Shown here piece by piece: positions 1-64,000 of a stretch of 64,000 nt of DNA. The notes under the pieces are model-generated. The model saw only the letters and a program-made list of their open reading frames with translations. It was not told the origin of the DNA and made no database searches. The position numbers and the translations under genes are program-made. Source of the stretch: Pelagibius sp. CAU 1746 (GTDB taxonomy: Bacteria > Pseudomonadota > Alphaproteobacteria > Kiloniellales > Kiloniellaceae); NCBI RefSeq assembly GCF_039839785.1, contig NZ_JBDOQT010000001.1, positions 1,736,001 through 1,800,000 of the forward strand. The letters run 5' to 3'. Position 1 is the stretch's first letter, and every line of letters starts with the position of its first letter.

Positions 1-353
1 ACCGCGTCGCCGGCGGCGAAGTGCAGACCCGCGGCCAAGGCGGCGTCCTTGCCGAAGTTGCGCGATAGCCGCACCAAGCGAACCCGCGGAGCCCCCGCGG
101 TATGGGCGAGGATGCGCGCGACGGTGCCGTCGTTGCTGCCGTCGTCGATGAACACAATTTCGTGGTTGCCGTGCGGCGCGAGGCGGAGCAGCGCCTCTTC
201 GAGAGCCGGCCCCAGCTCCGCCATGAAGAGGTCGATGGCATCCTCTTCGTTGAACACCGGCACCAGCAGGGAAAGAGTCTTGTCGGGCCGCTGGAGGCGG
301 TGCCCCGTCTTCCCGATTGAGGGCGGCCTCCAGCGCTCTTGGGAAAGGGGCAT
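1..353 (-). CDS. Glycosyltransferase family 2, N-terminal part (runs off the window)
   Basis: The first 117 residues of a GT2 (GT-A fold) enzyme read leftward and leave the window. Visible landmarks are the opening strand LSLLVPVFNEED near residues 27-38 and FIDDGSNDGT near residue 70, which are the nucleotide-binding strands of the family. They are followed by VRLSRNFGKDAALAAGL near residue 96, the segment typical of DPM1/GtrB-like enzymes that transfer sugar from a nucleotide sugar to a polyprenyl phosphate. The catalytic and any C-terminal membrane parts are outside the window, so donor and acceptor cannot be assigned. The ATG at 353 is the first in frame. The acyl-CoA synthetase lies upstream on the same strand, 156 bases away, so shared transcription is possible but not shown. 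Confidence 0.85.
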   Translation of the reverse strand, partial: MPLSQERWRPPSIGKTGHRLQRPDKTLSLLVPVFNEEDAIDLFMAELGPALEEALLRLAPHGNHEIVFIDDGSNDGTVARILAHTAGAPRVRLVRLSRNFGKDAALAAGLHFAAGDA

Positions 354-509
354 CGCCGGACCTCCAGATTCCTTGCGCTAGAGCTTTGGAGCCTCAAGGA
401 ACTTTCCAAAGATCGGGTTAAGATATGCCGATGCAAACAACCTGTGGCGGCAAGGCCGAATCCAATGTCCCGGAGGTGTCGGCCGGGCGCCGGCCCCGCC
501 GGATTTTGC

Positions 510-2153
510 CTAGAGCCCCTTTGCTTTCTCGCGCAGGACGAACTTCTGGATCTTGCCGGTGGAGGTCTTGGGCAGGGGGCCGAAGACCACCTTCTTGGGC
601 GCCTTGAAGTGGGCCAGGCGGTCGCGGCAGAAGGTGATGATCTCCACCTCTTCGGCGCTCGCGCCCGGCTTCAGTTCGATGAAGGCGCAAGGGGTCTCGC
701 CCCACTTCTCGTCGGGCTTGGCGACCACCGCCGCGCCGGCGACGGCGGGGTGGCGGTAGAGCGCGTCCTGGATCTCGATGGAGGAGATGTTCTCGCCGCC
801 GGAAATGATGATGTCCTTGGAGCGGTCTTTCAGCTCGATGTAGCCGTCGGGATGCCAGACGGCGAGATCGCCGGTGTGGAACCAGCCGCCGTTGAAGGCC
901 TTCTCCGTGGCCGAGGGGTTCTTCAGATAGCCCTTCATCACCACGTTGCCGCGCATGAAGACCTCGCCCAGGGTCTGCCCGTCGCGCGGCACGGGTTCCA
1001 ACGTTTCGGCATCTGCGACCATGAGGCCTTCCAGCGCCGGGTAGTTCACGCCCTGGCGCGCCTTCATGGCCGCCTGCTTCTCGATGTCGAAGGCATCCCA
1101 CTCGCCGCGCCAGGCGCAGACCACGGCAGGGCCGTAGACTTCGGTCAGGCCGTAGACGTGGGTCACCTCGATGCCGGCGTCCTGCATGGCGGCCAGCACC
1201 GCGGCCGGCGGCGGCGCGGCGGCGGTCATGAACTTTACCTGCTGGCCGAAGTCGCGGCGCTCTTCCTCAGGGGCGTTCAGGAGCATCTGCATGACGATGG
1301 GTGCGCCGCACAGGTGGGTCACGCCGTGGTCGGCCAGGGCATCGTAGATGGCGGAAGCGCGTACCTGGCGCAGGCAGACGTGGGTGCCGGCCAGCGCGGT
1401 GACCGTCCAGGGAAAGCACCAGCCGTTGCAGTGGAACATCGGCAGGGTCCAGAGGTAGACCGGATGCGGGCCCATGCCCCAGACCTGGATGTTGCCGATG
1501 GCGTTCAGGTAGGCGCCGCGGTGGTGATAGACCACGCCCTTGGGGTCGCCGGTGGTGCCGGAGGTGTAGAGCAGGGAGAGCGACTCCCACTCGTCGTCGG
1601 GCAGGATCCAAGGGAAGTCGGGATCGCCCGTGGCGAGGAAGCTTTCGTAGTCGGTCTCGCCCAGCAGCTCGCCGCCCTCTCCCAGAGGGTCGTCGATGTC
1701 GATGACCAGGATCTCGCGCCCAGGGGCTTTGGCGATCTCGGCCAGGGCCTCCTTGATGACGGGCGAGAACTCGCGGTCGGTGATCAGCACCTTGGCTTCG
1801 CCGTGGTTCAGCATGAAGGCGATGGCCGCGGCGTCAAGGCGCACGTTGAGGGCGTTCAGCACCGCGCCGGCCGCCGGCACCCCGAAGTGCGCCTCCAGGC
1901 AGGGCGGCGTGTTGGGGGCCATCATGGCCACGGTGTCGCCGCGGCCGATGCCGCGTTTCGTGAGCGCCGAGGCGAGGCGCCGGCTGCGCTGATAGACCTC
2001 GGCCCAGGTATAGGCGCGATCGCCGTGGATGACCGCGCAGCGCTCCGGATAGACCGCGGCCGCGCGCGGCAGGAAGCTCAGGGGGCTGAGCGCCAGGTGA
2101 TTGGACGGTCCCCGGCCCAGGTCGCTTTCGAAGGGATTCACGCTGTCGCCCAT
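510..2153 (-). CDS. AMP-forming acyl-CoA synthetase (DmdB-like / medium-chain type)
   Basis: A complete 547-residue member of the ANL adenylating superfamily. It activates a carboxylic acid to an acyl-AMP and then an acyl-CoA. The P-loop-like motif LLYTSGTTGDPKGV lies near residue 190. GGENISSIEI marks the hinge into the C-terminal lid, and KTSTGKIQK near the end holds the catalytic lysine. The stretch from YHHRGAYLNA to FHCNGWCFPW is characteristic of the subfamily that includes methylmercaptopropionate-CoA ligases (DmdB) and medium-chain acyl-CoA synthetases. Substrate cannot be decided from sequence alone. The gene is monocistronic or leads into the glycosyltransferase downstream, and it is divergent from the chemoreceptor. 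The ATG at 2153 is preceded by a purine-rich stretch. Confidence 0.9.
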   Translation of the reverse strand: MGDSVNPFESDLGRGPSNHLALSPLSFLPRAAAVYPERCAVIHGDRAYTWAEVYQRSRRLASALTKRGIGRGDTVAMMAPNTPPCLEAHFGVPAAGAVLNALNVRLDAAAIAFMLNHGEAKVLITDREFSPVIKEALAEIAKAPGREILVIDIDDPLGEGGELLGETDYESFLATGDPDFPWILPDDEWESLSLLYTSGTTGDPKGVVYHHRGAYLNAIGNIQVWGMGPHPVYLWTLPMFHCNGWCFPWTVTALAGTHVCLRQVRASAIYDALADHGVTHLCGAPIVMQMLLNAPEEERRDFGQQVKFMTAAAPPPAAVLAAMQDAGIEVTHVYGLTEVYGPAVVCAWRGEWDAFDIEKQAAMKARQGVNYPALEGLMVADAETLEPVPRDGQTLGEVFMRGNVVMKGYLKNPSATEKAFNGGWFHTGDLAVWHPDGYIELKDRSKDIIISGGENISSIEIQDALYRHPAVAGAAVVAKPDEKWGETPCAFIELKPGASAEEVEIITFCRDRLAHFKAPKKVVFGPLPKTSTGKIQKFVLREKAKGL

Positions 2154-2430
2154 AGGTGCCGCCTGCTCCCTTGCAGGTGTTTTTCTCGCTGCTGCCCTGG
2201 AGGAGCAGAGGTAGCGCCTCGCCCTGAGGCGCGCAACTTACTTTGGCGCTTCCGTCTCACGCCCTTTGAGGTCCCAGGGGTTGTGTTTGGTCTATAAACG
2301 GAACCTTTAGACGCTAAGATCCCGTTTTTATGACATTTTCTGTTAATTCGTTACTGCTAAAAAGCAAACCTGCTTATTCAACGTATCCGTGAGCGGTGGG
2401 GACCGTCACGGCCACAGGAGTGACGACGCC

Positions 2431-4500
2431 ATGTCTGCTGGTTCTGGTCTGGCCTTCTTGCGCGGCCTAAGCGTAAAGGCGAAGATTCTCGGCTGTTTTT
2501 TGGCTCTGGCGATGCTGACGGGCGTTGCGGGCCTGCTGGGCGGCTGGACCGCCAACAGCATCGGTCAAGAGGGTGAGCGCGTGGGCGAACGGCTGGCGCC
2601 CTTGAGCGACGCCGCGATGGAGATCAAGTTGTCGGCCACCGAAGCCCATCTGATCTTCGAGGAGATCATGGCCGGCGACGCCGGCGAAGACATCCAGGCG
2701 GTGTGGGGTCTGCTCGACGACGCGCGATTCTATGCCAACGCCATCCTCAACGGCGGCGAGAACGAGGAAGGCCGCTTCTTCGCCAGCGAGGACCCGGTCG
2801 TGCGCGCCCACATCTCCAAGGTTCTTGAGAACCTCGACAGCTTCATCGCCGTGGCCGAGGAGCGCTATGCCTCGCTGAACGACAATCAGGGCGTCGGCAG
2901 CGGCGCCGACGAGCGCTTCGACGAGCTCTATGACGGCCTGCTGGCCGGCATCGGGGCGGGCGCCAATGAGGGCGTTCTGAGAGATGTGGCCGAGGCGCAG
3001 CGCCTCGCCGGCGAAGCGCGCTACCTGCTGGCCAACGGCCACCTGATGGTGGAAGAGGTCTTGGGCGGCGATGCCGGCGAGGACATCGCCGAAGCCACCG
3101 GCAACTTCGCCGAGGCCCAGGCGCTTGTCGCCAAACTGGGCGAAACCTACCGCATGGCCGGCGCCTCCGAGCTGCTGAGCGGCATCCAGGAGCTGAGCGA
3201 CCTCGCTACGTCCCGCTACCAGTCCAGCCTGGATGTCTCCGGCGCCGGCAGCGAAGCCGACGAGGTTTTCGACGCTTCTTTCGAGATTCTGATCGAAACG
3301 GCCGACGCCGCGGAGGAAGCGGTCCACCGTTCGATGGAACTGGGTCTGGAGACCTTGAGCGGCAACCGGAGCGATGGGGTCATCATGATCGTCATCGCCA
3401 CGCTGGCTTCCTTCATGGTGGCGGTGACGCTGGCGCTGGTCATGGGCCGTGTCATCTCCGGGCGTATCGGCCGCCTGTCCAGCGTCATGCAGCAGTTGGC
3501 CGAGGACGACTTCTCCGTCAGCGTGCCCTTCGCGGAGGACAAGGACGAGATCGGCGCCATGGCCGGCACCGTCGAGGTCTTCAAGCAGAACGGCGTGAAG
3601 GCGAAGGAACTCGCCGAGGCTCAGCAGAAGGAACAGGCCACCAAGGAAGCCCGCGCCAGGCAGATCGAGGACTTCTGCCAGAACTTCGACCAGAAGGCTG
3701 CGGCGGTGCTGCAGGCCGTCGCCACCTCCTGCGAGGAGATGCGCTCTGTCGCCCAGAAGATGAACGCGACGGCGGAGGAGACGGCGGAGAACGCCAAGCT
3801 GGTGACCAGCGCCGCCGAGGAGGCTTCCTCCAACGTGCAGACCGTGGCCTCCGGCGCCGAGGAGCTGTCTTCCTCGATCGGTGAAATCTCGCGCCAGGTC
3901 GCCCAGTCCAACGACTACACCACCAAAGCGGTGGCGGAGACCGAGAACATCACCGGACGGGTCAAGGGTCTGGACGACGCCGCACAGAAGATCGGCGACG
4001 TCATCGGCCTGATCCAGGACATCGCCGAGCAGACCAACCTGCTGGCCCTGAACGCCACCATCGAGGCGGCGCGCGCCGGCGAAGCCGGCAAGGGCTTCGC
4101 GGTCGTGGCCAGCGAGGTGAAGACTTTGGCGACGCAGACCGCCAAGGCGACGGAGGAGATCGCCCAGCAGATCGGCGGCATGCAGGACGCCACCGGCGGC
4201 ACCGTGTCCGCCATCGATGGCATCCGCGACATCATCGGCTCGATCAACGAGAACGCGGCGGCCATCGCCGCGGCGGTGGAGCAGCAGAACTCCGCCACCT
4301 CGGAAATCGCCCGCAACGTGCAGCAGGCGGCCGCCGGCACCAGCGAGGTCTCGGCCAACATCGGCGGCGTCAACGCGGGTGCGGCGCAGACCGGCGCCGC
4401 GGCTTCCCAGGTGCTCAGCGCCGCCGATGCCCTCTCGGCCCAGGCCGACGAGTTGCAGCGCGAGGTGCAGGACTTCCTGAACTCCGTGCGCGCCGCCTAG
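2431..4500 (+). CDS. Methyl-accepting chemotaxis protein with duplicated sensor module
   Basis: A 689-residue transmembrane chemoreceptor. TM1 spans about residues 18-40, the periplasmic helical sensor about 41-313, and TM2 about 315-341. A HAMP domain and the cytoplasmic coiled-coil signalling domain follow. The hairpin tip is the near-invariant [20 protein letters not shown] around residue 530, the site that contacts CheA/CheW. The sensor region contains two related halves: [16 protein letters not shown] near 73 and [16 protein letters not shown] near 204, each followed by a GSGADE-like or GSEADE-like segment. This gives a tandem helical-bundle layout like helical bimodular domains. The ATG at 2431 is chosen over an upstream GTG at 2389 because AGGAG lies 10 bases before it. 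No che genes are nearby, so it is an orphan receptor. Ligand is unknown. Confidence 0.92.
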
Positions 4501-4591
4501 GCCGACACCCAAACTTCCGTTTCCCCTGCGCCGTCTCGGGCGGGCCCGGCCGGGCTTCCTCCGAGGCGGCGCAACTTTCTTTGCGCTTCAC

Positions 4592-4621
4592 GGCCGCGAT
4601 CTTTCGCGATCGGTCTTTTTT
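4592..4621 (+). terminator. Probable rho-independent terminator of the chemoreceptor gene
   Basis: A short hairpin with stem CGCGA / TCGCG and a four-base loop, extended by a bulged GGCC/GGTC pairing, is followed by six T. It lies 92 bases after the chemoreceptor stop. A second weak hairpin (GCGCAA / TTTGCGC) precedes it at 4569-4586. The stem is short, so confidence is moderate. Confidence 0.5.
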
Positions 4622-5010
4622 CGCCTCGTCTACAGGTTCCGGTTGATTTTCGACTCCGGCCTGGCCTATACCCCGCCTCCCGGACGCACTCCCGCGCCGG
4701 ATTACGCGAAACGGAAACCCGATGACCTTTATGGATCGTCACATAAGCCCCGACGAAAGGGCCAACACAGACCGGGTCTAGAGCCCGCGGTTTCCGCGCG
4801 ACTCCTGCCCCGGCGAATACGACACGGAGGCAGGAAAGAAATGAGATCACTCGAGACATAAAAGACGAACGGCATCCCTCGCGAGAGGATCAGGAGCCCT
4901 ATTCGTTTGGTACTTGGCAGACCGCTCTATGGTCCGGGTTCCGTAGGCCCGGCCGGCGCGCTGGACGTTCGTAATGCGTCCTGCGTGTGTCGAGCAATAG
5001 GTACCTTAGC
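4622..5010. other. Intergenic stretch without a recognisable gene
   Basis: About 390 bases between the chemoreceptor terminator and the tRNA pair. No open frame here has both a ribosome binding site and protein-like composition. The only neat short frame is a 19-codon ATG frame at 4722-4781 with no clear ribosome binding site. The last 120 bases before the tRNAs presumably hold their promoter, but no convincing -35/-10 pair could be picked out. Confidence 0.5.
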
Positions 5011-5011
5011 G

Positions 5012-5087
5012 GCCGAACTAGCTCAGCGGTGAGAGCACCGGATTGTCGATTCGGGGGTCACGGGTTCGATTCCCGTGTTCGGCCCCA
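5012..5087 (+). tRNA. tRNA with GUC anticodon (Asp) on a tRNA-His-like body
   Basis: A full cloverleaf can be drawn. Acceptor 5012-5018 pairs perfectly with 5077-5083. The D arm is GCTC/GAGC with an eight-base loop. The anticodon arm is CCGGA/TTCGG with loop TTGTCGA, giving anticodon GTC at 5045-5047. The T arm is ACGGG/CCCGT with loop TTCGATT. CCA is encoded at 5085-5087. The anticodon says aspartate. However, base 73 is C and the base before position 1 is G, making the extra G-1:C73 pair that marks tRNA-His. The anticodon arm also differs from the usual alphaproteobacterial tRNA-His arm (CCGGATTGTGATTCCGG) by one inserted and one missing C. Isotype by anticodon and isotype by body therefore conflict. 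It could be a phage-type tRNA or a damaged tRNA-His. Confidence 0.75.
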
Positions 5088-5161
5088 TGGATGTAGCTCA
5101 GTTAGGTTAGAGCGCTAGACTTGGACTCTAGTTGTCGCGGGTTCGATTCCCGCCATCAACT
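5087..5161 (+). tRNA. tRNA with UGG anticodon (Pro), weak acceptor stem
   Basis: D arm GCTC/GAGC with a ten-base loop, anticodon arm CTAGA/TCTAG with loop CTTGGAC (anticodon TGG at 5122-5124), and T arm GCGGG/CCCGC with loop TTCGATT are all well formed. The acceptor stem is not: the inner four pairs (GATG/CATC) form, pair 2:71 forms, and pairs 1:72 and 3:70 are mismatched. Base 73 is T and no CCA is encoded. Its first base coincides with the last base of the CCA of the preceding tRNA, so the two genes abut with no spacer. It is unlike the normal proline tRNA of this group and may be a foreign or decaying gene. Confidence 0.6.
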
Positions 5162-5595
5162 CGGCCTGATAAGCCGACTCAGCCTCAAAAGCTGATCCGA
5201 AACGAAGGATGCCGGAAGAGCGCCAGGCCCCGTCTGGAATCGTAGCGTGCCGCTTCGGCGGTGCGCCGCGGCGAAGGGCAGGGGCCAGGCGGCGGTTCGC
5301 TTCCGCGCGTCCCCACCGCGCTCTCCGACGCTGCCCGCAAGGACCTTCGGCACGCCCTTTCCGCATTTTCGGGAAGGGAACCCCGAGGGTCCCGCGCGGG
5401 CGGGGGGGGGAGAGGGCCGGGGCCGTCCAGCAGCCGGCGTCGGGGCTCTTCCGGTGTTCCTCAACCGATATTTTTTAGGAGCATTCCGGCCCCCGAAGCG
5501 GGGCGAAAAACATAAACAAGCAATGCTCCGATCCCTCGCGGGACAACCACAGAAGAAGAGAAGAGAGAAGAGAAAAAGAAGAAAGGAACAGACCG
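5162..5595. other. Long G+C-rich upstream region of the slipin gene
   Basis: No gene is supported in these 434 bases. The region contains a run of ten G at about 5401-5410 and, immediately before the slipin start, a purine-only tract of AGAAG/AGAGA-like repeats at about 5552-5590. The tract ends in the ribosome binding site AAAGGAA (5582-5588). It may be a long untranslated leader. No transcription start could be assigned. Confidence 0.5.
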
Positions 5596-6723
5596 ATGGT
5601 TTTCAAGACCGAGAAGATCGCGGACTACGAGCTCGGTCTCCTCTACCGGGACCGGGCCTTCCAGAAGGTGCTGGCGCCGGGCGTGTACCGCTTCCTGCCG
5701 GGCCGGGCGGAGATCGAGGTCGTGAAGCTCGACCTGCGGGCCCTGCCGGTTCGCGACGCGGCCCTGGCGGCGCTCTACCTGACCCACCCCCAGGTGGTCG
5801 AGGCGCACTTCCTCGTCGCCGACATGGGGGATGGCGATCTGGGCATCGTCACCGCCGACGGCAAGCTGGCCGGACTGGTGGCGCCGCGCAGCGTGGCGTT
5901 CTACGCCAAGGCGCTGCGGCAGGTGAAGCTGGAGGTGGTCGACGCGGCCACCGCCTTCGAGCTGCCGGAGCGGCTGGTCGGCCCTTTGGCGCGGCTGGGC
6001 GCGAAGGATCTGGTGGCAGTGGTTGAGGTGGTCTCCGACCACGTCGGCCTGCTCTACCTGGACGGCGTGCTGCAGAAGCAGCTGAAGCCGGGGCGCTATG
6101 CCTTCGTGAAGGCGCTGCACCGGGTCGACGTGGCCTCCTTCGATCTGCGGCTGCAGACCTTGGAGGTGACCGGCCAGGAGCTGCTGACCAAGGACCGGGT
6201 CGGCCTGCGGGCCAACCTGACCGCCGTCTTCAGGATCGTCGATCCGCTGAAGGCGGTCGCCCTGACCAGCGACCTGAAGGACTTCCTCTACAAGGAGCTT
6301 CAGTTCGCGCTGCGTCAGGTCATCGGCACCCGGACCCTGGAGCAGGTGCTCGGCGACAAGCTGGGCATCAACCAGGCGATCGAGGCGCTGGTGCTGCCCA
6401 AGCTGGGTGACGCGGGCCTTGCGGTGCCCTCCGTCGGTGTGAAGGACATCATCCTGCCCGGAGACGTGCGGGAGCTGATGAACCGGGTCATCGAGGCGGA
6501 GAAGACCGCCCAGGCCAACGTCATCAAGCGGCGTGAGGAGACCGCGGCCACGCGGTCCCTGCTGAACACCGCCAAGCTGATGGAGGACAACCCCATCCTC
6601 CTGCGGCTGAAGGAGCTCGAGGCGCTTGAGAAGGTGTCCGAGAAGTTCGGCAACGTCGTCGTCACCAACGGTGTCGAGGGCGTTCTGCAGGATCTGGTGC
6701 GGATCCGGCCCAAGGGTGCCTAG
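5596..6723 (+). CDS. Slipin / stomatin-like SPFH (band 7) protein with duplicated N-terminal motif
   Basis: A 375-residue SPFH-domain protein. The family forms membrane-associated oligomeric scaffolds. The band-7 core lies in the second half: DLRLQTLEVTGQELLTKDRV near 197, RANLTAVFRIVDP near 218, then the helical segment ending IEAEKTAQANVIKRREETAA near 300. The N-terminal unit DYELGLLYRDRAFQKVLAPG (about 10-29) is repeated as DHVGLLYLDGVLQKQLKPG (about 150-168). The first third therefore looks like a degenerate copy of the start of the domain. No clear N-terminal transmembrane helix is visible, unlike classical stomatins. The start ATG follows AAAGGAA by seven bases. It is transcribed alone and closed by the terminator at 6773. 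Confidence 0.85.
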   Translation: MVFKTEKIADYELGLLYRDRAFQKVLAPGVYRFLPGRAEIEVVKLDLRALPVRDAALAALYLTHPQVVEAHFLVADMGDGDLGIVTADGKLAGLVAPRSVAFYAKALRQVKLEVVDAATAFELPERLVGPLARLGAKDLVAVVEVVSDHVGLLYLDGVLQKQLKPGRYAFVKALHRVDVASFDLRLQTLEVTGQELLTKDRVGLRANLTAVFRIVDPLKAVALTSDLKDFLYKELQFALRQVIGTRTLEQVLGDKLGINQAIEALVLPKLGDAGLAVPSVGVKDIILPGDVRELMNRVIEAEKTAQANVIKRREETAATRSLLNTAKLMEDNPILLRLKELEALEKVSEKFGNVVVTNGVEGVLQDLVRIRPKGA

Positions 6724-6772
6724 GCACGCGAAGGCCGGCGATCCACTGGACTGCCGCCCCGGGGCTTAAGAA

Positions 6773-6822
6773 GGGGCCGGTGCCATCCAACGATGGGTGG
6801 TTCCGGCCCCGCTTTCTTTTTC
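6773..6822 (+). terminator. Rho-independent terminator after the slipin gene
   Basis: Stem GGGGCCGG / CCGGCCCC with an inner arm (GCCATCC / GGGTGG-like) is followed by a T-rich tail (GCTTTCTTTTT). It is 50 bases downstream of the slipin stop and fits that gene well. Confidence 0.85.
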
Positions 6823-6840
6823 CGCTCCCCGTTCCGCAGT

Positions 6841-6882
6841 TCCCCTCCCCCTTGACGGGGGAGGGTTAGGGAGGGGGTGGGG
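6841..6882. repeat. Dispersed palindrome, family A (CCCTCCCCC-TTGA-GGGGGAGGG type)
   Basis: A small palindrome (CCTCCCCC, loop TTGAC, GGGGGAGG) followed by the tail GTTAGGGAGGGGGTGG. Closely similar copies occur at 18383-18421, 18450-18489, 20417-20458 and 20483-20523, with a weaker one at 8300-8325, always between genes. This is a REP-like intergenic repeat of the kind common in alphaproteobacteria. Confidence 0.8.
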
Positions 6883-6901
6883 CGGCAGACTCGTTGTCTG
6901 G

Positions 6902-7594
6902 CTACGCCCAGGTCAGCACGAAGAGGCCGGCGAAGATCACCGGCACCAGCGTCAGAGCCGCGACGATCAGCACCGGATAGCCGAAGACGGCGATGCCCGC
7001 GGCCAGCAGCAGGAAGCAGTTGAAGGCCAAGAAGGCCTTGGCGCTGGCGCGGCCGTGAACGGCGTCCTTCAGCAGCCAGCCGGCGACAGGCACGGCGTAG
7101 AGCGCGCGCAAGGCGGAGCTGCCCAGGGCCTTGAGGCCCGTGCCGCGATTGCGGGGAGCGGCGGCGGCCTTGGCGCGCAGGCGGTGGCGGTCCTGCGTGC
7201 GCGCCTTCTCGCCGAAGCGGATGGCGAAGAAGATCAGCGCGCCGACAACCGGCGGCAGGGCCAGCAGGGCGGGGGCCAGCCCTTCCGCCGCCAGGATCGG
7301 CACGCTGGCGAGGCTGCCGAGCAGCGAGATCCAGGGCAGGGCGGCGATGGTGAGGCGCACGGCCGTGTTGCGCGGGCGCGCGAACTCGTCGGCGCCGCTC
7401 ATGGAGTTGGCGAGGAAGCCGAGGTTCACCAGGAAGAACCAGGCCAAGAGCGGCAGGCAGACGGCGGTCAGCGCCGCCACCAGCGGCAGGTCCAGGTTGC
7501 GGGTCGAGCCCGGCAGGATGGTCAGGTCCAGGCCCAGCCACACCGCGAAGGGCAGCAGCATGAAGAGGCCGATGAGGTAGGGAAGATGACGCAT
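6902..7594 (-). CDS. Integral membrane protein of unknown function
   Basis: A 230-residue protein with about six or seven hydrophobic segments. They start at YLIGLFMLLPFAVWLGL near residue 6 and LPLVAALTAVCLPLLAWFFL near 33, then one near 80-100, one near 105-125 and a closing pair near 185-230. A basic cytoplasmic loop rich in R/K lies near residue 125-150. It resembles no family I can name. The ATG at 7594 is used because the first hydrophobic segment starts directly after it. No good ribosome binding site is visible, so an upstream start at 7717 cannot be excluded. It converges on the slipin gene, separated by terminator and repeat A. Confidence 0.6.
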   Translation of the reverse strand: MRHLPYLIGLFMLLPFAVWLGLDLTILPGSTRNLDLPLVAALTAVCLPLLAWFFLVNLGFLANSMSGADEFARPRNTAVRLTIAALPWISLLGSLASVPILAAEGLAPALLALPPVVGALIFFAIRFGEKARTQDRHRLRAKAAAAPRNRGTGLKALGSSALRALYAVPVAGWLLKDAVHGRASAKAFLAFNCFLLLAAGIAVFGYPVLIVAALTLVPVIFAGLFVLTWA

Positions 7595-7852
7595 GGGGAG
7601 GGGGTCCAGCCTTGCAGTTGGGGGGATCGGTTTTTGTTGTTCTGATGTGCCAGTCAGGTGCCCCGGATATAGGGCCTGCCCCCCGCGCGATCGACTTGCA
7701 AAGGTGTCGCAGGGCATTTTGCCGCACCGCGGTAAGTTGCCGCAGAGGCTGGGTTTTTGCCCATCGCTGCCGCCCTGGGCTGAAGCGTGCTAGCGTCGTC
7801 CGCGCGCTGGTTGCGCTAAGGCCCAAGCTCATTGACTGCCGGGAGCACCGCC

Positions 7853-8292
7853 ATGCCCAAGATCGACCTCGCCGCCGTGCCGCAGCACCGGGGCGCGGGC
7901 TATCCGCCGCCCTGCGCCGGGCGCCTGCGCCAGCGCCTCGGCGATGCCGGGGGGCTCAGCGACTTCGGGGTGAACCTCATGCGTCTGCCGCCGGGCAACT
8001 GGTCGAGCCAGCGCCACTGCACAGCCACGAGGACGAGTTCGTCTTCGTGCTGGAAGGTGAGGTGGTCCTGGTCGAGGACGGCGGCGAGACGCTGCTCGGC
8101 GCCGGCGACTGCGCGGCCTTCCCCAAGGGCTCGGGCGACGGCCATCACCTGATCAACAGGTCGCAGGCCGTGGCGGTCTACCTCGACGTCGGCTCGCGGC
8201 AGCCCGACGACCTCACCACCTGCGCCGACATCGACATGAAGAGCGCCAACGCCGACGGCCGCTTCGTCCATAAGGACGGCACGCCCTATTGA
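7853..8292 (+). pseudogene. Cupin-domain protein, interrupted by a one-base frameshift
   Basis: Reading from the ATG at 7853 gives MPKIDLAAVPQHRGAGYPPP... up to ...PGNWSSQRH. At 8015-8022 the frame breaks. The continuation HSHEDEFVFVLEGEVVLVED, and then the rest of a conserved-barrel cupin ending GRFVHKDGTPY, is one frame over. The family normally has a Trp between the two His (RHWHSxEDEFVYVLEGE). Here CAC-TG-CAC is seen where CAC-TGG-CAC is expected, so one G is missing after 8019. Restoring it gives a 146-residue single-domain cupin with metal-binding His/His/Glu and a later His (GDGHHLINRS). It is either a sequencing error or a recent inactivation. Confidence 0.8.
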
Positions 8293-8299
8293 CGGTATT

Positions 8300-8325
8300 C
8301 CCCTCTCCCTTCAAGGGGAAAGGGG
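8300..8325. repeat. Dispersed palindrome, family A-like copy
   Basis: CCCCTCTCCCTTCAAGGGGAAAGGGG immediately follows the cupin stop and is a shorter, diverged version of the family A palindrome. It lies in the 83-base gap between two convergent genes and may also act as a terminator stem. Confidence 0.5.
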
Positions 8326-8375
8326 TAAACCTAACAGCCTCTCTTCTCTGTGAGAGAGGGCCGTCCTGAAGCGCC

Positions 8376-9593
8376 TCAGGCCGAGGCGCTGTACGGCCCG
8401 GCGGCGTTGCGGCGCGCATCTTTGACCGCCGCGGCGGCCTCGATCAGCGCGGTTGCCACGCTGTCCAGTTCGTCCTGGGTCAGGCGCGCCGGCAGGCGCA
8501 CGTCGCAGGCACGCATCAGCATGGCGCGGGTCTTGGGCAGGTCGCGCTGTTCGCCGATGAACTGCCAGTTCCAGAACGCCCGCGCGTTGTCCTCCGACAT
8601 GCCGAAGATCTGCACCGGCACGCCGCGCGCGTTGGCCGCCTGCTGGAAGGCCACGGCTTCGGCGTCGCCGTCGAAGCCTTCCAGGTTGAACTGGATGGAA
8701 TCCGGCGCGCGTTCCTCCTGGGGGAGCGGGTCGGGCACCGCCAGCCAGGGCGAGGCATTCAGCAGCCGCGCCACGTAGTCGTGGTTGGCCCGCCCGTCGC
8801 GCACGCGCCTCGCCAGTTCTTCGATCTGCGAGCGCGCCACGGCGGCCGACAGGTTGTTCATGCGCATGTTGTAGAGCGGCAGGCGGTTCTGCCAGAAGCG
8901 ACAACGCTCGTGCACGATGGCGTGCTTCAGCCAGTTGTGCTCGTAGGCACCGGACATGATCACGGCCCGCGCGATGATGTCGGGGTCCTGGGTGATCAGC
9001 ATGCCGCCCTCGCCGGCATTCATCATCTTGAACGACTGGAAGGAGAAGCAGCCGATGCGCCCCAGGGTGCCGATCTTACGGCCGTTCCACAGCGTGCCCA
9101 GGGAGTGTGCCGCGTCCTCGACCACCGGGATGCCGCGTGCCTCGCAGAGCGCCAGGATGGCGTCCATGTCGGAGGTGTGGCCGCGCATGTGGCTGATCAG
9201 CACTGCCTTCACGTCCTCTTCCAGGCAGGCCTCGAAGTCGGCCAGGTCGATGCGGTAGTTCGCGCCCACCTCGACCAGTAGCGGCCGGCAGCCGGCGTGC
9301 ACCACGGCCGAGGGCACGGCGGCGAAGGTGAAGGCGGGGATGGCGACCTTGTCGCCCGGCTCCAGTCCCAGCGCCTTCAGCGCCAGGAACAGCGCCGAGG
9401 AGCAGGAGCTCACCGCCAGCGCGAAAGGCACGCCCATGTGGGCGGCGAAAGCACGCTCCAGCGCGGCGGCCGGAGAGTCGGCGTCGGCGCGGTAGCGGAA
9501 CAGGTCGCCGCTGGACAGCAGCGCCTCGATCTCCTCGCGCGCTGAATCGGGGATCGGCTCGGCATCGTAGAGATTCGGTGGGCTCGCCATCAT
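8376..9593 (-). CDS. DegT/DnrJ/EryC1/StrS family PLP-dependent aminotransferase
   Basis: A complete 405-residue fold-type-I aminotransferase of the sugar aminotransferase family. The family moves an amino group to a nucleotide-linked keto sugar or a related ketone. Seen in order are VSSCSSALFLALKALG near residue 63 (cofactor phosphate binding), VVEDAAHSLGTLW near 163 (Asp contacting the pyridine nitrogen), FSFQSFKMMNAGEGG near 187 with the Schiff-base lysine, and RMNNLSAAVARSQIEEL near 250. Downstream sits repeat A, then the convergent cupin gene. The ATP-grasp gene lies 97 bases upstream on the same strand, so the two probably form one transcription unit. Substrate cannot be read from sequence. 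Confidence 0.88.
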   Translation of the reverse strand: MMASPPNLYDAEPIPDSAREEIEALLSSGDLFRYRADADSPAAALERAFAAHMGVPFALAVSSCSSALFLALKALGLEPGDKVAIPAFTFAAVPSAVVHAGCRPLLVEVGANYRIDLADFEACLEEDVKAVLISHMRGHTSDMDAILALCEARGIPVVEDAAHSLGTLWNGRKIGTLGRIGCFSFQSFKMMNAGEGGMLITQDPDIIARAVIMSGAYEHNWLKHAIVHERCRFWQNRLPLYNMRMNNLSAAVARSQIEELARRVRDGRANHDYVARLLNASPWLAVPDPLPQEERAPDSIQFNLEGFDGDAEAVAFQQAANARGVPVQIFGMSEDNARAFWNWQFIGEQRDLPKTRAMLMRACDVRLPARLTQDELDSVATALIEAAAAVKDARRNAAGPYSASA

Positions 9594-9690
9594 CGCATAT
9601 CCTTGTTCGCGCCGGGCCTTTCCTGCGGGCCCGGCCGTCGTGACCCTAACAGCACTTTCCCCACACAGAGCCCGCGGCGGCGCGTGGCGC

Positions 9691-10971
9691 TCACAGCCTG
9701 CGGTAGCCGCAGGCGCGGAAGAAGTCGCGCACCTCGTCGGTCAAGAAGCCCTCGCCGGTGGCGAGCTGAGGCAGGTCGAAGCCGCCGCCGGTGTTGATCT
9801 CGATCAGCACCGGGCCGTTTGGGGTGATTGCCACGTCCATCGACTGGTAGCGCACCGGCCGGAAGATCGGCGCGCAGTTGCGCGCCAGCTCGATCACGCG
9901 CTCCCAAATCGGCAGGTGTTCGCCCACCAGCGGCGCGCCGCTCACCGGGTCGGCGTCGTGGTCGGTGGTGCCCAGCGGGTCCTTGGTGCGCGCGGTCAGG
10001 ATTTCGCCGCTCGCCACGTCCAGCTTGCAGGCCAGGTTGCCGGGCCGCCAGAAGCTGTCGGCCACGTTGCCGCGCGCCGGCAGCTTCAGCACCGCAAAGG
10101 GGATCTTCACGCCGTCGTCGGCGATCAGGATGCAAAGGCGCACCGTCGCCAGCGCGTCGGTATAGCGCTGGAAGAAGTCGTGGTTGCGCTCCAGCCGCTG
10201 CAGCAGGTAAGGCGTATCGCCGACCAGTTCGTCGATGCAGGCCTCGTAGCCGACGCGCCCGCGGCCCGCCAGCGCCAAGCCCTCGTTGTCGGCGGTCTCC
10301 ACCAGGAAGGCGCCGAAACTGCAGATGCCGCGGTTCTCCTTGCCGAAGGCGGGCAGCACGCCGGGCGCCGTCATGAAGGCGCGCAGCTCGGCCGCGGTAG
10401 CAATCTTCTCGGTGCCGGGATAGCGCCGCGCGCTGCGGTCGATCACCGCCAGGGTCTGCGGCACTGGAATGTCGCTGCGCGCCAGGATGTGGGAGCAGAG
10501 CCACTTGTCCTCGGTGGTCGCCTGCCAGGTCATGTCGCAGCAGGCGTGGGTGATCGGCCAGTGCAGGGTGTTGGTGATGAAGCGCGCCTGCCCGACCGGG
10601 CTGTGGCGCTGCCGGTCGTAGACGCCGTACTGGATGTATTCCGGCAGGGTGATCCGGCCGGGGCCGCGGTGCAGGCGGAAGTACTCGCGCACCAGCTCGA
10701 AGGGGCCGCGCCCGCTTCTCTGCTGGGCGTGGCGCAGGTATTCGGCGATCGGTGGCTTGGCCTTGCTCTGGTCGGCGCGGTCGTGGCTGACAGCATGGGC
10801 CAGCCGGTCCTGCCGGGCGCGGGCATCGTCGCCGCCGGCGGCCTGTGCCGCTGCCAGACCCGCCCGCCCGGTTTCCGGCCCGTTCTGCGCCGCTTCGTGA
10901 ACCGTCTCTGCGTGATCCGCAGGATTCCCTTCGGCGGGCGTTTCGGCCGCCTGTTTCGCCGCGTTGCTCAT
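9691..10971 (-). CDS. Sugar-transfer-associated ATP-grasp protein
   Basis: A 426-residue protein whose last 300 residues match the ATP-grasp family associated with sugar transfer (alpha-L-glutamate ligase-related). Seen are ATP-grasp strands around FGKENRGICSFGAFLVE, a CILIADDGVKIPFAVLKLPA segment, and the C-terminal metal-binding signature SMDVAITPNGPVLIEINTGGG, where Asp, Glu and Asn bind Mg-ATP. The first 60 residues are Ala/Glu/Gln-rich and probably disordered. The ATG at 10971 is chosen because AGAAGGAA lies nine bases upstream on its strand. Paired with the DegT aminotransferase, it suggests making or modifying an amino-sugar or peptide-decorated surface molecule, which is an inference. 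Confidence 0.8.
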   Translation of the reverse strand: MSNAAKQAAETPAEGNPADHAETVHEAAQNGPETGRAGLAAAQAAGGDDARARQDRLAHAVSHDRADQSKAKPPIAEYLRHAQQRSGRGPFELVREYFRLHRGPGRITLPEYIQYGVYDRQRHSPVGQARFITNTLHWPITHACCDMTWQATTEDKWLCSHILARSDIPVPQTLAVIDRSARRYPGTEKIATAAELRAFMTAPGVLPAFGKENRGICSFGAFLVETADNEGLALAGRGRVGYEACIDELVGDTPYLLQRLERNHDFFQRYTDALATVRLCILIADDGVKIPFAVLKLPARGNVADSFWRPGNLACKLDVASGEILTARTKDPLGTTDHDADPVSGAPLVGEHLPIWERVIELARNCAPIFRPVRYQSMDVAITPNGPVLIEINTGGGFDLPQLATGEGFLTDEVRDFFRACGYRRL

Positions 10972-11177
10972 GGGCGCGTTCCTTCTCTGCAAGGCCCCAC
11001 CGCCGGGGCCATCTCGGCCTGGCCGCCTGCGTCCCGTGCGGCGCCACCCGCGGCCAGTTTCGCGTCCCGGCTTTAATATTGTGTAAATGATATACTCCGG
11101 CGTGAGCGCCGCCCTCGGCGCCATGCGAAGCTGGATGAGGGGGATGCTGAAGTAGGGGAAGGGACGCCCTGTCTGCC

Positions 11178-11278
11178 GTCACCCTCGGGCTTGTCCCGAG
11201 GGGCCCCAAGAGCTTCAGGGGGGCCGAGGGACCGGGCGGCTGCCGCTAAATGCCCGGAACAAGCCCGGGCAAGGCGAC
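11178..11278. repeat. Dispersed inverted repeats, family C (CTCGGGCTTG-CCCGAG type)
   Basis: Two short palindromes, one around CCCTCGGGCTTGTCCCGAGG and one around GCCCGGAACAAGCCCGGGC, lie in opposite orientation about 45 bases apart. The same family occurs at 45171-45263. The whole gap from 10972 to 11288 otherwise holds only the promoter side of the ATP-grasp gene, with an AT-rich patch near 11073-11097. Confidence 0.6.
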
Positions 11279-11288
11279 CTGAAAGCCC

Positions 11289-11357
11289 TTAAAGATCCTT
11301 CCGGTAGACAATGAACTCCGACTTCTCCGCCACCCGGTCGTAGAGCCGCCGCCCCGT
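11289..11357 (-). pseudogene. Orphan GNAT C-terminal tail lying in frame after the GNAT stop
   Basis: Directly after the TAG of the acetyltransferase gene, and in the same frame, 22 codons read TGRRLYDRVAEKSEFIVYRKDL before a TAA. This is a typical GNAT C-terminus and repeats the last part of the gene upstream (ARRLYDAVAKNSGAIIYERE). It is not expected to be translated unless the TAG is read through. It looks like the leftover of partial duplication or recombination between two acetyltransferase genes. Confidence 0.7.
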
Positions 11358-11864
11358 CTAGCGCCCGCCCTTGATCTCGCGCTCGTAGATGATGGCGCCG
11401 CTGTTCTTGGCCACGGCGTCGTAGAGCCGCCGCGCCGTCGCGTTGTCGCCTTGCGTCTGCCAGTAGACGCGCTTGGCGCCCGCCGCCGTGGCCGCGTCGC
11501 AGACCGCCTCGATCAGCGCCCGCCCGACGCCTTGCCCGCGCGCCGCCTCGGCGGTGAAAAGGTCCTCCAGGTAGCACAGCGAGCCCAGGACATTGGTGCT
11601 CAGGTGATAGAGGTAGTGGGTGAAGCCCAGCAGGCTGCCGTCCTCCGCTTCCGCCACCAGTCCCCACAGCGGCTGGGCATCGTCGAAGAGCCGCCCCCAG
11701 GTCATCGCCGTCACGCCGGGTGCCACCGGCGGCTCGCCGGCCGGCCCCCAGGCGTGCCCGTAGAAGACGTTGTAGGCATGCCAGAGGGGAAGCCACTGGT
11801 CGTGGTCGTCAGGGCGCGGCGGGCGGATGAGGGGGGAGGTGGAAATCAAGATCTTTGTGTTCAA
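11358..11864 (-). CDS. GNAT-family N-acetyltransferase
   Basis: A 168-residue GCN5-related acetyltransferase. The acetyl-CoA-binding motif A is clear: LYLEDLFTAEAARGQGVGRALIEAV, with the R-G-Q-G-V-G loop. It is followed by VYWQTQGDNATARRLYDAVAK, the usual motif B region. The start is uncertain. The frame opens with TTG at 11864, whose bases overlap the TGA of the helicase gene upstream, and no ribosome binding site is good. The helicase gene belongs to a lower-G+C island that ends about here, so the island may have replaced the original start of this gene. The tail is also abnormal (see the orphan tail downstream). Substrate is unknown. Confidence 0.78.
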   Translation of the reverse strand: MNTKILISTSPLIRPPRPDDHDQWLPLWHAYNVFYGHAWGPAGEPPVAPGVTAMTWGRLFDDAQPLWGLVAEAEDGSLLGFTHYLYHLSTNVLGSLCYLEDLFTAEAARGQGVGRALIEAVCDAATAAGAKRVYWQTQGDNATARRLYDAVAKNSGAIIYEREIKGGR

Positions 11865-13744
11865 AGAGTAACGATGTCGTCTGATTGAAAGAATGTCTTG
11901 GCTTGGATTGCTTCGCGCATTCGTTCGACGTCTTCAGCAAATACGACAACTGCCAAGTCATGGAGGGCGCGCGAGCAGCACACGTAAAATAACCGCCTCG
12001 TTCGATCGATGACGGAGTCTTTCTTTTGGTCGATATTATCTTGATCTTTTGCGGTGAGCTCAGTGACTCCAAAGTATTTTCCGTAAGAGAACGCAGGATT
12101 TACACCCTCTTGGTCATCAATGACTAAAAGAACCTTTTCGAACTCGGCCCCCTTGATTCCCTGCTGGGTGGCGAAAGGTGAAAGATCCTCAATATAGCGG
12201 CGATAACCCCACAATTCAGTTGCCGGGCTTAGCGCGAAGCGGTGAGCAGCATTCTCAGGTGCCTCCTGTTCCGGTGGTTGACCTTCTTGGTACAGCTTAA
12301 GAAGATCATCGAAACGTTCGTCGAGTGCCAGGAGCCTATTGTTTTTAAGGAACAAAAAAATATCACCGATTGTATGGCCGCCATCTGGTTCAAATCGCTG
12401 TGTCAATTCAGCAATATTGTCCTTCAAATCTGCAAGAATCTCAGCCGCATCTAAGCCTGCCAAGTGTTCGGGTTGAAGGCACGGGCAATATCGGCGCAAC
12501 ATCCGCATCACCTCGAACTCAGAATTGCTATGCTGTGCGGCAATCAACGGCAAAATGTAAGAAAGGAAAGGCCTTACAACCCAAGCTGTGCCATCTACAA
12601 GTCCTGACTTTAGGTCTTCGGGCGCCTTATCGTTAAGCGCTGAATAAATGCTGGGAAAGCCAAGTCGGTTAGCCGCCATCCGATGGACGAGAACAAGGAG
12701 CCGTATGTCAGCCTCCACCGCATCCTCGTCTGCGCACCAATCTTCGTCGTCATCTTGTTCGGCAAGCCAAGATCTTGCGTTTTCAAGGCGCTCTTGCCGC
12801 CTTTCGTCTGCGGGCAATATCACGACTCGTGCCGTGCCCTGGACAAAGACATTTTTGCCATTTATCTCCTTTACGCGGCCGCCCGTCTGCTCAAGCCGGT
12901 CATCCTCTGCACGAATGCTGTTGATAACCGCTAGCACTTTCTGTGGGCAACGAAAATTCTCAGGTTTCCGCAGCGTCACCCAACCTTCCTCCGTTGCGAT
13001 CGGGCCAGCCCCTTGCATGTAGATTTTCTGTACTGGATCACCGAAGAACCCGAGACATAAATCGTGGTATCCATCCGTTGCAATGATTCGGAGCGCCTCA
13101 ACGAAATTTGGATCGGTATCCTGACTCTCATCGACAAAGATAACGGGAAATCTACGTGCGATGACCTTGCGCATGATTTCACTGTTGCGGATAAAATCCG
13201 GACCGATGCTTAGGATGTCGCTATGCCCCAGGATGCCGTTCGAGTAGTCACTTCCGGTGCCATAGCGGAAGGTCTTCACCCGTTTGATCTCATCTTTTTG
13301 GCGGGTATAGCGTTCTATATCTTCCGCTGCTTTTGCCTTTGTTGTTGCGCGGCTACGAGGATTCCCGATTTTCTCATTCGCCTCGGCGATCTTTCGATCG
13401 AGTCGCTCAAGCACCCAGGTTCGCAGGTTCTTTTGGAAGGGCTTAATAACAGTCCAAAGAAAGCTGTGAATGGTTGAAATATGAAATAGGTTGTCGCCAC
13501 CGACATCACCTTTGATCTCCTCCACAGCAACTTCCGTATAAGTGATGCAAGCAATCTGTTTCCCCTCACGCCTAAAGCGCGGGCCTTGTGAACATGCAAG
13601 GTGTGCAAGGGCTTTGACGAGCGAAGTGGTCTTTCCTGAACCAGCGCCAGCAACCATCACGAAGTGACGGGTGCCCTCGCTATTCAGGCGGTCCCGAAGG
13701 GCGACGTCGGTCTCGGTGTCAGGTTTGCCTATGCGGCTCGTCAT
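11861..13744 (-). CDS. UvrD-like superfamily 1 helicase (GajB-like partner of OLD nuclease)
   Basis: A 627-residue SF1 helicase. Walker A is VAGAGSGKTT at 31-40, the Walker B/DEAD-like motif VIFVDESQDTD lies near 205, and the DNA-binding motif FFGDPVQKIY near 235. Late motifs are GIKGAEFEKVLLVIDD near 530 and RLFYVCCSRA near 585 (motif VI). Its ATG overlaps the TGA of the upstream OLD nuclease gene by four bases (ATGA), the tight coupling typical of class 2 OLD / Gabija pairs. Codon use and composition are clearly less G+C-rich than the flanks. It is longer than GajB of Bacillus (about 500 residues), mainly through insertions in the middle. The predicted role is abortive or direct defence against phage DNA, by family knowledge. 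Confidence 0.88.
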   Translation of the reverse strand: MTSRIGKPDTETDVALRDRLNSEGTRHFVMVAGAGSGKTTSLVKALAHLACSQGPRFRREGKQIACITYTEVAVEEIKGDVGGDNLFHISTIHSFLWTVIKPFQKNLRTWVLERLDRKIAEANEKIGNPRSRATTKAKAAEDIERYTRQKDEIKRVKTFRYGTGSDYSNGILGHSDILSIGPDFIRNSEIMRKVIARRFPVIFVDESQDTDPNFVEALRIIATDGYHDLCLGFFGDPVQKIYMQGAGPIATEEGWVTLRKPENFRCPQKVLAVINSIRAEDDRLEQTGGRVKEINGKNVFVQGTARVVILPADERRQERLENARSWLAEQDDDEDWCADEDAVEADIRLLVLVHRMAANRLGFPSIYSALNDKAPEDLKSGLVDGTAWVVRPFLSYILPLIAAQHSNSEFEVMRMLRRYCPCLQPEHLAGLDAAEILADLKDNIAELTQRFEPDGGHTIGDIFLFLKNNRLLALDERFDDLLKLYQEGQPPEQEAPENAAHRFALSPATELWGYRRYIEDLSPFATQQGIKGAEFEKVLLVIDDQEGVNPAFSYGKYFGVTELTAKDQDNIDQKKDSVIDRTRRLFYVCCSRALHDLAVVVFAEDVERMREAIQAKTFFQSDDIVTL

Positions 13745-15969
13745 GCAGCCTGATCCTCTCCGCCTTCTTTGTCAGTGATCGCCACGCCTAGCTCTTTCTC
13801 GAGCCAGAGCAAACCTTCTAAGATGTACGATGGCACTTTCCAGTCAACTGGGCCTTTTGCGAGTAGTGCTAGAGCGAAGTCAGTCTTCTTAAAGCTCGAC
13901 CTATGAATTCGCTTGTGTAGACGTTCCCCAACGCCTTCAACATCATTCACGTTGGGTATGCGCAAACCAAGATCCGCATTCACCTCGATTTGCGTCCAAG
14001 CTAGATTTTCGAATGCGAAAGCTTCTTCGAATGTCCGTCCTGCGCGGTCTGAGATGTTATTGTCCAGTTCAAGCTGAACAGTTAAGGGGTAAGTCACCCG
14101 TACACCAAACGAGTGTTCTCCATCTTGATATTGCGTTTTAGCTTCAGGGCCGAGAGCCAAAAGCTGATCAATTTGCTCTCGTGCAGGCAGCCAGTCGATC
14201 AACATCCTATTCGAGGTGACAGCGTTTGGTTCTTCTGGCCGACATGTGCGCCCAGGTTTTGCTCCTTCAATCTCTTCTTCATTGCCGCTTTTATGATTGC
14301 CGGTTTCGCCGCTGTTTGCGTCGGCCTCTTCTCCTGGCCCGGCGCCATACACGCTATCGAGATCGGTGATTATCAACGTCGTAATGCCGAGAAACTCAAT
14401 CAACGTGCGGAACCGATGGGCAAATGCGCCACCGACTTCGAGCACGCTCAGATATGTTGATCTCAAGCCCGGCGCGGAATTTAGGATGAACTGGGGCATG
14501 AGAAGCCTCTCTACATTGCCTTCTACGAGTATTGCGGCGTCTGCAAAGAAGAGGTCGCAGTGGGTGAGCTTTAGGTATCGCTCTAGAAAATCCCGACTCG
14601 GATTTGCGGTTCGTTCGTAGAACTCCGAGAGGTTTAAGACCCGAGAGCGCTGGGTTAGTCCGCTATTTTCCCGGCGAAAGTACCTAATAGGGCGGAAGCC
14701 TCGTTCGTAGAGAATGTGTGGAGAATGGGTCGTCAGAGCTAACTGTGTTGTAAAAGATGCGATGCCGTCGGATTCCTCGGCGAGAATGCCGAGTATCTTA
14801 TTTACGAAAACTTGTTGAAGTTGTGCGTGCAGGTGCGCTTCTGGCTCTTCGACAAACACCAGATGAACGGGAGGTCGGTTTTTCTCGGTATCTATCCACT
14901 GCGCGTGATAATCGAGCAGTTGGACAACCATGTAGACAAGGTTCTTGAAACCTAAACCGCTGTACTTGTCAGGAAGAGTTAGGTCACCATCATCAAGAGC
15001 GTAATGGACCTGCGTCCCGTCATGGCTGCTCATGACGGTTGCCGGGTTCAGCGCTGATCTAATGACGAGCCGTGGATTGGTAAGACCTGGATAGCCCAGT
15101 TCGGCAAGATGGGAGAGCGTGCCCGCAAAAACTTGCTCGAGGTGAGAATCAAGTAGTCTCTGCGATTCCGATAGTGCGCGAATCGCGTTGAAGTCGTCAG
15201 CATGTCTCTCAAGATTGCGGCTATAGTACCGGCCAAGATGCTTCGATAGCTCTTCGGAACGACTGCCGCCTTCGCTATCGGAGAGGTGCCTTTGAGCGTG
15301 AAGTGTGTCAGCTTTTATAAGAGAGTCGACAATGTCTTTCCCAGTGCGCCCTTGTTCCCGAAGTAGCTCGAGAGGTGCGTAGTCTGCGCGAGGTTCGAGT
15401 TCCTCATCGAACTGCGCAGGGTCGAGTACGAAATACTTGAACCCATACTCACGCTTGATCTCCTTCTGAAGATATTCGGTGAGGTTCCGCGGGAAGGCGA
15501 CAAATTCATCTTGATGTTCTGCACCTGCGGCATTTTCGGCTGCGGCTGCCGCCTCTTGGGAGAGCCGTTGTTTTTCCCTGAAGCGTTCAAGGGTTTCTTG
15601 CGGTCTCTGTGACTCAAAACTTATCCGAAGGCCGACTCGGCCACCTTGCCAATCGAGACTCGGCAGTAGATCAATGACGCGATGTAGGTCGTCATCGTCG
15701 ACCGAGAACCAGAGATCTATCGCCATCCAAGGAAGCGCCGCGTCATTTTCACCGCGCGCGAATGCTTCAATCTCGGCCCAGAGGCTCGCGCTGATGTCGT
15801 GAAAAGAAAATCTGTCGCGTGAACCTGATAAGAATGAATGGATTGCTTGTGCTACTGAGGTCTTTCCGCTGTTGTTGGCGCCAACAAAGATTGAGATGTC
15901 CTTGTCAAAGTCGATCTTGGTATCCATCAAGCGGCGGTAGTTGTGAAATCTCACGTTGCTCAGATGCAT
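13741..15969 (-). CDS. OLD-family ATP-dependent endonuclease (GajA-like, class 2)
   Basis: A 742-residue protein with an N-terminal ABC-type ATPase and a C-terminal TOPRIM nuclease. Walker A is VGANNSGKTS near 29-38, the signature YSGLGFKNLVY near 335, Walker B HLVFVEEPEAHLHAQ near 370, and the H-loop TTHSPHIL near 400. In the TOPRIM domain the metal-binding acids are present: ILVEGNVERLL near 481 and LIITDLDS near 535. An acidic, Gly/Glu-rich insertion follows the TDLD motif (about residues 540-585). Coupled to the helicase gene by a four-base overlap, it forms a two-gene module. Known GajA proteins are about 580 residues, so this is a long form. The OLD/UvrD pair is an established anti-phage architecture; activity of this copy is inferred. 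Confidence 0.9.
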   Translation of the reverse strand: MHLSNVRFHNYRRLMDTKIDFDKDISIFVGANNSGKTSVAQAIHSFLSGSRDRFSFHDISASLWAEIEAFARGENDAALPWMAIDLWFSVDDDDLHRVIDLLPSLDWQGGRVGLRISFESQRPQETLERFREKQRLSQEAAAAAENAAGAEHQDEFVAFPRNLTEYLQKEIKREYGFKYFVLDPAQFDEELEPRADYAPLELLREQGRTGKDIVDSLIKADTLHAQRHLSDSEGGSRSEELSKHLGRYYSRNLERHADDFNAIRALSESQRLLDSHLEQVFAGTLSHLAELGYPGLTNPRLVIRSALNPATVMSSHDGTQVHYALDDGDLTLPDKYSGLGFKNLVYMVVQLLDYHAQWIDTEKNRPPVHLVFVEEPEAHLHAQLQQVFVNKILGILAEESDGIASFTTQLALTTHSPHILYERGFRPIRYFRRENSGLTQRSRVLNLSEFYERTANPSRDFLERYLKLTHCDLFFADAAILVEGNVERLLMPQFILNSAPGLRSTYLSVLEVGGAFAHRFRTLIEFLGITTLIITDLDSVYGAGPGEEADANSGETGNHKSGNEEEIEGAKPGRTCRPEEPNAVTSNRMLIDWLPAREQIDQLLALGPEAKTQYQDGEHSFGVRVTYPLTVQLELDNNISDRAGRTFEEAFAFENLAWTQIEVNADLGLRIPNVNDVEGVGERLHKRIHRSSFKKTDFALALLAKGPVDWKVPSYILEGLLWLEKELGVAITDKEGGEDQAA

Positions 15970-16152
15970 TTAGTTAGCTCGCCGTATTTTAGCCAATTCT
16001 TCTAATGCTAATTCTTTGCCGGAAGGAACGCTACTTCCGATTGTAGTCTTCGCGTGGTTGGGAGTGCATGTTCTCAGCGACTTCGATATTGAGGAATGGC
16101 GTTGAAGCAGCCTGGGCGTGGAGCGAAGCAGGGTGGGCTGTGCTTCTGACAA
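15970..16152 (-). CDS. Possible small ORF abutting the OLD gene (weak)
   Basis: A 60-codon frame whose stop (TAA) is immediately followed by the ATG of the OLD nuclease. The last part, GKELALEELAKIRRAN, is AT-rich and helix-like and could be the end of a real small protein coupled to the operon. The first half looks like chance coding, and no ribosome binding site is evident. It is listed only because of its position; a leader or promoter region is equally likely. Confidence 0.2.
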   Translation of the reverse strand: MSEAQPTLLRSTPRLLQRHSSISKSLRTCTPNHAKTTIGSSVPSGKELALEELAKIRRAN

Positions 16153-16266
16153 TGCTGGCTTGGCCCTGCTTGACCTAAATCACGGCCCGCAAGCCGCTAT
16201 TTCCCCAGGCTTTTTTTCGCGGGATTCCGGGATTATTCTCAGATCCAACGACGGGTGGGCCGCGCC

Positions 16267-16307
16267 CTTCGAGACGCATCCCTGCGGGATGCTCCTCAGG
16301 GTGAGGC
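16267..16307. repeat. Dispersed palindrome, family B (CTTCGAGACGC...CCTCAGGGTGAGG)
   Basis: CCTTCGAGACGC, then the palindrome CATCCCTGCGGGATG, then CTCCTCAGGGTGAGG. A second copy in the same orientation is at 16332-16377, and an inverted pair is at 53559-53648. This repeat type is widespread between genes in alphaproteobacteria. It fills much of the gap upstream of the propionyl-CoA synthetase gene. Confidence 0.75.
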
Positions 16308-16331
16308 CCAGGAAGGGGTGGTCCGGCCGCT

Positions 16332-16377
16332 TCATCCTTCGAGACGCCTTGCCGCGCAAGGCTCCTCAGGATGAGGG
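16332..16377. repeat. Dispersed palindrome, family B, second copy
   Basis: CATCCTTCGAGACGC, the inner palindrome CTTGCCGCGCAAGG, then CTCCTCAGGATGAGG. It lies in tandem, same orientation, 24 bases after the first copy and 45 bases before the start of the downstream gene. Confidence 0.75.
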
Positions 16378-16422
16378 CGGGGGCGGCTCTACGGCCGAGA
16401 GCATAGAGGGAGCGATGTGACC

Positions 16423-18318
16423 ATGGGGCGTTTTGACGAGGTCTATCAGGCCTCCATGCAGGACCCTGAGGGGTTCTGGGGCAAGGCGGCGGAGGACATC
16501 CACTGGATCGAGAAGTGGGACAAGGTCCTGGACGACTCGGACCCGCCCTACTACCGCTGGTTTGCCGGCGGGACCCTGAACACCTGCTACAACGCCGTCG
16601 ACCGCCACGTGAAGGACGGGCGCGGCGACCAGGCGGCCATCATCTACGACAGCCCGGTCACCGACACCGTCAGCCACCTGACCTATCACCAGCTCCAGGA
16701 CGCCGTGGCCAAGTGCGCCGGGGCGCTGGCCGCGCGCGGCGTCGAGAAGGGCGACCGGGTCATCATCTACATGCCCATGGTGCCCGAGGCCCTCATCGCC
16801 ATGCTGGCCTGCGCAAGGCTTGGGGCCATCCACTCCGTCGTCTTCGGCGGCTTCGCGGCCAACGAGCTGGCGACCCGCATCGACGACGCCCGTCCCAAGG
16901 CGATCCTGTCGGCCTCCTGCGGCATCGAGGTGAACCGCGTCATCCCCTATAAGCCGCTGCTGGACGCCGCCATCCAGATGGCGATCCACAAGCCGGCGTT
17001 CTGCCTCCTGCTGCAGCGCCCGCAGGAGCAGGCGGAGATGATCGCCGGGCGCGACCACGACTGGAACGAGGCCGTGGATGCTGCCGAACCGCACGACTGC
17101 GTGCCGGTGGCCGCCACCGACCCGCTCTACATCCTCTACACCTCCGGCACCACGGGCCAGCCCAAGGGCATCGTGCGCGACAACGGCGGCCACGCGGTGG
17201 CGCTGAAGTGGTCGATGAAGAACATCTACGACATCGAGCCGGGGGAGGTGTACTGGGCGGCCTCCGACGTCGGCTGGGTGGTCGGCCACTCCTACATCTG
17301 TTACGCCCCGCTGCTGCACGGCGCGACCACGGTGATCTACGAGGGCAAGCCGGTCGGCACCCCGGACCCGGGCGCCTTCTGGCGGGTCATCGAGCAGCAC
17401 AAGGTGGTCAGCCTCTTCACCGCGCCCACCGCCTTCCGCGCCATCCGCCAGCAGGACCCGGAGGCCGAGCACCTGGCCAAGTACGACCTCTCGCTCTTCC
17501 GCGTGCTCTTCCTGGCCGGGGAGCGCTGCGACCCCGACACCCTGGAATGGGCGCTGGAGAAGCTGCAGGTGCCGGTCATCGACCACTGGTGGCAGACCGA
17601 GACCGGCTGGTCCATCGCCGCCAACTGCATGGGCATCGAATATCTTCCCGTCAAACCGGGCTCGCCGACGCGCCCCGTGCCGGGCTGGGACCTGCGCGTC
17701 CTCGACGCCGACGGCAAGGAAGTGCCGGCCGGCAGCATCGGCGCCCTGGCGGGCAAGCTGCCCATGCCGCCGGGCTGCTTCCCGACGCTGTGGAACGCCA
17801 AGGAGCGCTACACCAACGCCTACCTGAAGAACTTCCCCGGCTACTACGAGACGGGGGACGCTGGCATCATCGACGAGGACGGCTACGTCCACGTCATGGC
17901 GCGCACCGACGACATCATCAACGTCGCCGGCCACCGGCTTTCGACCGGCGCCATGGAGGAAGTTCTGGCCGCCCACCCGGACGTCGCCGAGTGCGCCGTC
18001 ATCGGCGTCGCCGACCAGCTGAAAGGCCAGCTCCCGGTCGGCTTCCTGGTGCTGAAGGCCGGCGCCGACTCCTCCAACGAGGTGACCAAGGAAGTGGTGC
18101 AGATGGTGCGCGACCGCATCGGCCCGGTGGCCGCCTTCAAGTCCGCCGCGGTGGTCAAGCGCTTGCCCAAGACCCGCTCCGGCAAGATCCTGCGCGCCAC
18201 CATGCGCCAGATCGCCGACGGCGCCGAGGTCAAGGTGCCCGCCACCATCGACGACCCGGCCATCCTGGACGAGATCAAGGAGACGCTGGCCAGCATCGGC
18301 TATCCGAAGGCGGGTTGA
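16423..18318 (+). CDS. prpE: Propionyl-CoA synthetase (AMP-forming)
   Basis: A 631-residue acetyl/propionyl-CoA synthetase of the ANL superfamily; the length and the motif set match PrpE. An N-terminal ACAS-type region (FDEVYQASMQDPEGFW) is followed by the ATP-binding motif YILYTSGTTGQPKGIVRDNG near 240, the adenylate motif HWWQTETGW near 390, and the hinge ARTDDIINVAGHRLSTGAMEE near 495. KTRSGKILR near 590 holds the catalytic, acetylation-prone lysine. The ATG at 16423 lies ten bases after GAGGGAG; a GTG at 16417 is also possible. It activates propionate (and acetate) for the methylcitrate or methylmalonyl route. It stands alone, flanked by repeats B and A. Confidence 0.9.
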   Translation: MGRFDEVYQASMQDPEGFWGKAAEDIHWIEKWDKVLDDSDPPYYRWFAGGTLNTCYNAVDRHVKDGRGDQAAIIYDSPVTDTVSHLTYHQLQDAVAKCAGALAARGVEKGDRVIIYMPMVPEALIAMLACARLGAIHSVVFGGFAANELATRIDDARPKAILSASCGIEVNRVIPYKPLLDAAIQMAIHKPAFCLLLQRPQEQAEMIAGRDHDWNEAVDAAEPHDCVPVAATDPLYILYTSGTTGQPKGIVRDNGGHAVALKWSMKNIYDIEPGEVYWAASDVGWVVGHSYICYAPLLHGATTVIYEGKPVGTPDPGAFWRVIEQHKVVSLFTAPTAFRAIRQQDPEAEHLAKYDLSLFRVLFLAGERCDPDTLEWALEKLQVPVIDHWWQTETGWSIAANCMGIEYLPVKPGSPTRPVPGWDLRVLDADGKEVPAGSIGALAGKLPMPPGCFPTLWNAKERYTNAYLKNFPGYYETGDAGIIDEDGYVHVMARTDDIINVAGHRLSTGAMEEVLAAHPDVAECAVIGVADQLKGQLPVGFLVLKAGADSSNEVTKEVVQMVRDRIGPVAAFKSAAVVKRLPKTRSGKILRATMRQIADGAEVKVPATIDDPAILDEIKETLASIGYPKAG

Positions 18319-18382
18319 GGCGTTATAAAGCGGGCAAGAGTTTGCTGTGGCGGCAAAGGCGAGCGTCTGTCTGCGCCGCTGT

Positions 18383-18421
18383 CACCCCCTACCCATCCTT
18401 CCCCCATCAAGGGGGAAGGGG
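18383..18421. repeat. Dispersed palindrome, family A (inverted partner)
   Basis: CACCCCCTACCCATCCTTC followed by CCCCATCAAGGGGG is the reverse-oriented form of family A. It faces the copy at 18450-18489 across 28 bases, so the two can fold into one large hairpin between prpE and the SDR gene. Confidence 0.8.
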
Positions 18422-18449
18422 CTCTTCTGAGCCGCTTCGACATCTTGTT

Positions 18450-18489
18450 CCCTCCCCCTTGATGGGGGAGGGTTAGGGTGGGGGTGGGG
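18450..18489. repeat. Dispersed palindrome, family A
   Basis: CCCTCCCCCTTGATGGGGGA followed by the tail GGGTTAGGGTGGGGGTGG, the best copy of the family in the window. It ends 15 bases before the ribosome binding site of the SDR gene. Confidence 0.85.
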
Positions 18490-18519
18490 CACCGTGAAGA
18501 ATTTGAGGGGACCGGAACT

Positions 18520-19329
18520 ATGCGTGTGAAAGACCAGGTCGTCGTGATCACCGGCGCGGCGTCCGGGATCGGCTACGGCTGCGCGCGGCGCTTCGCCGCC
18601 GAGGGCGCCAAGGTGGTGCTCTCCGACATCGACGCGGCGAAGGGGCAGGAGGCCCTGGAAAGCCTGAAAGGCGAGGGGGCGGAGGCCGTCTTCGTTCCCT
18701 GCGACGTCGGCGACAAGGCTGAGGTCGAGGCGCTGATCGCCGAAGCCGTGAAGGCCTTCGGGCGCATCGACTGCATGGTGGCCAACGCCGGCATCGTGAA
18801 GGCGGGCGACTTCCTGGACTTCACCGAGGAGGATTTCGACGCGGTGCTCCGCGTGAACCTCAAGGGTGTCTTCCTCTGCGGCCAGGCGGCGGCGAAGCAG
18901 ATGGTCAAGCAGGGGCCCCGGACTGGTGAGGGCGCCGACGGCACCTGCGGGACCATCGTCAACATGTCCTCCGTCAACGCCGTGATGGCGATTCCGGCCA
19001 TCACCCCCTACTGCGTCGCCAAGGGCGGGGTGAACCAGCTCACCAAGGTCATGTCGCTGGCGCTGGCCGACAAGGGTATCCGCGTGAACGGCGTCGGCCC
19101 CGGCTCGATCAACACCGAGATGGTGCGCGCCGTGAACAACGACCCGGCGGCCTGGAACCGGCTCATGTCGCGCACCCCCATGGGCCGTCTCGGCGAGCCG
19201 GAGGAGATGGGCAACGTCGCCGTCTTCCTGGCCTCGCCCGCTTCCAGCTACGTCACCGGCCAGACCATCTACGCCGACGGCGGCCGCCTGGGCCTGAACT
19301 ACACCGTCCCCGTCAAGGAGGATGGGTGA
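18520..19329 (+). CDS. Short-chain dehydrogenase/reductase
   Basis: A 269-residue classical SDR. The nucleotide-binding TGAASGIG lies at 12-19, NAGI near 90, and the active-site set is Ser in NMSSVN near 150 and Tyr/Lys in YCVAK near 164-168. The acidic LSDID at the end of the second strand suggests NAD rather than NADP. It resembles 3-ketoacyl-ACP-reductase-like and sugar dehydrogenase-like SDRs, and the substrate is not predictable. The ATG at 18520 follows GAGGGGA by nine bases. The next gene begins 33 bases after the stop on the same strand, so the pair is probably co-transcribed. Confidence 0.88.
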   Translation: MRVKDQVVVITGAASGIGYGCARRFAAEGAKVVLSDIDAAKGQEALESLKGEGAEAVFVPCDVGDKAEVEALIAEAVKAFGRIDCMVANAGIVKAGDFLDFTEEDFDAVLRVNLKGVFLCGQAAAKQMVKQGPRTGEGADGTCGTIVNMSSVNAVMAIPAITPYCVAKGGVNQLTKVMSLALADKGIRVNGVGPGSINTEMVRAVNNDPAAWNRLMSRTPMGRLGEPEEMGNVAVFLASPASSYVTGQTIYADGGRLGLNYTVPVKEDG

Positions 19330-19362
19330 AGGATTAGGAGCGGGCAGAGCAGGACTCGGTCC

Positions 19363-20361
19363 GTGGCCGAGATTACCGTCAGCTTCAACGAAGCGCTGGC
19401 CGCCGCGGTGGCGGCGCTGAAAGCTGCCGGGGCGTCGCCTGCTCATGCCGCCGCGACCGGGCGCGCCCTGGTGACGGCGGAGGCCGAGGGCAACCGCGGC
19501 GTCGGCCTGAAGCATCTCTTCGCCTACCGCGACGCCCTGGCAGCCGGGCGCGCCAGGGGCGAGGCCGAGTCGGTCGTCGAGGAAGTCACCGAGGTCGTGA
19601 CGCGCGTCGACGCCGCCGAGGGCCTGCCGCACCTGGGGTTCGAGTTGGCGCTGCCGCGCCTTTCGGAGGGGGCGGAGCGGCTGGGTCTGGCCCTGCTGAC
19701 GCTCAGCAACGGCTATCCCTGCGGGGCGCTGGGCTACTTCGCGCGCAAGCTGGCCGAGGAGCACGGCTTCGCCGCCCTGGTCGCGGCCAACGCCGGCCCG
19801 GCGGTCATGGCCGCTTCCGGGGGCAAGACGCCGGTCTTCTGCACCAACCCCATCGCCTTTGCGGTGCCGAGGGGCACGGAGGATGCGCCGGCCCTGGTGA
19901 TCGACCAGTCGTCGTCCTCCTCTTCGCTCGCCAAGCTCCGCGAATACGCAGAGGCGGGGCGCGAGATCCCGGAGGGCTGGGGACTCGACCCGGCGGGCCA
20001 CCCCACCACCGACGCCCGCGCCGCCCTGGCCGGCAGCCTGTTGCCCTTCGGCGGTGCGCGCGGCGCCAACATCGCGCTCATGGTGGAGATGCTGGCGGCG
20101 GGCCTCACCGGCGCCAACTGGTCGAAGGACGCGCCGGCCTTCAACAAGGGGGCGAAGTCGCCGGGTGCGGGCCTCTTCGTTCTCGCGGTCTCCCCGGTCT
20201 CCGGCTTCCATGCGCGCCTGCACGACTGGTTCGAGGCGGTGCAGGCCGACGAGGGCGTCCACCTGCCCGGCCTCGCCAAGGGCGAAGCCCTGCACCACGC
20301 CCGCCACCGCGGCTTCGCCGTCGACGCCGAGCTGTGGACGCGGGTGAAGGCGCTGGCTTAG
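19363..20361 (+). CDS. Ldh-type (malate/lactate/ureidoglycolate family) dehydrogenase, atypical active site
   Basis: A 332-residue member of the type 2 malate/L-lactate dehydrogenase family, whose NAD(P)H fold is unlike classical dehydrogenases. Recognisable parts are GALGYFARKLAEEHGFAALV near 125, the segment GKTPVFCTNPIAFAVP near 155, and the glycine-rich LPFGGARGANIALMVEMLAAGLTGA near 230. The place where the family has Ser-His-Gly (RGxxSHGxxRL) reads EGNRGVGLKHL here, so the usual catalytic Ser-His is replaced by Asn-Arg. It may catalyse a different reaction or be inactive. The start is GTG, with GAGCAGGA upstream. It follows the SDR gene closely. Confidence 0.8.
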   Translation: MAEITVSFNEALAAAVAALKAAGASPAHAAATGRALVTAEAEGNRGVGLKHLFAYRDALAAGRARGEAESVVEEVTEVVTRVDAAEGLPHLGFELALPRLSEGAERLGLALLTLSNGYPCGALGYFARKLAEEHGFAALVAANAGPAVMAASGGKTPVFCTNPIAFAVPRGTEDAPALVIDQSSSSSSLAKLREYAEAGREIPEGWGLDPAGHPTTDARAALAGSLLPFGGARGANIALMVEMLAAGLTGANWSKDAPAFNKGAKSPGAGLFVLAVSPVSGFHARLHDWFEAVQADEGVHLPGLAKGEALHHARHRGFAVDAELWTRVKALA

Positions 20362-20416
20362 GCCTTCACGTGCAATCTCTATTGAGGGCGTAATCCGGAG
20401 GGAAGGGATTCGGCCT

Positions 20417-20458
20417 TCACCTCCATCCCGGCCTTCTCCCTTCAAAGGGGGAAGGCGA
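20417..20458. repeat. Dispersed palindrome, family A (diverged, inverted partner)
   Basis: CACCTCCATCCCGGCCTTCT followed by CCCTTCAAAGGGGGAAGGCG. It is the weaker half of an inverted pair with 20483-20523, in the gap between the convergent Ldh-type and peroxidase genes. Confidence 0.65.
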
Positions 20459-20482
20459 GTTCTCTTGCCGCCGCAAACTCTT

Positions 20483-20523
20483 TCCCCTTCGCCCCCGATG
20501 GGGGAGGGTCAGGGTGGGGGTGA
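20483..20523. repeat. Dispersed palindrome, family A
   Basis: CCCCTTCGCCCCCGATGGGG followed by GAGGGTCAGGGTGGGGGTGA. It is very similar to the copy at 18450. Confidence 0.75.
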
Positions 20524-20570
20524 CACCCGCTCCGCAGGAAAGCTGCCAGCCGGACCTTCGGTCCAGTTGG

Positions 20571-22124
20571 CTAGCGGATCTGGAAGCCGACTTCCGCGGT
20601 GTCGCCGATCCCCGTGTTGCGCTGGACGATATCGGCCAGGCTGCCGGTGTTCTCGATGATCGTCAGGCCTTCCGGCGAGAAGGTCTCTGCATTGTAGACC
20701 GCTTCGGCGAGCAGCGGGTTGGTCAGGGCCTGGGTGAAGGCGTCGTTGGCCACCATGGTCTTCAGGAGATCGCCCATCATCTCCTTGTCGTCGTAGCCCT
20801 CGGCGAAGATGCCGACGAACCATTCCAGCTTGTCGATGTCGCCGTAGGCGTCCTTCAGCTTGGCGGCCAGCGCCGGGTCGCGGGTCAGCTCCTCGAAGCT
20901 CTGCGCCGGCTTCTTGCCGTAGTAGCCGCGGTAGGCGTTGTAGGGCGCCAGCTCGCAGCGCCGCGCCATGGCGAGACTGCTTTCCTTCACCTTCATGAGG
21001 AAGTCCGGCGTGTTGCCCAGGGCGATCTTGCCGGCAAGCTGGTGGGAAGCCTCGCGGCAAACCCGGTCGATGCCGGTCTCCAGCAGCCAGGCGTTGCCGT
21101 GCCGCAGGGCGCTGGAATCGCGTGTTTCGCCGTTGAAGCTGACGGTGGAGGGGATGAGGTCGTGCCAGCGGTAGAGCAGGGCGAACTCCACCGCGATCCA
21201 GTTGGTGCGGTACCAGCGCTCCTTCTCCGCCATGCCGGGGACGGCCATCAGCGGGAAGTCCGCGGGCGCGATGTGCACGATGTAGTCGCCGATGACGATC
21301 TTCAGCAGCAGCACGATGCAGATGTTGCGCGTGGTCTGGAACAGGCGCTCGTCGTCCCAATCCGGATGCGCCTTCTGCAGCTCCCCGGCGATGCGGTTGT
21401 GCTCGCGCAGGAAGAGGGTGTTCATCAGCGTGTTGCCGAGGGTCGAGTTGCCGTGCTCCAGCCCGACGGCGAAGCTGGTCTTCTTGTGGGCGTCGTCGGC
21501 GTTGGCGAAAACGCGGTTGAAGTTGTCTTCGCTGTAGAGTTTCTCGAACTCCGGGCGCAGCTGCACTTGTCCGTCGCGCTCCTCGAACAGCGGCGCGGGA
21601 AAGATTTCGCCGTCGATCGTCTGGCTCTTCAGGCGGCCGCCTTCGAAGCTACGCAGCATGGCGGTCTGCGCTTCGGTGATGCCGTAGATCTGGCAGAGAT
21701 CGATTTCGTGGTTGCTCTCGTTCTCGGAGAAGTCCTGCTCGTCCGGCTTCTTCCACTTGGTGCGCAGGAAGCTGTCGGTAAACCACTGCGCGAAGAAGGG
21801 GAAGAGCAGGCTGGTGTCGCGGGCGCGCAGGTCGCTGGTTTTCGCGAACAGCTTCAGCACCTCGTCCTGCGGCGGCAAGGCGGCGTTGTAGGCGGCTGCG
21901 GCCGGCAGATGGCGGCCGGAAAACCGCCGGTCGGTCAGTCCGCGCCAGGTGGTATAGGACGCCGCCATGGAGAAGGGGCGCGGGCGCGGTCCGGTAGCGT
22001 AGGCGTAGGTGTTGATAAGGCGCTTGTTCAGCAGGCGGTGCAACGGCGGCACGGCGGTGACGGCCTTCAGGGCCGCGCCGAGCAGCCGGTCCTTGAGGGA
22101 GGTCTGTTTTTCGCTGCCGGCCAT
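20571..22124 (-). CDS. Cyclooxygenase-like animal haem peroxidase (prostaglandin H synthase family)
   Basis: A 517-residue animal-type haem peroxidase with unusually clear likeness to vertebrate cyclooxygenases. HEIDLCQIYG near 139 matches the distal-His segment GHGVDLGHIYG, and FEGGRLKSQTIDGEIFP follows as in the animal enzymes. LREHNRIAGEL matches WLREHNRVCDLL, and RLFQTTRNICIVLLLKIVIGDYIVHI is colinear with the cyclooxygenase helix. ALLYRWHDLIP near 320 keeps the equivalents of the radical Tyr385 and the proximal His388. YNAYRGYYGKKPAQSFEELT and the C-terminal NDAFTQALTNP align with the region of aspirin-target Ser530, here Thr. No signal peptide or EGF domain is present. ATG 22124 has AAGGGGAA upstream. 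The predicted role is fatty-acid dioxygenase/peroxidase; substrate unproven. It stands alone. Confidence 0.88.
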   Translation of the reverse strand: MAGSEKQTSLKDRLLGAALKAVTAVPPLHRLLNKRLINTYAYATGPRPRPFSMAASYTTWRGLTDRRFSGRHLPAAAAYNAALPPQDEVLKLFAKTSDLRARDTSLLFPFFAQWFTDSFLRTKWKKPDEQDFSENESNHEIDLCQIYGITEAQTAMLRSFEGGRLKSQTIDGEIFPAPLFEERDGQVQLRPEFEKLYSEDNFNRVFANADDAHKKTSFAVGLEHGNSTLGNTLMNTLFLREHNRIAGELQKAHPDWDDERLFQTTRNICIVLLLKIVIGDYIVHIAPADFPLMAVPGMAEKERWYRTNWIAVEFALLYRWHDLIPSTVSFNGETRDSSALRHGNAWLLETGIDRVCREASHQLAGKIALGNTPDFLMKVKESSLAMARRCELAPYNAYRGYYGKKPAQSFEELTRDPALAAKLKDAYGDIDKLEWFVGIFAEGYDDKEMMGDLLKTMVANDAFTQALTNPLLAEAVYNAETFSPEGLTIIENTGSLADIVQRNTGIGDTAEVGFQIR

Positions 22125-22429
22125 CTTGTTTTCCCCTTTTGCCTTGAGCCCTCCGTTATGGAAAGTGCCGCGGTGGCGGGCAATCGCAATTCGGGGGCAG
22201 GGCGCAGGGTATAGGGCGAGATTCCAGGCGGTGGCGCATCGGCGCGCGCCGTTAGTCCCAAGGCACTGGCGATCCAGCGCGACGCGCCCCTTGCGGGCGG
22301 CAACCTTCTGCGCGGGAGCGCCGTGCAGAGCGCGGGCCTCGACGATCAATTCACCTTCGACCGGATCCCGTCCGCAGGGCCCCGGTGACCTCTACGCCGG
22401 GCACTGAAGCGGCAGGACGGCTGCGGCAG
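22125..22429. other. Upstream region of the peroxidase gene; no gene seen
   Basis: About 300 bases between the peroxidase start and the terminator of trcR. No coding frame here has a ribosome binding site or family likeness. It should hold the peroxidase promoter, but no clear -35/-10 pair was found. Confidence 0.5.
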
Positions 22430-22470
22430 AAAAAAAACCCCTCCCGCGCTGACCGCGGGAGAGGCTTTTT
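22430..22470 (-). terminator. Rho-independent terminator of trcR
   Basis: On the minus strand the stem CCTCTCCCGCGG / GCGCGGGAGGGG-like is followed by a run of eight T. It starts about 18 bases after the trcR stop. A shorter T run on the other strand makes it partly bidirectional. Confidence 0.88.
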
Positions 22471-22487
22471 CACTCGATGGTGATGCC

Positions 22488-23141
22488 TCAGTCGTTGCCG
22501 CTTTTCGGCAGGCCGAAGTTTTCCAGCGAGAAGGGATTGTCCGGGTCGCCGGCGGGCTCGGGCGCGGCGGCCTCTTCCTGCTCGTACTCCGGCTTCGGCA
22601 GGGTGATGCCGGCCTTCTCGGCGGCCTTGCGGGCCTTCTCCACGGCGGTGTTGAGGTCGCCCTGGCTGCACAGGCCCAGCAGCACGGGATCGCGCGGGCG
22701 GATGTTCGGCGAGTTCCAGTGGCTGCGGTCGCGCACCGCCTGGATCGTGGTCTTGGTGGTGCCGATCAGGCGGGCGATCTGGGAATCCTTCAGCTCCGGA
22801 TGGTGGCGCACCAGCCAGGCGATGCCGTCCGGCTTGTCCTGGCGCTTGGCCACCGGCGTGTAGCGCGGGCCTTTGGTCCGTTTGGACGGCTGCGGCAGGT
22901 TGCTCTTGGCCATGGCCAGGCGCGCCGAAGCGTCTTTCTCGCAGCGCTCGATCTCCGCGCGGGTCAGCTCGCCGCTGGCGATCGGGTCCATACCCTGGAT
23001 CCCCACGGCCACCTCGCCGTCGGCGATGCCCTGCACTTCCAGGGCATGCAAGCCGCAGAAATCGGCAACCTGCTCGAAGGTCAAGCCGGTGTTGTCGATC
23101 AGCCAGACGGCCGTCGCCTTCGGCATGAGCGGTAGTGACAT
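22488..23141 (-). CDS. trcR: Cell-cycle transcriptional regulator TrcR (DUF1013)
   Basis: A 217-residue DUF1013 protein, a family confined to alphaproteobacteria and described as cell-cycle transcriptional regulator TrcR. The N-terminus MSLPLMPKATAVWLIDNTGLTFEQVADFCGLH contains a helix-turn-helix-like unit. A second possible one is WLVRHHPELKDSQIARLIGTTKTTIQAVRDRSHW near 105-138. The tail is acidic and proline-rich. The ATG at 23141 has a very strong ribosome binding site, GGAAGGAGG, six bases upstream on its strand, which decides it over the longer frame. Single gene with its own terminator. Confidence 0.9.
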   Translation of the reverse strand: MSLPLMPKATAVWLIDNTGLTFEQVADFCGLHALEVQGIADGEVAVGIQGMDPIASGELTRAEIERCEKDASARLAMAKSNLPQPSKRTKGPRYTPVAKRQDKPDGIAWLVRHHPELKDSQIARLIGTTKTTIQAVRDRSHWNSPNIRPRDPVLLGLCSQGDLNTAVEKARKAAEKAGITLPKPEYEQEEAAAPEPAGDPDNPFSLENFGLPKSGND

Positions 23142-23334
23142 CAGATAATCCTCCTTCCATCCGACCGGCGGCAGTTCCCTGCGCCCGGCCGGCGGCACGT
23201 TATTCATGCCGACGTGGGAATACCCCCAATATAGGGCCCCGCCAAGCGCGAATAAAGCTCGGGGCCGCGGTTTGCCCGGAAATTCTCCCGCGGGGTCAGC
23301 GGGGCGCCCCTAAGGCGCTGAATCCCGCGGTTTT

Positions 23335-24339
23335 TCAGTCCAAAGTCAGGACGATCTTGCCGATATGGCTGGAGGATTCCATCAGCTCGTGGGCCTTGGC
23401 GGCCTCGGCCAGGGGGAAGCTGGCGGCCATGACCGGGGCGATCTTCCCGGCCTCCAGCAGGGGCCAGACCTTCGCCTTCAGGGCCTCGGCCAGGGCGGCT
23501 TTCACGGCCACCGGGCGGGCGCGCAGGGTGGAGCCGGTGATGGTCAGGCGCTTCATCATCACGGCGGCGAAGTTGACCTCCGCCTTGGGTCCGTCCAGGA
23601 AGGCGATGAAGCTCAGCCGCCCGTCCGTCGCCATGGCCTTGATGTCGCGGGGGATGTAGCTGCCGCCCACCATGTCCAGGATGACGTCGACGCCCTTGCC
23701 GTCCGTCGCTGCCTTGACCACCTCGACGAAGTCCTCCTCGCGGTAGTTGATGGCACGGTCGGCGCCCAGATCCTCGCAGGCCTTCACCTTTTCCGCCGAC
23801 CCGGCGGTGGCGAAGACGGTGCAGCCGAAGGCCTTGGCGAGCTGGATCGCCGTGGTGCCGATGCCCGAGGTGCCGCCGTGGACCAGGAAGCTCTCGCCGG
23901 GCTTGAGGGCGGAACGCTCGAAGACGTTCACCCAGACGGTGAAGAAGGTCTCCGGCAGGGCCGCGGCCTGTGCCAGGGAGTAGCCCTTGGGGACCGGCAG
24001 GCACTGGGGCGCCGGCGCCAGGCAATACTCGGCATAGCCGCCGCCGGTCACCAGGGCGCAGACCTGCTCGCCCAGCTTCGGCGCGCTGACGCCGGCGCCC
24101 AGGGCCACGACCTCGCCGGCGATCTCCAGGCCGGGAATGTCGGAGGCGCCCGGCGGCGGCGGATAGCTGCCCTGGCGCTGCAGGCAGTCGGGCCGATTGA
24201 CCCCGGCCGCCGCCACCTTGATCAGCACCTCGCCCTCGCCCGGCTGGGGGACCGGCCGCTCGGCCGGCTTCAGCACCTCCGGGGCGCCGGCCTCGCTGAT
24301 CTCGATCACCTTCATAGTTGCGGGCAGGCTCTGGCTCAT
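23335..24339 (-). CDS. NAD(P)H:quinone oxidoreductase, PIG3/zeta-crystallin type
   Basis: A 334-residue zinc-free medium-chain dehydrogenase. The GroES-like N-terminal half contains AAAGVNRPDCLQRQGSYPPPPG, the signature of the PIG3-type NAD(P)H quinone oxidoreductases. The Rossmann half has VHGGTSGIGTTAIQLAKAFG near 145-165, where the Gly-rich turn binds NADPH. Then come LDMVGGSYIPRDIKAMATDGR and a C-terminal SSSHIGKIVLTL. No zinc-ligand cysteine cluster is present. The ATG at 24339 follows GAAGGAGC. The enzyme would reduce quinones or electrophilic ketones in the cytoplasm. It is divergent from the DUF1192-dctB genes. Confidence 0.9.
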   Translation of the reverse strand: MSQSLPATMKVIEISEAGAPEVLKPAERPVPQPGEGEVLIKVAAAGVNRPDCLQRQGSYPPPPGASDIPGLEIAGEVVALGAGVSAPKLGEQVCALVTGGGYAEYCLAPAPQCLPVPKGYSLAQAAALPETFFTVWVNVFERSALKPGESFLVHGGTSGIGTTAIQLAKAFGCTVFATAGSAEKVKACEDLGADRAINYREEDFVEVVKAATDGKGVDVILDMVGGSYIPRDIKAMATDGRLSFIAFLDGPKAEVNFAAVMMKRLTITGSTLRARPVAVKAALAEALKAKVWPLLEAGKIAPVMAASFPLAEAAKAHELMESSSHIGKIVLTLD

Positions 24340-24522
24340 GGGGGCGGCTCCTTCATTTTGGGGCTTGCGGTGCGGGGGATGAATCGCCTTCCTAGGGAGG
24401 GATTTAGTATAGTGCCTCCGGGCAATTGAAAAGGGGCCGGGAGGCCCTGAAGCGCCGCCGGCCTTCGGGCGGGACCGGCGGAAAACTGCGGAATGGACCG
24501 CGAGACTGGGAGGCAGTGCCCC

Positions 24523-24705
24523 ATGGATGTGGACGACCTGGAGCCGCGCAAGCAGCGCCCCAAGCCCAAGGATCTGGAGAGCCTGGGCGTCGAGGAACTG
24601 GAGGAGTACCTGGCCGAACTGGAGGCCGAGGCCCAGCGTGTGCGCGACAAGATCGCCGCCAAGAAGAGTTATCTGAGCGGTGCGGACTCCCTCTTCAAGA
24701 GTTGA
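24523..24705 (+). CDS. DUF1192 family small protein
   Basis: A 60-residue protein. MDVDDLEPRKQRPKPKDLESLGVEELEEYLAELEAEAQRVRDKIAAK is the full DUF1192 pattern: a Lys/Pro-rich start and a short coiled coil (about 25-50). The end is SGADSLFKS, as in other members. The function of the family is unknown. GGGAGG lies nine bases before the ATG. Its last 26 bases overlap the beginning of the dctB frame. Confidence 0.85.
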   Translation: MDVDDLEPRKQRPKPKDLESLGVEELEEYLAELEAEAQRVRDKIAAKKSYLSGADSLFKS

Positions 24706-26575
24706 GGCGGGGGGCGGCCAGCGGGCCGGCCGCCTGCGCACGGCCGTGCAGATCGGCCTGGCGTTGGCCGTCTGCGTGGTCGTCGTCCTGCTGACCCGTA
24801 CCTGGGCCGAGGATCTTTTTCTGGAGCAGACCCGCGACCGCGCTTCGGCGAAGCTGGACCTCTACGCCAGCAACCTTTCCGGGGCGCTGGCCAAGTACCA
24901 GACCATCCCCAGGCTGCTGGCGCTCCACCAGGATGTCGTGGAGCTTTTCCGTTCTCCGGACGATCCCGCCACGCGCCAGCGCGCCAATCTGATGACCGAG
25001 ACGGTGAACCTGCTGACCGGCGCCGAAGACACCTATTTCATGGACGTCTCGGGCAAGACCTTCGCCGCCAGCAACTGGGACAGCGACTATTCCTTCGTCG
25101 ATCACAATTTCAACTACCGGCCCTACTTCCAGGACGCCATGCAGGGACGTCTCGGCCGCTTCTTCGCCTTGGGCATCAATTCCGGCAAGCGCGGTTATTA
25201 CTTCGCCTCGCGGGTGTCGGCGCCGGGCGGCGGCGCCCTTGGCGTGGTGGTTGTGAAGGTCAGCCTCGACGAGATCGAGCGCGCGTGGAGCGCCAGCGAG
25301 GAAGAGGACGTCATCGTGACGGACCCGCACGGCGTCATCTTCATCTCCAGCCGGCCGGCGTGGCGCTACCGCAGTCTTGCCCCCCTGGGCGAAGAAGCGT
25401 TGGCCGCCATCGCGGAAAACCGGCGCTACCGGACGGTCGACCTGCTGCCGCTCGACCTGCGCATCGATGTCCTGAAAGACGGAACGCCGCAGCTCATGAC
25501 CGTGGCCGGAGAGGACGAGGCGGACGGCGGCATCGAGTACGTGAAAGTTTCCAGGGACATGCCGGAGGCGGGCTGGACCCTGCATGTCCTGGCTTCCACA
25601 CGGCTTGCCCGTTCCCAAACCGCCACCGCAATGGTGGTGGCGGCGCTGGCCTGCGCCATCACGTTCTTGATCGCCACCCTGATCCTCCAGCGCCGCAGCC
25701 GTCTCATCGAACGCATCGAATACCAGCGCCGCGCTTCGGCGGAGCTGGAGCACAGGGTCGAGGAACGCACCGCCGATCTGACCGAGGTCAACGTTCAGCT
25801 GGGGCGCGAAATCGCAGAGCGCCAGGCGGCGGAGGCGGAGCTGCGCCAAGCCCAGGACGATCTGATCCAGGCCGGCAAGCTGGCGGCCTTGGGCCAGATG
25901 TCGGCGGCGCTCAGCCACGAGTTCAACCAGCCCCTGGCCGCCATCCGCTCCTATGCCGACAACGCCCAACTGCTCATCGAACGCAACCGCGAGGCCGAGG
26001 CCTGCGGCAATCTGAAGCTCATCAAGGACCTCACCGCCCGCATGGCGGAGATCAGCAAGCATCTCATGACCTTCGCGCGCAAGCCGCGCAGTGAGCTGCG
26101 CCCCGTGGTGCTGGCGGAGGTGCTGGACGACACTCTGGACTTCCTTCGCATCCGCCTGGAGCGCGCCGGCGCCGAGGTGACGCTTCGGCAGTCCGACCGC
26201 GGCCTGGTGGTGCGCGCGGGGCGGGTGCGCCTGCAATCCGTGATCCTCAATCTCGTCTCCAACGCTCTGGACGCCATGCAGGGGCAGGCGGCGCCGCGGT
26301 TGGAAATCACCGTGGAAGAGGCCGGCGAACGTGTGACCATCACTTTGCGCGACCACGGACCCGGCATCCCACCCGATCAGATCGGCCGTATCTTCGATCC
26401 CTTCTTCACCACCAAGGAAGTGGGTGAGGGGCTCGGCCTCGGCCTTTCCATCTCCTACAACATCATGCGGGACTTCGACGGCGCCCTGCGCGCCGAGAAC
26501 CATCCCGGGGGCGGAGCGGTCTTCGTCATCGAATTGCCGCTGCTGCCGGCCGCGGCCCTGAAGGAGTCGGCGTGA
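24680..26575 (+). CDS. dctB: C4-dicarboxylate sensor histidine kinase DctB
   Basis: A membrane-bound kinase of about 630 residues. TM1 is about 22-40. A periplasmic double-Cache (PDC) sensor follows (about 45-310), with YFQDAMQGRLGRFFALGINSGKRGYYFASRV typical of dicarboxylate sensors. TM2 is about 317-337, followed by a coiled linker ending ELEHRVEERTADL. Then come the HisKA box AALSHEFNQPLAAIRSYADNA and the HATPase motifs NLVSNALDAM, DHGPGIP and GLGLGLSIS. It phosphorylates DctD in response to succinate, fumarate or malate in known systems. The start is uncertain; GTG 24680, inside the DUF1192 gene, is the longest. Its TGA overlaps the GTG of dctD by four bases. Confidence 0.9.
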   Translation: MRTPSSRVEAGGGQRAGRLRTAVQIGLALAVCVVVVLLTRTWAEDLFLEQTRDRASAKLDLYASNLSGALAKYQTIPRLLALHQDVVELFRSPDDPATRQRANLMTETVNLLTGAEDTYFMDVSGKTFAASNWDSDYSFVDHNFNYRPYFQDAMQGRLGRFFALGINSGKRGYYFASRVSAPGGGALGVVVVKVSLDEIERAWSASEEEDVIVTDPHGVIFISSRPAWRYRSLAPLGEEALAAIAENRRYRTVDLLPLDLRIDVLKDGTPQLMTVAGEDEADGGIEYVKVSRDMPEAGWTLHVLASTRLARSQTATAMVVAALACAITFLIATLILQRRSRLIERIEYQRRASAELEHRVEERTADLTEVNVQLGREIAERQAAEAELRQAQDDLIQAGKLAALGQMSAALSHEFNQPLAAIRSYADNAQLLIERNREAEACGNLKLIKDLTARMAEISKHLMTFARKPRSELRPVVLAEVLDDTLDFLRIRLERAGAEVTLRQSDRGLVVRAGRVRLQSVILNLVSNALDAMQGQAAPRLEITVEEAGERVTITLRDHGPGIPPDQIGRIFDPFFTTKEVGEGLGLGLSISYNIMRDFDGALRAENHPGGGAVFVIELPLLPAAALKESA

Positions 26576-27951
26576 CCGTGAAGGAAGGCCCAGGCCAGGC
26601 GAGGGTCCTCTTCGTCGACGACGAGAAGCCCTTGCGTCATGCGGTGCAGCAGGGACTGGAGCTCTGCGGCCACAAGACGACCTGTTTCGCCGCCGCGCGC
26701 CAGGCCGAGGCGCATCTCAGCCGCACTCTCTACGGCGTGCTGGTGACCGACATCAAGATGCCGGATATGGACGGCCTCGCCCTGCTGCGCCGGGCTCTGG
26801 AGATCGATCCGGCCTTGCCGGTGGTGCTGGTGACCGGCCACGGGGACGTGCCCCTGGCGGTGGAGGCCATGCGGGCCGGGGCCTACGACTTCATCGAGAA
26901 GCCCTTCGACACCTCGCACCTCGCCAGCGTCGTGGCGCGGGCGCTGCAGACCCGCCGGCTGGTGTTGGAGAACCGCGCCCTGCGCCAGGAACTGGAGGAA
27001 AGCCGCGCCGGGCTGGAGGCCCGGCTGGTCGGCCGCGGCGCGGCCATGGAGCGGCTGCGCGGCCAGGTGAAGGCCCTGGCCGACACCGACGCCGACGTGC
27101 TGGTGGTGGGGGAGACAGGCAGCGGCAAGGAGGTGGTGGCCCGCGCCCTGCACGACTTCGGCACGCGCGGCAAAGGCCCCTTCGTCGCCATCAACTGCGG
27201 CGCGGTGCCCGCCGATATCATCGAGAGCGAGCTGTTCGGCCATGTGGCCGGCGCCTTTACCGGCGCCCAGAAGGCGCGCACCGGCAAGCTGGAATTCGCC
27301 GACGGCGGCACCGTACTGCTGGACGAGATCGAGTCCATGCCGCTCGACCTGCAAGTGAAGCTGCTGCGCGCCATCGAGACCCGCACCATCGAGCGCCTGG
27401 GGTCCAATACTCCGGTGCCGCTCGATATCCGCTTCGTGGCAGCCAGCAAGGCGGATCTGGCCCTTGCCTGCCGCGAAGGACGTTTCCGGGAGGATCTCTA
27501 CTACCGCCTCAACGTGGTCTCCTTGACCATTCCGCCGCTGCGCGAGCGCCGCGAGGATATACCGCTGCTGTTCCATCATCTGACGCGCGAGGCGCGGGCG
27601 CGCTATCGCCGCGAGATCCCGGAACTGGACGGCGCGCTGCTGGCCGCACTGGCCTCCTACGGCTGGCCCGGCAATGTGCGCGAGCTGCGGAACGCCGCCG
27701 ACCGTTTCGTGCTCGGCCTGGAGGAGGTGGTGCCGGGCCTTTCGGCGGCGTCGGTCGGCCCGGCCGAAGGGCCTTTGTCAGAGCGCCTGGAAGCGGTCGA
27801 GAAATCGATCCTGGAAGCCGAACTGCGTCGCCAGAACGGCAGTCTCAAGGCCACTTACGAAGCTCTGGGCCTGTCGCGCAAGACCCTCTACGACAAGCTG
27901 CAGCGCCACGGCCTGAAGCGCGAGGACTTTCTGGCGGGCGAGGACGAGTGA
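26572..27951 (+). CDS. dctD: Sigma-54-dependent response regulator DctD
   Basis: A 459-residue NtrC-type regulator. The receiver domain has acidic DD at 16-17, phospho-acceptor Asp in VLVTDIKMPDMDG near 60 and the Lys in IEKPFD near 108. The AAA+ domain has Walker A VVGETGSGKE near 180, GAFTGA near 226 (the loop that contacts sigma-54), and Walker B LDEIESM. The C-terminal Fis-type HTH ends KATYEALGLSRKTLYDKLQRHG. The GTG start overlaps the dctB stop (GTGA). It should activate the dctPQM promoter at 28181 from the upstream palindrome at 28045. Confidence 0.93.
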   Translation: MTVKEGPGQARVLFVDDEKPLRHAVQQGLELCGHKTTCFAAARQAEAHLSRTLYGVLVTDIKMPDMDGLALLRRALEIDPALPVVLVTGHGDVPLAVEAMRAGAYDFIEKPFDTSHLASVVARALQTRRLVLENRALRQELEESRAGLEARLVGRGAAMERLRGQVKALADTDADVLVVGETGSGKEVVARALHDFGTRGKGPFVAINCGAVPADIIESELFGHVAGAFTGAQKARTGKLEFADGGTVLLDEIESMPLDLQVKLLRAIETRTIERLGSNTPVPLDIRFVAASKADLALACREGRFREDLYYRLNVVSLTIPPLRERREDIPLLFHHLTREARARYRREIPELDGALLAALASYGWPGNVRELRNAADRFVLGLEEVVPGLSAASVGPAEGPLSERLEAVEKSILEAELRRQNGSLKATYEALGLSRKTLYDKLQRHGLKREDFLAGEDE

Positions 27952-28044
27952 GACCTGCGGGACTCGCCCTGGGCGGTGCGGACGCCGCTTATGGTCTGGG
28001 TGGGGTTTCCGGCGGTGGCCGGCTAAAGCGCCGCCAGCGCGGCT

Positions 28045-28062
28045 TGTGTAGATTCCTACACA
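28045..28062. promoter_or_regulatory. Palindrome, likely DctD upstream activator site
   Basis: TGTGTAG-ATTC-CTACACA is a perfect seven-base inverted repeat with a four-base spacer. It lies about 120 bases upstream of the sigma-54 promoter of dctP, the position where dimeric enhancer-binding proteins bind. A second palindrome, GTGGCGCGCCAC (28080-28091), lies 17 bases further on and could be a second site. Assignment to DctD rests on gene context. Confidence 0.6.
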
Positions 28063-28180
28063 TCGGGGGCCGCCGATGGGTGGCGCGCCACACGCGCGCC
28101 GGTTGTGGCCCTTGATCTTCCGGCGGCCTGCTCCAGTTCAAACAATAACTTAACGCCTAGATGCTGGTGTGCCCGGAAAC

Positions 28181-28196
28181 TGGCATGCCCGTTGCT
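28181..28196 (+). promoter_or_regulatory. Sigma-54 promoter of dctPQM
   Basis: TGGCATGCCCGTTGCT matches the sigma-54 consensus TGGCAC-N5-TTGCW in all but one base, with correct GG-GC spacing. It lies 76 bases before the dctP start. Together with DctD, a sigma-54 activator encoded just upstream, this is the expected control of a dicarboxylate transporter. Confidence 0.85.
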
Positions 28197-28272
28197 CTTG
28201 AAAACCCAGTGTGCGGGCGCGGGGGCAAGCGGCTCCGGCGCCGCGCGCCAAAGAATAACGGGAGGAAATCCA

Positions 28273-29283
28273 GTGAAGAAGCAACTGATTGTCGCCGCGG
28301 CCGCCGTGGCGCTCACCACGACCCTGTCCGCAACCTCAGCCCTCGCAGCCTGCGAAGAGGGCGAGATCGTCATCAAGTTCAGCCATGTCACCAACACCGA
28401 CAAGCATCCCAAAGGCATCGCCGCCACGCTGCTGGCCCAGCGCGTCAACGAGGAGATGAACGGCAAGGCCTGCATGGAGGTCTTCCCGAACTCGCAGCTC
28501 TACAACGACGACCAGGTGCTGGAGGCGATGCTCGCCGGCGACGTGCAACTGGCCGCGCCCTCGCTGTCGAAGTTCGAGAAGTTCACCAAGAAGTTCCGCC
28601 TCTTCGATCTGCCGTTCCTGTTCGACGACATCAACGCGGTCGACCGCTTCCAGACCTCGGCGGACGGCGAGAAGCTGAAGGGCTCGATGCGCCGCCGCGG
28701 CCTGCAGGGCCTGGCCTTCTGGCACAACGGCATGAAGCAGATTTCGGCCAACAAGCCGCTGCTGACGCCGGCTGACGCCGCCGGACTGAAGTTCCGCGTC
28801 CAGCCCTCCGACGTCCTCGTCGCTCAGATGGAGGCACTGGGCGCCAATCCGCAGAAGATGGCCTTCTCCGAGGTCTACGGCGCCCTGCAGACCGGCGTTG
28901 TCGACGGCCAGGAGAACACCTGGTCCAACGTCTACGGCCAGAAGTTCTTCGAAGTGCAGGACGGTGTGACCGAATCCAACCACGGCGTCATCGACTACCT
29001 GGTCGTGACCTCGACCGAGTGGTGGGACGGCCTGCCGGACGATGTGCGCAGCCAGCTCGCGACCATCCTGGAAGAGGTGACCACCAGCCGCAACGCCGAG
29101 TCCGAGGCCGTCAACCAGGACGCCAAGAAGGCGATTATCGAGGCCGGCGGCAAGGTGCGGGCCCTGAATGCGGAGCAGCGCGCTGCCTGGGTCGCCGCCA
29201 TGAAGCCGGTCTGGGACAAGTTCGCGGACGACATCGGCGCCGACCTGATCGCCGCCGCGCAGGCCGCCAACGCGACGAACTGA
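28273..29283 (+). CDS. dctP: TRAP transporter dicarboxylate-binding protein DctP
   Basis: A 336-residue periplasmic binding protein of the DctP family. The signal peptide is about 1-26 (MKKQLIVAAAAVALTTTLSA, cleavage after ALA). The mature protein begins ACEEGEIVIKFSHVTNTDKHPKG, the usual first strand with the HV.. .HPKG pattern. The specificity region keeps KFRVQPSDVLVAQMEALGANPQKMAFSEVY, with the conserved Arg that binds the substrate carboxylate, then ALQTGVVDGQENTWSN. The start is GTG with GGGAGGAAA upstream. It delivers C4-dicarboxylates to DctQM. It is the first gene of dctPQM. Confidence 0.93.
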   Translation: MKKQLIVAAAAVALTTTLSATSALAACEEGEIVIKFSHVTNTDKHPKGIAATLLAQRVNEEMNGKACMEVFPNSQLYNDDQVLEAMLAGDVQLAAPSLSKFEKFTKKFRLFDLPFLFDDINAVDRFQTSADGEKLKGSMRRRGLQGLAFWHNGMKQISANKPLLTPADAAGLKFRVQPSDVLVAQMEALGANPQKMAFSEVYGALQTGVVDGQENTWSNVYGQKFFEVQDGVTESNHGVIDYLVVTSTEWWDGLPDDVRSQLATILEEVTTSRNAESEAVNQDAKKAIIEAGGKVRALNAEQRAAWVAAMKPVWDKFADDIGADLIAAAQAANATN

Positions 29284-29418
29284 CGGTTTTCGCCCTCCGG
29301 CGAACCCGTGATCACCTGGCGCGGTCCGGAGCTTTCCGGGCCGCGCCGGCACGGTTGCCGGTCGAAATCAAATAGAACATAGTCCGCTTCGCAAAGGGCT
29401 TCGCTAAGGGGGAATGCC

Positions 29419-30162
29419 ATGCACGACCAGCCGAAGACGCGGCTCGGGCGCGTGGTCAACGACATGGAGGAGACGCTGATCGCGGTACTCCTCGGCCTGA
29501 TGACGCTGGTGACCTTCGCCAACGTCGTCGCACGCTATGTTTTCAACAGCAATATTCTCTGGGCGCTGGAGACCACCGTCTTCCTCTTCGCCTGGCTGGT
29601 GCTGATCGGTGCGTCCTACTGCGTGAAGACCCGCGTTCACCTGGGTGTCGACGTGGTGTTGCACATGGTCGGCCCCGGCGCGCGCCGCGTTCTGGCGCTG
29701 CTCGCCGTGGGCTGCAGCCTTGCCTTTTCGCTCCTGCTGCTGGCCGGCGCCTGGAACTATTGGGCCCCCTTCGCCGCACTGCCGGAGCTGGACGGCTCCT
29801 TCCGCGATCAGGCCTGGTACGAGGTCAACGACATTCCCATGCTGGATTTCCTGCGTTTCATCGAGGGGCCGATGAACGCCGGCGAGGCTTACGAAAAGCT
29901 GCCGCGCTTCATTCCCTACGCGGCGCTGCCCATCGGACTTTTCCTGCTGACCTTCCGCTTTCTGCAGATCGCCTGGCGGGTCGTTGCCGGGGAAATCGAC
30001 GTCATCGTCGCCGGCCACGAGGCCGAGGACCTGATCGAGGGCGCCGGCGGCAGGCTGGAGGATATTCCGGCAGATTCCGGACCGGCAGATTCCGGACCGG
30101 CGGGCTCGGGACCGGCGGGCTCGGGACCGGCGAACTCCAATAACGTGAAGCGGGAGGACTGA
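29419..30162 (+). CDS. dctQ: TRAP transporter small permease DctQ, with repeat tail
   Basis: A 247-residue small TRAP subunit with four membrane segments (about 18-38, 50-70, 91-113 and 170-190). The family signature ARYVFNSNILWALETTVFLFAWLVLIGASYC is present. The loop between the third and fourth segments is longer than usual (PFAALPELDGSF..., about 45 residues). The C-terminus extends past the membrane into a hydrophilic tail with ADSGP ADSGP AGSGP AGSGP. This is encoded by four 15-base repeats in an AABB pattern (30070-30129). The tail is not part of the family and is probably disordered. The dctM gene begins four bases after the stop. Confidence 0.9.
   Translation: MHDQPKTRLGRVVNDMEETLIAVLLGLMTLVTFANVVARYVFNSNILWALETTVFLFAWLVLIGASYCVKTRVHLGVDVVLHMVGPGARRVLALLAVGCSLAFSLLLLAGAWNYWAPFAALPELDGSFRDQAWYEVNDIPMLDFLRFIEGPMNAGEAYEKLPRFIPYAALPIGLFLLTFRFLQIAWRVVAGEIDVIVAGHEAEDLIEGAGGRLEDIPADSGPADSGPAGSGPAGSGPANSNNVKRED
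30070..30129 (+). repeat. Four 15-bp tandem repeats (AABB) inside dctQ
   Basis: Two identical copies of GCAGATTCCGGACCG are followed by two identical copies of GCGGGCTCGGGACCG, in frame, encoding four five-residue units. A similar four-unit AABB array of 15-mers occurs at 32181-32240. Confidence 0.9.
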
Positions 30163-30166
30163 GGCC

Positions 30167-31540
30167 GTGGATGTCGTTTTCCTCTTCGCTATGGTGATCG
30201 GCCTGCTGCTGATCGGCGTGCCCATCGCCATCGCTCTCGGCCTCAGCTCGGTCGTCTTCCTGCTGGTCTACTCCGACAGCTCGTTGGGCTCCATCGCCCA
30301 GACTTTCTTCAACGCCTTCGCCGGGCACTTCACGCTGCTGGCCATTCCCTTTTTCATCCTGGCGTCGGTTTTCATGTCGACCGGCGGCGTGGCGCGCCGC
30401 ATCATCCGCTTTTCCATCGCCTGCGTCGGCCACTTCCAGGGGGGACTCGCCATCGCCGGCGTTTTCGCCTGCATGATGTTCGCCGCGCTCTCCGGCTCCT
30501 CGCCGGCCACCGTGGTCGCCATCGGCACCATCGTCATCGCCGGTATGCGCCAGGTCGGCTACAGCAAGGACTTCGCCGCCGGCGTGATCTGCAATGCCGG
30601 CACCCTGGGCATCCTGATCCCGCCCTCCATCGTTATGGTGGTCTATGCCTCCGCCGTGGACGTCTCGGTGGGGCGCATGTTCCTGGCCGGCGTCATTCCC
30701 GGACTGCTGGCCGGCCTGATGCTGATGGTCGGCATCTATATCGCCGCCAAGATCCGCCATCTGCCGGCGCAGGACTGGGCCGGCTGGGGCGAGATCTTCG
30801 CCTCGGCGAAGGACTCGGCCTGGGGCCTGTTCCTCATCGTCATCATCCTCGGCGGCATCTACGGGGGCGTCTTCACGCCCACCGAGGCCGCCGCCGTGGC
30901 CGCGGTCTACGCCTTCGTCATCGCCAACTTCGTCTACAAGGACATGGGGCCGCTGAAGGGCGAAGGCGACCAGCGCCACTCGCTGCTGAAGCGGCCGCAG
31001 GCGCTGGTCACCGTATTCTTCCATCCGGACACCAAGCACGCCCTCTTCGAGGCGGGCAAGACCACCATCATGCTGCTCTTCATCATCGCCAACGCGCTGA
31101 TCCTGAAGCACGTCCTGACCGACGAACAGATTCCTCAGGCCATCGCCGGGGCCATGCTGGAAGCCGGCTTCGGGCCGGTCATGTTCCTGGTCATCGTCAA
31201 CTTGATCCTGCTGATCGGCGGTCAGTTCATGGAGCCCTCGGGCCTCATCGTCATCGTCGCGCCGCTGGTCTTCCCCATCGCCATCGAGCTGGGGATCGAT
31301 CCAATTCACCTGGGCATCATCATGGTGGTGAACATGGAGATCGGCATGATCACGCCGCCGGTGGGCCTCAACCTCTTCGTCACCTCGGGGGTGGCGGGCA
31401 TGCCGGTGCTGGATGTGGTGAAGGCGGCGCTGCCTTGGCTGGGGATCCTCTTCCTCTTCCTGATCATCGTCACCTACGTGCCTTGGATCTCGACCGTGCT
31501 GCCCACGGCGCTGATGGGGCCGGAGGTGATCATCAAGTAG
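30167..31540 (+). CDS. dctM: TRAP transporter large permease DctM
   Basis: A 457-residue large TRAP subunit with about 12 hydrophobic segments. Family landmarks are IPFFILASVFMSTGGVARRI near 55, FAALSGSSPATVVAIGTI near 105 (the Na+/substrate hairpin), GTLGILIPPSIVMVVYA near 145, VFTPTEAAAVAAVYAF near 235, and IGGQFMEPSGLIVIVAPLVFPI near 345. It ends with GMITPPVGLNLFVTSGV. It carries out Na+-driven dicarboxylate import together with DctP and DctQ. The GTG start has GGGAGG upstream, and the gene is four bases from dctQ. An insertion around DMGPLKGEGDQRHSLLKRPQ lengthens one cytoplasmic loop. Its 3' end overlaps the convergent gene by eight bases. Confidence 0.93.
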   Translation: MDVVFLFAMVIGLLLIGVPIAIALGLSSVVFLLVYSDSSLGSIAQTFFNAFAGHFTLLAIPFFILASVFMSTGGVARRIIRFSIACVGHFQGGLAIAGVFACMMFAALSGSSPATVVAIGTIVIAGMRQVGYSKDFAAGVICNAGTLGILIPPSIVMVVYASAVDVSVGRMFLAGVIPGLLAGLMLMVGIYIAAKIRHLPAQDWAGWGEIFASAKDSAWGLFLIVIILGGIYGGVFTPTEAAAVAAVYAFVIANFVYKDMGPLKGEGDQRHSLLKRPQALVTVFFHPDTKHALFEAGKTTIMLLFIIANALILKHVLTDEQIPQAIAGAMLEAGFGPVMFLVIVNLILLIGGQFMEPSGLIVIVAPLVFPIAIELGIDPIHLGIIMVVNMEIGMITPPVGLNLFVTSGVAGMPVLDVVKAALPWLGILFLFLIIVTYVPWISTVLPTALMGPEVIIK

Positions 31541-33299
31541 GGGGCGGCGGTTCCGGGCCGGCCTCTGACGGCGGTCGTTTGTCCCGTGACGGCGTTTCTT
31601 GTCGCTGCCGGTCCCACCAGCTCCGCCACGCGCCGTAGTCGTGACCGAAGCGCTGTCCGGTGAGAACCGTCAGGGCCCCGACGATATCGCCGGCCAGCCA
31701 GTCCGGATCGCCGGGGCGGGTCAGGCGCGCCATCAGGGCGGCGAGGCTTTCACGATCTCCCTGGCCAAGCTGCGCCATCGCCCAGGCCGCCGCCGGCGCC
31801 GGATGGAAGTACTTCTCCGGCTGGTTGACCGGAACGTCCCAGGGCACGGCGAGCAACGCAGGCGGCACCCGGCCGCCGCCCTGCTGCGCCATCGCCCAGA
31901 GCAGGTACCAGCGCGCGAGGGCCGAGGTGCGAACCTCGATCTTGCCACCGAAGATCGTAAGGGGACGCTCCGGCAATGCCGCCTCCAAGCGCGCCGCCAG
32001 GGCGGCCCCTACGCGCGGCAGATTGGCCTGGGCCAGGGCCCAAAGGGGCGGCATGAGGCTTTTGTACTGCCAGTCGCGATCGTTCAGCGTTTCGGGTGCG
32101 GTCAGGTTGTCCAGTGCGGCGAGATGGCGTTCGATGCCTCCGCTTCGGCGTCCCGCCGGCGGCAAGGCTGGCGAAGGCCGGCCGAGCGCTGACTGGCCGA
32201 GCGCTGACTGGCCGAATGCTGACTGGCCGAATGCTGACTGGCCGGGCGGCGGCCGGCGCAGCGCCGCCGGCGGGCGCGGCCCCCACAGAGTGCCCCGCCC
32301 CCCTGGGCCGATGCTGCCGACAAAGAGGGCTCCTTGGTAAACCGCCAAGGAAATGGGGGCGGCATTGGGAAAGTTCTGCGACTTGGTCCATTGAAGCCCG
32401 TCTTCCGATTGCCAGAGCGCACCTTCGCCGCCGCCGGCGGTGATGGCCCAGAGGGTGTCTTCGCCGGCTGCCAAGGCGTGCAGCGGCTGGCCCGAGGGGC
32501 CTTCGCCGACAGGCTTCGCCGGGCCGCCATCGCTGTACCATAACCGGCTGCCGTCATCGTCCTGGAGGATCGCGAAGAGGTTGCCGCGGAAGTTGGTGAG
32601 GTTGCTCGCCGTATAGGCGGCGGGCCAACCGGGCGCTGGCGCGACGTGCTCTTCCGTCACTGTCAGGATGCGCTGCCCGAGATTGCGCCGTTGGGTGAGG
32701 CCCGCATAGAGGCGGCGCTGAAAGGATGCAAGAGAGGTGATGCGCGACACCTGCCCCTCTGGCGTTGGATGATCATAGAGCATCTGCCAGGTTGCGCCCT
32801 TGTCGGCCGAGACCTGCAGGTTGGCGCGCCAGGCGGATGACGCTGCATAGAGCTTGCCATCGTGCGCGGTCATGACATGCAGGTGAAAGGCTTCCCCCTC
32901 CGGCAAGATGCGCCATGCCCAGTCCGTGCCGTTGGTGACCGCGAACTCGGCACGGTTGGCGGTAAAGCGAGGGTCCTCGAAGGGCCAATACAGCAGACCT
33001 TCCGCCGTCAGCGGCCGGCCTGCTCCCTGGCTGAAGAGGGACCGCTCGTAACGCAGCTCGCCTGTTGCCGGGTCGTAGCTGTAGATATCCGCCGCATTGT
33101 GGTTGCGGAAGGATTCCTGATTGGCGAACCAGATGCGTTGCCCATAGCCGATGATCGAATCGATGGCGGACCAAGGTCCGGGCTGGGCGAGTTGCACCAA
33201 GGGCTCAATGGCAATGGCTTCGCGGGTCAGCGGTTGAACCGACAAGAACATGGCCAAACCCAGTCCGGCCAGGCTTCCGGTGAAGAAGGGCTGTCGCAT
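31533..33299 (-). CDS. Exported beta-propeller-like protein with Asp-box repeats; function unknown
   Basis: A 588-residue protein. An N-terminal hydrophobic stretch (about 5-22) suggests export. Residues 30-360 contain short repeats with strand pattern, including Asp boxes SADKGATW near 165 and SEDGLQW near 300, typical of sialidase-like propellers. A low-complexity spacer GQSAF GQSAF GQSAL GQSAL follows, encoded by four 15-base repeats. The C-terminal 180 residues are helical and end GQRFGHDYGAWRSWWDRQRQ, a motif seen in HEAT-like tails of exported proteins. No catalytic set was recognised. The ATG at 33299 with GGAG upstream is chosen over an earlier frame start. It overlaps the end of dctM tail to tail. 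Confidence 0.7.
   Translation of the reverse strand: MRQPFFTGSLAGLGLAMFLSVQPLTREAIAIEPLVQLAQPGPWSAIDSIIGYGQRIWFANQESFRNHNAADIYSYDPATGELRYERSLFSQGAGRPLTAEGLLYWPFEDPRFTANRAEFAVTNGTDWAWRILPEGEAFHLHVMTAHDGKLYAASSAWRANLQVSADKGATWQMLYDHPTPEGQVSRITSLASFQRRLYAGLTQRRNLGQRILTVTEEHVAPAPGWPAAYTASNLTNFRGNLFAILQDDDGSRLWYSDGGPAKPVGEGPSGQPLHALAAGEDTLWAITAGGGEGALWQSEDGLQWTKSQNFPNAAPISLAVYQGALFVGSIGPGGRGTLWGPRPPAALRRPPPGQSAFGQSAFGQSALGQSALGRPSPALPPAGRRSGGIERHLAALDNLTAPETLNDRDWQYKSLMPPLWALAQANLPRVGAALAARLEAALPERPLTIFGGKIEVRTSALARWYLLWAMAQQGGGRVPPALLAVPWDVPVNQPEKYFHPAPAAAWAMAQLGQGDRESLAALMARLTRPGDPDWLAGDIVGALTVLTGQRFGHDYGAWRSWWDRQRQETPSRDKRPPSEAGPEPPPPT
32181..32240 (-). repeat. Four 15-bp tandem repeats (AABB) inside the propeller gene
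   Basis: On the plus strand, two copies of GCCGAGCGCTGACTG are followed by two copies of GCCGAATGCTGACTG. On the coding strand they give the five-residue units GQSAF/GQSAL. The repeats sit exactly between the propeller and the helical tail. Confidence 0.9.
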
Positions 33300-33602
33300 G
33301 GGGCCTGGCTCCTGCGCAAAACGTTCATGAGGTCGGGCGAGCCGGAGTCGACGATGCTGCAACGGAGGCGGCTGTACAATTCTCCCGGCGCCTCACGCTT
33401 CGTCACAAGATGGTGACTGCCGCCGAAGAGACGCGGTATCCGGCGCGCCCCGGCTTGTCAGCGAGCGCTGGGGGGCACTGCGCTTGTCCGGGACTGCGCT
33501 GCAAGCCGGCGGAAGGCCGGCGCCGCTCGGAAAGGTTCACTCCCTTTCGAGACGGTCCTCGGAGCTGCCGGCGCCGTGCCGGGCGGCAAGAAGCAGGTGT
33601 TT
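33300..33602. other. Intergenic stretch, nothing recognised
   Basis: About 300 bases between the propeller gene start and the small membrane protein stop. Open frames here lack ribosome binding sites and look like non-coding G+C-rich sequence. Confidence 0.4.
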
Positions 33603-33818
33603 CTAGGTCCCGGTCCGCTTGCGGCTGCGCCAGAACATGAACCAGCCGACAGGGCCGAGCAGCAGCACCAGGACGATCCAGCCGACCCGGGGGCCCAGCG
33701 GGCAGCCGCTGCCGGGCGGCGGACGCCAGCGGCCTCCGCGCGGCGACAGCATCACGTGGGCCAGGGGCAGCAGGTAGCCGAAGATGACGATCAGCCAGGC
33801 CGTGAGTTTCGGATCCAT
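33603..33818 (-). CDS. Small PLDc_N-like membrane protein
   Basis: A 71-residue protein with two hydrophobic segments: LTAWLIVIFGYLLPLAHVML and, after a Pro/Gly-rich loop, VGWIVLVLLLGPVGWFMFW followed by RSRKR. The second segment with GPVGWFMFW matches the PLDc_N (phospholipase D N-terminal-like) membrane anchor pattern, where such short stand-alone proteins are common and of unknown function. It is divergent from the AEC transporter gene. The ATG at 33818 is the first in frame. Confidence 0.6.
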   Translation of the reverse strand: MDPKLTAWLIVIFGYLLPLAHVMLSPRGGRWRPPPGSGCPLGPRVGWIVLVLLLGPVGWFMFWRSRKRTGT

Positions 33819-33914
33819 GGCTGCTATTGTGGCTTATCCGGGCGGCGGCCTCCAGCCGCTTGCCAACCCCTGATCCGAAGACTTTCCGCCGGTTCCGAGA
33901 CCCTTCCGACGCCC

Positions 33915-34844
33915 ATGCTATCCATCCTGGAAACCGTGCTGCCGATTTTCGGCCTGGTGCTCTGCGGCTACCTCGTTGGCCGCCTGCGCTGGATGAGCGA
34001 GGAGGCCATCAAGGGCCTCAACACCTTCGTCTTCTACTTTGCCATCCCGGCGCTGCTGTTCCGCGCCATGGCGCGCGGCATGGGGCCGGTGGAATTCACC
34101 ATCGTCGGCGGCTATTTCACGGCGGTCCTGGTCACCTTTCTGCTGGCCCTGGCGGTGGCCCGCCTGGTGTTCCGCACCGGCCCGGTGGAACAGGTGCTGT
34201 TCGGTATGGGTTCGGTCTTTTCCAACACCGTTCTGCTGGCGATCCCGCTGATCTTCACCGTCCTGGGCGAGGCCGCAGGCCTGCGGCTCATGCTGATCAT
34301 CACCTTTCACGCGGTGATCATCCTGCCGGTGATCACCGTGCTGATCGAATTCCGGCGCGGCGCGGGGCAGGGCTGGCGCCGGCTTGCCGGCCAGACCCTC
34401 AGGGCGATCGCCCTCAACCCGATCATTCTCGCCTTGGTCCTCGGGATCGCCTATGGGCTGACCGGCGCTCCTCTGCCCGGGGCGGGCGAACGCTTCCTGG
34501 CGCTGCTCGGCGGGGCGGCGGCGCCCTGCGCGCTCTTCGCCCTGGGCGCCTCGCTGACCGCTTTCGAACTGCGCGGCGACATCAAGGAGACCCTGGCCAT
34601 GGTCGCCATGAAGCTGCTGGTTCACCCCGCGGTCATGGCGGTTCTGGCGTTCTGGGTCTTCGAACTGCCGCCCCTGGCCGCCACCGTGGCCGTCATCACC
34701 GCGGCGACCCCGGTGGGCGCCAATGTCTTCATCATGGCCCGCCAATACGACATCTATCTGGGCCGCGCGGCCTCGGCGGTACTGATCTCCACCGCCCTCT
34801 CGGTGGTGACCTTGACCTTCCTGCTTGCCTTGCTCAGGCCTTAG
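33915..34844 (+). CDS. AEC-family (auxin efflux carrier) transporter
   Basis: A 309-residue membrane protein with about ten helices in two five-helix halves, the AEC family length. The N-terminus MLSILETVLPIFGLVLCGYLVGR and LNTFVFYFAIPALLFRAMA are characteristic. The second half repeats the pattern, with LNPIILALVLGIAYGLTGAPLP, PCALFALGASLTAFEL and TPVGANVFIMARQY. The family exports or imports small organic anions, and the substrate here is unknown. The start at 33915 fits the first helix. The 3-hydroxybutyrate dehydrogenase gene follows 48 bases after its stop, so a shared operon is likely. Confidence 0.85.
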   Translation: MLSILETVLPIFGLVLCGYLVGRLRWMSEEAIKGLNTFVFYFAIPALLFRAMARGMGPVEFTIVGGYFTAVLVTFLLALAVARLVFRTGPVEQVLFGMGSVFSNTVLLAIPLIFTVLGEAAGLRLMLIITFHAVIILPVITVLIEFRRGAGQGWRRLAGQTLRAIALNPIILALVLGIAYGLTGAPLPGAGERFLALLGGAAAPCALFALGASLTAFELRGDIKETLAMVAMKLLVHPAVMAVLAFWVFELPPLAATVAVITAATPVGANVFIMARQYDIYLGRAASAVLISTALSVVTLTFLLALLRP

Positions 34845-34892
34845 CGGTAGCAACGCCCCAGCGACAGAGAACCTTTCGGGAGGATCGTTCGT

Positions 34893-35675
34893 ATGCTGAA
34901 GGGAAAGACCGCGCTGGTGACCGGTTCGACCAGCGGCATCGGGCAGGGCATCGCCGAGGCGCTGGCGGCGCAAGGCGCGAACATCGTCCTGAACGGTTTT
35001 GGCGAGGCCGGCGACATCGCGGCCCTGCGCAAGGAGATCGCGGAGAAAAACGGCGTCACCGCCGCCTACGACGGGGCCGATATGTCGAAGCCGGCGGAGA
35101 TCGCCCGCATGATGCAGGACGCGGAAGCACAGTTCGGCGCGGTCGATATCCTGGTGAACAACGCCGGTATCCAGCACGTTTCTCCCCTTGAGGATTTCCC
35201 GGACGAGCGCTGGGACGCGGTCATCGCCATCAACCTCTCCTCGGCCTTCCACACCACCAAGGCGGCGTTGCCGGCCATGCGCAGGAAGGGCTGGGGCCGC
35301 GTCATCAACATCGCTTCGGCGCATGGTCTTTCCGCCTCGGCCAACAAGTCGGCCTACGTGGCCGCCAAGCACGGCATCGTCGGCCTGACCAAGGTGACGG
35401 CGCTGGAGACCGGCGGGGCCGGCATCACCTGCAACGCCATCTGCCCGGGCTGGGTGTTGACGCCGCTGGTGAAAAAGCAGATCGAGGACCGCGCCGCGGC
35501 TTCCGGCAAGAGCTACGAGGAAGAGAAGCTGGCCCTGGTGGCGGAGAAGACGCCGTCCAAGGATTTCTCGACGCCCGAGCAGATCGGCGGCCTGGCGGTT
35601 TTCCTCTGCTCGCCCTCGGCCGACCAGATCACCGGTGCGCCGCTGTCCATCGACGGCGGCTGGATGGCGCAGTAG
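34893..35675 (+). CDS. bdhA: 3-hydroxybutyrate dehydrogenase
   Basis: A 260-residue SDR of the D-beta-hydroxybutyrate dehydrogenase type. MLKGKTALVTGSTSGIGQGIA binds NAD. NNAGIQHVSPLEDFP, then Ser in NIASAHGLSASANKSAYVAAKHG with the Tyr-x3-Lys pair, form the active site. The family-specific CPGWVLTPLVKKQIEDRAA and ending GAPLSIDGGWMAQ (C-terminal Gln) are present. It converts 3-hydroxybutyrate to acetoacetate in polyhydroxybutyrate turnover. GGGAGG lies before the ATG. It probably shares a transcript with the AEC transporter, which could carry a related acid (inference). Confidence 0.9.
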   Translation: MLKGKTALVTGSTSGIGQGIAEALAAQGANIVLNGFGEAGDIAALRKEIAEKNGVTAAYDGADMSKPAEIARMMQDAEAQFGAVDILVNNAGIQHVSPLEDFPDERWDAVIAINLSSAFHTTKAALPAMRRKGWGRVINIASAHGLSASANKSAYVAAKHGIVGLTKVTALETGGAGITCNAICPGWVLTPLVKKQIEDRAAASGKSYEEEKLALVAEKTPSKDFSTPEQIGGLAVFLCSPSADQITGAPLSIDGGWMAQ

Positions 35676-35798
35676 AGAGCTCGTTCCCGCAACCGGGGGC
35701 TTCCGGCGGAAGGCGGCGCCGGCCGGGGAAATCAGCCGGGTAATAGGAAGCATCGGCCTCGGGCCGCCGCCGGCCCGCGGTCATTGCGGGGGCGGGGG

Positions 35799-36359
35799 TC
35801 AGGCAAGGGCGGCGGAGACGAGCGCCTCGGCGGCCGCCTTCGCATCGCCGGCAGGGTCCTTCTCGTGACCCAGGTGGGCGGTGACGATGGCGCCTTCCTT
35901 GAGCAGCAGCAGCGCCCGTGCGAGGACCGCGGGCTCCGCTGCGCCTGTGGCGGCGGCGAATTTCTCCAACTGCAGGAACAGCAGCCGCTTGTGCTCCGCG
36001 GCCTGTGCGTGGATCGGGTGCGCGGGATCCGGGTACTCCGAGGCGGCCTTGATGAACATGCAGGAGCGGAATTCCGGAGCGGCGAACCACTCCGCCAGCG
36101 CATCGAACATCGCCAGGAGCTGAGCGCGGGGTGGCCCGGCCTGCTCCATGCGGCGGAACAGCCAATTCCGAAAGTTCTGATCGCGCAGCCGCAGGACCGC
36201 AAGGATGAGCTCTTCCTTGCTGCGGAAGTGCTTGAACATCGTGGTCTTGGAAATCCCGGTCTCGGCGGACAGCAAATCCATGCCCGTCGCATGAAAGCCG
36301 TCGCGGTAGAAGATCTCCTGTGCCTTCCGGACCAGCTCGTCTCGCTTGCTGGGGCGCAT
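35799..36359 (-). CDS. TetR/AcrR-family transcriptional regulator
   Basis: A 186-residue repressor. The N-terminal HTH is AQEIFYRDGFHATGMDLLSAETGISKTTMFKHFRSKEELI (about 13-52), a standard TetR DNA-binding domain. The ligand domain resembles the TetR_C subfamily with a Cys near FRSCMFIKAASEY. The ATG at 36359 has GGAGGG five bases upstream, which decides it over a frame start at 36374. It is divergent from a DUF1348 gene. The 208-base spacer carries three copies of a palindrome (36374, 36504, 36537), the first right at its own 5' leader, so self-repression plus repression of the neighbour is the likely scheme. Confidence 0.9.
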   Translation of the reverse strand: MRPSKRDELVRKAQEIFYRDGFHATGMDLLSAETGISKTTMFKHFRSKEELILAVLRLRDQNFRNWLFRRMEQAGPPRAQLLAMFDALAEWFAAPEFRSCMFIKAASEYPDPAHPIHAQAAEHKRLLFLQLEKFAAATGAAEPAVLARALLLLKEGAIVTAHLGHEKDPAGDAKAAAEALVSAALA

Positions 36360-36373
36360 AAGCCCTCCAATCA

Positions 36374-36389
36374 TGAACAGATCGGTATA
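36374..36389. promoter_or_regulatory. TetR operator copy 1 (by the regulator start)
   Basis: TGAACAGATCGGTATA, an imperfect copy of the perfect palindrome at 36504, lies 15 bases upstream of the regulator ATG. Confidence 0.65.
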
Positions 36390-36503
36390 TGGATTATCCA
36401 GCCTGTAAGGGCAAGGGGTTCAGAAAAATATAAGATAAAATAATAGTTTATGATGTAACTCCGCAAGCTTCTAGATCGGAGCGCGAAAATGATCTTGAAA
36501 AAG

Positions 36504-36519
36504 TGAACCGATCGGTTCA
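36504..36519. promoter_or_regulatory. TetR operator copy 2 (perfect palindrome)
   Basis: TGAACCGATCGGTTCA is a perfect 16-base palindrome in the spacer between the divergent genes, 33 bases (about three helical turns) from copy 3. Confidence 0.8.
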
Positions 36520-36536
36520 TATAGGGCGCATTAAAG

Positions 36537-36552
36537 TGAACAGATCGGTACA
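36537..36552. promoter_or_regulatory. TetR operator copy 3
   Basis: TGAACAGATCGGTACA, 13 of 16 bases as in copy 2, ends 15 bases before the DUF1348 gene start, where a repressor would block its expression. Confidence 0.75.
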
Positions 36553-36567
36553 TATTGGAGCGACATC

Positions 36568-37032
36568 ATGACCCGTCCACCCCTTCCTCCCTTCGACAAG
36601 GATTCTGCCGCCGTGAAGGTTCGCGCCGCCGAGGACGCCTGGAACAGCCGGGACCCCATCAAGGTCGCCGCCGCCTACACGGCGGATACGGATTGGCGGA
36701 ACCGCAACGAGTTCCTGAACGGGCGCGCCGAGGTCGAAGCTTTCCTGGCCCGCAAATGGCGGGCCGAACGCGAATACCGGCTCATCAAGGAACTGTGGAG
36801 CTTCGACGCCGCGCGCATCGCAGTGCGCTTCGCCTACGAGGCGCTGGGTCCCGACGGACAGTGGTTCCGGGCCTATGGCAACGAGAACTGGGAGTTCGCT
36901 CCCGACGGACTGATGGCCGTGCGCCGGGCTTCGATCAACGACCTGCGGATCTGCGAGGGCGACCGCCTTTTCCACTGGCCGCTGGGACCCAGGCCGGCGG
37001 ATCACCCGGGTTTGTCCGAACTGGGGCTGTAA
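36568..37032 (+). CDS. DUF1348 (SnoaL/NTF2-like fold) protein
   Basis: A 154-residue protein of the DUF1348 family, cone-shaped alpha+beta fold of the NTF2/SnoaL superfamily. The pattern [47 protein letters not shown], then [11 protein letters not shown] and the closing [15 protein letters not shown], is full length. Members are often induced under repressor control beside detoxification genes; the reaction is unknown. The ATG follows ATTGGAG. It is directly downstream of the TetR operators and 91 bases before the isochorismatase gene, likely one transcript. Confidence 0.85.
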
Positions 37033-37123
37033 GGCCGCCGAAATCCCGGAACGTGTCGACGGCCCGGCTGTGCCGGTCGCACATCGCAGCGGGCCGCGCG
37101 CCCTGCCTGAAAGGAGCAAGACG

Positions 37124-37990
37124 ATGAAAAACGGTAATCATGACCATCAGGACGGCGGCCGAGGCGCGTTCATGGACCGCCGAGCCTTCGTTACCGCCGG
37201 CGCCGCCGGCGTTGCGGGGGCGGCGGGCCTCGCGGCGGCCGCGGCCAGCGGCGGCCTTGCGGCGTCGGAAGCCGACGCGGCAGACCTGAGCGCCTATGCG
37301 CCGCCGGCCGATCCCGCTCTGCCGTCCTCTACGATGGCGCTGGAGAAGGGGCGCGCCGCCTTGCTGGTCGTCGATCCGCAGATCGATTTCCTCAGTCCCG
37401 ACGGCGTGACCTGGGGCGTGGTCGGTGAGAGCGTCACCGAGCACAATGTGGTGGAGAACATCGCCCGCCTGTTCCGCGCCGCCAAGGCCGCCGGCATGCC
37501 GGTGGTCGTCTCTCCCCACTACTACTACCCGCACGACCATCGCTGGCAGTTCGAGGGCGCCTTGGAAAAGGTGATGCACTCGATCGGCATGTTCGACCGT
37601 CCGGGCCCGCTGGACACGAAGGGCCTCGAGGGCTCGGGCGCGGATTTCATGGCCGAGTACAAGGACTACATCTTCGACGGCAAGACCATCATCGCCTCGC
37701 CGCACAAGATCTACGGTCCCCAGCAGAACGACGCCGGACTCCAGCTCCGCAAGCTCAAGGTCGAGCAGATCGTTCTCGCCGGCATGTCCGCCAATCTCTG
37801 CGTCGAAAGCCACATGCGCGACTTCATCGAGCAGGGATTCGAGGTCGCGGTGGTGCAGGATGCGACCGCCGGTGCGAAGGTGCCCGAGGGCGATGGCTAT
37901 CTCGCCGCTCTCATCAACTTCCGCATGATGGCGAACGCCGTCTGGGCGACCGATGAGGCTGAGGAACGCATTCGCGCGCTCACCGTCTGA
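37124..37990 (+). CDS. Isochorismatase-family hydrolase with Tat-like signal
   Basis: A 288-residue cysteine hydrolase. The catalytic triad positions are visible: Asp in LLVVDPQIDFLS near 87, a Lys in SPHKIYGPQ, and Cys in GMSANLCVESHMRD near 228, preceded by the non-prolyl cis-peptide segment. The N-terminus has DRRAFVTAG followed by a long Ala/Gly-rich hydrophobic run, which looks like a twin-arginine export signal; this is unusual for the family, most members being cytoplasmic. AAGGAGC precedes the ATG at 37124. It lies downstream of DUF1348 and so is probably under the same TetR control. Substrate is unknown. Confidence 0.85.
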   Translation: MKNGNHDHQDGGRGAFMDRRAFVTAGAAGVAGAAGLAAAAASGGLAASEADAADLSAYAPPADPALPSSTMALEKGRAALLVVDPQIDFLSPDGVTWGVVGESVTEHNVVENIARLFRAAKAAGMPVVVSPHYYYPHDHRWQFEGALEKVMHSIGMFDRPGPLDTKGLEGSGADFMAEYKDYIFDGKTIIASPHKIYGPQQNDAGLQLRKLKVEQIVLAGMSANLCVESHMRDFIEQGFEVAVVQDATAGAKVPEGDGYLAALINFRMMANAVWATDEAEERIRALTV

Positions 37991-38044
37991 CGGCTCCGGC
38001 CGATTGCGGGGGCGGCCTGCGGAAGACCGCTGCCGGAAACGAAA

Positions 38045-38070
38045 AACGGCCCGCCGTATGGCGGGCCGTT
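38045..38070. terminator. Bidirectional terminator between isochorismatase and peroxiredoxin genes
   Basis: A perfect stem, AACGGCCCGCC / GGCGGGCCGTT, with a four-base loop is flanked by AAAA on the left and CTTT on the right. It serves the two convergent genes. Confidence 0.75.
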
Positions 38071-38096
38071 GGCTTTCGCGGCGAGGCCCCGTCGCG

Positions 38097-38651
38097 TTAC
38101 GCGGCTTCGGACTTCTCGCCGAGAACCTCGTCGGTGAGCTTCTCGTAAACGTTCTGCGGCGAGGACTCGCCGTAGGGGTCGGTCTCGCAGTTGTCGGAGA
38201 AGCCGGGCTCCTCGAACCAGGCCTTGACCACGCCGTCATCGATCACCGCGGCGTAGCGCCAGGAGCGCATGCCGAAGCCCAGGTTATCCTTGCAGACCAG
38301 CATGCCCATCTTGCGGGTGAACTCGCCGGAGCCGTCGGGGATGAGCTTGATGTTCTCCAGGCCCTGCTGCTTGCCCCAGGCGTTCATCACGAAGGCGTCG
38401 TTGACCGAGAGGCAGTAGATCTCGTCGATGCCCTTGGCCCGGAAGTCTTCGGCCATCTTGTCGAAGTCCGGCAGCTGGTAGGTGGAGCAGGTCGGCGTGA
38501 AGGCGCCGGGCAGGGAGAAGAGCACGACCTTCTTGCCCTTGAAGTAGTCGTCGGTGGTCTTGTTTTCCCAGCGGAAGGGGTTCGGGCCCTCGATGGACTC
38601 GTCGCGGACGCGGGTCCGGAAGGTCACGGGGGGAAGTTTTCGGCCGATCAT
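38097..38651 (-). CDS. Peroxiredoxin (Prx5/AhpE-like redoxin)
   Basis: A 184-residue peroxiredoxin. The peroxidatic cysteine lies in VVLFSLPGAFTPTCSTYQLP near residue 56, with the conserved Pro, Thr and downstream Arg (GFGMRSWRYAAVI). Two further Cys (MLVCKDN and SDNCETD) could resolve. It reduces hydrogen peroxide or alkyl peroxides in the cytoplasm. The ATG at 38651 has GAGGAGA seven bases upstream; an earlier TTG is not needed. Its promoter region carries a palindrome resembling the Irr iron control element (38727). Monocistronic. Confidence 0.9.
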   Translation of the reverse strand: MIGRKLPPVTFRTRVRDESIEGPNPFRWENKTTDDYFKGKKVVLFSLPGAFTPTCSTYQLPDFDKMAEDFRAKGIDEIYCLSVNDAFVMNAWGKQQGLENIKLIPDGSGEFTRKMGMLVCKDNLGFGMRSWRYAAVIDDGVVKAWFEEPGFSDNCETDPYGESSPQNVYEKLTDEVLGEKSEAA

Positions 38652-38726
38652 CAAAAATCTCCTCGCGGTAGCGAAAAAGGTATCTGGAAAGCCCTGGGCC
38701 TTGGCCCAGCGGGTCTTTCTTTGTTA

Positions 38727-38743
38727 ATTGGAATTATTCCAAT
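38727..38743 (-). promoter_or_regulatory. Iron-control-element-like palindrome over the peroxiredoxin promoter
   Basis: ATTGGAATTATTCCAAT is a perfect palindrome. Its core fits the alphaproteobacterial Irr box TTTRGAAYNRTTCYAAA at every position except the outermost pair. On the minus strand, TTGATT, 16 bases, then TATATT makes a plausible -35/-10, and the -10 overlaps the palindrome. A regulator bound here would control the peroxiredoxin. Irr is the best guess, but the regulator is not in this window. Confidence 0.6.
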
Positions 38744-38860
38744 ATAATATGTTGCACTGCAAAATCAAGAGCGAATGGAAGATTTTTTGTGGAAAACCGA
38801 AACCGCTGAAACCGGCGGATTTTTGGGCTTCTTGGGACCCTGCGGCCGGCCGCGGCGGCG

Positions 38861-40084
38861 TCAGACCGTGACCGGTGTGGCGAAGAGGATGATGGCGAGC
38901 GCGATCGCCATGGCGGCGAGAAAGAAGGCGGCCTGCAGGAAACGGCGTTGCCGCCAGGCCGAGAGGAAGGCCTGGGCCGACTGCAGGGCGTAGTAGGCGA
39001 CGAAGGCCTTGGAGGCGTAGGCGATGATCTCGTAGATGTTGGCCGACCAGGTGATGGCGATGGCGACCAGCGCGGTGATGAGGTTGCCGATCCGGACCTT
39101 CAGGCGCCGGCCGAAGATCTCGGTCAGCAGGCCGCCGGCGCCGTTCATGTCGGCGACGGCCGCGGAGAGCTGGGAGGCCAGGGCGGCGATGATCAATGCC
39201 GGCGCCACCGCCAGGCTGACCGGCCGCAGCATGTCGATGATCGCCGTCTCGCCGCCCTGCTGCGGCAGCCCGTCGGTGAAGTAGGGCGTGATCAGCAGGA
39301 TGAAGACCAGGTAGATGGCGGTGGCGATGCCCTGGGCCCAGCGCATGCTGCGGACGCGCACCTCGGCGTCGTACTTGCTGCCGAGGTAGCGCGAGGTCTC
39401 GAAACCCTGCACCAGGATCACCAGCCCCAGCAGAAGCGTGAGTTCGTGCAGGCCGTAGGCGTGCGGGAGTTCCGGCCAGCCGAAACTGCCGCCGGCCAGC
39501 GCCGCCGCGGTGGTGACGGCAAGGGCGGCGAAGAGCCCGCCGATGAGGCTGAGCTTCAGGCCGACCGCGCCGATCTCGACGCGCTCCAGCCCGGTGAGCC
39601 CGCCCAGCGCGCCGACGGCGCCGACCGCGGCGATGCTGGCCGTCGCCGCCACGCGGATCCAGAAGGGGTCGATGATGCCCTCGATCCTGAGGCCGAAGGC
39701 GGCGAAGAGGTTCAGGTAGTAGGCGACCGAGACGAAATAGGCGAGGGAGAGTGCCAGCTCCGAGGCGCGCTCGAGCCCGCGCACCGTCGCGGAGATTCCG
39801 CTGCGGTGCCGGCTGGCCAGCAGCGGCTCCACATGGCGGATGTTGTGGCGCAGGGCGTCGCCGAAGAGGTAGGCCAGGGCACAGAGCCCCAGCATGGCCA
39901 GCCAGGCGTGGCGGCCGGCCGCGTGGGCCAGGATCGGCCCGGCGACAAGGAACCCGGAGCCGATGATGGAGGCCAGCGGTGTGACGGTCGCCTGCCAGAA
40001 GGGCCACTTCACCAGGCGCGGATTGAGCAGCACCGCGCCGAGCAGGATCGCCACCGCAGTGAGAACGAGGCCGTTGCCGGTCAT
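38861..40084 (-). CDS. APC-superfamily-like permease
   Basis: A 407-residue membrane protein with about 11 helices. The segment VTPLASIIGSGFLVAGPILAHAAG (about 35-58) has the Gly-Ser-Gly break in helix 1 seen in amino acid/polyamine/organocation carriers. Other helices are LSLAYFVSVAYYLNLFAAFGL, ALAVTTAAALAGG and TLLLGLVILVQGFETSRYLGSKY. Substrate is not predictable. The gene starts seven bases after the trkH stop, so the two are one operon, hinting at a role linked to ion or osmotic balance (inference). Confidence 0.75.
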   Translation of the reverse strand: MTGNGLVLTAVAILLGAVLLNPRLVKWPFWQATVTPLASIIGSGFLVAGPILAHAAGRHAWLAMLGLCALAYLFGDALRHNIRHVEPLLASRHRSGISATVRGLERASELALSLAYFVSVAYYLNLFAAFGLRIEGIIDPFWIRVAATASIAAVGAVGALGGLTGLERVEIGAVGLKLSLIGGLFAALAVTTAAALAGGSFGWPELPHAYGLHELTLLLGLVILVQGFETSRYLGSKYDAEVRVRSMRWAQGIATAIYLVFILLITPYFTDGLPQQGGETAIIDMLRPVSLAVAPALIIAALASQLSAAVADMNGAGGLLTEIFGRRLKVRIGNLITALVAIAITWSANIYEIIAYASKAFVAYYALQSAQAFLSAWRQRRFLQAAFFLAAMAIALAIILFATPVTV

Positions 40085-40091
40085 GGCGGCT

Positions 40092-41543
40092 TCACGGGCG
40101 CCAGAATTCGGGATCGAAGAGGATCAGCACGCTGAAGATCTCCAGGCGTCCCAGCAGCATCGCGACGGAAAGAATCCACTTGGCGGCGTCCGGCAGGCTC
40201 GCGAAGTTCCCGGCCGGGCCGACGATGGGCCCCAGGCCCGGGCCGACGTTGGTGATCGCCGTCGCGCTGGCCGACAGCGCGGTCACCAGGTCCAGGCCCA
40301 TGCCGGCCAGGGCGACGGTGAAGAGCGCCACGGTGGCGAGGAAGACGGCGACGAAAGCCAGCACCGAGGCGGGCACGTCCGCGGGGACGCTGCGGCTGCC
40401 GTAGCGCAGCAGCACCACGCGGCGCGGGCTGACCAGGCGCATGAGCTGGCTGCGCACGATGATCCACAGCACCTGGTAGCGGTAGATCTTGATGGCCCCG
40501 GAGGTCGACCCGGTGCAGCCGCCGACGAAGGTGAACATCAGAAAGGCCGCCACGGCCAGGGCGCCCCAGCCGCCATAGTCGTCGCTGGCGAAGCCCGTGG
40601 TGGTGACCACCGAGGTGATGTTGAAGGCGGTCAGACGCAGCGCGTCGAGGAAGTCGATCTCCCGCGTTGCCCATAACCAGACCGCCATGGCGCCGACGGC
40701 GATCAGCAGGAAGCGCAGCAGGCCGCGGATCTGCGGGTCGCGCCAGAAGGTCCGGCGTTCGCCCCTCAGGAAACGGATGTAGGCGACGAAGGGCAAGGCG
40801 CCGGCCAGCATGAAGAGGATCGCGGTCCACTGCGTTGCCGGTTGCCGGAAGTAGGCGAAGGAGGCGTCGTGGGTGGAGTAGCCGCCGGTCGACAGCGTCG
40901 CCATGGCGTGGTTGACGGCGTCGAAGGCCGACATCTCCCCCGCGCCGTACAGCAGCGCGCAGGTGGCGGTCAGCACCACATAGATGGTGCCGATCCAGGC
41001 GGAGAGGTGGAAGGCGCTGGGCACCACTTTCTCCGAGCGCTCGGAGCTTTCGGTGTAGAAGAGCTGCATGCCGCCGACCCTGAGGAAGGGCAGGATGACG
41101 ATGGCCATGACGATGATGCCGAGGCCGCCGATCCACTGCAGCAGCGAACGCCACAGCAAGATCCCCGGCGGCAGTGCGTCGAGGCCGGAGATGACGGTCG
41201 AGCCCGTCGTGGTGATCCCGGAGATCGCCTCGAAGAAGGCGTCGGTATAGTCCAGCCCCAGGCCCAGAAACGGCAGGGCGGAGAAGGCGGTGACCGTCAG
41301 CCAGCTCGCCACGGTCAGGAGGAAGGCCTGGCGCAGGCTGAGTTCGAAGGCGCCGCGGTGCTGGGTGGCCAGGACCATGGCGCCGCCGATGAATCCGGTG
41401 ACCGCGGCGGACTCGACGAAGGCCGTCCAATCGGGGTTGGCGAAGCTGGCGTCGACGGCGGCGGGAACCAGCATCACTCCGGCCAGCGCGCAGAGCATCA
41501 GGCCCAGGACTCTGGCAACCGGCGTGACGTCAATTTCGGTCAA
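40092..41543 (-). CDS. trkH: Trk-type potassium uptake channel TrkH
   Basis: A 483-residue K+ channel subunit with the four-fold M1-P-M2 plan. The four selectivity loops are visible, each with its glycine: GITTTGSTVI near 113, MATLSTGGYSTHD near 225, SVVTTTGFASDDY near 315 and NVGPGLGPI near 435. The start is TTG at 41543 with GAAGGG nine bases upstream, giving the usual TrkH length; no ATG upstream gives family-like sequence. TrkH needs the NAD-binding subunit TrkA, which is not in the window. First gene of an operon with the permease downstream. Confidence 0.9.
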   Translation of the reverse strand: MTEIDVTPVARVLGLMLCALAGVMLVPAAVDASFANPDWTAFVESAAVTGFIGGAMVLATQHRGAFELSLRQAFLLTVASWLTVTAFSALPFLGLGLDYTDAFFEAISGITTTGSTVISGLDALPPGILLWRSLLQWIGGLGIIVMAIVILPFLRVGGMQLFYTESSERSEKVVPSAFHLSAWIGTIYVVLTATCALLYGAGEMSAFDAVNHAMATLSTGGYSTHDASFAYFRQPATQWTAILFMLAGALPFVAYIRFLRGERRTFWRDPQIRGLLRFLLIAVGAMAVWLWATREIDFLDALRLTAFNITSVVTTTGFASDDYGGWGALAVAAFLMFTFVGGCTGSTSGAIKIYRYQVLWIIVRSQLMRLVSPRRVVLLRYGSRSVPADVPASVLAFVAVFLATVALFTVALAGMGLDLVTALSASATAITNVGPGLGPIVGPAGNFASLPDAAKWILSVAMLLGRLEIFSVLILFDPEFWRP

Positions 41544-41889
41544 CGGCGAGCCCTTCGTCTGAGATGAAACGGTGCTGCATAGGTTTTTTCGCTGCGCGGC
41601 GCCGCTTGCCGCGAGGCAAGCTTCGCGAGGCGGCGGCGGCATTTTCACGCTTTCCCCGCCCGGGGCCAAGACTGCAACGCCGGCGAAACGGCCGGCGGGG
41701 GGGATGTCCCCGATTCGCCGGTACGGCGTCGAAATGCCCGGCGAAAGTTAATTTTCAGCGGCTTTTCCCCCGCTATTTGTCCTCGGCAAGTTCTGTCCAA
41801 AGCGTGAGGCCGGCTTCTATAGCATTGAAAAACAGTAACTTAGAAGTTTTTCTGCGGCTGACCCTGTATAGAAGGTTTCGTTAACCTTT
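41544..41889. other. Upstream region of trkH, no gene seen
   Basis: No coding frame is supported. The right-hand part (about 41815-41900) is AT-rich and probably contains the promoter of the candidate small RNA that follows. Confidence 0.4.
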
Positions 41890-42036
41890 TTTTAGGAGTT
41901 TAGGACTAATTTTAGACACAGACGGCTCGGTGAGCCCTCCCCGGGTCCTCCCGACCGTCTTTCGGATGTTTATCCGTTCCTTGTAACGCCTCCCTGTTAA
42001 ACTTGCCGCCGGGATCGCCCGGCGGTTTTTTCTTTT
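41890..42036 (+). ncRNA. Candidate small RNA with CCUCC motifs and intrinsic terminator
   Basis: A roughly 145-base plus-strand unit in a 1-kb gene-free gap. It has three hairpins. The first, 41921-41959, has stem GACGG-TCGG / CCGA-CCGTC and a loop carrying CCCTCCCC and GTCCTCCC, i.e. anti-ribosome-binding-site motifs. The second, 41963-41976, has stem CGGAT / ATCCG. The third is a strong intrinsic terminator, 42005-42036. A single-stranded CCTCCC lies between the second and third. Plans of CCUCC loops plus terminator occur in alphaproteobacterial trans-acting sRNAs (alpha-r15/cuckoo-type). An AT-rich patch at 41815-41900 could be the promoter. Exact 5' end unknown. Confidence 0.55.
42005..42036 (+). 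terminator. Strong rho-independent terminator
   Basis: A perfect eight-pair stem, CCGCCGGG / CCCGGCGG, with loop ATCG is followed by TTTTTTCTTTT. No protein-coding gene on this strand ends nearby, which is the main argument for a small RNA gene before it. Confidence 0.9.
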
Positions 42037-42259
42037 GTCCCCAGAGTTATCCACAGATGCCGGTTTGCGGCTCTTCAGCCGCGGCGCGCCCTCTTGCCGC
42101 CCTTGGCGCCGGGATGGCCGGGAAGCCGGGGAATCCGCAGAGAGTTGAGTGTTTTTAGGGACTTCGCCCGGCCTTAACGATTCTCCACTTGACCGTCTGA
42201 GGGACGCTGCTACTGTTTCGCCCAGGCAAGTTGACAGGGTAGGACTTAAACAAGGGGAA

Positions 42260-42300
42260 GGGCCACGATCCATAAGGATCGAAGGCCCTCCTTTAATTTT
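42260..42300 (+). other. Hairpin with T-rich tail in the gap before metY
   Basis: GGGCC-AC-GATCC, loop ATAA, GGATC-GAA-GGCCC, then TCCTTTAATTTTA. It could be a second terminator or part of a structured leader. The rest of 42037-42611 shows no gene on either strand. Confidence 0.4.
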
Positions 42301-42611
42301 AGGCCCCTTTTCTTGGTGTCCGCGGCTATTTAGCCTGGACTTAGATTATTTCTAAAGTAAATTCCCCGCAGTTATTTGCAGGCGGCCTTCCCGAGGCGGC
42401 CGGTTGCGCAAGATGCCCGGCCTCTTGTGCACTCTTCGCCCCGAAACCGCGCCTTGCGATGGCCTCGAGCCGCCCCCTGACCGGAGCTTTGGAATGTCCC
42501 TCCACCGGGGCCATTCGTGTAAGATTCCGCCGCCTGCGCGATACGGCCGCCCCCGAAGATGACGCAGGGGGAAAGGCCAGGCAGGAGGAAGGCCAGGCAG
42601 AGGGAGGTCAC

Positions 42612-43907
42612 GTGGCGGATCCGAAGTTCCTGAAGTTCGATACTCTGTCGCTGCACGCGGGCCAGCAGCCCGATCCGGCGACCGGCGCCCGGGCGGTGCC
42701 GATCTACCAGACGACGTCCTACGTCTTCCGTGACACCGACCAGGCGGCGGCGCTGTTCAATCTGGAGCGCGCCGGCCACATCTACTCACGCATCTCCAAC
42801 CCCACCACGGCGGTGTTGGAGGAGCGCATCGCGGCGCTGGAACTGGGCGTCGCCGCCATCGCCACGGCCTCGGGCCACGCGGCGCTGCACCTGGCGGTCG
42901 CCACGCTGATGGGCCAGGGCGGGCACATCGTCGCCTCGCGCTCGCTCTACGGCGGCTCCATCAACCTCTTCACCCACACCCTGCCGCGCTTCGGCATCAC
43001 CACGACCTTCGTCGATCCGCGCGACGTCGCCGCCTTCCGCGACGCCATCCGCCCGGAGACGCGGCTGGTCTTCGCCGAGGGGCTCGGCAACCCGGGCCTG
43101 GAGGTGCTGGACATTCCGGCGGTGGCCGAGGTGGCGCACAAGGCCGGGCTGCCGCTGGCCATCGACAGCACCTTCGCGACTCCCTACCTCTGTCGTCCCG
43201 TCGAACTGGGCGCCGACCTGGTCATGCACTCGGCGACCAAGTGGCTGGGCGGCCACGGCCTGGCGCTCGGCGGCCTGCTGGTCGACGGCGGGCGCTTCGA
43301 TTGGGAGGACAGCGGCAAGTTCGACACCCTGACCGAGCCCTATGCCGGTTACCACGGTATCGATTTCGCCGAGGAGTTCGGCCCCCAGGCCTTCGCCATG
43401 CGCGCGCGTGCCGAGGGCCTGCGCGACTTCGGCGCGACCATGGCGCCGCAGAACGCCTTTTACATCCTGCAGGGCATCGAGACTCTGCCGCTGCGCATGG
43501 AGCGCCACATGGCCAACACCCACAAGGTGCTGGAGGCGCTGCAGCGCGAGGAGGCGGTCTCCTGGGTCCTGCACCCGGACCTGCCCGAGCACCCCGACCA
43601 CGCCCTGGGGCAGAAGCTCATGCCCAAGGGTTGCGGCTCCATCGTCTCCTTCGGCGTGAAGGGCGGGCGCGCGGCGGGCGCCAAATTCATCGAGGCCTGC
43701 CAGCTTTCCTCGCACCTCGCCAACGTCGGCGACGCCAAGACCCTGGTCATCCATCCGGCCAGCACGACGCATCAGCAGATGACGGCGGAGGAGCTGCGGC
43801 GCGCCGGGGTGGGAGAGGACATGATCCGCCTCTCGGTCGGTCTGGAAGACCCCGACGACATCATCGCCGACCTGCGCCAGGCGCTTAAGGCTTCCCAGAA
43901 GGACTGA
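42612..43907 (+). CDS. metY: O-acetylhomoserine sulfhydrylase (Cys/Met metabolism PLP enzyme)
   Basis: A 431-residue member of the Cys/Met-metabolism PLP family. Its length and motifs match O-acetylhomoserine aminocarboxypropyltransferase rather than the shorter cystathionine enzymes. Seen are DTLSLHAGQQPDPATGARAVPIYQTTSYVF at the start, SRISNPTTAVLEERIAALE near 60, the Schiff-base Lys in MHSATKWLGGHG near 210, and SVGLEDPDDIIADLRQAL at the end. The enzyme makes homocysteine from O-acetylhomoserine and sulfide. The start is GTG with AGGGAGG five bases upstream. The hydrolase gene starts eight bases after the stop, so metY heads a three-gene operon. Confidence 0.9.
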   Translation: MADPKFLKFDTLSLHAGQQPDPATGARAVPIYQTTSYVFRDTDQAAALFNLERAGHIYSRISNPTTAVLEERIAALELGVAAIATASGHAALHLAVATLMGQGGHIVASRSLYGGSINLFTHTLPRFGITTTFVDPRDVAAFRDAIRPETRLVFAEGLGNPGLEVLDIPAVAEVAHKAGLPLAIDSTFATPYLCRPVELGADLVMHSATKWLGGHGLALGGLLVDGGRFDWEDSGKFDTLTEPYAGYHGIDFAEEFGPQAFAMRARAEGLRDFGATMAPQNAFYILQGIETLPLRMERHMANTHKVLEALQREEAVSWVLHPDLPEHPDHALGQKLMPKGCGSIVSFGVKGGRAAGAKFIEACQLSSHLANVGDAKTLVIHPASTTHQQMTAEELRRAGVGEDMIRLSVGLEDPDDIIADLRQALKASQKD

Positions 43908-43915
43908 AACCCAAG

Positions 43916-44704
43916 ATGGACCTGACCGTTGCGGGACAGCACGTCCATGCCGGCACCGGCGGACGCGCCTTCGACCCGGATCTCCCCTTGATCGTTTTCC
44001 TGCACGGCGCCGGCCTGGACCATACGGTCTGGGCGCTGCCGGCACGCTACTTCGCCCACCGCGACCGCTCGGTGCTGGCCGTCGACCTGCCGGGCCACGG
44101 CAAGTCACAAGGCGCGCCTTTGACATCGATCGCCGCCCTGGCCGACTGGGTGGTGAAGCTGCTGGACGAGGTGGGCGCGGGCAGGGCGGCGCTGGCCGGC
44201 CACTCCCAGGGCGCGCTGATCGCCCTCGAAACCACGGCGCGGCACGGCAGCCGCGTGCGGGCGCTGGCCCTGCTGGGCGCGGCGCCGAAGATGCCGGTGC
44301 ATCCGGACCTGTTGGCGTCGGCGGAAGCCAACGACCACAAGGCCTTCGACCTCATGACCTCCTGGGGCTTCGGCCCGGCCGGGCATCTCGGCGGCGCGCG
44401 CGTCCCGGGCTCCTGGCTCATGGGCGGCGGCGAGCGCCTGCTGGAGCGGGTGCGGCCCGGCGTGCTCCACGCCGACCTCACCGCCTGCAATGCCTATCAG
44501 GAGGGGATGGAGGCCGCCGCCAAGGTCGCCTGTCCGGCTGTGGTGATCATGGGGGCTGAGGACAAGATGACTCCGGCCCGCGCCGGCGCGAAGCTGGCCG
44601 GCGCGATCCCCAAGGCGCAGCAGGTGCTGATCCCCGGCTGCGGCCACATGATGCTGGCCGAAAAGCCTGACGAGACGTTGGATGCGCTGAGGACGATTCT
44701 CTAG
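43916..44704 (+). CDS. Alpha/beta-fold hydrolase
   Basis: A 262-residue alpha/beta hydrolase. The oxyanion segment is [12 protein letters not shown] near 29, the nucleophile elbow [11 protein letters not shown] near 96 (Ser in GHSQG), the late acid in [13 protein letters not shown] near 213, and the His in [14 protein letters not shown] near 243. It resembles 3-oxoadipate enol-lactonase-like and haloperoxidase-like hydrolases. Substrate is unknown. It sits between metY and a thioesterase with gaps of eight bases on each side. Confidence 0.88.
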
Positions 44705-44712
44705 AGACGCCG

Positions 44713-45144
44713 ATGAGTGATGTAGCCGAAACCCGCGACCGCTTCCCACACTTCCTCACCATCCCGACGCGCTGGATGGACAACGATCTGTACGGCCACG
44801 TGAACAACGTCGTCTACTACTCCTACTTCGACACGGTCATCAACGAATACCTGATCCGCGAAGGCGGGCTCGACATCCACGACGGCCCGGTGATCGGCGT
44901 CTGCGCCGAGAGCAGCTGCAGCTTCAAGGCCTCCTTCGCCTTTCCCGAAGACGTCGAGGCGGGCCTGCGCGTCGGCCACCTGGGCAACCGCTCGGTACGC
45001 TACGAGATCGGCCTCTTCAAGGACGGCCGCGAAGAGGCCGCGGCGCTGGGCAGCTTCGTGCACGTCTTCGTCGAACGCGCCGGCATGACGCCGGTACCGA
45101 TCCCGGACGGGCTAAGGAAGGCGCTCGAGACGTTGCAGGTGTGA
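44713..45144 (+). CDS. Acyl-CoA thioesterase, 4-hydroxybenzoyl-CoA thioesterase (hotdog) family
   Basis: A 143-residue hotdog-fold protein. [28 protein letters not shown] near 20 has the active-site Asp of the YbgC/4HBT type (D-x-x-GHVNN). [22 protein letters not shown] and [20 protein letters not shown] follow as in the family. It hydrolyses an acyl-CoA, not further specified. Last gene of the metY operon; repeat C follows. Confidence 0.88.
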
Positions 45145-45170
45145 GCGCTGCCCCTCCCGACATCCTCAAT

Positions 45171-45263
45171 CGTCATGCTCGGACTTGATCCGAGCATCCA
45201 TTCATCCACTTCTCCGGACCGTGCGGTTGAGGAATGGACCCTCGGGTCAAGCCCGAGGGCGAC
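45171..45263. repeat. Dispersed inverted repeats, family C
   Basis: ATGCTCGGACTTGATCCGAG and GACCCTCGGGTCAAGCCCGAG lie in inverted order about 45 bases apart, between convergent genes. The same family is found at 11178-11278. Confidence 0.75.
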
Positions 45264-45275
45264 AATCCAGAAAAC

Positions 45276-46073
45276 CTAATCCCCCGCCAAGCGATCCAAC
45301 CGCAGGCGGTCGCGGCTGTCGGTCAGGCGGTAGACGCCGACGAAGACGGCGGCGACGGCGCCCAGCGTGGTGCCGCCGGCGATCATGAACATGATCATCA
45401 GCTGGTACTTCACCGCCTCCAGCGGCTCGACGCCAGCGAGGATCTGGCCGGTCATCATGCCGGGCAGGGAGACCAGGCCGGTGGCGGCCAGCGCATTGAT
45501 GATCGGCATGAGCGCGGTGGTCAGCGCCTGGCGCGTCACCGGCAGCAGGGCCGTGCGCCGTGTCGCGCCGAGGCAGAGCAGGGCCTCGATGCCCGGGCGC
45601 TGCTGGCGCGCGCCCTCGGTCAGGCGCTGCAGGCCCAGCGCCACGCCGGTCATGGTGTTGCCCATGATCATGCCCAGCAGCGGCAGGGCGTAGCGCGGGT
45701 CGTACCAGGGCTCCGGTTTCACCGCCGTGGTCAGCGCGAAGATGGTGACCAGGGCGGCGGCCATCAGCATGGCCGAGGTGCCGATGCCGTAGGCCCAGGC
45801 GGGTTCAAAGCCGCGCTCCTGCCGGGCCATGATCTCGCGCCCGGCGAAGAGCACCATGGCCAGCGCGGCGAGGCCGGTCCACCAGGGCGAGACCAGCTCG
45901 AAGAGCTTGGTCAGCACCAGGCCGACGAGGGCGAGCTGCAGGGCGCAGCGCAGGCCCGCCCACAGAAGCTTCTTCTCGATCTTCAACTGCAGGGCCAGCG
46001 ACAAGGCCGCCACGCCGAGCAGCAGCAGCGCGGCCAGGCCCAGGTCCCAATAGTCGAGGCGGATGTAGTTCAC
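45276..46073 (-). CDS. fetB: FetB-type ABC exporter permease (UPF0014)
   Basis: A 265-residue membrane protein with about seven helices. MNYIRLDYWDLGLAALLLLGVAALSLALQLKIEKKLLWAGLRCALQLALVGLVL is the FetB/UPF0014 N-terminus. LPLLGMIMGNTMTGVALGLQRL near 130 and ATRRTALLPVTRQALTTALMPIINALAATGLVSLPGMMTGQIL near 170-212 are the family core. In E. coli FetAB exports iron and protects against oxidative stress. The GTG start overlaps the TGA of fetA (GTGA). Confidence 0.9.
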   Translation of the reverse strand: MNYIRLDYWDLGLAALLLLGVAALSLALQLKIEKKLLWAGLRCALQLALVGLVLTKLFELVSPWWTGLAALAMVLFAGREIMARQERGFEPAWAYGIGTSAMLMAAALVTIFALTTAVKPEPWYDPRYALPLLGMIMGNTMTGVALGLQRLTEGARQQRPGIEALLCLGATRRTALLPVTRQALTTALMPIINALAATGLVSLPGMMTGQILAGVEPLEAVKYQLMIMFMIAGGTTLGAVAAVFVGVYRLTDSRDRLRLDRLAGD

Positions 46074-46684
46074 CGCGCTTCTGCCTCTTCCAGCATTTCC
46101 TCGCGCAGGCGGCCGCGGTCGATCCAGAAGCGCCGCGTCGCCACGCGCGCGGCCTGGCGCTTGTCGTGCGTGACCCACAGCAAGGCGAGGCCGTTTTCCT
46201 GCTTCTCGCGCAGCAGCGCCTCGACGGCGGCGGTGGTTTCCTCGTCCAGCGGCCCTGTGGGCTCGTCCAGCAGCAGTACTTCCGGGCGATGCTCCAGGGC
46301 GCGCAGCAGGGCGAGGCGTTGGCGTTCGCCGGTGGAGAGCTGGCTGACCCGGCGCGTCTCCGCCTCCGGCGAGACCTTCAGGCGGCGGGCCGGGCCCGCC
46401 TGGGCCGCCCAGTCCTGGAAATGATCGCTCAGACGCTCTGACCACCAGCCCGGTTCGGCGGGGATGTAGCCGACCCGCCGGCGCCAGGTGGGCGCTGCAA
46501 TCTTCTCGCGCGGCGTGCCGTCCAGGGCAACCTCGCCCTCGTTGGGGTCGAGATCGGCGATGGCGCGCAGCAGCAGCGACTTGCCGGCGCCGGAGGGGCC
46601 GCGCAGGGCGATGCATTCGCCGGCGGCCAGTTCGAAAGCGACCGGCTCCAGGCCGGGGCGGGTGAGATTCTTGACGCTCAGCAT
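46070..46684 (-). CDS. fetA: FetA-type ABC transporter ATP-binding protein
   Basis: A 204-residue ABC ATPase. Walker A is LRGPSGAGKSLLLRAIA near 28, the Q-loop region GYIPAEPGWW, the signature QLSTGERQRLALLRALE near 115, Walker B VLLLDEPTGPLD near 136, and the H-loop LLWVTHDKRQA. Its short length and coupling to fetB fit the FetA partner. It powers the FetB permease. The histidine kinase gene ends 51 bases upstream on the same strand. Confidence 0.9.
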   Translation of the reverse strand: MLSVKNLTRPGLEPVAFELAAGECIALRGPSGAGKSLLLRAIADLDPNEGEVALDGTPREKIAAPTWRRRVGYIPAEPGWWSERLSDHFQDWAAQAGPARRLKVSPEAETRRVSQLSTGERQRLALLRALEHRPEVLLLDEPTGPLDEETTAAVEALLREKQENGLALLWVTHDKRQAARVATRRFWIDRGRLREEMLEEAEAR

Positions 46685-46735
46685 AGAGCGGGCAGATTAG
46701 GCCATCGCGGCCCGGATGTCGCTAGCCTCCGCCGC

Positions 46736-48280
46736 TCAGCGCTCCGGCATGGCGGCCAGGCGCGGCTCCACCCCGGCGCTGATCGGGCCCGCTTCCACCG
46801 CGCTTGCGGTGTGAACGCGCTCCGGCGGCAAGACGATGGTGACGCGGGTACCGCCTTCGGGCAGGCCCTCCAGCTCCAGCGCCCCGCCGTGCAGCTCCGT
46901 CAGCACCTTGGCGAGCGGCAGGCCCAGGCCGGTCCCCTCGATCTGCTCGGCGGCGTCCAGGCGCTCGAAGGGAGTGAGAGCCTGGGGAATGTCCTCCGGC
47001 TTGATGCCGATGCCGCTGTCGGTGACGGCGATGGCGAGGGCATCGTCGTCGCGCAGCTCGGCGCTCACCAGGATGCGGCCGCCTTCCGGCGTGAACTTCA
47101 CCGCGTTCGACAGCAGGTTCAGGACGGCTTGGCGCAGCTTGGTGAGGTCGGCGTCGAGCCGCAGGTCCTTGGGCAGCCTGGCGGTGACGGTGATCTTCTG
47201 CTGCTCGGCGCGCGGCCGGATGAGCCGCAGGCAGGGGCCGACGGCGTCCTCCAGAGTGATCTCCTGCTCGCTGAGGCGCAGGTGGCCGGCTTCGGCCCGC
47301 GCCAGGTCGAGAATGTCGCTGATTACCGTCAGCAGGTGTTGGCCGCTCTTGTGGATGTCCTGGGCGTAGTCGGCATAGCGCGCGGGGATCGGGCCCATGG
47401 TTTCGCGCGTCATCACTTCGGAGAACCCGAGGATCGCGTTCAAGGGCGTGCGCAGTTCGTGGCTCATGAGGGCGAGGAAGCGCGACTTGGCGCGGCTGGC
47501 CGCCTCGGCGATGCGCCGTCCCTCGCTGGCGGTGCGCGCCTGCTCGGCATGGGCGGAGGCCAGGACCTCGGCCTGGTGGCGGCGCTGCTGCAGGAAGAGG
47601 ATGAGGCCGCTCACCGTGGCCAGCACCAGGAACAGCACGCCGCCGGAGACGATAGCGCCGCGGCGCGCGGCGGCAAGGAAGCCGGCGGCGGGCACGTCGA
47701 TGACGAAGGCGCCCATGACGTCGCCCAAGCGCCAAGGCTCGCCGCTGCCGACATAGAGGTTGTGGCAGTCGACGCAGGCCTGCTGGCTGGCGACCGAAGG
47801 CGCGATGGTACGAAACACGAGGGCGCCGTTCCGGGTCAGCCACTCGCTGCGCGGTTCGCTGCGCCCGGTCCGGGCCGCCTCGCGGATCGCGGCGGCCGTC
47901 GTCTCGTCCTGCGGCGCCGTGGCGATCTCGCGCCCGGGGATGCCGAGCCAGTCCATCTGCAGTTGATGGTCGCTGTCGCGCGCGGCGTTGAAGCGATCGA
48001 TGGAGTGGGCGCGGAAAGTGGCGGGCACCGGCGCGTCGTCCGCCAGGACGTCGCTGCGGATGTCGGTGTAGTTGGCGACCATGGCCTCGACCAGGCGCAG
48101 GGCGGTGGCGGTTTCCTCCGCCTTGTTGGTCTCGAACCAGTGCAGGTTGGAGCGGTAGAGGGCGTAGCCGCCGGCGATGCTGGAGACCAGGATGAGAACG
48201 AGCAGCGGCAACCAGGCCTTGCCGACCTGGGGTCGCAGGAGTCTTGTCCTATTTGTTTCTTCGGTGTCGATGCCCGGCAC
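46736..48280 (-). CDS. Sensor histidine kinase with periplasmic c-type haem domain (DUF3365/Tll0287-like)
   Basis: A 514-residue membrane kinase. TM1 is about 25-45. The periplasmic sensor of about 160 residues has the Tll0287-like layout and the haem-binding CVDCH near 168 (CxxCH, c-type). TM2 is about 207-230, followed by a coiled linker, the H box ALMSHELRTPLNAILGFSEVM near 272, and ATP-binding motifs NLLSNAVKFTPEGG, DSGIGI and EGTGLGLPLAK. No response regulator is adjacent. A haem-carrying sensor should respond to redox state, NO or another haem ligand. The start is GTG with a weak ribosome binding site. It lies upstream of fetAB and may share a transcript. Confidence 0.88.
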   Translation of the reverse strand: MPGIDTEETNRTRLLRPQVGKAWLPLLVLILVSSIAGGYALYRSNLHWFETNKAEETATALRLVEAMVANYTDIRSDVLADDAPVPATFRAHSIDRFNAARDSDHQLQMDWLGIPGREIATAPQDETTAAAIREAARTGRSEPRSEWLTRNGALVFRTIAPSVASQQACVDCHNLYVGSGEPWRLGDVMGAFVIDVPAAGFLAAARRGAIVSGGVLFLVLATVSGLILFLQQRRHQAEVLASAHAEQARTASEGRRIAEAASRAKSRFLALMSHELRTPLNAILGFSEVMTRETMGPIPARYADYAQDIHKSGQHLLTVISDILDLARAEAGHLRLSEQEITLEDAVGPCLRLIRPRAEQQKITVTARLPKDLRLDADLTKLRQAVLNLLSNAVKFTPEGGRILVSAELRDDDALAIAVTDSGIGIKPEDIPQALTPFERLDAAEQIEGTGLGLPLAKVLTELHGGALELEGLPEGGTRVTIVLPPERVHTASAVEAGPISAGVEPRLAAMPER

Positions 48281-48510
48281 CTGCCGTCCCTCGTGTTATT
48301 TCGGCGCCCTGCCGCTTGGCCGCCATCCTACTATGGAAGGCAAAGCAGATCCTTGACGCCAATGGTTAACAAAGTATGAGCGGCCTGCCGCGCCGTGGCG
48401 GCGGCAGGGGACGGAGCGGCCGATTAGGACTATGATCATCGCAGCCGCCTCCGCCGACGGAGACCGGCCAAGACGGTAGATAACAGGACGGTAGATAAGA
48501 GGAGCAAGGC

Positions 48511-49692
48511 GTGCGGCGTCTTCCGGCGGTCTGGCAACTCGCCCTGGCGCAGACCATCGTCTGGGCGGGGCTGTTCTACAGTTTTCCAGCGCTAATCCTG
48601 CGCTGGGAGACGGATTTCGGCTGGGCCAAGGCGGAGCTGACCGGCGCCGTCACGCTGGCCATCGGGCTTTCGGCGGTCTTCTCGCCGCTGGCCGGGCGCC
48701 TCATCGACCGCGGCCTCGGCCCGCAGGTGCTGGCCGGAGGGGCGCTTGCGGGCGGGCTCTGCATCGCTTTGTTGGGGGTTGTGCAATCCCTGTGGCAATT
48801 CTATTTGCTGTGGTGCCTCATCGGCATCAGCACCGCTTTCTGTCTCTACGATGCCTGTTTCGCCCTGGTGGTGCGCGCCGAAGGGACGCAGGCGCGCCGC
48901 CCCATCACCCTCATCACCCTGGTCGCCGGACTCGCCGGCACCCTGTCTTTTCCGGTGGCCCACGGCATCGCCGAGGCCTTCGGCTGGCGCTGGAGCTGCC
49001 TGGCTTTTGCGCTGATGATCTGCCTTCTCGGCCTGCCGCTGATGTGGCTGGGCGCGCGTACGATGGAAGCGACGGCGGAGCCGGAGGTCGAGCTGGAAGA
49101 CGGCGGCGGCGAGGACAGCCGGAGAGGCGGCTTCCTGCGCCGCCCGGCCTTCTGGCTTCTGGCCGTGGGCTTCGCGCTGCTGGGCCTCAACCACTCGACC
49201 ATCTTGAACCACCTGCTGCCGCTGCTCGACGAGCGCGGCATCCCGGCGGGCATGGCGGTCTTCGCCGCTGCCATGATCGGGCCAATGCAGGTGGCCGGGC
49301 GGCTGGCGATGATGGCGGTGGAGCGCCACGTCTCCAACCGCGGCATCACCGCCGCCTGTTTCGGCTCGGTGGCGCTGGCGACGGCCTCCCTCTTCACCGC
49401 CTCGCTGGTGCCGATGATGCTGGTGCCCTTCGTCATCCTGCAGGGCGCCGGCCACGGGGTGACCAGCATCATGAAGCCGCTGGTCATTGGCGACGTGCTG
49501 GGCCGGGCCAACTTCGGCGCCGTCAGCGGCAGCCAGGCGATGATCTTCAAGCTGACGGTGGCGGTGGCACCCTTCGTCGGCGCGCTGCTGTGGGAGCTGG
49601 GCAGCTACGACCTGGTGTTGGCTGTCATGCTGGCCGCGGCGGTGGTCGGCCTCGGCCTCTTCCTTGCCGCCTGGCGGGTACGCCCTGCCTGA
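48511..49692 (+). CDS. Major facilitator superfamily transporter
   Basis: A 393-residue MFS protein with 12 predicted helices. FPALILRWETDFGWAKAELTGAVTLAIGLSAVFSPLAGRLIDRGLGPQVLAGG shows helices 1-2 and the D-R-G loop motif (motif A variant GRLIDRGLG). The acidic central loop EATAEPEVELEDGGGEDSRR near 188 separates the halves. It resembles the oxalate/formate and monocarboxylate-type MFS families. Substrate is unknown. The GTG start follows GAGGAGC. It is closed by the palindromic terminator shared with hsp20. Confidence 0.85.
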   Translation: MRRLPAVWQLALAQTIVWAGLFYSFPALILRWETDFGWAKAELTGAVTLAIGLSAVFSPLAGRLIDRGLGPQVLAGGALAGGLCIALLGVVQSLWQFYLLWCLIGISTAFCLYDACFALVVRAEGTQARRPITLITLVAGLAGTLSFPVAHGIAEAFGWRWSCLAFALMICLLGLPLMWLGARTMEATAEPEVELEDGGGEDSRRGGFLRRPAFWLLAVGFALLGLNHSTILNHLLPLLDERGIPAGMAVFAAAMIGPMQVAGRLAMMAVERHVSNRGITAACFGSVALATASLFTASLVPMMLVPFVILQGAGHGVTSIMKPLVIGDVLGRANFGAVSGSQAMIFKLTVAVAPFVGALLWELGSYDLVLAVMLAAAVVGLGLFLAAWRVRPA

Positions 49693-49705
49693 GCGCAAAA
49701 CGAAA

Positions 49706-49735
49706 CCGGCCGGATGGATTGCTCCATCCGGCCGG
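49706..49735. terminator. Bidirectional terminator between MFS and hsp20 genes
   Basis: A perfect 13-pair stem, CCGGCCGGATGGA / TCCATCCGGCCGG, with loop TTGC. On the minus strand it is followed by TTTCGTTTTG, so it serves the hsp20 side best. Confidence 0.75.
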
Positions 49736-49784
49736 CCGTTCCGGTCATGAACCCCCTGGCGGACAGGGGGTGGGCGGCGGCTCT

Positions 49785-50252
49785 TTAGGCCGCCTCGTTC
49801 TCGATCACCTTGGCCTTCTTGTCGCCGTTGGTGATGGCGATGCTCCGCGGCTTCATGGCCTCGGGGATCTCGCGCACCAGCTCGACGGCCAGCAGGCCGT
49901 TCTCCAGCTTCGCGCCGGTCACCTTGATGTGGTCGGCAAGGTCGAAGCGGCGCTCGAAGGCGCGGTTGGCGATGCCGCGGTGCAGGAAGGTCACCTCGTC
50001 CTCGCCTTCGGCCTTGTCCTTGCGGCCGGAGATCACGAGGCTGTTTTCCTTCGCGGTGATGTCGAGTTCGTCCTCACCGAAGCCGGCGACCGCCATGACG
50101 ATGCGGTAGGCGTCGTCGCTGACCTTCTCGATGTTGTAGGGCGGATAGCTGAACGCGCTCTCCTCGAGACGGCCAGCCGTATCGAGCGATTTCAGAAGCC
50201 GGTCGAAGCCGACCGAGGCGCGGTACAGGGGGGAAAGATCCATGGTACGCAT
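49785..50252 (-). CDS. Small heat shock protein Hsp20 (IbpA-type)
   Basis: A 155-residue alpha-crystallin-domain chaperone. MRTMDLSPLYRASVGFDRLLKSLD is the alphaproteobacterial IbpA-like start. SYPPYNIEKVSDDAYRIVMAVAGFGEDELDI opens the alpha-crystallin domain, and ENGLLAVELVREIPEAMKPRSIAI closes it with the I-x-I-like tail. It holds unfolded proteins during heat stress. The ATG at 50252 is chosen: AAAGGAG is nine bases upstream, while the in-frame GTG at 50258 is too close. The leader looks like a ROSE-type thermometer. Confidence 0.92.
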   Translation of the reverse strand: MRTMDLSPLYRASVGFDRLLKSLDTAGRLEESAFSYPPYNIEKVSDDAYRIVMAVAGFGEDELDITAKENSLVISGRKDKAEGEDEVTFLHRGIANRAFERRFDLADHIKVTGAKLENGLLAVELVREIPEAMKPRSIAITNGDKKAKVIENEAA

Positions 50253-50372
50253 GTCCACATTCTCCTTTGAGCAACATGGTTTTGGTCATCGGGCCCACCG
50301 GATGGTCGGACCCTCGCTTGCTTGCCGCCGGATGTGGGACCCTGCTGGGAGGCATCCCCTTGGCGGCACTGG
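50253..50372 (-). promoter_or_regulatory. Possible ROSE-type RNA thermometer in the hsp20 leader
   Basis: The leader is about 120 bases and G+C-rich with several hairpins. Its 3' end reads ATGTTGCTCAAAGGAGAAT, so the UUGCU box typical of ROSE elements lies five bases before the AGGAG ribosome binding site and can fold back on it. The position, directly before an hsp20 gene of an alphaproteobacterium, is the classical one. The fold was judged by eye only. Confidence 0.5.
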
Positions 50373-50403
50373 ATATATCGTGAGGGCCCGGCGCCGATTC
50401 AAG
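50373..50403 (-). promoter_or_regulatory. Possible RpoH (sigma-32) promoter of hsp20
   Basis: On the minus strand CTTGAATC (50403-50396) and CGATATAT (50380-50373) lie about 16 bases apart, a reasonable match to the alphaproteobacterial RpoH pattern CTTGAA-N-CNATAT. It sits just upstream of the proposed leader. Confidence 0.45.
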
Positions 50404-50579
50404 GCGCCCCGACGTTCCGAAGATGAAGGAAAATATTCATAAATTCGACCCCGACGCCGCCGCGGCCTGTCCCTTTCGAGACCAAGGGATTATTAAGCCG
50501 GCCTCGGTTAAACTCGCCGCCGGAGAGTAGGGAGCCGGAGAACGGAGCGCGGGCGGCTTGGGCCGGCCTGCGGCTTTCC

Positions 50580-51032
50580 GTGGCCGCTACGACAGATTTC
50601 AGGGCAAGAGACTTCAGTTTGAGTGATACCACCGTCGCCTTTTTCGACAGCACCTTCGAGGAGGCCCTGGCGCTGACCCGCGAGGCCCGCGACTACCTGA
50701 CCCATCGCGAGCCTTTGGAGCGCGAGCGCCTGACGCCGAACGACCGCATGTTGGCCTCCTGCGAGGCCATGCGGCTGACCTCGCGCCTGACCCAGATTAT
50801 GGCCTGGCTGCTGGTGCAGAAGGCGGTGCACGCGGGGGAAATGTCCCGCGAGGAGGCCAAGGCGCCGGAATTCCGCCTGGCCGGGAAGTCGGTCTGCGAG
50901 GAAACCAAGCCGCCGGTGGACGGCTCCCTGCAGCCGCGTCTGGCCGAGCTGCTGGACCGCTCGCTTCGCCTCTACCAGCGGGTTTCCCGCCTGGATTCGC
51001 TACAGGACCCGCCGCGCCGGCAGTTCAGCTAG
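50580..51032 (+). CDS. rcdA: Protease adaptor RcdA (DUF1465)
   Basis: A 150-residue DUF1465 protein, the family of Caulobacter RcdA, an adaptor that helps ClpXP degrade CtrA and other cell-cycle proteins. Helical segments DSTFEEALALTREARDYLT, LASCEAMRLTSRLTQIMAWLLVQKAV and LAELLDRSLRLYQRVSRLDSL form the three-helix core, and the C-terminus PPRRQFS is short and disordered. The start is GTG with only a weak ribosome binding site. Together with trcR it is the second cell-cycle marker of the window. Confidence 0.8.
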   Translation: MAATTDFRARDFSLSDTTVAFFDSTFEEALALTREARDYLTHREPLERERLTPNDRMLASCEAMRLTSRLTQIMAWLLVQKAVHAGEMSREEAKAPEFRLAGKSVCEETKPPVDGSLQPRLAELLDRSLRLYQRVSRLDSLQDPPRRQFS

Positions 51033-51126
51033 ATCGGATTCACAGGGCCGCTGGATCGCCTCCGGCGATTCCAGCCGATCCTGATCTGCTCCAGGCTCTC
51101 GTCGAGCCGTCCTGCGGACATGACAA

Positions 51127-51150
51127 AAGGGCGGCAGAACTGCCGCCCTT
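51127..51150 (-). terminator. Terminator of rpmE
   Basis: The perfect ten-pair stem AAGGGCGGCA / TGCCGCCCTT with a GAAC/GTTC loop is followed on the minus strand by TTTT. It lies 52 bases after the rpmE stop. Confidence 0.8.
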
Positions 51151-51201
51151 CGATGTCGTACTGGCAGGCGCCGTTCGGCGCCCCGGCTGGCTCAGCCCGT
51201 C

Positions 51202-51423
51202 TTACTTCAGGCCGAAGCTGCCGAAGCGCTTGTTGAACTTGGCCACCTGGCCGCCGCTGTCGACCAGACGATGCTCGCCGGTCCAGGCCGGGTGCGTCTT
51301 GGGGTCGATCTCCAGGCGCATGGTGTCGCCCGCGGCCCCGTAGGTGGAGCGCGTCTTGAACTCGCTACCATCGGTCATCTGGATGGTGATCTCGTGGTAG
51401 TCGGGATGAATGTCTTTTTTCAT
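51202..51423 (-). CDS. rpmE: 50S ribosomal protein L31
   Basis: A 73-residue L31. [29 protein letters not shown] and [25 protein letters not shown] are the conserved ends. It lacks the zinc-binding cysteines, as is usual for the alphaproteobacterial form. It is part of the large ribosomal subunit. It is divergent from an ABC exporter gene, a common alphaproteobacterial arrangement. The spacer holds a 12-base palindrome, TTATTGCAATAA (51560-51571), of unknown meaning. Confidence 0.97.
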
Positions 51424-51696
51424 GGCTTTGATCCTTTAAAGCGCCGCGCTGTATACCCGAGACCGTCCGGCGGTGCAAGCCCCGGCCGGAGCGCCGGGGC
51501 CGATCCGAATGAGCCTTGATTTCCAAAGGGTTGATGATCGTTTCCGGGGCAGGCTCCAATTATTGCAATAATCGCAATTATCGATGGCCCGCGCCGGGCG
51601 CCTGAGGGTTCGCCAAGCGCCCTGTGAGGCGTTATCTTCTCGCCACCCGCGCCCATACAGGCCTTAGGGCGGCGGGGACGAAGGGATCGTCTGTTT

Positions 51697-53541
51697 ATGA
51701 GAATGTCTTCTGCCGTCCCGGCGCCGCAGCGCGAGGACGCGCGGGCCCGGGGCAGCCTGAAATTGCTGGTCGAGCTGTGGCAGTTCGTGCGCCCCTACGG
51801 TCTGCAGCTTGCCGGCGCCATGACCGCCCTGGTGATCGCTTCCGGCACGGTGCTGGGCCTCGGCGTGGGGCTGCGCCGGCTGGTCGACGAAGGTTTTTCC
51901 ACCGGCGACGCCACCCTGCTGAACCAGGCGGTGTTGGTGCTCTTCGGCGTGGTCTTCCTGCTGGCGCTGGCCATTTACGCGCGCTTCTACCTGGTGTCCT
52001 GGATCGGCGAGCGGGTGGTGGCCGACATCCGCGCGCGCGTCTTCGACCACATCCTCACGCTCTCGCCGGCCTACTACGAGCTGACCCGCACCGGCGAGGT
52101 GCTGTCGCGGCTGACCACCGACACCACGCTGCTGCAGACCGTGGTCGGCTCCTCGGTCTCCATCGCCATCCGAAACTTTCTGCTGCTGATCGGCGGCAGC
52201 GTGCTGCTGGTCGTCACCTCGCCGAAGCTGACGGCGCTGGTCTTCCTGGTGGTGCCACTGGTGCTGCTGCCGATCCTCACCTACGGGCGCCGGGTGCGGC
52301 GCCTCAGCCGGACCAGCCAGGACCGGGTTGCCGACCTGGGCGTCTACGCCGGTGAGGCGCTGGACGCCATCCGCACCGTGCAGGCCTTCGTCCACGAGGG
52401 CGTCGACCGCAGGCGCTTCAGCGCGCGGGTCGAGGAGGCCTTCGCCGCGGCGCGCCAGCGCGTGGCGGCGCGCGCCATGCTGACCGCGGTGGTCATCGTG
52501 CTGGTCTTCGGCGCGGTCAGCACCATCCTGTGGATCGGCGGCCACGACGTGATCAGCGGGCGCATCTCCGCCGGCGAACTTTCCGCCTTCGTGTTCTACG
52601 CCATCGTGGTGGCCGGCGCCGCCGGCGCCTTCTCGGAAGTGATCGGCGACCTGCAGCGCGCCGCCGGCGCCACCGAGCGCCTGCTCGATCTGCTGGCTGT
52701 GGAGCCCGACATCACCGCCCCCGCCAACCCTGTCGCTCTGCCGCAGCCGCCGCGCGGCGCCGTCGCCTTCGAAGACGTGGTCTTCCACTATCCCTCGCGC
52801 CCCGACCACTCGGCCCTGCAGGGCCTCGACTTCGCCGTGGCGCCGGGCGAGAAGGTCGCCGTGGTCGGCCCCTCCGGCGCCGGCAAGACCACCATCTTCC
52901 AGCTTCTGCTGCGCTTTTACGATCCGCAGAGCGGCGCCGTCCGTTTCGACGGCGTGGCACTGCCGGAGGCCGATCCGGCCGATCTGCGGGCGCGCATCGG
53001 CCTGGTGCCGCAGGAGCCGGTGGTCTTCTCCGCCGACGCCTGGGAGAACATCCGCTACGGGCGCCCCGGGGCCGGCGACGAAGAGGTGCGTGCGGCGGCC
53101 GCGGCGGCCGGGGCCCTGGAATTCCTCGAGCGGTTGCCCGAGGGCTTCGACACTTACCTGGGGGAGAAGGGCGTGCGCCTTTCCGGCGGCCAGCGCCAGC
53201 GCCTCGCCATCGCCCGCGCCATCCTGAAGGATCCGCCGCTGCTGCTGCTCGACGAGGCCACCTCGGCCCTCGACGCCGAGAGCGAGCGCGTGGTGCAGCA
53301 GGCGCTCGACCGCCTCATGGCCGGACGCAGCACCCTCATCATCGCCCATCGCTTGGCCACAGTGCTGAAGGCCGACCGCATCCTGGTCATCGACCAGGGC
53401 CGCCTGGTGGAAAGCGGCACCCATGCCGAGCTGGTCGCCGCCGGCGGCCTCTACGCCCACCTCGCCACCCTGCAGTTCGGCGAAGGCGCGGCGCTGGGCA
53501 ACGGCGCCGGCGCAGAGGGTGTCCGCGCTTCGGGGGGCTGA
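51697..53541 (+). CDS. ABC exporter (fused membrane and ATPase domains, MsbA/BmrA-like)
   Basis: A 614-residue half-size ABC exporter. Six membrane helices fill about 25-320, including the intracellular loop RVFDHILTLSPAYYELTRTGEVLSRLTTDTTLLQ. The ATPase domain has Walker A VVGPSGAGKTTIFQLLL near 385, the Q-loop LVPQEPVVFS, the signature VRLSGGQRQRLAIARAIL near 495, Walker B PLLLLDEATSALD near 515 and the H-loop LIIAHRLATV. It works as a homodimer exporting a lipid, drug or similar hydrophobic compound. The start has GAAGGGA upstream. Inverted repeats B follow the stop. Confidence 0.92.
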   Translation: MRMSSAVPAPQREDARARGSLKLLVELWQFVRPYGLQLAGAMTALVIASGTVLGLGVGLRRLVDEGFSTGDATLLNQAVLVLFGVVFLLALAIYARFYLVSWIGERVVADIRARVFDHILTLSPAYYELTRTGEVLSRLTTDTTLLQTVVGSSVSIAIRNFLLLIGGSVLLVVTSPKLTALVFLVVPLVLLPILTYGRRVRRLSRTSQDRVADLGVYAGEALDAIRTVQAFVHEGVDRRRFSARVEEAFAAARQRVAARAMLTAVVIVLVFGAVSTILWIGGHDVISGRISAGELSAFVFYAIVVAGAAGAFSEVIGDLQRAAGATERLLDLLAVEPDITAPANPVALPQPPRGAVAFEDVVFHYPSRPDHSALQGLDFAVAPGEKVAVVGPSGAGKTTIFQLLLRFYDPQSGAVRFDGVALPEADPADLRARIGLVPQEPVVFSADAWENIRYGRPGAGDEEVRAAAAAAGALEFLERLPEGFDTYLGEKGVRLSGGQRQRLAIARAILKDPPLLLLDEATSALDAESERVVQQALDRLMAGRSTLIIAHRLATVLKADRILVIDQGRLVESGTHAELVAAGGLYAHLATLQFGEGAALGNGAGAEGVRASGG

Positions 53542-53558
53542 GGATTTCCAATCGGCGC

Positions 53559-53648
53559 ATGCTTCGAGACGGCCGCTGCGCGGCCTCCTCAGCATGAGGT
53601 CTGGGTTAAAGCCTCACCCTGAGGAGGCCTGAAAGGCCGTCTCGAAGG
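53559..53648. repeat. Dispersed palindrome, family B, inverted pair
   Basis: One copy, GCTTCGAGACGGCCGCTGCG followed by CGGCCTCCTCAGCATGAGG, faces a reverse copy, CCTCACCCTGAGGAGGCCTG followed by AAAGGCCGTCTCGAAGG, so the pair forms a long stem between convergent genes. Confidence 0.8.
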
Positions 53649-53673
53649 GCGAAGCGTCTCGTAGCAGAACCAC

Positions 53674-55122
53674 TCAGCGCTGGGTCAGCTTGAATTCGAT
53701 TCGGCGGTTGCGGCGGTAGGCGATCTCGTCGCCGCCGGGATCGAGCGGCTGGAACTCGCCGAAGCCGGTGGCGGCCAGGCGCTGCGGCGGGATGCCCTCG
53801 CTGATGAGGAACTTCACCACCGAGACGGCGCGCGCCGTCGACAGTTCCCAGTTCGAAGGGAAGGCCGCGGTGCTGATGGGCGCGCGGTCGGTGTGGCCGT
53901 CGACGCGCAGCACCCAGTCGAGTTCGCCGGGGATGTCGGCGGCGATCTCCTTCAAGGTGCTTGCCAGCCGCGCCAGTTGGCGCTGGCCCTCGCCGCCGAT
54001 GGTGGCCTGGCCGCTGGCGAAGAGGATCTCCGACTGGAAGACGAAGCGGTCGCCGACGATGCGGATGTCCTGGCGGTTGCCCAGCGCCTCGCGCAGGCGC
54101 CCGAAGAACTCCGAGCGGTAGCGCGCCAGCTCCTGCACCTTGCTGGCCAGGGCGACGTTGAGGCGCTTGCCGAGGTCGGCGATCTGCACCTCCTGCTCCT
54201 TGTTCTTGGCTTCGGAGACTTCCAGGGCCTCGGCGACCTGGGCGAGCTGTTCGCGCAGCGCGGCGAGCTGGCGGTTCAGCAGCGTCACCTGGATTTGAGC
54301 TTCCTCGGAGAGCTGCTTCTGTTCGGCGAGCGCCGTGCGCTCCGACTTCAGCTCGCTTTCCAATTCTTCGCGTGAGCTCTGCGAAGCCTGCAGCTTCTCC
54401 ACCAGATCGTCGCGCAGGGACTTGAGGATCGCCAACTCAGCGAGCTGCGCCTCGATCTTGTCCTTGTCGGCCTCGATGGTCGAATAGGCGTCCTCCAGCT
54501 CGGCCTTGCCGGCGGCGATGACGGCAAGGGCCTCTTCCAGCTTCTTCTGCTCGACCTCCAGGCGGGCGAGGGCGGCGTTCAACTCGTCGCGCTCGTCGGC
54601 CAACGCCGTCTCGGCCTCGCTGAGGGCCTGGCGGTTCTGCTGCAACTCCGTCCGCGCTGCGGCGAGTTCTTCCTCGCTGCTGGCGGCGACGCCGGCCAGA
54701 CGCTCGCGCTCGGCCTGTTCTTCGGACAGCAATGCGGCCAAGCGGTCACGCTCGTCGGCCAGGGCGGCAAGCTGGTTGACCAGGGACTCCCGCTCCTCGC
54801 TGACGGTGGCGAGCTGGTTGGCCAGGGATTCGCGCGAGGCAAGGGAGGACTGCAGCTCGGCGGAGAGTTGCTGCACGTTGAGCCGCAGCTCGGTATTGGC
54901 GTTCCGCTCCAGCGCCAGAAGCTCGGCCAGCTCGGCGATTTCGCTTTCCAGGCGCGTCAGCGCCTCGTCCTTGCCGGTGATGGCGACCGAGAGGAAAAAC
55001 TGCGCCACCATGAAGACCATGAGGACGAAGATGACGACCAGCAGCAGAGTTGCGAGGCCGTCGACGAAGCCCGGCCAGATGTTGATCGAACGGCGCGACC
55101 CTCCTCTGCCCAGCGCGTACAT
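53674..55122 (-). CDS. MotB/OmpA-like peptidoglycan-binding protein with long coiled coil
   Basis: A 482-residue inner-membrane protein. A single TM helix lies at about 17-45. The MotB-like aspartate (FVDGLATLLLVVIF, Asp21) sits just where proton-channel stator proteins have it. A coiled coil of nearly 300 residues follows (about 50-345; Glu/Leu/Ala-rich heptads), and then an OmpA-like domain: FQSEILFASGQATIGGEGQ near 360, VDGHTDRAP, NWELSTARAVSVVKFL and GEFQPLDPG...RNRRIEFKLTQR. With the MotA-like gene upstream it should form a peptidoglycan-anchored proton channel. The ATG is two bases from the end of an inserted MITE-like element, which now supplies its upstream sequence. Confidence 0.88.
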   Translation of the reverse strand: MYALGRGGSRRSINIWPGFVDGLATLLLVVIFVLMVFMVAQFFLSVAITGKDEALTRLESEIAELAELLALERNANTELRLNVQQLSAELQSSLASRESLANQLATVSEERESLVNQLAALADERDRLAALLSEEQAERERLAGVAASSEEELAAARTELQQNRQALSEAETALADERDELNAALARLEVEQKKLEEALAVIAAGKAELEDAYSTIEADKDKIEAQLAELAILKSLRDDLVEKLQASQSSREELESELKSERTALAEQKQLSEEAQIQVTLLNRQLAALREQLAQVAEALEVSEAKNKEQEVQIADLGKRLNVALASKVQELARYRSEFFGRLREALGNRQDIRIVGDRFVFQSEILFASGQATIGGEGQRQLARLASTLKEIAADIPGELDWVLRVDGHTDRAPISTAAFPSNWELSTARAVSVVKFLISEGIPPQRLAATGFGEFQPLDPGGDEIAYRRNRRIEFKLTQR

Positions 55123-55124
55123 TA

Positions 55125-55388
55125 GGCCCCACCATCAGGATTAGGTGCGCCATGAGACGGTCGGGAACGCCCCGTGGCTAGGAGCACCGGTGCAGGCGAT
55201 GTGGGCCATCGGCAAGCCGGTGCGACGACGTCCACGGGACCTTCCCGACCGCCCGCAGGGTCGCTTTTCGCTCCGCGCCCGCGGCGTCGCCACGCTTGCC
55301 CGATGCACCACATCGTGCTGCGCGTGGCTCCTGTCGGGTGCGGTCGAAAAGTCGATCTCATGATGCACCTAATCCTGATGGTGGGGCC
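55125..55388. mobile_element. MITE-like element with 33-bp terminal inverted repeats and TTA target duplication
   Basis: Both ends start GGCCCCACCATCAGGATTAG; in inverted orientation they are identical for 24 bases, differ at two, and match again for seven (CATGAGA). The outside bases are TTA on each side (55122-55124 and 55389-55391), a likely target-site duplication. The 264-base element has no convincing gene, so it would be non-autonomous. Removing it with one TTA joins the MotA-like stop and the MotB-like start as TAG-GTA-ATG, a normal operon junction. No transposase is in the window. Confidence 0.75.
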
Positions 55389-55392
55389 TTAC

Positions 55393-56550
55393 CTAACCCT
55401 CTTCGGCCATGGCCGCCAGGGTGCGGGTCAGCAGGCGGATTTCGCTGCGCAGTTCTTCGACCGCGGACTCGCGGCCGTGCGCCATCTCCGCCGACATGCG
55501 CTCCAGGCGCAGGTCCAGATTACGGATGTGGCCCTTGGTGGCCTTGTCGAGGCCGCCGCCTTCCTCGCCGGAATCGGCCAGGCGCTGCAGCAGGGGTTTC
55601 ATGCTGGCCTGGGTTTCGGCGATGGAGAGCATCACCGACTGCTCGGTGCGCATGTGGTCGGTGAGGCTGCTGAGGCGTTCGGTCAGCGCCGCCAGGTTCT
55701 GGTTCACGCTGGCGCGGTCTTCCTCGCCGCGCGCCACGGTGCGCTGTAGCTGCTCCAGGCTGTCGGCGGTCTTTTCCAGCAGGGCATGGACGTAGGCCGA
55801 GACCGGCTGCTCGCCTTCGCCGCTGAAGCCGCCGCCGCTGCCCAGCTTGGTGACGCTGGAGAGCCACTCTTCCAGCTCGTTGAGGAAACGGTTGTGCGCC
55901 TGGGCCGAGTTCAGTTCCAGGAACCCCAGCACCAGCGAACCGGCGAGGCCGAAGAGCGAGGAACTGAAAGCCGTGCCCATGCCTGACAGCGGCGCTTGCA
56001 GGCCGCCCTTCAGTTCTTCGAAGAGGGCGACGGCGTCGCCGCTGCCGCCCGACAGGCCGCCGATGGTCTCGCCCACGGCGTTGACCGTGTCGAGCAGGCC
56101 CCAGAAGGTGCCCAGCAGGCCGAGGAAGATCAGCAGGCCGATGACATAGCGGGAGATCTCGTGCGATTCCTCGATGCGTGCCTGGATGGTGTCCAGCAGC
56201 GAGCGCATCGACATGGTCGAGAGGCTGAGCCGCCCGGCCTTGTCGCCGATCATGGTGACCATGGGGCCCAGCAGGCGCGGCGGCCTGTCCTGCGACAGGG
56301 TGCCGGGAAAGACCAGCCCGCCGCGGCTTTCGCGCCGCAGGGTCTCCAGCCAGTAGATCTCGCCGCGCAGGCCGAGCACCTGAATGAAGCTGTAGGCAAT
56401 GCCAATGATCAGAATGAGAATAATCAGACCGTTGAGCCAGAGATTGGCGACAAAGGCGTCCTGCAACTGTGGTGCGATGAAGGCGCCGGCCACGGCGCAG
56501 GCCGCGAGAAACGCCACCATTCGAATGAGATAGGTCTGCAGGAAGGACAT
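55393..56550 (-). CDS. MotA/TolQ/ExbB-like proton channel protein
   Basis: A 385-residue membrane protein. Four hydrophobic segments lie at about 8-28, 36-57, 134-160 and 205-228. The last two, with GLLIFLGLLGTFWGLLDTV and LSGMGTAFSSSLFGLAGSLVLG, form the proton-channel core shared by MotA, TolQ and ExbB. The C-terminal 150 residues are hydrophilic and coiled-coil-like (SLEQLQRTVARGEEDRASVNQNLAALTERL). It is the natural partner of the MotB/OmpA-like protein encoded next. Known relatives include flagellar stators, Tol-Pal and ZorAB. No flagellar or tol genes are near. Confidence 0.88.
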   Translation of the reverse strand: MSFLQTYLIRMVAFLAACAVAGAFIAPQLQDAFVANLWLNGLIILILIIGIAYSFIQVLGLRGEIYWLETLRRESRGGLVFPGTLSQDRPPRLLGPMVTMIGDKAGRLSLSTMSMRSLLDTIQARIEESHEISRYVIGLLIFLGLLGTFWGLLDTVNAVGETIGGLSGGSGDAVALFEELKGGLQAPLSGMGTAFSSSLFGLAGSLVLGFLELNSAQAHNRFLNELEEWLSSVTKLGSGGGFSGEGEQPVSAYVHALLEKTADSLEQLQRTVARGEEDRASVNQNLAALTERLSSLTDHMRTEQSVMLSIAETQASMKPLLQRLADSGEEGGGLDKATKGHIRNLDLRLERMSAEMAHGRESAVEELRSEIRLLTRTLAAMAEEG

Positions 56551-56664
56551 CGTGACGGTCTTACCCTCGGGTCCGCGGGGCGGATGTGTCAATCATAAGG
56601 CAGATCGGCCCGCGCTGCGACCCGCGCAGCCGGGGAATCCACCTTAAGCTCGCGTCTTTAAGGG

Positions 56665-58197
56665 TTAGCTGTCAATCGGCCGGATGTCGACCCGATTTGC
56701 AGGACCGTTGCCGGTCTGCTCGCCGGCCGGACGGATCTGAATGCGCGCGGAGGGAACGCCGGCATCGATCAGGAAACTGCGAACCTTGAGCGCCCGGGAC
56801 AAGGCCAGTTTGCGCGCCAGGTCTTGAGACCCGTCCTTGGCGCTGGCGAAGCCGAGCACCTGGATGCGGCCCGCTTCGTTGGCGCGCAGGCTGTCGGCGA
56901 GGGACAGCAACTCGGCCTGAACCAGGTCCGAGAGTTCCGCCGAATCGTTGTCGAAGGTGACACTGATGTCTTCCAGCGGCGCGCCGACCGCCAGGCTGGC
57001 GGTCTGGACGCCGGGCGTAGCGGGTGCGGCAGCGATCGGCGCCGGCACGTCGGCGCTGGCCACCGTCTCGCCGGTCATCGGCGCTGCGGCCTGAACTTCG
57101 CTCGCCGGCAGCAGGTTGACCGGGCCGTCGCTTTCCGCCTGGGCCATGTGCTCCCGAGGGGCCGGCTCGGTCGTGGCGACGGGCGCCGGCATGTCGGCGC
57201 TGCTGGCCGGCATCGCACCGGCTTTCGCCGTGCTCTGCGGAACCTCGGCAGGCTGCGCGGCGGGCGCAGCCATGTTTCCGGGCGCGGCCGTGGCGGTGGT
57301 CGCTGTCTCGGCGGTGGCTTGCACGACGGGAGTTTGGACGACGGGGGCCGGCGCGGCGGGCGCGGGCTCGATGGCGGCAGTCTCGACCTCGGCGACCGGC
57401 GGCACCTCGGCCATGGTCGGGGCCGCGTCGTTCTTCGCCGGGGTCTGGAATTCGGGCGCCAGGGGCGCGGCCGGCTCATCGACCGTCGTGACGCCGACCT
57501 CGGCCAGCATTTCCGGCGATACCTCCGGCTTGCGCGGGGCCGGCTGCGGCACGGCTATCGGCGGGCGGCGCAGGGTCAGCCTGGGCGCGTCGCCGGCCGC
57601 GGCGCTCTCGTCGACCGGCGGCAGGTTGTCCATGAAGACGACGATGCTGCCGTCCGCGCTCGCGCCCCCGGCAGGGCGCTGGCCGTTGTCCAGCGGGATC
57701 AGCAGCTGCGAGGAGGGCTCGGGGCCCTCGGCGAAGGCATTCTGCATGGCTTCGGCGCGGGCCGCGTGATTGTCCTGGAAATCCGGCGCAAGGGTGCTGG
57801 CTGGGGCCTCCAGCGGCGGGAACAGCAAGGTACCCGGACGGGTCACCACGTAGTTGCCGTTGCCGTAGGACTGGAAGTTCTGGCTGCCGGGCGCCTGCTG
57901 CGGGGGCAGACGCAGGACCGGCGCCTGGGACGGCTGGGCCCGGACCTGCGGCGCGGGCAGATAGCCCGGCTGCGGGGCCAGCGGCGCGGTGGCCGCCGGG
58001 CCGGGGCCAAGGCTGTTGAGCACGTCGCTGTTGATGACGATGCCGGAGTTGGACTGGGCCAGCGCCGCGGGCGCCAGGGCCGCAGTGGCGGTGAGGGTCA
58101 GGGCGAGGGCGCCGGCAGCCGCGCAGGCCGGCGCAAACCGGCGCTCTTTCGCCCGGTTTTCCGCCGTATTTCGGCCGAGTGATGCGAGTCTGCTCAT
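56665..58197 (-). CDS. Secreted OmpA-family protein with proline/alanine-rich spacer
   Basis: A 510-residue exported protein. The signal peptide is at about 20-47 (ALALTLTATAALAPAALAQ). A long Pro/Ala-rich, low-complexity region (about 50-390) with many APAP/PVVQ-like stretches follows. The C-terminal OmpA domain of about 110 residues has ISVTFDNDSAELSDLVQAELLSLADSL, GFASAKDGSQDLARKLALSRALKVRSFLIDAG and NRVDIRPI, binding peptidoglycan in the family. It lies upstream of the MotA-like and MotB-like genes on the same strand, 114 bases away, and probably belongs to the same envelope system. Confidence 0.85.
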   Translation of the reverse strand: MSRLASLGRNTAENRAKERRFAPACAAAGALALTLTATAALAPAALAQSNSGIVINSDVLNSLGPGPAATAPLAPQPGYLPAPQVRAQPSQAPVLRLPPQQAPGSQNFQSYGNGNYVVTRPGTLLFPPLEAPASTLAPDFQDNHAARAEAMQNAFAEGPEPSSQLLIPLDNGQRPAGGASADGSIVVFMDNLPPVDESAAAGDAPRLTLRRPPIAVPQPAPRKPEVSPEMLAEVGVTTVDEPAAPLAPEFQTPAKNDAAPTMAEVPPVAEVETAAIEPAPAAPAPVVQTPVVQATAETATTATAAPGNMAAPAAQPAEVPQSTAKAGAMPASSADMPAPVATTEPAPREHMAQAESDGPVNLLPASEVQAAAPMTGETVASADVPAPIAAAPATPGVQTASLAVGAPLEDISVTFDNDSAELSDLVQAELLSLADSLRANEAGRIQVLGFASAKDGSQDLARKLALSRALKVRSFLIDAGVPSARIQIRPAGEQTGNGPANRVDIRPIDS

Positions 58198-58340
58198 AGC
58201 CCCTAATACCCCAGTTTCCCCTGCTAACCACTGTGGTTAACACTATGCTTCCACCGCGCCCGGGACAACCTGCTTTGCGGGGCCGCAGGGGCGGCGGGCG
58301 GCACAGCGGTGTGCCGCGGAGGGGCTTATTATTGAGCCTT

Positions 58341-59144
58341 TTAGTTACTTAAAGGTTTGCGTAGCAGCTTCATCAGGTCGCTGTGGATGGCGTTGTTGGT
58401 CGCCAGGATGCTGGGCGAGCCCAATGTGAGGGCTTTCCCATTCATTTCGCTGACATATCCGCCGGCCTCGCGCAACAGAATCAGGCCCGCGGCGTAGTCC
58501 CAGGGGGACAGCCCGCGCTCCCAGAAGCCGTCGAAACGCCCGGCCGCCACATAGGCCAGGTCCAGGGCGGCGGCGCCCCAGCGGCGGATTCCCGCGGTAT
58601 TGGCCATGACGGCGTCGATCTCGCCCAGGAACTGCGGGCGGTCGCCTTTACCGGCGAAGGGCGCGCCGGTGGCGATCAGGCAGTCGGTCATCCTGGTGCG
58701 GGAGGAAACCCGGATCCGGCGGTCGTTGAGAAAGGCCCCCTGGCCCTTTTCGGCATGGAAGAGGTCTTCCTTGATCGGATCGTAGACCAGCCCGGCGATG
58801 ATCTCGCCGCGCTCCTCCAGGGCAATGGAGATGGCGAAATGCGGCAGCGAGTGAAGAAAGTTGCTGGTGCCGTCCAGGGGGTCGACGATCCAGCGCCGGC
58901 CGCTGTCGTCGCTGGCCGCCACCGCCTCCGACTCCTCCATCAGGAAGCCGTAGCCCGGCCGCGCCTTCTGCAGCTCCTCCTTCAGGACCTTCTCGGCCTT
59001 CAGATCGGCGGCGGAGACGAAATCCGCCGGGCCCTTGCGGGAGACCTGCAGGTTCTCGACCTCCCCGAAGTCGCGCTTCAGGCCGCGGGCCGCCTTGTCG
59101 GCGGCCTTGGTCATGACGTTCAAGAGGGCGGAGCGGGTGGCCAT
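58341..59144 (-). CDS. suhB: Inositol-1-monophosphatase family protein (SuhB-like)
   Basis: A 267-residue Mg-dependent phosphatase. The metal-binding motifs are MEESEAV near 70, WIVDPLDGTSNFLHSLPHFAISIAL near 85-109 (DPxDGTxNF, here DPLDGTSNF) and LSPWDYAAGLILLREAGG near 215. It hydrolyses inositol phosphates or related sugar phosphates; SuhB also acts with transcription factors in E. coli. The neighbourhood efp-suhB is typical for alphaproteobacteria. Confidence 0.92.
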   Translation of the reverse strand: MATRSALLNVMTKAADKAARGLKRDFGEVENLQVSRKGPADFVSAADLKAEKVLKEELQKARPGYGFLMEESEAVAASDDSGRRWIVDPLDGTSNFLHSLPHFAISIALEERGEIIAGLVYDPIKEDLFHAEKGQGAFLNDRRIRVSSRTRMTDCLIATGAPFAGKGDRPQFLGEIDAVMANTAGIRRWGAAALDLAYVAAGRFDGFWERGLSPWDYAAGLILLREAGGYVSEMNGKALTLGSPSILATNNAIHSDLMKLLRKPLSN

Positions 59145-59217
59145 GCGGGTCTTGCGGTCTTTCTAGCTTCTTGGGTCGTTTGGGGGAGCGGTCTTCGGGG
59201 AAGGGGCGCGGGCGGCC

Positions 59218-59784
59218 TCAGTCCTTGGCGCGCTCGACGTAGCTGGCGTCGGCGGTGTTCACCACCACGCGGGTGCCGGACTCGATATGCGGCGGCACCA
59301 TGATACGGCTGCCGTTCTCCAGCACCGCGGGCTTGTAGGAGGAGGAGGCGGTCTGCCCCTTCACCACCGGGTCGGCCTCGGTGATCTCCATGACCACGGT
59401 GTCCGGCAGCATGACCGAGATCGGCTCGTCCTCGTAGGACTCGATGGTGACGCTCATGCCTTCTTGCAGGAAGACCACCGGCTCGCCCACCAGATCCTTG
59501 TTCAGGGTGATCTGCTCGTAGGTATCGTTGTCCATGAAGGTCAGCATGTCGCCGTCCTCATAGAGGTACTGATACTCTTTCTGGTCCAGGCGGACGCGCT
59601 CGACGTCCTCGCTGGCGCGGAAGCGCTCGTTCAGCTTGGTGCCGTCGCGGATGTCCTTCAGCTCGCACTGCAGGTAGGCGCCGCCCTTGCCGGGCTGGGT
59701 GTGCTGAATCTTGACGGCACGCCACAGGCGGTTCTTGTGTTCGATGACGTTGCCAGGGCGGATCGCGTTGCCGTTGATCTTCAT
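59218..59784 (-). CDS. efp: Elongation factor P
   Basis: A 188-residue EF-P, full length with three beta-barrel domains. The tip of domain [14 protein letters not shown], keeps the lysine (Lys33) that is modified in many bacteria to rescue ribosomes stalled at polyproline. [37 protein letters not shown] is the conserved domain III. No PoxA/EarP-type modifier is in the window. Confidence 0.97.
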
Positions 59785-59895
59785 TGGGGGATCGTCCGGG
59801 ATTAGGTGTTCTGGAAAGCGCGCGGAAGCTACCAGCTTGCCTCCAGGGTGGCAACGCCGGAGGTGGCCCGGCGGAAAGCGCGGAAATCCGCGCTG

Positions 59896-60564
59896 TCAGC
59901 GGCTCTCGCCAAGGCCGCCGAGCAGCGCCTTCAGGGCCCCGGCAGGGTCCTTTTCCCCCAGCCAGAAGGCCGGGCCGAGGGCCAGGAAGTCGGGCCCCGC
60001 GGCGGCCAGGGCACGGGCCTCCTCAGCGGTCCTGGCGCCGAAAGCGACCTGGGGCGGGGTCATGACCGCCTCCCACCAGGCGATGACCTCGGGGTTGGCG
60101 GCCGCCCCGCCACCCTCGGATCCCTCCAAGTCGCCGAAACCGAGATAGTCGGCCCCGTCCTCCCCGGCGGTCATCGCCAAATGACGCGAGCCGCCGCAGC
60201 CGGCGCCCAGGATGACATCCTCGCCGAAGCGCTTGCGCAGCGCCTTGACGGGCGATTTTTCGTCCTCCGCCAGGGTCAGGTGCAGGCCGTCGGCGCCGCT
60301 GGCGGCCACCAGTTCCGGGCGGTCTTCCAGCAGCACCGCGATGTCGCGCGCCTGGGCCGCGGCGATCAGCGGCGCCGCCAGGCGGGCGAAGGCGGCGTCG
60401 TCCAGCGCGCCGCCGCGCAGCAGCAGGGCGGAAACCTCGATGTCGCCCAGCGTTGCCGGATCCAGGGCCTCCAGAGCCTTGGCGACAGCGCTGGCCGCGC
60501 TGTCGTCCAGCAGCGGCGAGACCAGCATCAGGCGGGGCAGGAAGTCGGACAAAGGCTCGGACAA
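59896..60564 (-). CDS. thiE: Thiamine-phosphate synthase family protein
   Basis: A 222-residue TIM-barrel protein matching ThiE. The first strand is PRLMLVSPLL, GADGLHLTLAED stands near 89, and the phosphate-binding end is FGARTAEEARALAAAGPDFLALGPAFWLGEKDPAGALKAL. Some catalytic positions differ from classical ThiE (for example the usual GPxFxTxTK reads GPAFWLGEK), so activity is less sure than fold. Context downstream of the glycolytic cluster and upstream of efp is typical for this group. Confidence 0.75.
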   Translation of the reverse strand: MSEPLSDFLPRLMLVSPLLDDSAASAVAKALEALDPATLGDIEVSALLLRGGALDDAAFARLAAPLIAAAQARDIAVLLEDRPELVAASGADGLHLTLAEDEKSPVKALRKRFGEDVILGAGCGGSRHLAMTAGEDGADYLGFGDLEGSEGGGAAANPEVIAWWEAVMTPPQVAFGARTAEEARALAAAGPDFLALGPAFWLGEKDPAGALKALLGGLGESR

Positions 60565-60602
60565 GGGCGGGGCTTTCTCGGAGGAGGCGGTGGGGCGGGG
60601 GC

Positions 60603-61106
60603 TCAGTCGTCCTGGCGGGCGAAGGTCAGCCTGTGGGCCTTGCAGGCCGAGACCGGCGAGCCGGCTTCGGCCTTCCGGTTGCTGCTCAGGATGACCAGGC
60701 CCCTGTAGGCGGCGAGGGCCTCCAGCAGGTGGCCGACCTCCTGGTTCGCAAAGCGGTCGTGGCTGTCCTGCACTTCGCTGCGCCTGCCGAACAGAGCGTC
60801 GGCCTCGTCGAAGAACAGCACGGCCTCGGCTTCCTGCGCCTTGGCGAACAGGGCGGTCAGGTTCTCCGCCGTCTCGCCGGCCGATTTGCCGACCACCGCT
60901 CCCAGCTTCATCCGCTGCAGCGGCCGCTCCAGTTCATTGGCCATCACGGCGGCGACCATGGTCTTGCCGGTGCCGCTGGGGCCGGAGAAGAGGCAGAACT
61001 GGTTGGCCTGCTTGCCGGCGTTGCGGCAGATCTTTTGCAGGGTGTCGATATCCTTCTGCGACAGCGGCAGTTCGTCGATCCCCAGAGGCGCCGGCGGTTT
61101 CGTCAT
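60603..61106 (-). CDS. Truncated AAA-type ATPase
   Basis: A 167-residue protein holding only the AAA core. Walker A is FSGPSGTGKTMVAAVMA near 41, Walker B AVLFFDEADALFGRRSEV near 94, and sensor 1 GLVILSSNRKA near 134. Directly after sensor 1, where the family has arginine fingers (RRLRF) and a helical lid, the sequence reads AEAGSPVSACKAHRLTFARQDD and stops. The lid is absent. It could be a regulatory remnant or an unusual mini-ATPase. It starts four bases after the stop of the next upstream gene, in the same operon. Confidence 0.75.
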   Translation of the reverse strand: MTKPPAPLGIDELPLSQKDIDTLQKICRNAGKQANQFCLFSGPSGTGKTMVAAVMANELERPLQRMKLGAVVGKSAGETAENLTALFAKAQEAEAVLFFDEADALFGRRSEVQDSHDRFANQEVGHLLEALAAYRGLVILSSNRKAEAGSPVSACKAHRLTFARQDD

Positions 61107-61110
61107 GTCT

Positions 61111-61521
61111 TCAAGTCTCCGTCTTCAGCCAATCGCGGCAGGCCTGGGCTCTATCGGCGATGTCCAGCAGGTCCAGCGCCTCCAGCGGGCCGGTGATCAA
61201 GTGGTGGCTTTCGGCCTCGGCGATGGCGCGCAGCTTGTCCGCGGCCGCCTTGGGCCCGGTGAAGCGTACCCGCAGCACGCCCTGGCGGAAGGCCGCCATG
61301 ACCAGGCCCGGCTTGTCGCCGCAGTCGAGGATCGAGGACACCTCGGCCTGGGGCACCTCGCGCTCGGCCTGCTTCACCACCTCGCGGAACCACAGCGCGC
61401 CGGTGTAGGCCGCCGCTCCCGGCGGCGAGGCCAGCGTCACCGGCAGGCCCAGGTCGCGCGCCGCCTTCAGCGCGGTGACCGCCTGTTCCAGGGAGTGGAT
61501 GATGATGACGCGTTCGCTCAT
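61111..61521 (-). CDS. Conserved hypothetical protein
   Basis: A 136-residue soluble alpha/beta protein. MSERVIIIHSLEQAVTALKAARDLGLPVTLASPPGAAAYTGALWF and SSILDCGDKPGLVMAAFRQGVLRVRFTGPKAAADKLRAIAEA show alternating strands and helices. No catalytic signature was recognised. The ATG at 61521 fits the first strand. It lies directly after the gap terminator and four bases before the AAA gene, so the two are co-expressed. Function unknown. Confidence 0.7.
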   Translation of the reverse strand: MSERVIIIHSLEQAVTALKAARDLGLPVTLASPPGAAAYTGALWFREVVKQAEREVPQAEVSSILDCGDKPGLVMAAFRQGVLRVRFTGPKAAADKLRAIAEAESHHLITGPLEALDLLDIADRAQACRDWLKTET

Positions 61522-61536
61522 GGCCGGATGATAATA

Positions 61537-61570
61537 AAAAGCGGGACCCGAAGGTCCCGCTTTATTTTTG
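61537..61570 (-). terminator. Terminator after gap
   Basis: The perfect stem AAAGCGGGACC / GGTCCCGCTTT with a CGAA/TTCG loop is followed on the minus strand by TTTTTATTAT. It lies 64 bases after the gap stop and just before the next gene start. Confidence 0.88.
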
Positions 61571-61633
61571 TGTGCCGTTCCGGATCGTTCCCAACCCCCC
61601 GCCCGCACCGCGGGCGGGGCCGGGGGCAAGCCC

Positions 61634-62641
61634 TTAGAGCAGCTTGCCGAGCGCCACGGCGGTGTCGCTCATGCGGTTGGAGAAGCCCCACTCGTTGTCG
61701 TACCAGGACAGGATGCGCACGCAGGTGCCGTCCAGGACCTGGGTCTGGGTGGCGTCGAAGGTGGAGCTGGCCGGGTTGTGGTTGAAGTCGCAGGAGACCA
61801 GCGGCGCCTCGTTGATTTCCAGCACGCCCTTCAGGTCGCCCTTAGCGGCCTTCGCCATGGCGGCGTTGATGGCTTCGGCGTCGGTCTTCTTCTTCGCCTC
61901 GATCACCAGGTCGACCAGGCTGACGTTGGCGGTCGGCACGCGCACCGAGGTGCCGTCCAGCTTGCCCAGCAGTTCCGGCAGCACCAGACCCGTGGCGCGC
62001 GCGGCGCCCGTCGAGGTCGGGATCATCGACAGGGCCGAGGCGCGGGCGCGGCGCAGATCCTTGTGCAGAGTGTCGACGCTGGGCTGGTCGCCGGTGTAGG
62101 AATGGACGGTGGTCATGAAGCCGTGCTTGATGCCGACGGTCTTGTCCAGCACCCAGGCCACCGGCACCAGGCAGTTGGTGGTGCAGGAGGCGTTGGAGAT
62201 GATCTTGTGGCTCTTCTTCAGCTTCTTGTGGTTGACGCCGTAGACCACGGTGATGTCGGCGCCGGAGGCCGGGGCCGAGACCAGTACCTTCTTGGCGCCG
62301 GCGTCCAGGTGTTTGCCCGCGGCTTCCTTGCTGGTGAAGATGCCGGTGCACTCCATCACGATGTCGACACCCAGGTCGTCCCAGGGCAGCTTGGCCGGGT
62401 CGCGTTCGGCCAACACCTTGACCTTCTTGCCATCGACCTTGATGGCGTCCTTCATGGCCTGAACCTTGCCGGGGTAGATGCCGTGCACAGAATCGTACTT
62501 CAGCAGGTGCGCGTTCGCCTCGGGCGTGCCGAGATCGTTGATGGCGACGAATTCCACGTCCTTGCGCTTGGCTTCCATTGCCGCGCGAAACACCAGCCGC
62601 CCGATGCGCCCGAAACCGTTGATACCAACCCGAACTGCCAT
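61634..62641 (-). CDS. gap: Glyceraldehyde-3-phosphate dehydrogenase, type I
   Basis: A 335-residue [26 protein letters not shown] binds NAD. The catalytic cysteine is in [16 protein letters not shown] near 153, and His in [11 protein letters not shown] near 180. The C-terminus has [19 protein letters not shown]. The ATG at 62641 has GGAGA upstream. It catalyses the phosphorylating oxidation in glycolysis. It lies between fba upstream and a terminator downstream. Confidence 0.97.
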
Positions 62642-62720
62642 ATTCAGTCTCCGTTCCCTAGTGCCTGCGGCCCCGGTCCGGGCCGCCGACGGTTCCCCTG
62701 CGTTTCTTGGGTGCCGCGGA

Positions 62721-63725
62721 TCAGGCGGCGTAGGTGCCACTCGCTGCCGCGGCGTTGTCCTGGGCGCGTTTCAGGAAAGCGGCCTGGCCCTTTTCCAGGT
62801 TCGCCGGCTTGCCGCTCCACGCCTTCAGCGGCGCCGCCTGCAGCGCGCGGCCGTAGGAGAAGCTGAGCTTCCAGGGCAGCGTGCCGGGCAGCTTGTTCAT
62901 GGCATTGAGATGCTCGGTGGCCAAGGCGTCGCTCTGTCCGCCGGACAGGAAGACGATGCCGGGCACGGCGGCCGGGACGGTGCGCTTCAGGCACTGCACC
63001 GTGCGCTCGGCGACTTCCTGAACCCCGGCCTGCTCCTCGCAGTCCTGGCCGGAGATCACCATGTTCGGCTTCAGGAGGGTGCCTTCCAGCCAGACGTCCT
63101 GCAACACCAGTTCGTTGTAGACGCTGCGCAGCACCTCTTCGGTGACCGCCTCGCAGACATCGATGTCGTGGTCGCCGTCCATCAGCACTTCCGGCTCGAC
63201 GATCGGCACCAGACCGGCTTCCTGCGCCAGCGCGGCGTAGCGCGCCAGGGCATGGGCGTTGGCGGTGATGCAGCCCGGGGTGGGGATGCCGTCACCGATG
63301 CGGTAGACGCCGCGCCACTTGGTGAAGCGCGCACCCAGCTTGGCGTATTCCTCCAGTCGCCCGCGCAACCCGTCCAGGCCCTCGGTCACGGTCTCGCCTT
63401 CGTGGCCGGCCAGCGGCTTGGCGCCCATGTCGACCTTGATGCCGGGGATCATGCCGGCATCGGTCAGCTTCTTGACCAGCGGCGTGCCGTCGGCGGCTTT
63501 CTGGCGGATGGTCTCGTCGTAGAGGATGACGCCGGAGATGTACTTGCCGGCGTCCGGCGTGGTGAACAGCATGTCGCGGTAGTCGCGGCGGTTCTCTTCG
63601 GTGCTTTCGATCTTGATGCTGTCGAAGCGCTTCTTGATCGTCGGGGAGCTTTCATCCGCGGCCAGGATACCCTTGCCGTCGGCAACCAGGGCTTGGGCGG
63701 TTTCCGCCAGCGCAGAAGAAGTCAT
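62721..63725 (-). CDS. fba: Fructose-bisphosphate aldolase class I
   Basis: A 334-residue class I (Schiff-base) aldolase. [26 protein letters not shown] is the class I start. Active-site lysines are in [13 protein letters not shown] near 140 and [13 protein letters not shown] near 222. [18 protein letters not shown] and the C-terminal AASGTYAA (Tyr tail) complete it. Many alphaproteobacteria use a class II enzyme here, so class I is a useful detail. The ATG at 63725 has GGAGG nine bases upstream. Confidence 0.95.
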
Positions 63726-63801
63726 AAACTGGGCCTCCAAATGCATGCCTGCTCCGGGGGAGCAGGTGTCCTAAAGAAAACCCGCGGCGCCGTGGGGGCG
63801 G

Positions 63802-64000
63802 TCAAATCCGGGTCTTGACGGCGTCCACAACGGCTTCGGCGGTGATGTCGAACTTCTTGTACAGGTCCTTGATCGGGGCCGAAGCGCCGAAGCTTCGCAT
63901 GCCGACGAAGGCGCCGCCCGATTCGATCCAGCGCTCCCAGCCGAAGGGCAGGGCGGCCTCGATGGCGATGTGCAGCGTGCCGGGCCCGAGCACCTCGTCG
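63802..64000 (-). CDS. tkt: Transketolase, C-terminal end (runs off the window)
   Basis: The last 65 or so residues of transketolase: GTLHIAIEAALPFGWERWIESGGAFVGMRSFGASAPIKDLYKKFDITAEAVVDAVKTR, the conserved C-terminal domain ending. The stop lies 76 bases upstream of the aldolase start, so tkt, fba and gap are probably transcribed together. The thiamine-diphosphate domains are outside the window. Confidence 0.93.
   Translation of the reverse strand, partial: DEVLGPGTLHIAIEAALPFGWERWIESGGAFVGMRSFGASAPIKDLYKKFDITAEAVVDAVKTRI

Follow-up and report, generated by a model that had tools for sequence, protein, structure and literature searches.

A Pelagibius protein of the cyclooxygenase branch with an aspartate at the distal histidine position, a probable fatty-acid dioxygenase

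Cyclooxygenases (COX) generate their tyrosyl radical through a peroxidase step, in which the distal histidine is generally given a central role. A bacterial enzyme to be set beside them, the linoleate 10S-dioxygenase (10S-DOX) of Nostoc punctiforme, was reportedly described by Brash et al. in 2014. The Nostoc enzyme (UniProt B2J5P4, 542 aa; PMC13049297, PMC9579011) turns linoleate and oleate into 10S-hydroperoxides, and a catalase-related lyase encoded by a separate gene can process its product (PMC13049297). According to the covered portions of that account, it has F143tdsF where COX has F205thqF, Phe in place of Tyr504 and Ala487 in place of Ser530, a central motif IMxxYIxxITP and a terminal motif ending IGxDAFxQA, and the dioxygenases (DOXs) have a "unique and conserved Arg" at COX Val291 (PMC13049297). 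The peroxidase-cyclooxygenase superfamily also includes alpha-dioxygenases (alpha-DOX) and the fungal 8R/10R-DOX (LDS), which are likewise Tyr-radical haem dioxygenases (PMC13049297), and its bacterial "Family 4" cyclooxygenases have been described as putative sequences (PMC4420034). Bacterial COX homologues are already described as a group, and one cyanobacterial enzyme is characterised in the portions of the literature covered here. A distal Asp that deprotonates H2O2 is described for a B-class DyP (PMC6153280).

The gene considered here lies in a 64,000-nucleotide stretch of the genome of the marine bacterium Pelagibius sp. CAU 1746 (the window). Its product shares with the Nostoc 10S-DOX a COX-like fold, a similar length (517 vs 542 aa) and the FTDSF helix, together with Asp for His207, Phe for Tyr504, Ala for Ser530, a central motif YIxxI(T/A)P and a terminal motif DAFxQA (PMC13049297), but it has Val for Ile483, Ala for Thr310 and no IPAxxAR stretch, and at the COX Val291 position it carries His224 where the DOXs have their conserved Arg (PMC13049297). 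The protein agrees with the CHARACTERISED enzyme class on Asp, Phe and Ala and not on Arg. This comparison is made against the motif strings printed in PMC13049297, and the protein agrees with 5/15 and 5/9 of their specified letters, a Paracoccus homologue with 8/15 and 6/9; the reaction class is therefore taken over from the Nostoc enzyme, and the 10S specificity is not. A counterpart of the Nostoc lyase partner gene does not adjoin the window gene, the neighbours of which are TrcR and Ldh_2. With animal COX-1/2 (PGHS), the protein has in common the fold, Tyr385, Tyr348, His388 and Trp387 and a similar N-terminal stretch, but it has no EGF domain, His207 and Val291 are replaced by Asp and His, and Arg120, Tyr355, Gly526 and Ser530 are not kept. 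Fungal DOX, unlike the Pelagibius protein with its Asp117, keep the distal His (PMC9579011, PMC13049297), as do five bacterial alpha-DOX-type rows that form a separate clade. The protein would be filed in "Family 4", the account of which does not mention a distal Asp or Arg/His/Asn variation in the text portions covered (PMC4420034).

Gene, predicted fold and tree placement

The reading frame of the COX-like gene fills positions 20571-22124 of the minus strand exactly, from an ATG at 22124 to the stop at 20571 (517 codons from the ATG). With the start at AGGGGAAAACAAGATGG, the product of 517 aa equals the P. marinus homologue in length (517 aa), and the ATG is preceded by AGGGGAAAACAAG. The plus-strand frame over 20571-22124 is also open; given the strong matches of the minus-strand protein, it is regarded as antisense. 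Comparison with five close relatives gives dN/dS values of 0.23-0.39: the gene is under purifying selection, and it is genuine and conserved. A TrcR gene on the same strand (PF06242) lies upstream of it, and an Ldh_2 gene (PF02615) converges on it from downstream. In the interval that separates TrcR from the COX-like gene, a GC-rich hairpin with GGG and a run of eight T behind it was spotted by eye (22430..22461, minus strand), and the COX-like gene is therefore probably transcribed separately from TrcR, on a transcript of its own. The hairpin scan lists the plus-strand form only, its total of 2 not being above that of shuffles (mean 2.7), and a promoter scan found nothing. In another part of the window (11861-15969, minus strand) lies a two-gene Gabija-type anti-phage system, comprising a GajA-like gene (842.6 bits) and a GajB-like UvrD helicase gene (744.9 bits) with a 4-base frame overlap.

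By sequence comparison and modelled fold, the protein is closest to COX-2. The first-pass annotation of this DNA had proposed a colinear similarity to PGHS, and this is borne out by phmmer searches of the PDB, in which human COX-2 matches over residues 80-503 (E 2.8e-59) and mouse COX-2 over residues 22-503 (E 5.3e-59), and by Pfam, which reports PF03098 (164.4 bits, cut-off 25; E 4.9e-48). PF03098 is the sole domain, so there is no EGF domain, as had also been claimed. All of the segments LREHNR, ERLFQTTR, YRWH, YNAYR and AFTQALTNP that the annotation named are present in the translation. COX-2 and COX-1 make up the best 35 of the 60 PDB matches listed; beyond COX, the matches listed continue with peroxinectin A (E 7.6e-21), with alpha-DOX at E 2.9e-13. 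With a profile built from 23 relatives, COX-2 scores 355 bits, compared with 116 for peroxinectin, 112 for alpha-DOX and 105 for lactoperoxidase, and the family profile puts the similarity to PGHS at E 5.5e-105. It is the sole PF03098 match in its genome, and an NCBIfam search of the 517-aa protein assigned no family. The AF2 model, of middling confidence (15 alignment rows; mean pLDDT 79.6, pTM 0.84; pLDDT <50 at residues 1-8, 47-70 and 122-139) matches COX-2 in Foldseek with a query-normalised TM of 0.82-0.83 and 28-29% identity, compared with a TM of 0.65-0.69 for alpha-DOX, 0.65 for DdPoxA and 0.65-0.67 for myeloperoxidase.

The N-terminal region (residues 10-42; 21999..22097, minus strand) is predicted to form two helices, at residues 10-24 and 26-42 of the AF2 model, and part of it aligns with the segment of COX-2 that precedes the catalytic domain. 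Residues ~20-44 align gap-free to COX-2 in the profile alignment, with a stretch that we take to be the end of the membrane-binding domain. The hydrophobic moments of the two helices, 0.31 and 0.22, are ordinary (all 15-mers: mean 0.24, sd 0.13), and the most hydrophobic 19-residue window of the protein, residues 268-286, lies within the putative haem domain. The first-pass statement that a membrane-binding domain is missing is not confirmed by these observations, and the protein may or may not bind membranes.

In a 44-row tree, from which L003 and L074 were omitted as near copies, one branch (100/99) has 21 bacterial COX-like and two COX-2 rows on one side and five alpha-DOX-type and 16 bacterial peroxidase rows on the other, and the five bacterial alpha-DOX-type rows form a clade of their own (100/100). 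The join with COX-2 is again 100/99 when the two distal-site columns are left out, in a 42-row tree of 32 COX-like, two COX-2, five alpha-DOX and three of the 16 peroxidase rows. In these trees, human and mouse COX-2 are the sole animal COX rows, and neither fungal DOX nor the Nostoc enzyme is included; treekit gave warnings of long branches and of unusual composition. The protein belongs to the cyclooxygenase branch, apart from the alpha-dioxygenases and peroxidases used; it groups with COX, and the placement among peroxidases without dioxygenase activity that would have spoken against the annotation is not seen.

Active-site residues and the distal pair

Residues were mapped by alignment, with COX numbers taken in part from PMC13049297. 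The YRWH motif (residues 318-321; 21162..21173, minus strand) aligns Tyr318 with the radical Tyr385 and His321 with the proximal His388, and the correspondence of this tyrosine to Tyr385, on which the first-pass annotation had hung its reading, holds by sequence alignment and by the overall fold match (TM 0.83). Tyr281-Ile282 (21279..21284, minus strand) correspond to Tyr348-Val349, so that Tyr348 is kept and Val349 is changed. Leu384 (Leu317), Trp387 (Trp320), Phe205 and Phe209 (Phe115 and Phe119) and Phe381 (Phe314) are kept as well. Changed are Ser353 (Ala286), Tyr355 (Ala288), Tyr504 (Phe436), Val523 (Lys455), Gly533 (Gln465) and, in the least sure column of the alignment, Arg120 (Tyr40). 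In the distal helix, COX FAQHFTHQF corresponds to FAQWFTDSF (residues 111-119; 21768..21794, minus strand), in which Gln203 is kept as Gln113 and Asp117 replaces the distal His207. The EHG stretch (residues 223-225; 21450..21458, minus strand) places His224 at the COX Val291 position, which is Arg in the peroxidase rows. The terminal substrate motif VANDAFTQA (residues 458-466; 20727..20753, minus strand) has Val458 at Gly526 and Ala462 at Ser530, with Thr464 two places on, at Lys532. The distal His that had been read into the sequence is therefore an Asp, and the reading of the aspirin-target serine as a threonine is wrong as well. Gln113, Asp117, Tyr281, Tyr318, Trp320, His321, Asp461 and Ala462 are invariant in all 23 A1 rows.

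In two MAFFT alignments, the Asp117 column holds Asp in 21/21 bacterial COX-like rows and His in the 23 others (16 peroxidases, five alpha-DOX and two COX-2). Wider searches gave 98 loci (L088-L185), 20 of which were read: 11 are further relatives with long, strong matches outside A1 (494-692 bits with the A1 profile; L136 without its C-terminus), six are weak matches of peroxidase or alpha-DOX type (99-136 bits), all with His, and three are fragments without the distal column. Together with the 23 A1 rows, Asp is found at the distal position in 34/34 bacterial COX-like proteins read, the window protein included. The COX Val291 column is Arg in 16/16 peroxidases, Asn in 5/5 alpha-DOX and Val in 2/2 COX-2, and varies among the 34 COX-like proteins, with Arg in 22, His in 10 (the window protein among them) and Asn in two. 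In the 42-row tree with both distal columns blanked, Asp needs a single change, and the Arg/His/Asn variation inside the bacterial group needs two; the nine His rows of this tree, with the Pelagibius genus, L046 and L110 among them, form one group (92/87, just below the starred level). Because its root is drawn at the midpoint, this tree gives the number of changes without their direction. For the Asp/His distal-site variant of the Pelagibius lineage, no earlier description was found in the literature surveyed: neither the Pelagibius protein nor the His/Arg/Asn variation is mentioned in the titles and abstract starts covered, a survey with most subscription papers and preprints outside it.

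Proposed reaction and rival readings

Within the cyclooxygenase branch, the protein is probably a haem b fatty-acid dioxygenase, with Tyr318 as the radical residue, Asp117 and His224 at the distal site and a hydroperoxide product without a ring. This reading is preferred on account of the unusual FTDSF motif, which the Nostoc 10S-dioxygenase has as well (PMC13049297). Of the first-pass proposal of an oxylipin-forming fatty-acid dioxygenase, the dioxygenase part is the preferred reading and oxylipin formation may follow from it, but the literal label "cyclooxygenase" is not earned, because Arg120, Tyr355, Gly526, Gly533 and Ser530 are changed. In the proposed mechanism, ferric haem, with His321 as the proximal ligand, would bind peroxide, and Asp117, with the help of His224 and Gln113, would split the O-O bond in place of the usual distal His/Arg. 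The ferryl haem so formed would oxidise Tyr318, and the Tyr318 radical would abstract an allylic or bis-allylic hydrogen from an unsaturated fatty acid held in the COX-like channel; O2 would then add, and a fatty-acid hydroperoxide would be released with no ring formed. The role of the distal Asp is supported by analogy with the B-class DyP Asp that deprotonates H2O2 (PMC6153280), and a catalytic role of His224 is suggested by the fact that the Arg of the peroxidases occupies the same alignment column.

On a wider scale, the distal pairs can be set beside those of the superfamily, His/Arg in peroxidases and His/Val in COX-2. Tentatively, the bacterial COX-like enzymes might represent a third solution to peroxide activation, mostly Asp/Arg and, in the Pelagibius lineage, Asp/His, with the His on a different distal stretch; such a lipid oxygenase would fire its tyrosyl radical without the usual distal His and make its own hydroperoxide signal.

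Several other activities have to be weighed against the dioxygenase. COX-2 comes out first both in the sequence searches and in the predicted-fold comparison, and the equivalents of Tyr385, Tyr348, Trp387, Leu384, Phe381, Phe205 and Phe209 are kept, as a true cyclooxygenase making prostaglandin-type endoperoxides from C20 fatty acids would have them; however, the changes at Arg120 (Tyr40), Tyr355 (Ala288), Ser353 (Ala286), Gly526 (Val458), Ser530 (Ala462), Gly533 (Gln465) and distal His207 (Asp117) speak against such an enzyme, and the nearest characterised bacterial enzyme found yields a simple hydroperoxide (PMC13049297, in the portions covered). Prostaglandin formation appears unlikely from these residues; the prostaglandin synthase was rejected for its changed channel residues and distal His207, and a true cyclooxygenase is very improbable. 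Oxygenation of fatty acids at C2 by an alpha-dioxygenase is the least credible reading: the superfamily is the same and the profile match to plant alpha-DOX reaches 112 bits, but COX reaches 355 bits in the same search, and the five bacterial alpha-DOX-type rows, with distal helix QFMVHDW and YRMH, form the separate 100/100 clade outside which the protein falls, which led to the rejection of this candidate.

A haem peroxidase that reduces peroxides or oxidises small molecules without oxygenating lipids is unlikely, although it would fit the membership of the peroxidase-cyclooxygenase superfamily (PF03098) and the polar distal site (Gln113, Asp117, His224), and DyPs function with a distal Asp (PMC6153280). 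Against it, the tree joins the protein to COX and leaves the 16 bacterial peroxidase rows used outside that group, and the radical Tyr is invariant in 23/23 A1 rows, whereas the same column of the peroxidase rows varies between Tyr and Phe. Additionally, the Asp and Glu to which an ester role is ascribed in peroxidases (PMC4420034, in the portions covered), present in 13/16 and 15/16 peroxidase rows, are Thr116 and Ser227 here; on these grounds, the plain peroxidase was rejected. The absence of the distal His that all 23 comparison rows possess could also mark a haem protein that has lost catalysis and serves as a sensor, a haem store or a relic. Yet the Asp is common to 34/34 COX-like proteins read, the working Nostoc enzyme has the same motif (PMC13049297), and the gene is kept in 7/8 genus genomes under purifying selection, so that lost catalysis is a distinctly improbable explanation; the relic was rejected on the conservation of the Asp and the purifying selection. 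The fatty-acid dioxygenase remains the preferred reading.

Distribution, gene neighbours and meaning

Homologues are present in 7/8 genomes of the genus Pelagibius, and a full-length match is found in 9/23 genomes of the family sample; the order sample adds no further genomes with a match (9/61). In the phylum draw, 4/398 genomes have a strong match, the window's own genome included, and 18/398 have any match. Strong matches occur in 2/199 genomes in the order of G441, in 11/292 in the order of G674 and in 1/369 in the class of G448, the last as two pieces on two contigs; PF03098 overall is found in 31/385 class genomes. Among plasmids, the match covers most of the protein in 12 of the 14 records that have one. 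Some homologues have at least 100 extra residues (L029, 674 aa; L163-L165, 671-677 aa), and the N-terminal extension of L029 (691-1075) is hydrophobic by eye. The draft genome G020 carries two different gene copies on two contigs (L012, L102), L005 resembling the second contig; this indicates either a second paralogue or a mixed bin.

Eight of the 14 plasmid regions were read, seven of them annotated (the R. gallicum region has no annotation). A P450 gene lies directly upstream of the homologue in two regions (L069 and L071; R. etli and S. medicae), and a "catalase family" gene adjoins it in two others (L070, P. yeei; L072, M. currus); neither kind of gene is present in three of the seven annotated regions (two Acaryochloris, one Ruegeria). 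These P450 and catalase-family neighbours in 4/8 plasmid regions count for the dioxygenase reading, as such enzyme kinds process fatty-acid hydroperoxides. The L071 P450 has bacterial P450s among the best 60 of 283 structure matches, and the L069 and L071 proteins reach NCBIfam P450 models only far below the cut-offs. The catalase-like assignment of the L070 and L072 proteins rests on PGAP names, a weak PF00199 match of the L072 protein (28.8 bits; none for L070) and 40% mutual identity; among solved structures, the L072 protein matches three catalases only, weakly (E 0.001), and the L070 protein has no match. In the Paracoccus yeei region, the catalase-family and COX-like genes form a row with a third gene, which encodes a RoxA-like cytochrome c domain (PF21419, 70 bits; L070, 3078-4937). 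In two related genomes, the gene next to the COX-like gene (L079, 7387-9657; L080, 3599-5788) is by eye (MDGAELSNISKCPVMH) presumably like the catalase-peroxidase KatG.

At the Pelagibius locus, no partner gene was found beside the window gene among its two neighbours, the same-strand upstream TrcR and the convergent downstream Ldh_2. SDR-like and acyl-CoA-synthetase-like genes (by eye) lie 3' of the homologue, as in the window, in all six genus loci with downstream sequence (L001-L004, L083, L085), only L001 and L004 of which have the Ldh_2 gene. Upstream genes vary within the genus, and a LysR-type gene lies just upstream in two relatives (L003, by Pfam; L085, by sequence likeness only). The sole PF00199 match in the genome is a full-length catalase elsewhere, and a diverged lyase could escape Pfam, as the L070 protein does; the one P450 of the genome is encoded ~229 kb from the window gene. 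The genome also holds four FA_desaturase-family matches, so unsaturated substrates are possible, and the names of the sources from which relatives come (dinoflagellate bin, BBD) point, at most, to a setting rich in PUFA.

A bacterial branch without the distal His, in which the Nostoc enzyme works with the same motif (PMC13049297, in the portions covered), offers a natural test of how far the peroxidase machinery is needed by a COX-type oxygenase, and the occurrence of His, Arg and Asn at one neighbouring site makes this test a comparative one. In turn, the P450 and catalase-family neighbours of some homologues suggest that bacteria may have built lipid-mediator pathways from fungal- and animal-like kinds of parts.
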